Positions 1 through 25,929 of a stretch of DNA of 25,929 nt are shown here, piece after piece. The stretch covers positions 1 through 25,929 of the IMG/VR virus record IMGVR_UViG_3300009606_001525. The stretch is one strand, 5' to 3'. Position 1 is the first letter of the stretch; every line of letters starts with the position of its first letter. Source of the stretch: a virus. Both the position numbers and the translations under genes were made by a program. The notes under the pieces were generated by a model. It was not told the DNA's origin. It made no database searches and was given only the letters and a program-made list of their open reading frames with translations.

Positions 1-535
1 GCTGCAGAGGCGGTTGCTGCATTTGCAGTACCTTGAGCTGTTGCTGCACTACTTGTTGCTGCATTTGCAGTACCTTGAGCTGTAACTATTGACCCTGTTA
101 TTGCAGTTACTGCTCCGTCTGCGTAAGTCTGCAGTGAACTTGTTGCTGTATTTAAAGCTGCTGCTGCTGTATTTTCTGCAGCTGTTTGAGCAGCTGATGC
201 AGATAGTGATGCAGTTGTTGCTACGTTTCCTATAGATGTTACTAATGATCCGGTTGCGGTTTCTAGTGCCGATTGGGCAGTTGCTTCTGCTGCTGATTGT
301 GCTGCACTTGCAGATAGTGATGCAGTAGTTGCTACGTTACCTATTGATGTTATTAGAGACCCGGTTGCTGTAGTTAATGCTCCTTGTGCAGTTGCTTCTG
401 CTGCTGTTTGAGCTGCTGATGCACTTACGGATGCTTCTATTGATGCACTAGCTGCTGCTTCTGCTGCTGCTGATGCACTGGCAAATGCTGCTAGGAATAG
501 GTCTGCTGAGGATGATTGTTCTGCTTCTAGTTCTG
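1..535 (-). repeat. Tandem repeats coding Ala/Ser/Thr-rich segment of giant fibre
   Basis: Within the fibre gene, a nearly exact 29-base unit (gttgctgcatttgcagtacc and onward) occurs at 13-41 and again at 55-83, a 42-base (14-residue) period coding ATAQGTANAA. A longer 111-base (37-residue) unit beginning near 201 and again near 312 encodes two copies of a stretch containing ATGSL.TSIGNVATTASLSA. The coding frame is kept throughout. The composition suggests an extended or coiled shaft rather than a globular domain. Confidence 0.75.
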
Positions 536-3500
536 ACTGTGATGCAAAATCGTTAGGGTTTGTTACATTTATTTCTCCACTAATTGTTAGATTGGTTCCA
601 TCCCATACTAAACTATCTCCTAATGAAAATTTACTACCAGAGTCTAAGTAGAACCCTGTGTTTGAGTTGCCATGTGTTCCGGTACCTGTAAATAGTTTAT
701 CATCTGCTATAGATATACCTCCTATTTCTCCTGCTCTAGCTGTAACTGTTCCATCTACCGATAGTTCTTGTCCGTCCCAAGACATACCGCTTGAACCGCT
801 ACCTGTTAAGTAGAATTCTCCTGATGCTGATAGATATGCGTTCCAAGCGCTACCGCTGTAGTACCCTAAGTTATTAGCATTTAAGAATAAACCTTGACCA
901 GAAGGAGTTGGGTTAAATGTAATTTTACCATCTGCATCTACTGATCGAGCTGATGCTGTAGCTGCTGTTTGTTGTGCTAGTGCTGCTTCGATTGATGCAG
1001 TTGTTGCTGTTGATGTAGCGTTATTGATAGAGCTTGTAAGAGATGAAGATACGTTAGCGGCAGCGGCAGAACCGCTTAATACGGCATCTGCAGAAGCTTC
1101 CTCAACTGAAGAAGTTGTTGCTGCGTTTCCTCCTACTATGTTTATATCTCCTGCTATTGTAAGTGAACCACCGTCCCATTTTAAATAGTTGCTATCACTC
1201 CCTGTTAAGAAGAAGTTACCGTTATCAGCCATGTATGTTTGCCACTCACTTGATGAGTAGAATCCTAATGCTGAGTCTCCTAAGTATAGACCTGCTGATG
1301 ATGGATTTGGGGTAGATACTATCTTACCTGTACTATCTGTAAATGTATCAAGAGCTATAGATTCTGATGTATCCGTTATTAGCTGTGATTGGTCATAAGT
1401 AGAGTCAGAAGCTGTAATCCATTCTGATCCGCTGAATATATATAACCTCTCTCCATCGTTATCATCGATCCACATATCACCTTGATGTCTATCTGTTACC
1501 GATGGGGCATCATTTTGTCTGAATATAGAGTTTAATCCAGCTTGTACTAATTGAAATGCTACGTTGGTTTGTGCTTGAGTAGCGAATGATGCAGATGTAT
1601 CTACTGCTGATTGTGATATATCTGTAGCGATAGAACCTGAGATTGTATCAGAGTATGTTTGTGAGTCGCTATATGATTGAGAGTAAGCAGTCTCTGCTGC
1701 TGCTGATCCGCTAAGTACTGCATTTTCTGCTGATGCGGATGCGAATGCTTCGGCTGCTGTTTGAGCGTTACTAACGTCTGTAGATGTTGCGGCATTTCCT
1801 CCAGTAATATTAATAGAACCTTGTATACTTAACTGACCTCCGTCCCATGCAAGGAAGTTACCATCACTTCCAGTTAAGTAGAAGTTACCGTTATTAGCCA
1901 TATATGTTCTCCACTCACTAGCTGAATAGAATCCTAATGCTGAATCTCCTAGGTATAGACCTGCTGATGATGTAGATGGTGTACCTACTAATTTACCTGT
2001 ATCATCTGTAAATATATCTACTGCTACAGAAGAAGATAAAGATGCAGATGTGTTATTAATAAGCACTGTTTGATCATAAGTACCATCTGGTGTTGCTGCC
2101 CAAGCGGATGCGTTCCAAACATATACCTTATTTCCGTCGTTAGAATCAATCCACATATCCCCAACTGTTCTATTTGAGGTGGAAGGCGGATCGTTTTGTC
2201 TAAATATTGCTGTTTTGCCGTCTATTAAATTGTTAGCAGAATCTAAACCATCTTGAAGAGTAGCTGTAGAAGAACTTATTGAAGCTGATAATGCTGCGTT
2301 TGAGGCAGATACACCGGTTGCTATTGAACCAGATACTGTGTCAATGCTACCTGTTACGTAGTCTTGAGTTGCTGCATTTCCTGATGTGATGTTTATCTCT
2401 CCAGCTATCTCTAATGTACCGGTTGATGAATCCCATGCGAGTTTATTACCTTCAGAACCTGTTAAGAAGAAATCTCCTTGGTTGTCCATATAGGTTTTCC
2501 ATTCTCCATCTTTGTAGAACCCTAAGTTCGTAGAAGCTAAATACAACCCCTCTGTTGATGCTGTTGGTGGTCTTACTGCTCTACCTGCACTATCTGTAAA
2601 GATTTTTCCATCTAAGGTGTTTGTAGTATTCTCTACTGATGCTGAGTACGCTGCGTCTGAAGCTGAGATTTCTGTTCCAAGAGAACCTGATAGTGAGCTG
2701 GTTGCTGCATTTAGTTCTGCAGTGTTTACACCACTACCTCCGGTTATATCTATATTACCTTTTATATTGAGTGTTGTTCCATCCCAGTATATGTAATTTG
2801 CTCCTGTTGTACCTGTTCCTACCCTAAACTTACCGTTACCATCTAAGTATACTCCTGTCCCAGTAGTACTTGTCATGCTGCCGGCATTCGCACCTGCTGC
2901 TAAGGTTCCGTTATTTAATGAACTTGAAATTATAAAAGTAGAAGTATCTAAAGCAAATGTTTCAGTATTAATAACTAAATTACCATCTGTAAAATTATCT
3001 AATGATATGAAGTTACTAGCGCCTCCTACTTTCCAACCTCCGTCTGTATACCAATAGTTATTGTTATTAATGTATATACCATCGTTATTGCCTGATACAT
3101 CTCTACCTATAGATACTTTTTGACCAGTTTCTAAGCCTCCAACTACTGTAGCTACATGAAGTATACCTGCAATAGACCCTGTTTGTGCTGTAATAGCTCC
3201 TCTGAAGAATCCATTTTCTGTATATAAACCAAATCCTGGTTCGTTATTTCCGTACAGGTACCCTGATGATAATCCGGATAAGTCTCCTAGTCTAGATCTT
3301 AACTGTAAATCGTATACACCTGATCCTGTTCTTTCTACTATATCCATATAAGGAGTAGAAATATCTCTAGGATTAGCGTTCATTAATATGTAACCCGAGG
3401 ATATATCTTCTTCGGGATTATACACCCCTGTTGATAGTATTACCTGACCTTCAGTATATGTTTTTGCAGTAGAAACTAATCCAGCTAAAAATTCTTTATC

Positions 3501-5654
3501 GGTATCAATTAAGAACAACGTATCTCCCGTTGTATGAGACTGTGCTTCTGTATCGTGGTACCCTCTTATAACAGTCAATACAGAACTGTCAATTGCTGTG
3601 ATTTTTAACCTTTCATCATCAATTTTAATAATATCCTGAGGGGTAAGTCCTGTTGATGAATTTACATTTATAGTAGTAACCGATGTTGTTGGTATATCGC
3701 TTGTTAAAGTAGATACTGATGAAGAGATAGCAACTATGCCTCCAAATTCTCTCTCTACATATATTTCACCTGCTAATCCGTCAGGATCAATAGAACCTGT
3801 ATTATAAGATAAGCTGGAATCCTCTGAGTATCTTTTAGAACCAGAGACATATAAATACTCTACGCTAAATCCGGTGTCGTCTACAGATTTTACTTTCAGT
3901 ATTTCACCTTCTTTAAACCCTGATACGTTAGCTAAAGATAAAGTAACTGCATTAGCTGCATAAGAAGATGAACCGGCAATAATATTTCCATCAGCATCTC
4001 TCAATGCTTCTATAGTTGAAGCATTTGTAACCATTAGTTGTCCACCAACTACGTTGACTGTTTCTTTTTCAAATACAGTGGTTTTCAAAGTACCACGTAT
4101 TCTCATATTTTCAAATTCAGCGGAACCGTTACCTAATGTATCAATTCTCCATCCTTTTAAGTTTGTAGCAAAATTAGAAGATTCCAATCTTCCTGAGGAG
4201 TGTATTACTAACCCTACTTCGTCTTCTGCGTAAGTACCTCCAAATCCTGCAGTAGGTACTGTTCTAATTTGTGAATCGGTTACTTCCCATCCTCCAATTT
4301 TATTGCCTTGCTGACCAAACATTGCAATAGTATTAGCACTTCCAGTGCCAGTACCATCAAATATTTTAATCCCATATAGATCATCTGCTGCATCAGATAT
4401 TTCTCCTAATCTTATTATTTCTGCTGAAGAAGTATCAAATATGTTTAATCTTTGAGTAGATGTATCAATATCAAAATAAGTTGTGTCTAACTTAAAAGTA
4501 TCGGTCTTAATATCAACACCACTTGTTGTATTGAACCTAACGTAGTTACCAGCATCTTTAGTAAGATCCAATGTAGGTACATTACTATCCATACCTATTA
4601 TTACACCAGCATCGTCGGTATCAAAGCCTGTTTTTGCGCCTGCTACAATCATTGCATCTGTAGCACTTCCTGATATTTTAAATTTGTTTGTTACACCTAC
4701 TTCTATTGCTGAGGATGCTCCTAACAGTTTAACACTTCCTCCACCTAAAGACATTGATGCCTCTGTTGATGAAATCTCTATATTAGATGCTGATATTTCT
4801 AGAAGTGCTGTTGATAAACTTACATTGTTACCGTCAAACTTTACAAAACTTCCTGTTGCATCTCCGACGTAGAATCTAGGTGATCCGTCATTGTATTCTA
4901 ACTGTATACCTTTATTCCCAAATGTAGAATCGTTAATTGAAATACTTTCATTTGTAGCATCAAGAACTATATGAGTTGATTTTTTAATTTGTGAATTACT
5001 GATTGTCCATCCTGCTACTGTACCTCCTGAGAATAAAACTGCTGAACCTGTAATGTCTCCGTTTCCTTTTACGTTAAAGTTAGAAGAAGATATGAAGTAC
5101 CCAGTGCTACTAGCTGAACCTGAAATATAGAAGGAAGGTATACCTAAAGTGGTAGGACCGTGAATTGAATCTGGTGTTATACTGAAGCCACCGATTAATC
5201 CAGATGATGCGGTTATGTCCCCTTCTAGTACTGCACCTGATGCATATAGGTACCCGCTAGATGAGATTGCAAAGTTAGGACCGAAGTGAACGTAGTAGGG
5301 TGCTGAAGCAGCAGGATCAAAATCAATATACCATTCGTCAGATGATAATGTACCACCGTCAGAATTCATTGCTTTTGTTTTATCGTAAAATTGACCTTGG
5401 AATAGATCAACTATCATCCTGCTTCCAGTTATCTGGCTATCTGCAATATACACATCACCAATAGATCCACCATTTGCTTGGAAATCAGCGAATGCTTCTC
5501 CCCCTATTGGAACGTTTACCGTTACTCCGTCTTTCCTTTGTAGTGATAAATTATTTTCACTAAAAGATGCGGTGAAGAAAAACGATCTAAAATTTGCATC
5601 TACTTCCTCATGAGTTAGAGGAGCATTCTTTTCATCTCTTAAAGTTATTGCCAT
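1..5654 (-). CDS. Giant tail fibre / adhesin, N-terminal part (runs off left edge)
   Basis: Open without a stop from an ATG at 5654 to the window edge, giving at least 1884 codons; frame was checked at several points along its length. It begins MAITLRDEKNAPLTHEEVDANF, a module shared with the start of the gp12-like fibre, so it probably attaches to the same kind of virion site. The body is a long series of beta-rich, Ser/Gly/Thr-rich segments with many SGS or TGS steps. From about residue 930 on, a module containing GLYL, GFY, W.tYM, YLTGSdgN and WDG is repeated several times, twice with a FRQND...GDMWID segment between copies. Beyond about residue 1700 it becomes Ala/Ser/Thr-rich with short tandem repeats. 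Probably a long receptor-binding or side fibre. The true C-terminus lies outside the window. A candidate late promoter sits 12 bases before the start codon. Confidence 0.85.
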   Translation of the reverse strand, partial: MAITLRDEKNAPLTHEEVDANFRSFFFTASFSENNLSLQRKDGVTVNVPIGGEAFADFQANGGSIGDVYIADSQITGSRMIVDLFQGQFYDKTKAMNSDGGTLSSDEWYIDFDPAASAPYYVHFGPNFAISSSGYLYASGAVLEGDITASSGLIGGFSITPDSIHGPTTLGIPSFYISGSASSTGYFISSSNFNVKGNGDITGSAVLFSGGTVAGWTISNSQIKKSTHIVLDATNESISINDSTFGNKGIQLEYNDGSPRFYVGDATGSFVKFDGNNVSLSTALLEISASNIEISSTEASMSLGGGSVKLLGASSAIEVGVTNKFKISGSATDAMIVAGAKTGFDTDDAGVIIGMDSNVPTLDLTKDAGNYVRFNTTSGVDIKTDTFKLDTTYFDIDTSTQRLNIFDTSSAEIIRLGEISDAADDLYGIKIFDGTGTGSANTIAMFGQQGNKIGGWEVTDSQIRTVPTAGFGGTYAEDEVGLVIHSSGRLESSNFATNLKGWRIDTLGNGSAEFENMRIRGTLKTTVFEKETVNVVGGQLMVTNASTIEALRDADGNIIAGSSSYAANAVTLSLANVSGFKEGEILKVKSVDDTGFSVEYLYVSGSKRYSEDSSLSYNTGSIDPDGLAGEIYVEREFGGIVAISSSVSTLTSDIPTTSVTTINVNSSTGLTPQDIIKIDDERLKITAIDSSVLTVIRGYHDTEAQSHTTGDTLFLIDTDKEFLAGLVSTAKTYTEGQVILSTGVYNPEEDISSGYILMNANPRDISTPYMDIVERTGSGVYDLQLRSRLGDLSGLSSGYLYGNNEPGFGLYTENGFFRGAITAQTGSIAGILHVATVVGGLETGQKVSIGRDVSGNNDGIYINNNNYWYTDGGWKVGGASNFISLDNFTDGNLVINTETFALDTSTFIISSSLNNGTLAAGANAGSMTSTTGTGVYLDGNGKFRVGTGTTGANYIYWDGTTLNIKGNIDITGGSGVNTAELNAATSSLSGSLGTEISASDAAYSASVENTTNTLDGKIFTDSAGRAVRPPTASTEGLYLASTNLGFYKDGEWKTYMDNQGDFFLTGSEGNKLAWDSSTGTLEIAGEINITSGNAATQDYVTGSIDTVSGSIATGVSASNAALSASISSSTATLQDGLDSANNLIDGKTAIFRQNDPPSTSNRTVGDMWIDSNDGNKVYVWNASAWAATPDGTYDQTVLINNTSASLSSSVAVDIFTDDTGKLVGTPSTSSAGLYLGDSALGFYSASEWRTYMANNGNFYLTGSDGNFLAWDGGQLSIQGSINITGGNAATSTDVSNAQTAAEAFASASAENAVLSGSAAAETAYSQSYSDSQTYSDTISGSIATDISQSAVDTSASFATQAQTNVAFQLVQAGLNSIFRQNDAPSVTDRHQGDMWIDDNDGERLYIFSGSEWITASDSTYDQSQLITDTSESIALDTFTDSTGKIVSTPNPSSAGLYLGDSALGFYSSSEWQTYMADNGNFFLTGSDSNYLKWDGGSLTIAGDINIVGGNAATTSSVEEASADAVLSGSAAAANVSSSLTSSINNATSTATTASIEAALAQQTAATASARSVDADGKITFNPTPSGQGLFLNANNLGYYSGSAWNAYLSASGEFYLTGSGSSGMSWDGQELSVDGTVTARAGEIGGISIADDKLFTGTGTHGNSNTGFYLDSGSKFSLGDSLVWDGTNLTISGEINVTNPNDFASQSELEAEQSSSADLFLAAFASASAAAEAAASASIEASVSASAAQTAAEATAQGALTTATGSLITSIGNVATTASLSASAAQSAAEATAQSALETATGSLVTSIGNVATTASLSASAAQTAAENTAAAALNTATSSLQTYADGAVTAITGSIVTAQGTANAATSSAATAQGTANAATASA
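1127..2210 (-). repeat. Duplicated fibre module, about 670-bp period
   Basis: Two closely similar copies lie at about 1127-1560 and 1796-2210, starting 669 bases (223 residues) apart. Both encode GLYLGDSALGFYS.SEW, then NGNF.LTGSD and WDGG, and, on the right side of each copy, FRQND...GDMWID. They differ by a few codons in length and by scattered, largely conservative changes. More diverged relatives lie at about 2380-2600 and 770-960. The similarity suggests fairly recent internal duplication. Confidence 0.75.
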
Positions 5655-5665
5655 CCTGAAGGTAC

Positions 5666-5678
5666 TTTATTATAAATA
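5666..5678 (-). promoter_or_regulatory. Candidate late promoter before giant fibre
   Basis: The minus strand reads TATTTATAATAAA, ending 11 bases before the fibre ATG in a 37-base intergenic gap. The same 13 bases occur at 10064-10076 and 11821-11833, with variants at 20886-20897 and 23296-23304. The recurrence in gaps and the nearby gp55-like sigma gene suggest a late promoter. The sigma assignment is inference. Confidence 0.5.
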
Positions 5679-5691
5679 CGCTTGAATTTGC

Positions 5692-7329
5692 TTATTCGCC
5701 CGTATACATTATATAAGCTAAAGCGTAGAATCGAGGAACGTGGGATGTTGAAGGTATATTATGATCGTGACCTAAACCATTCCCTTGAGTTAGGGTAGTA
5801 CCACCTCTCCAATACACATATTTATTATCTCCATCTGAGTCTCCGCTTCCTTTGTATTTTGTTCCTCCTAGGTAGTCTACTCCCCCTATTGCTCCTCCTG
5901 CACCTACACCGGGATTATTAATTTCTATATAATATGAATCCTTATACTGGTGGTTGTGCGATGGCATTTGCGCAGATGTTAAAGTATGTGCTTCAGTAGA
6001 ACCAAAATGATCATGGTTAGAACTACCTCCTGTAGATACAGCGCTTCCTGATATTGTAGAAGTAGGTGTTCCTGTTGTATTATTTGAACCTACTATAAAT
6101 CTATTTCTTAAATCTGGTGTTGTTATGGAATTGTGAGTCTCTCCGTTACATAGTTTCCAACCTGTTGGAAGTGATTGGACTGCTCCTGACCACATTATAA
6201 TTCCTCCTTGTGGTATAGGAGCTGCATTAACTTGTTTTGCTATGTTACCATTTGCTTCTCTTACTAAATAGTTATAGTTTGAGGCTGAAGTTGCATTAGC
6301 AACTGTATTTAAAGTAACTGAACCTGAAAGTGTTGTTGACCCGCTTACGTTTAAAGTAGCGTTAGTGGTTATAGAGCCGGTGATTACGGCATTTCCTCCC
6401 ATGTTTAAGCCGTTCGAACCAGATATACTTCCTACCACTGCTAATTGATATCCATTAGGCCCATTAGATGTACCAATTCCAACTTTTCCGTCTGCTGAGA
6501 AGTTAGCTACTAATCTATCATATGTAGGTTCGTTACTAGATGTCGGAGGTGCTGATATTATAGCAAAGGCTTCATTACCGGTAATAGACTGTATTCCCAT
6601 TATTACATGAGCAGATTGAGGACCTTCTAATATTATACCTCTCTCATTACCTATCAATAAATTGTTACTGACGCTTTCAATTCTTGGGTTTGCTGAATCC
6701 CATGTGAATAGTTTTGATTTATAAGTATCTTCGTGTGTTTTACCGAATATAATACTACCGCTTATTACAAAATCTCCTAAAGAATTAGAAGCTCCTTTAT
6801 GTGTAATACTTCCATCTCCTTTAACTCGTAATGCTTCTGCTCCATTTGTAAAGAATATTATATCTGCATTATTATCTTCATGCCAATTCCTTACTGTTAA
6901 ATCTTTAGTAGTACCACCGTAGCTAAAGCTAGCTGATGCTGCTGATTGGGCAATCACTAAAGAACTGTCATCAAGTATTACATTTCCACCTTCTACTCTA
7001 AGTTTTTCTCCAGTCTCTAATGAAGAAGTACCGATTGCTACTCCGTTTTTCGCTGCATCATAAATCAATCCAGATGCTCCTGCAAAATTAGTTCCATCTA
7101 GGTTGTACTGAAATTCATTTACATTTCCTGCAACTTGTGATGAACCTGTGTATGTATTAAGTGTTATGTTTGTAGCACCTGCAGATTTTAAATTACTACC
7201 TGTATAGTGCAGTGATAGTTGTTTTCCGTCAGAAGAGACAGATGCAGAATAGAAATACTCATGAAAATTTATGTCTAATTCTTCATAAGATAAAGCTGTT
7301 CCTTTGTTAGTTCTTAAAGTTATTGCCAT
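5692..7329 (-). CDS. Short tail fibre with phage collar domain (T4 gp12-like)
   Basis: A 545-residue protein close in length to T4 gp12 (527). It starts with MAITLRTNKGTALSYEELDINF, the module also seen at the start of the giant fibre. The middle is made of SGS-rich beta repeats. From about residue 365 it has a phage tail collar domain: PQGGIIMWSG, LPTGWKLCNG and TPDLRNRFIVG are clear signatures. Three HxH motifs follow: HDH near 438, HNH near 457 and HDH near 521. In T4 gp12, HxH motifs from the three chains hold a zinc ion in the fibre tip, so a similar metal-bound trimeric tip is likely. The ATG lies just after the stop of the preceding gene, with no Shine-Dalgarno sequence. The probable role is irreversible attachment to the host surface; the receptor is unknown. 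Confidence 0.85.
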   Translation of the reverse strand: MAITLRTNKGTALSYEELDINFHEYFYSASVSSDGKQLSLHYTGSNLKSAGATNITLNTYTGSSQVAGNVNEFQYNLDGTNFAGASGLIYDAAKNGVAIGTSSLETGEKLRVEGGNVILDDSSLVIAQSAASASFSYGGTTKDLTVRNWHEDNNADIIFFTNGAEALRVKGDGSITHKGASNSLGDFVISGSIIFGKTHEDTYKSKLFTWDSANPRIESVSNNLLIGNERGIILEGPQSAHVIMGIQSITGNEAFAIISAPPTSSNEPTYDRLVANFSADGKVGIGTSNGPNGYQLAVVGSISGSNGLNMGGNAVITGSITTNATLNVSGSTTLSGSVTLNTVANATSASNYNYLVREANGNIAKQVNAAPIPQGGIIMWSGAVQSLPTGWKLCNGETHNSITTPDLRNRFIVGSNNTTGTPTSTISGSAVSTGGSSNHDHFGSTEAHTLTSAQMPSHNHQYKDSYYIEINNPGVGAGGAIGGVDYLGGTKYKGSGDSDGDNKYVYWRGGTTLTQGNGLGHDHNIPSTSHVPRFYALAYIMYTGE

Positions 7330-7331
7330 GG

Positions 7332-8375
7332 TTATATATCTAATTTTACGACTACTGTTGTTTCATTATTATCTGATACAGGTACTGGTTGAGCCATTTT
7401 ACCAACTGCTACCAATTCGTTTGCATCGTTATAAAGACCGACTGTCGAGAAATAAGGGTTAAAGTTACTACCTGAAATATTATCTGCGATTGACCCGCTG
7501 TTGGGTTGGATTGCAGAAGGATTCAAGGTAAAGTTAAACTCCTCTTCCTTTATAGGACAATGGTAGTTATATGTATAAATAGGTTGTGATGATTGCCAAG
7601 TCAAACTCCCAGAGAAATAGTTTGCATAATAAGACCCTACTGCTGGGTTAGAGATAATTATTAATCCATGTGAATATATTACGTTCCCCACTACTCTAGG
7701 TGGATGTGAAGCTGATAGGATCAAGTTACCGTTTTTGTCGTCTATTAGGGTTGTTTTATAATCATCAAATCCCGGTACTACAAATTCATCTACTGTTTCG
7801 TTAATGTAGGTTCCTTCGTCTTCTATGTATTCTCCATCTTGTAGCGTTTCTGATCCTCCATATAAGGTATCCATTTCTTCTGCAAAACTCTCAGAAGCAT
7901 AATTTCCTGTTGCGTCACTTGCTGTAAAGACGTAATTAGAACCGGATGTAGAAACAGGAGGAGATAGTCTTATACTTCCTGGTCTTATATTAACTCCGCA
8001 TAAGTTTCTTGGAATAGATATAACAGTGAATTCATCTTGTGCTCTTCTTTGATTAGAGGTGTAAGAGCTCTGTAGGTAATTTTCGTATGCTGAACCTGAC
8101 ATTTCATTGGAGCTAGAAGCAGGCATGCCGTTTTCATATCCAGAATAATATAAATGATATATACTATTATAAACTAATCTGGTATGATGTTCATAATCTG
8201 TGGATTGTAATCTAGAATCACTGCCGCTGGGAAACCAGTCGCCAGAGCCGGATATACCTATATAAGTTTCAACTCCGTAGTTTTCATGTTGACTTCCACT
8301 TACCGTGAATGTTTTATGAGCTACATACGTTGTTAGGTATGAATCTTCTTTTTTTAGTTTTTTGTAAGCAGCCAT
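7332..8375 (-). CDS. Virion structural protein with VGLYND C-terminal module
   Basis: A 347-residue protein with no signal peptide or membrane segment. It is rich in Tyr, Ser and SGS steps, typical of the neighbouring tail genes. The last 50 or so residues (FNPYFSTVGLYNDANELVAV, then GKMAQPVPVSDNNETTVVVK and a short tail) closely match the end of the next gene upstream. The two are therefore paralogues, or share a common docking module. It lies between the gp12-like fibre and its paralogue, with gaps of 2 to 3 bases, so all three are probably co-translated. I recognise this as a type of protein recurrent in marine T4-like phages, but I know of no assigned function. A baseplate-periphery or fibre-adaptor role is inferred from position. 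Confidence 0.75.
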   Translation of the reverse strand: MAAYKKLKKEDSYLTTYVAHKTFTVSGSQHENYGVETYIGISGSGDWFPSGSDSRLQSTDYEHHTRLVYNSIYHLYYSGYENGMPASSSNEMSGSAYENYLQSSYTSNQRRAQDEFTVISIPRNLCGVNIRPGSIRLSPPVSTSGSNYVFTASDATGNYASESFAEEMDTLYGGSETLQDGEYIEDEGTYINETVDEFVVPGFDDYKTTLIDDKNGNLILSASHPPRVVGNVIYSHGLIIISNPAVGSYYANYFSGSLTWQSSQPIYTYNYHCPIKEEEFNFTLNPSAIQPNSGSIADNISGSNFNPYFSTVGLYNDANELVAVGKMAQPVPVSDNNETTVVVKLDI

Positions 8376-8378
8376 TCA

Positions 8379-9383
8379 TTAATAGTCAAGTTTGATTCTT
8401 ACTAGCGCTTCTTTGGTAAAATCTTTTAAAAGAGGTTTAGATAATTTAGCAACTCCTAATAAGTCATTATTATCATTATATAGCCCTACTGATGTAATAT
8501 ATGATTGAGGATTATTTACCATTGAGTTATGTCTTAACTCTCCTGAACCAGTGATGTTAGAAGGGTTATTAGAGTAGTTAAATTCTCCGTTTCTAACTCT
8601 TACAAACACGTAGTTTGAAGAGACAGTTTCTTCAGAATTTAAACTAAAACTAATTATTCTTTTCTGTAATGCTCCGTTATTAGCTCCATTGCTATCTGCA
8701 GACCCTGTTGTAAAGTTTAAATTGGGTAAATGGTTATCTAAAGCTTGTGCGTTAAGTAATACTACTCCAATGTCCGGTAAGAAAAGTCCAAATGAAGCAA
8801 CATAGCTATTAGTGAATGAGAACCCTGATCCTGCATCATATGCTACTCCGGCAGATCCAGAAACTACCTGATAGACTCTACCTGCATCTGAATAAGATAC
8901 TGTTGATACTTGGTTGCTGTTATCTGTTAATACTAACGTTTGTGCTCCATCTTCTAATGTCATAGTAAATGTACCTGGTAGTATTTTTTCTTTATATCTA
9001 GCTCTATCTACTATAATTGCGTAAAAGCCTTTAGAGGAATTCACTCCTCCAAAAAGAAAGTCCTGTTCTTCATCTCCTAAAACTAAGTTTCTATATTGTC
9101 CATATACTGTCGAAGATGGTGATTTTCCTGAAACGTTATTGTTATACGGGGAAGAACCTAATCCATCTGGATGACCGTATGCTATTGAGAATTGAGTTGT
9201 AGCGTTTGCTAAGCCTGAACCTGTTTGATATACGTTTAAGTAATAGTCTCCACTTGTTGCTGCTTCTTGTGTTGAAGATGTTTCAAAAGTAGTTAGTTGG
9301 AATGTATCTGTTGACCATACTGTTGATGCTACAGAATCTGCACTTACTATTACGTCTTCGTTATCAAATTGTTTAAATGACAT
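8379..9383 (-). CDS. Virion structural protein, YGHPDGLGS / YGQYRNLVLG type
   Basis: A 334-residue protein. The N-terminal half holds a distinctive block (AYGHPDGLGSSPYNNNV, YGQYRNLVLGDEEQDF, DRARYKEKILPGTFTMTL) that I associate with structural proteins of T4-like cyanophages and other marine phages; this is recollection, not a search. The C-terminus (PQSYITSVGLYNDNNDLLGV, then AKLSKPLLKDF and KLDY) matches the end of the next gene downstream. There is no lysozyme, collar or peptidase motif. The start codon follows the preceding stop by 6 bases, with only A/T-rich sequence before it. The context in the tail-fibre block suggests a baseplate or fibre-connecting component. Confidence 0.75.
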   Translation of the reverse strand: MSFKQFDNEDVIVSADSVASTVWSTDTFQLTTFETSSTQEAATSGDYYLNVYQTGSGLANATTQFSIAYGHPDGLGSSPYNNNVSGKSPSSTVYGQYRNLVLGDEEQDFLFGGVNSSKGFYAIIVDRARYKEKILPGTFTMTLEDGAQTLVLTDNSNQVSTVSYSDAGRVYQVVSGSAGVAYDAGSGFSFTNSYVASFGLFLPDIGVVLLNAQALDNHLPNLNFTTGSADSNGANNGALQKRIISFSLNSEETVSSNYVFVRVRNGEFNYSNNPSNITGSGELRHNSMVNNPQSYITSVGLYNDNNDLLGVAKLSKPLLKDFTKEALVRIKLDY

Positions 9384-9389
9384 ATCTTA

Positions 9390-10049
9390 TTAGTTTACTT
9401 TGGTTATGTTAATCGGAATAGTAATTCTTGCTCCACTATCTCTACCTATTATGGTTACAGTACTAGTTAAAGTATTACTTGATGATCCGTATAATGTATT
9501 TAATGTAGTAGCGGATAAATTAATAGATGTTCCTATAACTGTTTTGGATACGTTTGTTCCAAGTGTAGTTGTTTGATTTAATCTTTCTGCTTCTGCAGAG
9601 TTGATGCCAACTCCGGAAAAATTAGATAGTAGTCTAACATCTGCTATAGTTACTGTATAACCGCTTGATTCATATGCCTGGGAAGTTCCTAAGAAGTTTA
9701 AGGTCTGTGGAGTTATAGTTAAAGATGCTCCTTGCTTAAGCGTAATAGATGCAAAACCTGCTTCTAAAATAGGTAACTTAGCTGTACCTCTAGGAAGAGT
9801 TGTAAGTTTGTATTTCATTACTTGATTTTCATCTGGAAATGCTTCTAGTAGCGGCATGTTTTCGATTGCTTCGCCATAGTATGCTGAACCAGAAGGGTGA
9901 GATGTATTGTATAGAGTGTAATCTATTTCATCATCTGCTAATGCAAATTGTGTAATACGGAAAGAACCGTCGCCTCTTGCAAGAAGTTCCCTTCCTTTTT
10001 TTGTTAAGATTGCGTCAACTGTGACGACTGAGTTATTTAGGTATCCCAT
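9390..10049 (-). CDS. Conserved small virion structural protein with Ig-like C-terminus
   Basis: A 219-residue protein. The N-terminal half (GYLNNSVVTVDAILTKKGRE, ITQFALADDEIDYTLYN) matches a family I know from T4-like marine phages, usually annotated only as virion structural protein. Residues from about 130 on are Thr/Ser/Ile-rich beta sequence, with GRDSGARITIPINI near the end. This resembles an Ig-like fold, though that is inferred from composition and pattern. It is the first gene of the run 10049 to 5692 and has a candidate late promoter 14 bases before its ATG. The leader before the ATG is A-rich without a Shine-Dalgarno sequence. Confidence 0.75.
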   Translation of the reverse strand: MGYLNNSVVTVDAILTKKGRELLARGDGSFRITQFALADDEIDYTLYNTSHPSGSAYYGEAIENMPLLEAFPDENQVMKYKLTTLPRGTAKLPILEAGFASITLKQGASLTITPQTLNFLGTSQAYESSGYTVTIADVRLLSNFSGVGINSAEAERLNQTTTLGTNVSKTVIGTSINLSATTLNTLYGSSSNTLTSTVTIIGRDSGARITIPINITKVN

Positions 10050-10063
10050 TTTTTAACTTTTTA

Positions 10064-10076
10064 TTTATTATAAATA
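10064..10076 (-). promoter_or_regulatory. Candidate late promoter
   Basis: TATTTATAATAAA on the minus strand in a 43-base gap, identical to the copies at 5666-5678 and 11821-11833. It lies 14 bases before the start of the 219-residue structural gene and would head the unit that includes the gp12-like fibre. Confidence 0.5.
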
Positions 10077-10092
10077 TATTGTTTTAAGCTTT

Positions 10093-11691
10093 TTATACTG
10101 TACATGTTGTACTTAATTGAATTACGTAACCTGATTGGCTTGTTTTAAGCACTGTTCTATTGTCTTTAACCCAGATTTTTTTCTCAGTTAATGCTATTAA
10201 CCTATTCCCTTCGAGTTTAAATATTCTAGTATCCGAAAATCTAGAAACTGATGCATTAGCGGCGAAGGTGTAGTTAGATGATAGGGAGTTATAATCCCTA
10301 GTTACTATTATCTCCATAACGCCGAAATTGCTTGTTGTTTGTGCTTGAACCACTTGTACTATTTCAGAGTTAGTATTGTCTGTTATATTTAAAACATCTC
10401 CAGGTTTTATTGTTTGGAATATGCTAATATTATCAAGAGCGAGATTAAATACTGTATCTGTAGATGATGTTAATACTTCTGAAGCATGTATCACCCCTAG
10501 TGTTTCTGCATTTGCTCCAGGAGAATCGTCTGTTCCTATAAATAAAAAATCTTCTATTTGCCTGTCTGAAAGAGATTGACTACATATAAAGTTATCACTT
10601 TCTTCTAATCTATACACAGCAGCACTAAAAGGTTGAGCAGTAATAGCTGGTTCTATACCGGAGTAGTCTCCAGAGGTTGTTTTAGTACCCCTGTATCTTG
10701 CGTTAACGATACCGGTTGATGTATAGTTTGAATCCTGAACAGGAGCTTTGGGAGCGTAAGGTATTGCTTCTTCATCAGGGTCCCTATGCACATTAATCTT
10801 TATAAAATCATCAGACTGGGGATTGTTTTTTAATATCGAAGTTGTTGTAATAGTCTGGGAAACATCACTGCTTGCTGTAATCGTGTTTACTTGTTCGAGT
10901 CTAATGTAAATAGTACCTCCATATGAACCTGATGGTATTCTTAGGGATACGCCTGAAGTGCTTGGAGTAAATGTTCTAGATACTACGATTCCGTTTTCAT
11001 ATAATTGTTCTGCTAAAAACATAGTATTATTCTGTCCAGAGCTTGTATTGAAATCTGCATTAGATGATAGTTTTAGATTTAAAGAGCTAGATACTTTTAA
11101 TATACCATCGTTTTCTAAAAAGAGTTTTGATACACTTACAACAGGTTTTTGTGGAAATCCTATTGCTGCGTTAAGTTCTTGTGGGCCAACTCTAAAAGTA
11201 AAATCTTCATCATCCTTTATTGATATAGCAGATGATGTTAAAAACCCTAAGCTGTTTCCTTGGGCTGTTGCAAGTAAGGTATAGCCTATATTTTCAGCAG
11301 AATCACTTGTGTTTCCATCTCCATTTATATACTCTAAACCACTTACTGTTAATGTACCTATACCTGCGACTGCATTATAATTAGTAGGTTTTGTTTGTCC
11401 TCCGGATCTATCTACATCGTATCTTATATAAGATCTTCTTGTCTTTTCTGCGTTGCTTATAGTAGCATTGTAGTCGTTATAAAAGAATGTTTCTGTAAGG
11501 TATGGTGCAATAGCTATAGATGAATTTACGCTACCAGATAAGGTATTTACAGTTATATCGTCTACATCTAAAAAATGATATCCGCTTTTCTGTTTTATAG
11601 AGTTAATTACAAGTTCAACATTTTGTCCAGAAGCACTCAACGGTAATGTTATCGTATCTAGTTCAGTTAAAGATACAGATATCATCTCCAT
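10093..11691 (-). CDS. Virion structural protein, main part (5' end in another frame)
   Basis: A 532-residue reading frame between the giant Hint-bearing protein and the small structural gene. It is beta-rich, with blocks such as RRSYIRYDVDRSGG (early), ARYRGTKTTSGDYSGI (middle) and FKLEGNRLIALTEKKIWVKD (end). I recognise no enzyme motif, and position and composition suggest a tail or baseplate component. Its apparent start (MEMISVSLTEL) is doubtful: a good 50-codon reading frame starting at 11815 overlaps it, is directly downstream of a candidate promoter, and would join it smoothly by a +1 shift around 11680. The joined product would read SDVDKDGD followed by ISVSLTELDTITL, about 570 residues in total. 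The real gene is therefore probably 11815-10093, carrying a sequencing error, a genuine mutation or a programmed frameshift. Confidence 0.75.
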   Translation of the reverse strand: MEMISVSLTELDTITLPLSASGQNVELVINSIKQKSGYHFLDVDDITVNTLSGSVNSSIAIAPYLTETFFYNDYNATISNAEKTRRSYIRYDVDRSGGQTKPTNYNAVAGIGTLTVSGLEYINGDGNTSDSAENIGYTLLATAQGNSLGFLTSSAISIKDDEDFTFRVGPQELNAAIGFPQKPVVSVSKLFLENDGILKVSSSLNLKLSSNADFNTSSGQNNTMFLAEQLYENGIVVSRTFTPSTSGVSLRIPSGSYGGTIYIRLEQVNTITASSDVSQTITTTSILKNNPQSDDFIKINVHRDPDEEAIPYAPKAPVQDSNYTSTGIVNARYRGTKTTSGDYSGIEPAITAQPFSAAVYRLEESDNFICSQSLSDRQIEDFLFIGTDDSPGANAETLGVIHASEVLTSSTDTVFNLALDNISIFQTIKPGDVLNITDNTNSEIVQVVQAQTTSNFGVMEIIVTRDYNSLSSNYTFAANASVSRFSDTRIFKLEGNRLIALTEKKIWVKDNRTVLKTSQSGYVIQLSTTCTV

Positions 11692-11815
11692 CTTTATCTA
11701 CATCAGATACCGTTATAGCTTTGACTACATCTTTGTTATTAATAGTCTGATAAAATACTCTTATAGAGCCGCTATCTGGTGCTTGGTTGGCAAATGTTCC
11801 TGGTGCTACTGACAT
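11663..11815 (-). CDS. 5' fragment of the preceding structural gene (+1 frame)
   Basis: Fifty codons from ATG to TGA, starting MSVAPGTFANQAPDSGSIRV and ending in VSDVDKDGDDICIFN. The first 43 or so residues look like a normal protein start, while the last few, read past the presumed shift, do not. It overlaps the 532-residue frame by 29 bases, and the candidate promoter at 11821-11833 lies 5 bases before its ATG. It most likely encodes the true N-terminus of that protein rather than a separate peptide. Confidence 0.65.
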   Translation of the reverse strand: MSVAPGTFANQAPDSGSIRVFYQTINNKDVVKAITVSDVDKDGDDICIFN

Positions 11816-11820
11816 ATACT

Positions 11821-11833
11821 TTTATTATAAATA
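11821..11833 (-). promoter_or_regulatory. Candidate late promoter
   Basis: TATTTATAATAAA on the minus strand, identical to the copies at 5666-5678 and 10064-10076, in a 37-base gap after the 1398-residue gene. It ends 5 bases before the ATG at 11815, which implies a very short or absent 5' leader if it is the -10 element. It supports 11815, not 11691, as the real gene start. Confidence 0.5.
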
Positions 11834-11852
11834 GTTTTAGGCTAATTTTTTA

Positions 11853-14800
11853 TTACAATATACCTTTCGTGTTATGTGATAGTATTCCATTAGATATGTA
11901 TGTTTTTGCAAATTCGACTGTAAGTTTAATTACATCGCCAGCTTCGTATTCTTCTGTTTTTATATAAGGCATCCCTGTAAGTATATCTCCGTCTTTTAGT
12001 TGATCTGCATCTACATATTGAGATCTACTATCAACGTAAAACCTATGTCGAGGTGATACTACAATTTCTTCATCTCCTATAAATACCTTTATCCGTTTAC
12101 TTGTAATTACCTTCTTTTCAGATACCCTAGCATTTATCCATTCTAGCGAGCTTTCTTGCTGTGTTCTTATTTCATCTCCAACATCTACTATTCTTGCTAG
12201 TTTTTCAGACCCATCGCTCATTAATATTTTAACAAAAGGTGCAACACATCCTCCTCCGCCACCACCGCCACCGCTAGATGGTGCTGATTGGTATATAGAA
12301 AAATTATCAACAGAATTACCTCCAATGTTTAAATACAAAATTGCCCATCTACCTGAACTAGTATTGTTCTGTTGTATACTAATAGGTACAGAACTATCAT
12401 TACCGGTTCCGCTACTTTGACCGAGGCTAACATGATAATGTGATTCTGATATTCCCCAGGATGTTCCTGGTGCTACATCGCGTACTCTTAGGTAAACTGT
12501 TTGTGCGGCAGATGTAATAGTCATTGAATTAATGTAGTTTGCATGATCTAATATACCTGTTACATTATTATAGGAAACAGTATCTGTTACAGATGCTCCT
12601 GGATTGCCTGCTGTGTCGTATAAGATTGCTGTTACAGTTAATGTTCCTGATTGTAAGTTGTGATTGAACTCTGATATTGAAATATCTTTAGTAGGGGAAT
12701 CATTTAAAGTGTTAGAAAACGCACTATTAGCTGTGTATGTAGTTCCGCCACCTGTAGACGATATACTTATAGAAGCACTACCTGCTTCACCGTTGGCTAT
12801 ACCAGCTATTCTTACATAAAAATATCCGTTCGTATATTGACTTGCTGCTGTGTTGAATAAAGCGTTTGATTTAAAGTCCACACTGTACCCTGTTGGGGCT
12901 ACAATATCTTTTAGGCTAGCTGTTAAGCTATTTGAAGTTGCTCCAGCGGTATAGATAGTAGCCGGTAATCCCACATTACCTGCTTGATCTACTAATTTCA
13001 CATTCAGTAGTACATTTGCTCCGTCTGCTATATCTGTTGTATTCATTGCAACACTCATAGTAGAGTGGTATATAGTCCCAGTGCTATAGGCTACTTCAGA
13101 TGAATCACTCTCTAGTGAAGCTGTTGCTTGATATGTTTCACCGAAATTTCCTCCTACTATAGTGAAAGGTACTGCTGTATAATTGGTTGAATTAATGTAT
13201 TTAGTGTTCCATACAGCTTTATAACCAGAAGGAGCAGTGTTATCGAAATCACTACAAGGTACAATTTCTCCTACATAGCCGGCGTTTCCACCTGCTGAAC
13301 CTGATATTCTAGCGGTAGTACTATTACCTAATTTATACCACTTATCTCCGGTAGAACCTACAAAGGTTGAAGTTCCAGCAATATCTGTAAAAACATATGA
13401 CCCTATGGTTGCAGGGTAACTTCCTGTGTCATTGTGGTATAATGTGTCATTAGTTGTAGAGGAAAGCCCACATGAAGCAGTTGACGTATTAGAAGGTGCA
13501 TCTTTATCTAACAAAAATGAAGTATATACAGCAGAAGAACCTTCGTCTATCTTTACTATATCGTAATTCAAAGCCGGTACATTTACCTGTTTGAATTTAT
13601 TCAATCTATTTAGTTCTCCGTCTGTTACCTCTATCACACTTCCACTGAGTTCACCGTTAATTTTTGGTGATTCATCATCTACTGGTTTTTGAGTTGATCC
13701 TTGTAGGGTGTTGAGAGTTTCTGTATAAGTTGTTGTTTTAAAGTTTGATGGTAGTGTGTCATATGCTCCTCCGTCAGATCCGGTAGTTTCAACCATATCT
13801 ATACTAGCGCTATATTCTGGTCTAGTACCTGAAAGTTTAGGTGATTTTACCTTAGAGCGATTTAAAACGTGAGGTTTAATAATTATACCTGTATCTAAGG
13901 TAGCTGTTGCAGGAACAAAGTCCTTTATCATTTTAAACAGCACATTATCGTAGAATTTAAGTATCCTTATGAAATCGTTAAGTTCTGTTTTTTCTACTGA
14001 GTTATGTAGTACTCGGTGAGCTTCTTTCATTAAATCAAAATACTGACTTTCTGTTTCCTCTCTTGGATCTCCAATATAGTCGTCTATATTGAAAGTGCTT
14101 GGGAGTTGCTCGAATATGTACTTATTAATACTTGTAGCTGGTGAAAAACCGACTTCTAGTCTATGAATATCAGGCGTTCTAGAGGATTCTGATTTTTGAA
14201 TGGAAGTGCTCTTTGTTAAAACTCTACCTGCAGATCCACTTGCTCTTGTTTCTACTCTTACTTTATCTACTCTTAGATCTGTTCCATTTTGAGAATCAGG
14301 TGTTATAGACCCGTCTACCCCGAAGAATTTTTCAGAACCTATTACATTTCCTCCATATTCGTTAACAGAAAGAAATTCAGATGGTATACCGAAACAGTTG
14401 ATAAGCGCTCTTAGTCCTCTTTCGGTACCTTTTGTTTTAAGTAGGTAAGGAAGGTTATGATATATTCTCTTATATAATTCACCTTCGTATTCTTTTCTAG
14501 CTATAGGTTGTAAATCTGTCTGAATGCCTGGTACTTGTGTAAAAGTATTCACTACTTCTCCGCTGCTTCCGCTATCATATGTATCAGCTACTAAGTACTT
14601 AAATAAATCGTTTGCTCCTTCTTTAGAGTTATAGAGTTTAGTACCAAATGAACTAAGTACCTCTCTAACTAAATCTTTAGATATACCTACATTAAGTCTA
14701 TTATCGTTATTATATTTATCGGTAATAGCTTTTGTATATACCCATAAATTATCAAAATGCTGTCCGATCATATTAACAAAAAGAGCAGCATTACTGTTAT

Positions 14801-16049
14801 TACTATCTTCTGCTATATAAGAAGGCAGTGTATTGGTTAGTACGTCGTAATTAGAGGTGTCGTAATTAGAAGCACTTATTAGTTGATTAGCGTACCAGGA
14901 TATTGAATCGGAAGATGTTGTGTGTAAGTTAACATATGGTTTAGTAGAGTTCGATTTTGGCCAGCAATTCGATCCGCTATTAAAGTATAAGTCTTTCTCG
15001 TAGTGATCAAAATTCTCTACTACTCCATTTATCAACCTATCAAAGTGTGCTACACTGCCTGAGTTATTAGCAGAATTAGTTATTGCGTTTTTACTGCTAT
15101 CGTATGTTTGCAGTAATTCAACTTTATATTTAAAGTTTTTTAGCCTTTCTTGGGCAGAAGAAAAATGTATAAAGTTTTCATAGTCTGAGTAGTCTATATT
15201 TACTTTAACGCTTTTATCTTTAATGTATGAGTAAATTTCTCTATTTGTATTAGCATTTGAATAACTAAACAACTCATCGTAATTAAGGTACTCTGTTGGT
15301 GTTGGGTTGTTATTATCTAACTCTATGTCAAAATTTGCTCCTCTTAGTTTAGGATTAGTATCTGGTTCATCTTCTATTTCTACCTGTACCTCTACTACTA
15401 TTGAATCACTAACCTTTTCAACTAATTGAACTTGATGTTTTATGTCAAAAGTTTTAGGAAGAGGTTCGTACAACTTTAAAGCTACTGTGTATTTATCTTC
15501 TAATTCATATACGTCTACATTAGTTACAATATATAAATCATTATCCCCCAAATTTAACCAGTACTCATCAAAGTAAGACTTACTATTGATATTTGCTTTT
15601 AACTGTTCTGTTTTAGTAATTAATGTATTTACATCAATATCATCAGTGTACAAAAGTACTTCTTTTCTATCTTGAGATATTGTGTTTATGAAAAGAGGTT
15701 GCTTACTATCTGTTTGAGAGTAGAGATCGTTTAGAAAATGATAAACTATTTTATGATCTACTCCGGTAAAGCCGTTATCTATAGAAAGCTGTTCGGGTTT
15801 TAAATCTAGGTTTGTTACATTTCCCTCTGCGTCTATCTCTACATTAGTTGTTGGCTCGTGATTATATAAAGAAAATATCTTCTTATTATTTAGAGAATAA
15901 AAGTGCGTTTCAATATAATGACGGTCTGCTCTGAAGTTTTTATTGACTTGATAGTTATCTATTAAATTGATATCACTTTGAGAAAAGTTTTCATTTTCCG
16001 GTATTGAATCATAGTCTCTATCTAGTAAGGTATATGTTACTTTTGCCAT
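11853..16049 (-). CDS. Large tail/baseplate protein with Ig-like, BACON-like and C-terminal Hint domains
   Basis: A 1398-residue protein. Residues 1 to about 800 look like a phage structural core. Near 523-568, YKRIYHNLPYLLKTKGTERG followed by LRALINCFGIPSEF recalls tail proteins of the P2 gpI type. About 850-930 is a small Cys-flanked module (LYHNDTGSYPATIGSYVF). About 935-1025 and 1045-1160 are two Ig-like repeats ending in DQAGNVG and DTAGNPG. About 1167-1257 is BACON-like (SWGIS, HVSLGQSSGTG, GRWAILYLNIGG, FSIYQSA). Then come eight glycines (1260-1267) and a Hint domain (1268-1393) with five residues after it. The gene starts 13 bases after the previous stop, with AAGGGATAAG upstream as a possible weak ribosome site. 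Its position after gp6 and two structural genes suggests a baseplate or fibre-hub part whose C-terminal half projects outward. The Bacteroidota-type domains may bind host glycan, which is inference. Confidence 0.8.
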   Translation of the reverse strand: MAKVTYTLLDRDYDSIPENENFSQSDINLIDNYQVNKNFRADRHYIETHFYSLNNKKIFSLYNHEPTTNVEIDAEGNVTNLDLKPEQLSIDNGFTGVDHKIVYHFLNDLYSQTDSKQPLFINTISQDRKEVLLYTDDIDVNTLITKTEQLKANINSKSYFDEYWLNLGDNDLYIVTNVDVYELEDKYTVALKLYEPLPKTFDIKHQVQLVEKVSDSIVVEVQVEIEDEPDTNPKLRGANFDIELDNNNPTPTEYLNYDELFSYSNANTNREIYSYIKDKSVKVNIDYSDYENFIHFSSAQERLKNFKYKVELLQTYDSSKNAITNSANNSGSVAHFDRLINGVVENFDHYEKDLYFNSGSNCWPKSNSTKPYVNLHTTSSDSISWYANQLISASNYDTSNYDVLTNTLPSYIAEDSNNSNAALFVNMIGQHFDNLWVYTKAITDKYNNDNRLNVGISKDLVREVLSSFGTKLYNSKEGANDLFKYLVADTYDSGSSGEVVNTFTQVPGIQTDLQPIARKEYEGELYKRIYHNLPYLLKTKGTERGLRALINCFGIPSEFLSVNEYGGNVIGSEKFFGVDGSITPDSQNGTDLRVDKVRVETRASGSAGRVLTKSTSIQKSESSRTPDIHRLEVGFSPATSINKYIFEQLPSTFNIDDYIGDPREETESQYFDLMKEAHRVLHNSVEKTELNDFIRILKFYDNVLFKMIKDFVPATATLDTGIIIKPHVLNRSKVKSPKLSGTRPEYSASIDMVETTGSDGGAYDTLPSNFKTTTYTETLNTLQGSTQKPVDDESPKINGELSGSVIEVTDGELNRLNKFKQVNVPALNYDIVKIDEGSSAVYTSFLLDKDAPSNTSTASCGLSSTTNDTLYHNDTGSYPATIGSYVFTDIAGTSTFVGSTGDKWYKLGNSTTARISGSAGGNAGYVGEIVPCSDFDNTAPSGYKAVWNTKYINSTNYTAVPFTIVGGNFGETYQATASLESDSSEVAYSTGTIYHSTMSVAMNTTDIADGANVLLNVKLVDQAGNVGLPATIYTAGATSNSLTASLKDIVAPTGYSVDFKSNALFNTAASQYTNGYFYVRIAGIANGEAGSASISISSTGGGTTYTANSAFSNTLNDSPTKDISISEFNHNLQSGTLTVTAILYDTAGNPGASVTDTVSYNNVTGILDHANYINSMTITSAAQTVYLRVRDVAPGTSWGISESHYHVSLGQSSGTGNDSSVPISIQQNNTSSGRWAILYLNIGGNSVDNFSIYQSAPSSGGGGGGGGCVAPFVKILMSDGSEKLARIVDVGDEIRTQQESSLEWINARVSEKKVITSKRIKVFIGDEEIVVSPRHRFYVDSRSQYVDADQLKDGDILTGMPYIKTEEYEAGDVIKLTVEFAKTYISNGILSHNTKGIL
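11871..12248 (-). other. Intein-like Hint (autoprocessing) domain
   Basis: Residues 1268-1393 of the 1398-residue tail protein. The N-terminal splicing block starts with Cys1268 (CVAPFVKILMSDG, then VDVGDEI). A TxxH-type motif is present as SPRH with His1335. The C-terminal block is YISNGILSHN with His1392 and Asn1393, followed by Thr1394. All residues needed for an N-S acyl shift and Asn cyclisation appear to be present. At 126 residues it is mini-intein sized, with no room for a homing endonuclease. It follows an eight-glycine run and leaves only TKGIL behind it. It could be a bacterial intein-like domain, a mini-intein or another Hint type; activity cannot be judged from sequence alone. 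Confidence 0.85.
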
Positions 16050-16062
16050 TTCTTATCCCTTT

Positions 16063-17070
16063 TTATTTTATTACGTTATAACCTACTCTATCTTCTTTCT
16101 CATCATCTTTATACTCTATAAGTCTCATTCTTACATTCCCTCTAAAGTTACCTAATTCTTCTACAGCTCTAACTATTTCCATTGCATCATACCCTGCTGT
16201 TTCTAGGTTCTCAACTACATATTTCATTGTTAGTCTCCTTGCTTCTGTCCTGTTATCAAAAAGCATTTTAAATCTATATCTTCCATTATACGATCTATCT
16301 CCTGTATCTTCTATTAACCAAGGGTAGTTTTGTAAACCTCTTTTGAATCTATATCCTCCGTAGTCCCACATACCATTACCGGTCCTATGAAATGCTGCAA
16401 TATAGTACTTTTTTTCACTTAGTAGCCTCTTAGCATGATAGTAATCAGTATTTTTCTTATTAAATAAATCTTTTATTTCTTGTATGTATTTATTAGCTTC
16501 CGATGAGCTTTGTGAAGAGGCTGCTTGATCGGCTGCTTCGGCTGCTTCTGCATCTGCTTTGGCTTTTGCGGCTGCTTCAGCTGCTTTATTAGCGGCAGCT
16601 GTTGCTTCTTCAGTTGCTTTATTAGCTAAGGTGTTAGCCATTTCTAATGAGGCTATAGCTGCATTTGCAGTATCTAACTGAGTTCTCAGAAGTGCCATTT
16701 GTTCTCCATCTGCAAAATTGATATCTTCTCCACCTGCTAATTTAGTCTCTAACTCTAATATACGTCTATTACCTTCAAGTAGTTGAGTTCTTAGAGATGC
16801 TATTTCATCTAATAAGGGCTGGATGCTTTCTAATTGCGCATCTATTTTATACAGCTCTGAACTTCTTTCGACTAAGTACTGGTGAGACTGTTCTTCTCCT
16901 TCTATTGGTATGAGTGCATAAAGTTTATCGTATAGCCTGAAGAGTTCTTGAACAGTATCTGGGTCAACAGTAGGGATAGGTTCTTTAAAAAATTTAAACC
17001 TACTATCAATTACACCGTTAAACCCTTTGCGGTCAAAAACAGTCTTTTTTATTTCTACTTTTTTACCCAT
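16063..17070 (-). CDS. Coiled-coil virion structural protein
   Basis: A 335-residue protein. N-terminal residues 1-80 include VFDRKGFNGVIDSRFKFFKE and LYDKLYALIPIEGEEQSHQY, a pattern I associate with structural proteins of marine T4-like phages. About residues 80-150 have heptad-like Leu/Ile spacing, and about 150-200 are Ala/Lys/Glu-rich, together likely a long coiled coil. The C-terminal 140 residues are basic and aromatic (FHRTGNGMWDYGGYRFKRGL) and look folded. The ATG overlaps the end of the preceding gene by 8 bases (ATGGGTAA), implying coupled translation. Its place between gp6 and the giant tail protein suggests a rod-like baseplate or fibre-connector part. No specific T4 counterpart is claimed. 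Confidence 0.75.
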   Translation of the reverse strand: MGKKVEIKKTVFDRKGFNGVIDSRFKFFKEPIPTVDPDTVQELFRLYDKLYALIPIEGEEQSHQYLVERSSELYKIDAQLESIQPLLDEIASLRTQLLEGNRRILELETKLAGGEDINFADGEQMALLRTQLDTANAAIASLEMANTLANKATEEATAAANKAAEAAAKAKADAEAAEAADQAASSQSSSEANKYIQEIKDLFNKKNTDYYHAKRLLSEKKYYIAAFHRTGNGMWDYGGYRFKRGLQNYPWLIEDTGDRSYNGRYRFKMLFDNRTEARRLTMKYVVENLETAGYDAMEIVRAVEELGNFRGNVRMRLIEYKDDEKEDRVGYNVIK

Positions 17071-18220
17071 TTCTTACTACCTTAAATACTTGATCATTAT
17101 CTATTACTGAGGTTGTACCGTCTATCTCTGTTTTTAATAACAGTCTGTAGTACCTCTCTGGTTGTAATCCGTCCATATAAATGTCAAAGTAATTTGACGT
17201 ATTATCCGCACTTATTTTAGTGTAATTACTATCAAAATCGAATACCATTTCTTCTGTATTTTCATCTCTAAGTCCCCAATATGATGCTGTTGGAAGTGTG
17301 TAATTAGATGTATACGCTGAAGATGTTGTATATGTGCGTGTAGGGTACTTAGGTCTAGCGTGTATTCTAAAGCGCTGTTTACCTTCATCTGTGTATTTCC
17401 CTTTATTGTTTTTTATAGTTACAACTACTTCTGGGTCTGTAATCTCTGAAAGAGACGATGTATGTGTGTAATCATCCCATTTTACTTCTAAATAAGGAGG
17501 GTATATTGTGTTGGTATCTTCCCCATAGTATTTCAACCTAATAGATGAAGAAGGATTAAACTCTAAGGAATTAGGAAGTTTTACTAGCATTCCATGATTA
17601 GCAATATAACTGTTCATTTGATATTGAACTATCTTTGTAACATCTATATCTAAGTCGTGATCAGAGTTTTTATTAAATTCGATGCTGCTTGATAGCGGTG
17701 TGTTTGATGAACCTGAAGTAAAATACCAAAAACCTCCACCTGGCAGTTCGTCGTTGTATGAACTTGTAGTATGTAGTTCGTTTGAACCTGTGGTAAATCC
17801 TGTGGCAGAAATTTCAAAACTACCTGATGACCATCTATTTGCTGCTGCATCTTTCATGGTCCAGCTACATCCAGATTTATTAACAGGCATGTCTCCGAAT
17901 TTACCCGTGCCTTCATCCCAAGCTTCGGCTATAGGGTGTACATCTATAGAGTAATCTATTGGAAGTTCTGCTGCGTAATTTAAGGATAAATGCAAACTAG
18001 CTGAGTATCCTGTGTTGGTAGGTAATGTTAAGCCTATCTTGTCTTTAATTACATCTGTAACCTCTTTAGAGTTAAATTTAATTAAACTCCTTAAAGTTTG
18101 CCCTCCTGCTGAGGTTGGGTACCCTCCTACTTCTAATAGGGCGTCTCTACCTAAATTAGCTAGTGGTCCTTCTGTGTATATAAAGGAATCTTTTTCGGGA
18201 AATATTCTATATAGTGCCAT
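17063..18220 (-). CDS. Virion structural protein with DNRLRE-like beta domain
   Basis: A 385-residue protein directly downstream of gp6, one base after its stop. The N-terminus (FPEKDSFIYTEGPLANLGRD, RSLIKFNSKEV, then an HPIAEAWDEGTGKFGD block) resembles DNRLRE/CBM-like beta-sandwich modules found in wall and structural proteins. This is a pattern match only. The C-terminal 120 residues (WGLRDENTEEMVFDFDSNYT, YFDIYMDGLQPERYYRLLLK) look like a second beta-sandwich. There is no signal peptide. In T4, gp7 and gp8 follow gp6. This protein and the next two occupy that position but are not recognisably homologous, so they may be their functional replacements in the wedge. Confidence 0.7.
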   Translation of the reverse strand: MALYRIFPEKDSFIYTEGPLANLGRDALLEVGGYPTSAGGQTLRSLIKFNSKEVTDVIKDKIGLTLPTNTGYSASLHLSLNYAAELPIDYSIDVHPIAEAWDEGTGKFGDMPVNKSGCSWTMKDAAANRWSSGSFEISATGFTTGSNELHTTSSYNDELPGGGFWYFTSGSSNTPLSSSIEFNKNSDHDLDIDVTKIVQYQMNSYIANHGMLVKLPNSLEFNPSSSIRLKYYGEDTNTIYPPYLEVKWDDYTHTSSLSEITDPEVVVTIKNNKGKYTDEGKQRFRIHARPKYPTRTYTTSSAYTSNYTLPTASYWGLRDENTEEMVFDFDSNYTKISADNTSNYFDIYMDGLQPERYYRLLLKTEIDGTTSVIDNDQVFKVVRNG

Positions 18221-18221
18221 A

Positions 18222-20033
18222 TTATAATGTTGTTACTCTTCCCTGAATATCATTATTAGGGTATTTAACTTCGAATATCATAGGATCTAATGAAGGGTAA
18301 ACTATGTTACTCATAGTAGCTCCTTTGATATCATAATCAAAAGTAGAATATACTCCTCCTACTTTACTTTCTATTTTTATATCTTGTACTGTTTGAACTC
18401 CTTTTACTCTATCTAGGAGAGTATACATAGAGGATATATTTATAGGTTGGTTAATAGACCATTTATCTATGTTAAAATGATCTGTTAGTACCTGTGTACA
18501 CTGTAGTATTACCTCTCTAGAGTTATAGCTAGGTAAGGTAATAATGTCAAACTTTACTCCAATGTTTATTACAAAAGCATCTTTGATAGTACATCCATCA
18601 GTTAGTGATTTAAATTGTCCTATGTATTTCTTTAAGTTATCTTTTAATTGAGATGTTGCCTGAATTAAGTGTTTGTTGTTATCGTACGCTAAAACATACA
18701 AACATACTCCTAATGGGTTATATACGTTAGAATCACTGGTTGTTATATCTGCATCTGTAGTAACTGATGTCTTAGCAATTGAACCTAACGTAGACGGTAG
18801 AGTCATAGCTCTAAAAGCATAATCTTGTTTAGTTACTATTCTTCCCTGTTCACTAAAAGCTCTTAGAGAATTCTGTCTTATTTCTTCAACTGTATCTTTA
18901 TCCCTTCCGCCCATTGCTGTTTCTGGGTTAGAAACTGTAAGTGTTGATTGATAGTTTGTATCTGTAGCAGTAATAGAGGATGCTGATATACCTGTTAATG
19001 TGTTTGCTTCTATATTCGATGATATTCCACCGCCTTTTATATACCTAACAGTTAAGGTAGTATTAGAAGGAGAGTTTCCGTAAGCAGATGAAAATAAGAA
19101 ATTAGAAGGGTCATAGGCGTAATCTGCTCTTCTTATACCGACGCCTTGAACTCCTGAACCTACATTTTCTGGGTTTGGTAAGAATACATCGTCATCAGAG
19201 GTAGACATCCCAGAGCCAAATTGTATTTGTAATTTTCCTGTTGAGTTAAATCTAGTAACATAACGGTTAGGTACTTTTGTTGCGGAGAGTAGGTAGGGGA
19301 CTTGATCTTTATTATCTCCATTGTTTATTGCTTCAGTGAATACTGTGTCTTGACCTAAGTAAGGTACTTCGCTCCAAAGGTTATTATCACTGTCCTTTAT
19401 ATCTAATATTCCTATTATCTCTGTATCGTCTATACTTAATGTTAAGAATTTAGAAGCTGCTCCAATTGAAAATGTCTTTGTTACTACTTCTCCTGCTGTT
19501 GCATTAACTGTTTTAGTTAGTTCGTACTCTGTAGGGTTACCGCTGGAGTCAATACTATAGATGGTGGTAAGAGTGTCGTCGTATGAACTAGAAAAAGAAA
19601 AGTCTACACCTTTATCTAGTATAAAATTCTGATTGCCTGAAGTTACACTACTATTTGATCCAATTACGAGAGCTTGGTCAAAATTTGGGGTATAGTTAGA
19701 GTTTGCTGCTGTTGCTGCAACTCTCTGTGTAAGGTTTACTTTTACTTTCGCTGATGTTGTTAATCTAGGTTTATATCCCATCATATAAGCCATAGAGTAT
19801 AGATTGCCTGGGTCTTGAGCGTACTGTAAGAATGTTTCTTGTAGTTGACTATCCTGGTAAAAGGAAAGTATATCTCCTACATACGCAGACATTTCCATGA
19901 ACATCATACCTGGTGAGGTAGGTGAAAAGTCGTTATAGGTGTCAGGGAAGTAGTTTTTTGCTAATTCTACTAACTGTCCTCTCAGATTAGAGAAGTTTTT
20001 GTCTGTGTATTTAATTTTTATATCTTGAGCCAT
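18222..20033 (-). CDS. 6: Baseplate wedge protein gp6-like (baseplate J family)
   Basis: A 603-residue protein comparable with T4 gp6 (660). The N-terminus (FSNLRGQLVELAKNYFPDTY, SPGMMFMEMSAYVGDILSFY) is typical of gp6/baseplate J-like proteins. The middle holds a TVEEIRQNSLRAFSEQGRIV segment with a following TKQDY, the hallmark of the J-like fold. The C-terminal third (GCTIKDAFVINIGVKFDI, VKGVQTVQDIKIES) also fits. Gp6 dimers form the continuous ring of the T4 baseplate wedges and help drive sheath contraction. The start ATG overlaps the stop of the gp25 gene by one base, as expected for a fixed stoichiometric pair of wedge proteins. Confidence 0.9.
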   Translation of the reverse strand: MAQDIKIKYTDKNFSNLRGQLVELAKNYFPDTYNDFSPTSPGMMFMEMSAYVGDILSFYQDSQLQETFLQYAQDPGNLYSMAYMMGYKPRLTTSAKVKVNLTQRVAATAANSNYTPNFDQALVIGSNSSVTSGNQNFILDKGVDFSFSSSYDDTLTTIYSIDSSGNPTEYELTKTVNATAGEVVTKTFSIGAASKFLTLSIDDTEIIGILDIKDSDNNLWSEVPYLGQDTVFTEAINNGDNKDQVPYLLSATKVPNRYVTRFNSTGKLQIQFGSGMSTSDDDVFLPNPENVGSGVQGVGIRRADYAYDPSNFLFSSAYGNSPSNTTLTVRYIKGGGISSNIEANTLTGISASSITATDTNYQSTLTVSNPETAMGGRDKDTVEEIRQNSLRAFSEQGRIVTKQDYAFRAMTLPSTLGSIAKTSVTTDADITTSDSNVYNPLGVCLYVLAYDNNKHLIQATSQLKDNLKKYIGQFKSLTDGCTIKDAFVINIGVKFDIITLPSYNSREVILQCTQVLTDHFNIDKWSINQPINISSMYTLLDRVKGVQTVQDIKIESKVGGVYSTFDYDIKGATMSNIVYPSLDPMIFEVKYPNNDIQGRVTTL

Positions 20034-20443
20034 TATTGTTCAAAATTTATTGTTATTTCATCTTCTAACTGCGTATCAGTTATTTTAAAGTTTAAAGAGA
20101 AAGATATTAAGTTGGTATCCGGTTTACCTTCTAACTTAAGGTTAAGTACTTCTAACTTAGGGAAATACTGTTGTAAAGCATCTCGTACTAGAAACTCTAA
20201 ATCACTTAATGAGTCTCTATTAATATTATTAAAGATTAAGTTCCTTATTCCTGAGCCAAATGTAGGATTAAAGTATCTTTCTCCTTTACCTGTTAAGATA
20301 TAGTTGATCAAGTTAGCTTTAATAGCTTCTTTAGTTTCGTAAGTAGAATTAAAGACTGCTTTACCGGTAAAAGGCAAAGAAATACCTACAGCCTTTCTTG
20401 GTTGTAAGTCTAATGGGTTTATTTTCTTTGCTTCAAATGCCAT
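20033..20443 (-). CDS. 25: Baseplate wedge protein gp25-like
   Basis: A 136-residue protein, close to T4 gp25 (132). It has the family's key segment NLINYILTGKGERYFNPTFG, followed by SGIRNLIF, at about residues 44-71. This corresponds to the EPR-like core seen in contractile-tail and type VI secretion gp25/TssE proteins, with FNPTFGSG here as the local version. It is a cytoplasmic, later virion-bound wedge component at the sheath-baseplate interface. Together with gp6 it forms the conserved core of contractile injection systems. The ATG lies one base after the stop of the upstream gene and its own stop overlaps gp6. Confidence 0.92.
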   Translation of the reverse strand: MAFEAKKINPLDLQPRKAVGISLPFTGKAVFNSTYETKEAIKANLINYILTGKGERYFNPTFGSGIRNLIFNNINRDSLSDLEFLVRDALQQYFPKLEVLNLKLEGKPDTNLISFSLNFKITDTQLEDEITINFEQ

Positions 20444-20444
20444 A

Positions 20445-20885
20445 CTATAATGTTACTGCTTTTTCTTTATCTTTTTGGTTAGATGCATTTAATACTTCTC
20501 CTGCTTTCTTTACAAAGTCTAGGTTTGAAATATCTATACCTGGTTGTCTACCTGCACCTGCGCTCATCTTATTTAGCATATTAGAAGCTGTGTTAGGCAT
20601 TCCTGATACCATATTAGATGTGCCGGAGAATACATTCTTATATTCTTCGTTTGTCATATTGCCTTTAGTCATCTGCAGCATTTCCTCAATAGACTTTTTT
20701 CCGCCTTGAGGATTAGTAGGTGTTGGTACTTGAGGAGCAACCTTTATAGGTTTACTTTCTGCTAGTTTCTGTACACCTGGTTGGCTAGCTACTCTAACTG
20801 CTTCGTTCATTACATCTTGTAACTCTTCCCTCACAGCTGATCTGACTTCTTCACGAATAATTTTACGTAATTGATCTAGTTTCAT
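20445..20885 (-). CDS. Small structural protein with MKLDQLRKIIREEVR N-terminus
   Basis: A 146-residue protein. It opens with MKLDQLRKIIREEVRSAVRE, an amphipathic charged helix that I have seen at the start of several unrelated marine phage proteins. It continues with a Pro-rich linker (KVAPQVPTPTNPQ) and a Met/Asn/Gly-rich second half. There is no recognisable enzyme motif or membrane segment. It is the first gene of the unit leading into gp25 and gp6 and has a promoter-like motif immediately before its ATG. A chaperone, scaffold or minor baseplate role is possible; the function is unknown. Confidence 0.65.
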   Translation of the reverse strand: MKLDQLRKIIREEVRSAVREELQDVMNEAVRVASQPGVQKLAESKPIKVAPQVPTPTNPQGGKKSIEEMLQMTKGNMTNEEYKNVFSGTSNMVSGMPNTASNMLNKMSAGAGRQPGIDISNLDFVKKAGEVLNASNQKDKEKAVTL

Positions 20886-20897
20886 ATTAATAAATAG
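20886..20897 (-). promoter_or_regulatory. Candidate late promoter (variant)
   Basis: The minus strand reads CTATTTATTAAT, directly abutting the ATG at 20885, in a 17-base gap. It differs by one base from the TATTTATAA core found at the other four sites. If used as a -10 element, transcription would begin at or inside the start codon, giving a leaderless message. Confidence 0.4.
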
Positions 20898-20902
20898 TTA
20901 AG

Positions 20903-21727
20903 TTATGGAAGTTGATTGTTAATTCTAAATTTTATTTCGTCTATAAGTATCCTTGTAGAGGAACTAAACGAGGAAGGTCCTTTCATTAGTACAACTCCGT
21001 TTGCGTTTTCAACTTGTGCGAACCTCTTTTTTGCAAATCCAGGAGAATTCTTATCCTCTTGAATTGTTATTACATAATTTTTATAAAAATACTTTCCAGA
21101 TCCGTCTCCTGATATAGAGGTTAATCCGGCATTAGAAGGTAAATTTTCTATCAAACTTAAAACTTCTGTTTTTTGAGCTTGAGGAAGTTTATCTACACAT
21201 TCAAATAGTTTTATATCTATACTTTCTAGTTTTTGTTTAACTGGTATTAGTCCGTCAAAACTAATGTCGGTTAAATCTTTTATTGCTTTTTGATCTTTAG
21301 CAAGTAGATCTACAATCTGACAGGCTATATTTAAGAGCTGTGAGAATCTATTTTGCATTCCTGTTGAGGTAGCAGAAATAAGTCCACCGAAATCCTTTAA
21401 TGGAGGTAGACCTATCGCAGTTGGAAGTGGAAGTTGCTCTAATACAAGAACAGTTACTTTACCAGCTTTAATTGGAGGATCTAATATATCAGCAAACTTT
21501 CTTACAGGCTCTATCTTTTTTTCTAAGCCATTAATCATGTTTACTAAGTTATCTCTTATAGCTAATATCTTTTTTATCTCTTCAACAGGAGGGCATATTT
21601 GACCCATTAATCTTTCTATAATTTTATTTACCTCTTCATATACTTTTGCTATAATAAAAGCTTCTAGTTTAGCTAAAAATTGAGCTATAAAGAGTGCGAG
21701 ATTCGATGGAGGTATACTACAGGGCAT
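20903..21727 (-). CDS. Unassigned baseplate-region protein
   Basis: A 274-residue protein encoded between the gp5-like hub and the gp25 unit; its ATG overlaps the hub gene stop by one base. The first 170 residues are mostly helical, with long amphipathic stretches (LALFIAQFLAKLEAFIIAKV, VNKIIERLMGQICPPVEEIK). The last 80 residues look beta-rich (GKYFYKNYVITIQEDK, RILIDEIKFRIN). The hydrophobic helices are not clean membrane spans. I recognise no family. The tight link to the hub gene suggests a hub or needle-associated protein, perhaps in the place T4 uses for gp27 or gp53, but no homology to those is visible. Confidence 0.65.
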   Translation of the reverse strand: MPCSIPPSNLALFIAQFLAKLEAFIIAKVYEEVNKIIERLMGQICPPVEEIKKILAIRDNLVNMINGLEKKIEPVRKFADILDPPIKAGKVTVLVLEQLPLPTAIGLPPLKDFGGLISATSTGMQNRFSQLLNIACQIVDLLAKDQKAIKDLTDISFDGLIPVKQKLESIDIKLFECVDKLPQAQKTEVLSLIENLPSNAGLTSISGDGSGKYFYKNYVITIQEDKNSPGFAKKRFAQVENANGVVLMKGPSSFSSSTRILIDEIKFRINNQLP

Positions 21728-22917
21728 TATTCTACAAATGTTTTCTTAGACTTCAATGTACTACCACCACTTGGGTTTAATTGATTCTTAAGCTGTTTAA
21801 ATATTATCTGCGAGGATGCTCCTCTTAGGTTTACTGTCGGGATTGGATCTCCTTTAATAGTTTTAGCTTTTCCCATGGCTTTAGATATAGATATTAACTG
21901 ATCTAAAACGTCTTGTAGGAATGCTTCAATTCTATGTCCCAATACTACAGGTTGCTTATTTGCTCCTTCATTTATTCTTGCTTTTTTTCCTAGGTATATT
22001 TTATCTGCATCTATACACATATAATCTTTTCCGTCTATATTTACTGTGGAAGAGTTTAAACCGATAGAAGCAGCACTAGATAAAAGAATGTCGCTCTGTC
22101 TAGCATTTAAGGTAAGCCTATCACTATTAAATAAGAGTTGTGAACCTTTGTAATTACTAGGGGTATCAGGGGATTCATTGTATGAGTCTCTTTTATCATT
22201 AGCAAGAATAAGGGGAATGTTATTATCGCTTGTTAGATATATAGAGGCTGGATCTTCATTTATTTCTTCTACTATAGGGTTGAAGCCATTCTCTGTTTCT
22301 CTCTGTCCGTTACTTATAATAATTAATGGTTTACTGTTATTGGTGTCGTCTGTAAATGGTGATTTAGTAGATATACCACCTGCAAACCTTATTGACTGAC
22401 CTAATCTTCCTTCCATTAAGGTATCCCCAGCGAAAGGCTGTAATGGGGCAATTTTATCGTTTTGTAAGATACCATCTCCTATGTTTACCTTTTCAGGTTT
22501 TTCTTCTGTTTTTGCAGGGATAGCATTATGATGCGGATGATTCCAAATAGCAAAAGGTGTGGTGTAATATATTCTACCTTCGCCTGATCCTTCATCTACT
22601 AGCGGGTCTGGACCTGTTGTGAGAAGTACTATTTCGTTCTTTAAAGGTAATAGTTTATGTGTACTATTCATTGGAAATGCTGTTCCAGTGTATTCGGACT
22701 CTCCATCATCTGATAAATCCATACCTTCTTGAGAAATAAACCTGTAATAAATCATCCCGAGGCTGTTTGGACCTCCGTAGGTTTTATACTCTGGGTGTTC
22801 ATCATCCATTATTATATCAATAACTCTAGCGGGTGCTAAGTTTTCTTTGGATTTAGCACTTGAAGGTGTAGAACCATCACTGCCTTTTGTTCTAAAGTTA
22901 TAATCTATGAATGTCAC
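21727..22917 (-). CDS. Baseplate hub / central spike gp5-like, without lysozyme
   Basis: A 396-residue protein starting at GTG, which overlaps the TAG of the upstream gene (TAGTG). Residues about 28-105 (PARVIDIIMDDEHPEYKTYG, then NSLGMIYYRF and LPLKNEIVLL) match the OB-fold N-terminal domain of gp5/VgrG-like hub proteins. Residues about 255-320 (KGSQLLFNSDRLTLNARQSD, SSTVNIDGKDYMCIDADKI) have the alternating pattern expected for a beta-helical spike. T4 gp5 (575 residues) has a lysozyme domain between these parts; here no glutamate-containing lysozyme signature is seen and the length is too short. The protein most likely forms the trimeric spike at the tail tip, with peptidoglycan digestion supplied elsewhere. 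Confidence 0.75.
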   Translation of the reverse strand: MTFIDYNFRTKGSDGSTPSSAKSKENLAPARVIDIIMDDEHPEYKTYGGPNSLGMIYYRFISQEGMDLSDDGESEYTGTAFPMNSTHKLLPLKNEIVLLTTGPDPLVDEGSGEGRIYYTTPFAIWNHPHHNAIPAKTEEKPEKVNIGDGILQNDKIAPLQPFAGDTLMEGRLGQSIRFAGGISTKSPFTDDTNNSKPLIIISNGQRETENGFNPIVEEINEDPASIYLTSDNNIPLILANDKRDSYNESPDTPSNYKGSQLLFNSDRLTLNARQSDILLSSAASIGLNSSTVNIDGKDYMCIDADKIYLGKKARINEGANKQPVVLGHRIEAFLQDVLDQLISISKAMGKAKTIKGDPIPTVNLRGASSQIIFKQLKNQLNPSGGSTLKSKKTFVE

Positions 22918-23282
22918 TACTCTTCTTTGTTTTCGTTCTTAACGTCTTGAACTTCTTCTTTTACTTCTTCGCTTTCTTCTAATAAGTCTTGAAGAGATTC
23001 AAAATCAAATAACTCTGCTCCATCTCCTTTTGCCTGTATTGCTTCTATCCTCTGTATAACTGTTGCTAGCTTGATAAGGTGTTCATCGTTTTTTACCCCT
23101 ATTTCCATATACTCTTTGATCATAGGTACGATTAACGTTGCATCTCCTATATTCTCTATAAGTGGTTTAAGTTCACCAATTAAGGCTTTAACCTGTCCTT
23201 TTGTTTCTCTTGAATTGTCGTATATTTCACCGAATAAGTCAGATAGAGATTTTCCTTTGAATATTTCTTTACTACTATCCAT
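22917..23282 (-). CDS. Conserved small acidic-tailed protein
   Basis: A 121-residue protein. The N-terminal 80 residues are helical (GKSLSDLFGEIYDNSRETKG, IENIGDATLIVPMIKEYMEI, then KNDEHLIKLATVIQR), a pattern I associate with a hypothetical protein of marine T4-like phages. The last 30 residues are strongly acidic (EESEEVKEEVQDVKNENKEE), preceded by LFDFESLQDLLEE. There is no membrane or signal segment. It is the first gene after the gp55-like sigma factor, has its own candidate promoter, and its stop overlaps the GTG of the hub gene. A role in assembly or in late transcription is possible; neither is shown. Confidence 0.65.
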   Translation of the reverse strand: MDSSKEIFKGKSLSDLFGEIYDNSRETKGQVKALIGELKPLIENIGDATLIVPMIKEYMEIGVKNDEHLIKLATVIQRIEAIQAKGDGAELFDFESLQDLLEESEEVKEEVQDVKNENKEE

Positions 23283-23295
23283 AATAAGTATTTAC

Positions 23296-23304
23296 TTATA
23301 AATA
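23296..23304 (-). promoter_or_regulatory. Candidate late promoter
   Basis: The minus strand reads TATTTATAA, preceded by C as at 11833 and 20897, in the 25-base gap between the sigma gene and the 121-residue gene. It lies 13 bases before the ATG at 23282. It shares the full nine-base core with three other sites and would head the hub gene unit. Confidence 0.45.
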
Positions 23305-23307
23305 GAT

Positions 23308-24012
23308 TTAAACTAACTTTGTTCTAATAAGTCCTACATTATTATATTTTTCATACAATTCGTAAAATTCTACTTTTAACTTATTTACTACTTTTGTTAA
23401 ATGTGGAGTCTCACAATCCGTCATTTCTCTTATGTAGATGTATAGAGCTTTCTTTTTAAATATATCTAAGTCTTGTCTTGTTCTGAAAATAGTTAAAATA
23501 GCGTCTGCTATCTTTCTTTCTTGATCTTTGGGGAATAGATCTTCTAATACTTCATACATTTTACCAACATATATATCTAAGAATGTACCAAGTGTAATAG
23601 CATTATCTTCATTACCTATAGGAGAAGGAGTGTGGCTATCATGCATTTCGTCGAAGGTACCAATCTTTTTAAGGTTCTTATAATTCTTATTATTATAATT
23701 AATTAACCACCTCTTAACGATAGTGCCAAAATAGGAGTATGCCTTTGCCCCGTGATCGGGATCAAACTTCATAATCTTCTCTTCCAATAGCATTGAAACT
23801 ATCTCATGTTTTAAATCTTCTATTTTATCTACATCAGTGTAGTAAAATTTAAATGTATGAATTATATTCTCTGCTAACTTATAAAAAGGAAGATATATAT
23901 GATTAGTAAATATATCATTCCTATAATCGTTATCTGTAGATACGTTATATTTTTTTATGTAGTCTTCTGTTTCTGATGTAAAATAATTAGCTTTTGCTTT
24001 CTTTCTTGCCAT
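23308..24012 (-). CDS. 55: Late-transcription sigma factor, T4 gp55-like
   Basis: A 234-residue protein, somewhat longer than T4 gp55 (185). Residues about 45-115 form a minimal sigma region 2: YYTDVDKIEDLKHEIVSMLL, then KFDPDHGAKAYSYFGTIVKR and WLINYNNKNYKNLKK. This corresponds to the core-binding and -10-recognition helices. No sigma region 4 is seen, as in gp55. Family knowledge: gp55 directs host RNA polymerase to simple -10-type late promoters, with a sliding clamp and gp33 as activators. Its gene overlaps the 3' end of the preceding small gene by 26 bases. The five copies of TATTTATAA in the late region are natural candidate targets. The C-terminus (YNNVGLIRTKLV) shows no clear clamp-binding motif that I can vouch for. 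Confidence 0.88.
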   Translation of the reverse strand: MARKKAKANYFTSETEDYIKKYNVSTDNDYRNDIFTNHIYLPFYKLAENIIHTFKFYYTDVDKIEDLKHEIVSMLLEEKIMKFDPDHGAKAYSYFGTIVKRWLINYNNKNYKNLKKIGTFDEMHDSHTPSPIGNEDNAITLGTFLDIYVGKMYEVLEDLFPKDQERKIADAILTIFRTRQDLDIFKKKALYIYIREMTDCETPHLTKVVNKLKVEFYELYEKYNNVGLIRTKLV

Positions 24013-24205
24013 AATTTTCTGGGAGCATATACCTGGTTAGCTCTTTTTGCACGTTTTGCATTTGTTTAAAAAAGTAACCGACCTCGTCATCTGACTTAAA
24101 GACCTCTCTTTCGTCAAGATCTTTTAGGTGCTTTTGTGAATCTCTAATGAGTTTCGATATATTCTGTAAATATTGTGCTTGATCTACTGCTATATCTTCA
24201 TATTT
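23987..24205 (-). CDS. C-terminal part of frameshifted small membrane protein
   Basis: An open stretch of 72 codons with no usable start codon before its internal Met. It reads YEDIAVDQAQYLQNISKLIR, continues to VFKSDDEVGYFFKQMQN, and ends NYGKKESKS. The FKSDDEVGYFF block looks like real, conserved phage protein sequence. It follows directly, in the +1 frame, on the 35-residue membrane peptide at 24198-24305. A shift at the TGA would give one 105-residue protein with an N-terminal membrane anchor and a cytosolic helical tail. It overlaps the sigma gene by 26 bases. Confidence 0.6.
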   Translation of the reverse strand, partial: KYEDIAVDQAQYLQNISKLIRDSQKHLKDLDEREVFKSDDEVGYFFKQMQNVQKELTRYMLPENYGKKESKS

Positions 24206-24305
24206 CTACCTTTCCAAGTAGATTAAATACAAGATACGATAAAATTCCGGAAAAAACAACTAATATTGTAATAATTATGTAAAATGTAGTGGGATTCCAA
24301 TTCAT
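24198..24305 (-). CDS. N-terminal membrane segment of frameshifted small protein
   Basis: Thirty-five codons starting one base after the HD gene stop: MNWNPTTFYIIITILVVFSG, then ILSYLVFNLLGKVEI and TGA. The hydrophobic stretch from about residue 8 to 30 is a single membrane helix. Skipping one base at the ATA TGA junction continues into the 72-codon open frame below (EDIAVDQAQ). The pair is therefore probably one gene, disrupted by an indel at an AAA run or read by frameshifting. Taken alone it would be a minimal membrane peptide. Confidence 0.6.
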   Translation of the reverse strand: MNWNPTTFYIIITILVVFSGILSYLVFNLLGKVEI

Positions 24306-24306
24306 A

Positions 24307-25038
24307 TTATAAGTTTTTAAGCATGTTAGTTAAGCCTGGTGAAGAATTTACTCTCTTACCAGTTGTTGATTTTGTTTTCTGTACTGAAGGTTTAGAACTT
24401 CCTCCGTTTCTTTTCCACATATCGTATTCTACTTTAGAAGCTAAGAAGTCTGCTGTATGTAAAACTGAGATTAGCGATGTTTTCTGTCTAGATGATTCAA
24501 CATTACTGAAAAAGTAAGCTTCATTAGCTTTATCAAACACTCCATCGTGACATCTTATACCTAAAAACTCTTTTTGATCTACTTTAATACCAAACTTCTG
24601 TAAAATAAATAAAGATCTATCTGGAATTAACATAAATTGAAGATCTGGATTATAAGTATACATCTCTGAAAGCTTATCTTGTCTCCATTTATCAGTCTGA
24701 GGTATATAATTTGGTTGATCTCCATCTCCTATCTTACCTAAATCATGGAAGAGGGCGGCAAATACTAATTGTTCTTCAGTATAATCTAAAGTACCTCCCA
24801 TTTTTTCATATAATCTAGATTGTTCTACAGCATATTGTACTACTCTATTAACATGATCTACATATCCACCGGCGAAAGCATTGTGATACCATGTCTTTCC
24901 ACTAGCAGGAGCCATAACATAGTTATCTTCCATATGTTTTAACATCTCTTTACAAGCAATAGCACGTCCACCTAAGTAGGTATCAATGATTTTTAAGTGT
25001 TTTTCGTAGTTTTTACCAATTTGTTCCGCATTTAACAT
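24307..25038 (-). CDS. HD-superfamily metal-dependent phosphohydrolase
   Basis: A 243-residue protein with HD-domain metal ligands in order: His62 (GGYVDHVNRV), His98-Asp99 (LFHDLGKIGDG), a further His164-Asp165 (IRCHDGVFD) and Asp197 (LHTADFLASK). HD proteins act on nucleotides, nucleotidyl groups or RNA; the substrate cannot be read from this sequence. The last 35 residues are Ser/Lys/Thr-rich and probably disordered. AAAAGG about 7 bases before the ATG is one of the few Shine-Dalgarno-like sites in the window. It starts a short run with the membrane protein and the gp55-like sigma, downstream of an A+T-rich gap that may hold its promoter. Candidate roles are nucleotide salvage or removal of a signalling nucleotide; this is inference. 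Confidence 0.8.
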   Translation of the reverse strand: MLNAEQIGKNYEKHLKIIDTYLGGRAIACKEMLKHMEDNYVMAPASGKTWYHNAFAGGYVDHVNRVVQYAVEQSRLYEKMGGTLDYTEEQLVFAALFHDLGKIGDGDQPNYIPQTDKWRQDKLSEMYTYNPDLQFMLIPDRSLFILQKFGIKVDQKEFLGIRCHDGVFDKANEAYFFSNVESSRQKTSLISVLHTADFLASKVEYDMWKRNGGSSKPSVQKTKSTTGKRVNSSPGLTNMLKNL

Positions 25039-25189
25039 AGATAACCTTTTTAAATTATTATTATTATTTATTTTATTATTATATTATTCAATATTATATT
25101 TATTTAAATATATTTTTTATTATATCTTATTAATTATATTATATAACATATATAGAAGATATTAAATCTAAGGCAGAAAGGCAACTATT
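25039..25189 (-). other. Very A+T-rich intergenic gap, likely promoter region
   Basis: No gene is seen here. From about 25053 to 25145 the sequence is almost only A and T, starting with runs of TTA and TAT triplets. It separates the exported-protein gene from the HD gene and is the longest gap in the window. It probably holds the promoter for the HD-sigma run. No exact TATTTATAA copy and no convincing terminator hairpin were found. Confidence 0.5.
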
Positions 25190-25561
25190 TTAATGAAAAA
25201 AGTGCTTTTTATTTAAATTTACCCATTTAGCCTGGGATCTATAGGTTGTAAAGTACACTTTTACGTCGGCAAGTGACCTATATTGAGTGTAAAATACCTT
25301 TTTATCACTTTGACTCACATACTTAGTGTAGAACCATATACCTTTATTACCTTTTGCTTGACTCCTATAGTTAGTTTTATATACAATTACATCTGCTTGT
25401 GATCTATACTCTGTTTCAAACACCAATACCTCAGCTTGGGATTTATAATCAACTACAGATATTTGTTGGGCGGATAGGTAGAAGGGGGTGAGGGTGAGGA
25501 ATATACCGTAGGCCGCCGCGCGAAACGCGCGCAAGTTGCCGCGAAGATTTATATCTAACAT
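25190..25561 (-). CDS. Exported YxSQAD-repeat protein (DUF6150-like)
   Basis: A 123-residue protein. Residues 1-33 look like a Sec signal peptide: basic NLRGNLRAFRAAAYG, hydrophobic IFLTLTPFYLSA, then QQ, with probable cleavage after the Ala. The rest is about six short repeats of the form Y.SQAD..V..T (YKSQAEVLVFE, YRSQADVIVYK, YRSQAKGNKG, YVSQSDKKVFY, YRSLADVKVYF, YRSQAKW). This is the pattern of DUF6150 proteins, which I associate with Bacteroidota and some phages; family function is unknown. Its ATG overlaps the upstream gene by 7 bases. The signal-peptide coding region includes an unusually G+C-rich stretch and a perfect hairpin at 25517-25531. Possible roles are envelope modification or exclusion of other phages, which is inference only. 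Confidence 0.75.
   Translation of the reverse strand: MLDINLRGNLRAFRAAAYGIFLTLTPFYLSAQQISVVDYKSQAEVLVFETEYRSQADVIVYKTNYRSQAKGNKGIWFYTKYVSQSDKKVFYTQYRSLADVKVYFTTYRSQAKWVNLNKKHFFH
25517..25531 (-). repeat. G+C-only perfect hairpin inside signal-peptide codons
   Basis: CGCGCG, AAA, CGCGCG: a perfect 6-bp inverted repeat with a 3-base loop, embedded in a roughly 35-base G+C-rich island (25511-25543) in otherwise A+T-rich DNA. It encodes the basic RAFRAA part of the signal peptide and falls about 10 codons after the start of the exported-protein gene, where a stable mRNA stem could slow translation. Confidence 0.6.
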
Positions 25562-25926
25562 GTTCCTAACTGTTTAGCTACCCATCCATACTTCTCAATA
25601 TGATCTACATAGAATTCATCATCACCGTACATAAAGTAAGCATCGGCTTGATCTAACCATCTAGCAGCTGTCTCCTTATCTTCAGCCCCTACAGACATTA
25701 CATCTTTAATGGCTTTATTCTCCCAAGCTCTTTCTTCTTCTGCTTGCTTGGCATTAATAACCATAAGGTCGGTAACGAAATCAGCTAACTCCTGGAAAGA
25801 CCAGTTCTGGAAGTTATACCCTCTAGGTCTGAAACCATTAACGTCTTTGTAGAGATCTGAGACCCACATAAGGGTTTCATCGAATTGACTTTGATTTGAA
25901 ATCGTGTGTGAAATTGAATTTGCCAT
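25555..25926 (-). CDS. Conserved small phage protein (LYKDVNGFRPRG type)
   Basis: A 123-residue acidic protein whose ATG is 3 bases from the right edge, so its upstream signals are outside the window. It contains WVSDLYKDVNGFRPRGYNFQ near residue 22, a pattern I recognise from small uncharacterised proteins of many T4-like and other large phages. A helical segment rich in Glu/Ala (NAKQAEEERAWENKAIKDVM) follows, and the end is EFYVDHIEKYGWVAKQLGTC. No enzyme motif, signal peptide or membrane span is present. It overlaps the exported-protein gene by 7 bases, so the two are probably translated together. Function unknown. Confidence 0.7.
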   Translation of the reverse strand: MANSISHTISNQSQFDETLMWVSDLYKDVNGFRPRGYNFQNWSFQELADFVTDLMVINAKQAEEERAWENKAIKDVMSVGAEDKETAARWLDQADAYFMYGDDEFYVDHIEKYGWVAKQLGTC

Positions 25927-25929
25927 AAC

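Follow-up and report, generated by a model that had tools for sequence, protein, structure and literature searches.

The C-terminal end of a tail or baseplate-associated protein encoded by a virus record of 25,929 bases (the window, i.e. the whole stretch of DNA analysed) carries a Hint domain between a glycine linker and a five-residue tail. Judged on its sequence, its modelled structure and its likeness to known systems, this end has about an even chance of being a self-removing cassette of the A-type BIL kind on a tail adhesin, with a lysine of the short tail (Lys1395) as the amine that would most likely resolve the reaction. Sequence comparisons indicate that C-terminal Hints, often preceded by a Gly run, constitute a widespread cassette closing many unrelated phage tail adhesins. 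The BIL-like Hint family is already known; the new elements are its widespread phage-tail setting and the conserved lysine of the tail. A first-pass annotation of this DNA, the overall interpretation of which is partly supported by the results described here, missed both the near-obligatory lysine and how widely the cassette occurs.

The cassette and its host protein

The host protein (1398 aa; 11853..16049, minus strand) was delimited from its open reading frame and translation, and was linked to the tail by the homologues of its N-terminal part and its gene neighbourhood, with a Baseplate_J-like gene (18222-20033) on one side of the ORF (16049-11853, minus strand) and tail-fibre/collar genes (5692-7329) on the other. 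A conserved N-terminus of about 770 aa is followed by an Ig-like region, a BACON-like domain, the Gly8 linker, the Hint domain and the sequence TKGIL. Single-protein, PHROGs and NCBIfam searches with the whole ORF returned little, and no solved relative was found for the N-terminal part, the homologues of which are gp109 of Flavobacterium phage immuto and proteins of Microcystis phage Mel-JY01 and LR756508. The Hint is absent from the ends of these three homologues, which makes the cassette an add-on at the variable end. The BACON-like β-sandwich domain (residues 1171-1256; 12282..12539, minus strand) was modelled by AlphaFold2 (AF2) with a pLDDT of about 80, and its top Foldseek match is 3zmr, a Bacteroides ovatus GH5 xyloglucanase, the N-terminal domain of which is a BACON domain. 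This domain evolves rapidly, with 30-55% identity to its kin.

The C-terminal sequence reads APSS-GGGGGGGG-C1268VAPFVKILMSDG...VVSPRH1335RFYV...TYISNGILSH1392N1393-T1394K1395GIL-stop, and every residue singled out by the first-pass annotation (Cys1268, His1335, His1392-Asn1393, Thr1394, the Gly8 run and the five-residue end) is present in the translation. All of these elements lie on the minus strand. The Gly8 linker (residues 1260-1267; 12249..12272), which ends in the presumed scissile acyl donor Gly1267, is encoded by mixed codons (GGT GGC GGT GGT GGC GGA GGA GGA) and is therefore no homopolymer artefact. The Hint domain (126 residues, 1268-1393; 11871..12248), defined by motifs, HMMs, AF2, Foldseek and dN/dS, begins with Cys1268 (codon 12246-12248), contains the block-B His1335 in an SPRH motif (12045-12047) and ends with His1392-Asn1393 (11871-11876); no endonuclease insertion was found within these 126 residues. 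The C-terminal tail, T-K-G-I-L (residues 1394-1398; 11856..11870), has Lys1395, the proposed acyl acceptor, at position +2 (11865-11867).

The HMM search of intein and BIL families and the structural comparison with Hint folds proposed in the first-pass annotation both bear out the assignment. The window protein scores 21.5 bits against TIGR01443, the intein C-terminal splicing region (cut-off 15.6), whereas its match to PF14890 (E 1e-5) is below the gathering score and that to the Pretoxin Hint family PF07591 (PT-HINT; E 8e-4) is weak and below the cut-off. An AF2 model built from 46 diverse phage Hints predicts the Hint fold with confidence (pLDDT 93, pTM 0.86), superseding a 10-sequence model that lacked the depth needed for the Hint (pLDDT 24-61 in that region). 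Foldseek aligned this model with inteins, BILs and Hedgehog at query-normalised TM values of 0.72-0.89; the closest solved structure is Tetrahymena BUBL1 BIL2 (E 8e-11, TM 0.88), followed by the Ssp DnaB intein, the Clostridium thermocellum BIL and other inteins, with Hedgehog (1at0) lower. A sequence profile search concurs (BIL2, 6e-23; C. thermocellum BIL, 7e-20). The predicted horseshoe β fold, the nucleophilic Cys1268 and the block-B His1335 are those of the Hint superfamily, and the C-terminal His-Asn, the variable host protein and the lack of a conserved +1 nucleophile in the kin are those of A-type BILs, the window copy itself having Thr at this position.

Nine loci from viral contigs encode the same protein with the same C-terminal end. 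Cys1, the block-B His-Arg-Phe-Tyr, SHN and Lys+2 are invariant in these relatives and the window protein, in which the tails are 5-14 residues long. The Hint has 63-78% identity to its kin with a dN/dS of 0.12-0.22, values that point to strong purifying selection, unlike the fast evolution of the adjoining BACON-like domain, and that indicate a functional rather than a decaying cassette. The claim of an intact Hint with thioester-forming residues is thus upheld. The Gly8 run emphasised in the first-pass annotation is not conserved: the linker is G8, GTGSG, G5 or G4 in the kin, with only Gly -1 and Gly -3 constant, and this variation in length, together with the frequent lack of a run in Hints retrieved without a Gly condition, led us to reject it as a conserved signal. 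Thr1394 is indeed in place in the window protein, but position +1 is occupied by T, V, N or A among the kin, ruling out a conserved nucleophile at this position, whereas Lys1395 at +2 never varies.

Several known systems resemble the phage Hint in part. A-type BILs, such as that of C. thermocellum (PDB 2lwy; fold TM 0.85), share its Cys1, block-B His and C-terminal His-Asn, lack a conserved +1 Cys/Ser/Thr and occur in variable host proteins; the phage cassette differs in being located at the extreme C-terminus of adhesins, often after a Gly run, with a tail of 1-30 residues that almost always contains lysine. BUBL1 BIL2 (PDB 6y75, 6tmm), the best structural match, also has the His-Arg-Phe-Tyr block-B motif, but the ciliate domain is flanked by ubiquitin-like domains, whereas the acceptor side in the phage is a short tail and its activity is a prediction. 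Class 1 inteins (e.g. Ssp DnaB, gp41-1) have the same splicing-domain fold and motifs; the phage Hint has no endonuclease, lies outside conserved enzymes and has no conserved +1 nucleophile. The Hedgehog autoprocessing domain (PDB 1at0; fold TM 0.80) is likewise a C-terminal Hint that releases its protein through a thioester, but it lacks the terminal His-Asn and transfers its protein to cholesterol; the window protein has His-Asn, with TKGIL alone, and no sterol-recognition region, after the Hint. The Pretoxin Hint of polymorphic toxins is followed by a toxin domain, rather than by five residues.

Spread of the cassette and lysine in the tail

The survey of Gly-run and Hint ends in phage tail proteins suggested in the first-pass annotation was productive. 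The pattern Gly3-Cys-x8-M-x-D-G gave at least 120 matches in viral contigs, the majority being Hints that close their proteins. A second pattern, with no Gly condition, retrieved 58 distinct Hints, of which 23 are C-terminal and 31 internal, the other 4 being truncated at a contig end; a Gly-rich linker precedes 9/23 C-terminal versus 1/31 internal Hints (Fisher P 0.001). The hosts that could be assigned to families are central tail fibre J, tail fibres, tail proteins, or carriers of BACON, Ig, Fn3, PASTA or List_Bact repeats. Among the tail genes of the isolate phage NCTB are two full cassettes and a single stand-alone Hint, annotated with no more than the label 'intein domain', and each of two 45-kb kin contigs encodes three Hints, in the homologue of the 1398-aa protein, a 3.2-kaa spike and a 235-aa protein. 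Few C-terminal short-tail Hints were recovered from a scan of bacterial genomes, in which other contexts predominate. Literature searches on phage tail Hint cassettes returned only ordinary inteins in phage enzymes, and no paper treating the cassettes as a class was found.

The tails following His-Asn were compared with the ends of other ORFs from the same loci, matched for length. Lysine is present in 40/41 tails of a discovery set of non-redundant C-terminal phage Hints with His-Asn, against 19.7 expected (P 6e-13), these and the following lysine counts being based on simple motif rules and blast clusters rather than on a tree; arginine is not enriched (11 versus 14.9 expected) and a +1 Cys/Ser/Thr occurs in only 4/41. 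A validation set from other patterns, with tails including K, NK, GK, KIA and AKAI, has lysine in 13/13 (3.7 expected; P 8e-9), as do 6/7 further tails from another pattern (at most 20 residues, no Cys/Ser/Thr at +1). Lysine is found in 114/120 members overall and in 23/25 representatives of 40% single-linkage clusters (P 3e-9), at positions that vary between +1 and +14, without a set geometry. The tails without lysine (SP, ESDT, QLHQHDYN) are spread over three clusters. As controls, 66/68 enzyme-type inteins with long C-exteins have a +1 Cys/Ser/Thr, and K is present within the last nine residues of 18/39 Hints that have no His-Asn, close to background; lysine occupies +1 in 14/32 internal Hints with no Cys/Ser/Thr at this position. 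The length-matched controls, the lack of arginine enrichment and the Hints without His-Asn led us to reject background composition or general basicity as an explanation, and the clustering at 40% identity and the variable positions weaken the case for a single inherited trait. The requirement, specific to lysine, independent of position and confined to the His-Asn class, fits lysine as an acyl acceptor.

Other arrangements of Hints were observed along the way. Tandem arrays, with at least two Hints per phage protein and linkers of down to 2-4 residues (L144, L146, L151, L162, L184, L203), often have K or R at +1, and the lysine-free tails SP and ESDT apparently come from such arrays. The C-terminal Gly-run Hints also include a second class, with no His-Asn and a conserved end of its own, FTDYFELSEQ...NILNA (L020, L029, L041, L063, L071 and others); by analogy with Hedgehog, this class perhaps performs N-cleavage only. 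Large phage proteins of L143, L161, L180 and L190 have a Hint inserted at a GSKG site some 22 residues after their start, with Lys+1 and a Gly-rich run after the Hint in L143 and L161, where its end could be read. Bacterial loci L579, L587, L589 and L612 encode large proteins in which a GGG-Cys Hint leads to His-Asn-D/G-K-G, with Lys at +2, and a further 600-700 residues. Phage NCTB has a stand-alone 154-residue Hint-like protein without Cys1 (L135:3744-4205) adjoining two Hint-bearing tail proteins, and a tail-fibre-like protein of Achromobacter phage 2-1 (L136:5083-6525) has a CNCDCNCSC stretch ahead of a His-Asn-less Hint, with a radical SAM gene close by. In the window, a giant tail-spike protein (3..5654, minus strand) is truncated by the edge, its own C-terminus falling outside, and a kin homologue carries another Hint; in L677:1038-10535 and L678, this homologue has a Ser1-His-Asn-Thr Hint about 290 residues before its end, followed by a Peptidase_S74 chaperone. 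A small protein (25190-25561, minus strand) starts with a signal-like sequence and contains the motif YRSQA-D/K-x-x-V-Y in repeats of about 12 residues.

Candidate chemistries

A-type BILs keep His-Asn, have no +1 nucleophile and mainly cleave (PMC7765530, PMC7664689), and BIL2 forms an ATP-free isopeptide bond between the C-terminus of its N-flank and the ε-amine of a lysine (PMC8616854). For the window protein, the chemistry judged likeliest is N-terminal cleavage, or transfer of the acyl group, at Gly1267-Cys1268. In the preferred scheme, the Hint would fold and Cys1268 would take the Gly1267 carbonyl to form a thioester, an amine, most likely the side chain of Lys1395, would resolve this thioester, and cyclisation of Asn1393 would free the Hint. 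The mature tail protein would then end in Gly8-(N-ε)Lys-tail, a splicing-like excision via an isopeptide bond. We infer the activity itself, the role of lysine as nucleophile, the order in which the steps occur and a part in the maturation or assembly of the tail. The benefit to the phage would, at a guess, lie in a transient domain removed during tail assembly; what would be gained by attaching a tail of 1 to 14 residues through an isopeptide is not obvious, and the lysine may therefore have some other function. In a broader reading, somewhat less likely than the scheme for the window protein, lysine-acceptor Hints would be a widespread class in tailed phages, passing an adhesin thioester to a lysine side chain rather than to a +1 Cys/Ser/Thr and yielding isopeptide-linked tail proteins without ATP.

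The main rival is simple autocleavage, in which water would hydrolyse the thioester and Asn cyclisation would trim the tail, leaving a free Gly8 carboxylate and a discarded Hint, an outcome much like the loss of Peptidase_S74 chaperones from tail spikes. These chaperones are also self-removing C-terminal domains of phage tail proteins, of unrelated fold and chemistry, and the Hint ahead of one of them in a kin spike is compatible with this explanation, as are the intact Cys1, His and His-Asn and the mainly cleaving behaviour of A-type BILs lacking a +1 nucleophile (PMC7664689, PMC7765530). Autocleavage leaves unexplained the near-universal lysine in otherwise unconserved tails of 1-15 residues, and we consider it unlikely, at perhaps half the weight of a lysine-resolved reaction.

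Conjugation in trans, in which the Gly thioester would pass to a lysine of another virion protein, a neighbouring subunit or the host surface and so cross-link the adhesin, comes next and seems improbable. The closest fold, BIL2, joins its N-flank to lysines of other proteins, the cassettes are carried by tail tips and adhesins, and two or three Hints occur in the tail genes of kin phages and phage NCTB. However, the tail lysine is a nearer acceptor, in cis, and no candidate acceptor protein was identified. From the conserved His-Asn, moreover, the tail is expected to be set free, and cross-links between subunits that run through the tail would then be lost. Attachment to the host surface, as put forward in the first-pass annotation, is not supported by these results.

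An ordinary splicing mini-intein, with TKGIL spliced on through Thr1394, or a decaying parasitic remnant is more doubtful still. The Cys1...His-Asn-Thr arrangement fits a class 1 intein, intein HMMs match, and Thr+1 of the window protein could act as an ordinary splicing nucleophile; against this, position +1 is V, N or A in the kin, there is no endonuclease, the site is at the extreme C-terminus, and strong purifying selection opposes decay. The view of the first-pass annotation that this is unlikely to be a simple parasitic intein is supported, homing inteins differing on the same points. It is very unlikely that the Hint is retained on the virion as an inert structural or binding domain: adhesins often end in small β domains, and the activity is a prediction, but the catalytic residues are all invariant amid varying sequence and the lysine rule is confined to the His-Asn class.

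Meaning for tail adhesins

The lysine rule suggests a little-known way to remodel or covalently cap phage tail adhesins, and it makes isopeptide-forming Hint chemistry testable with one mutant. Lysine-acceptor Hints could yield new compact ligation tools. If active, C-terminal Hint cassettes would represent a step in tail-adhesin maturation that is common yet unrecognised, and if lysine is indeed the acceptor, splicing or conjugation through lysine would be a general chemistry of phage assembly.
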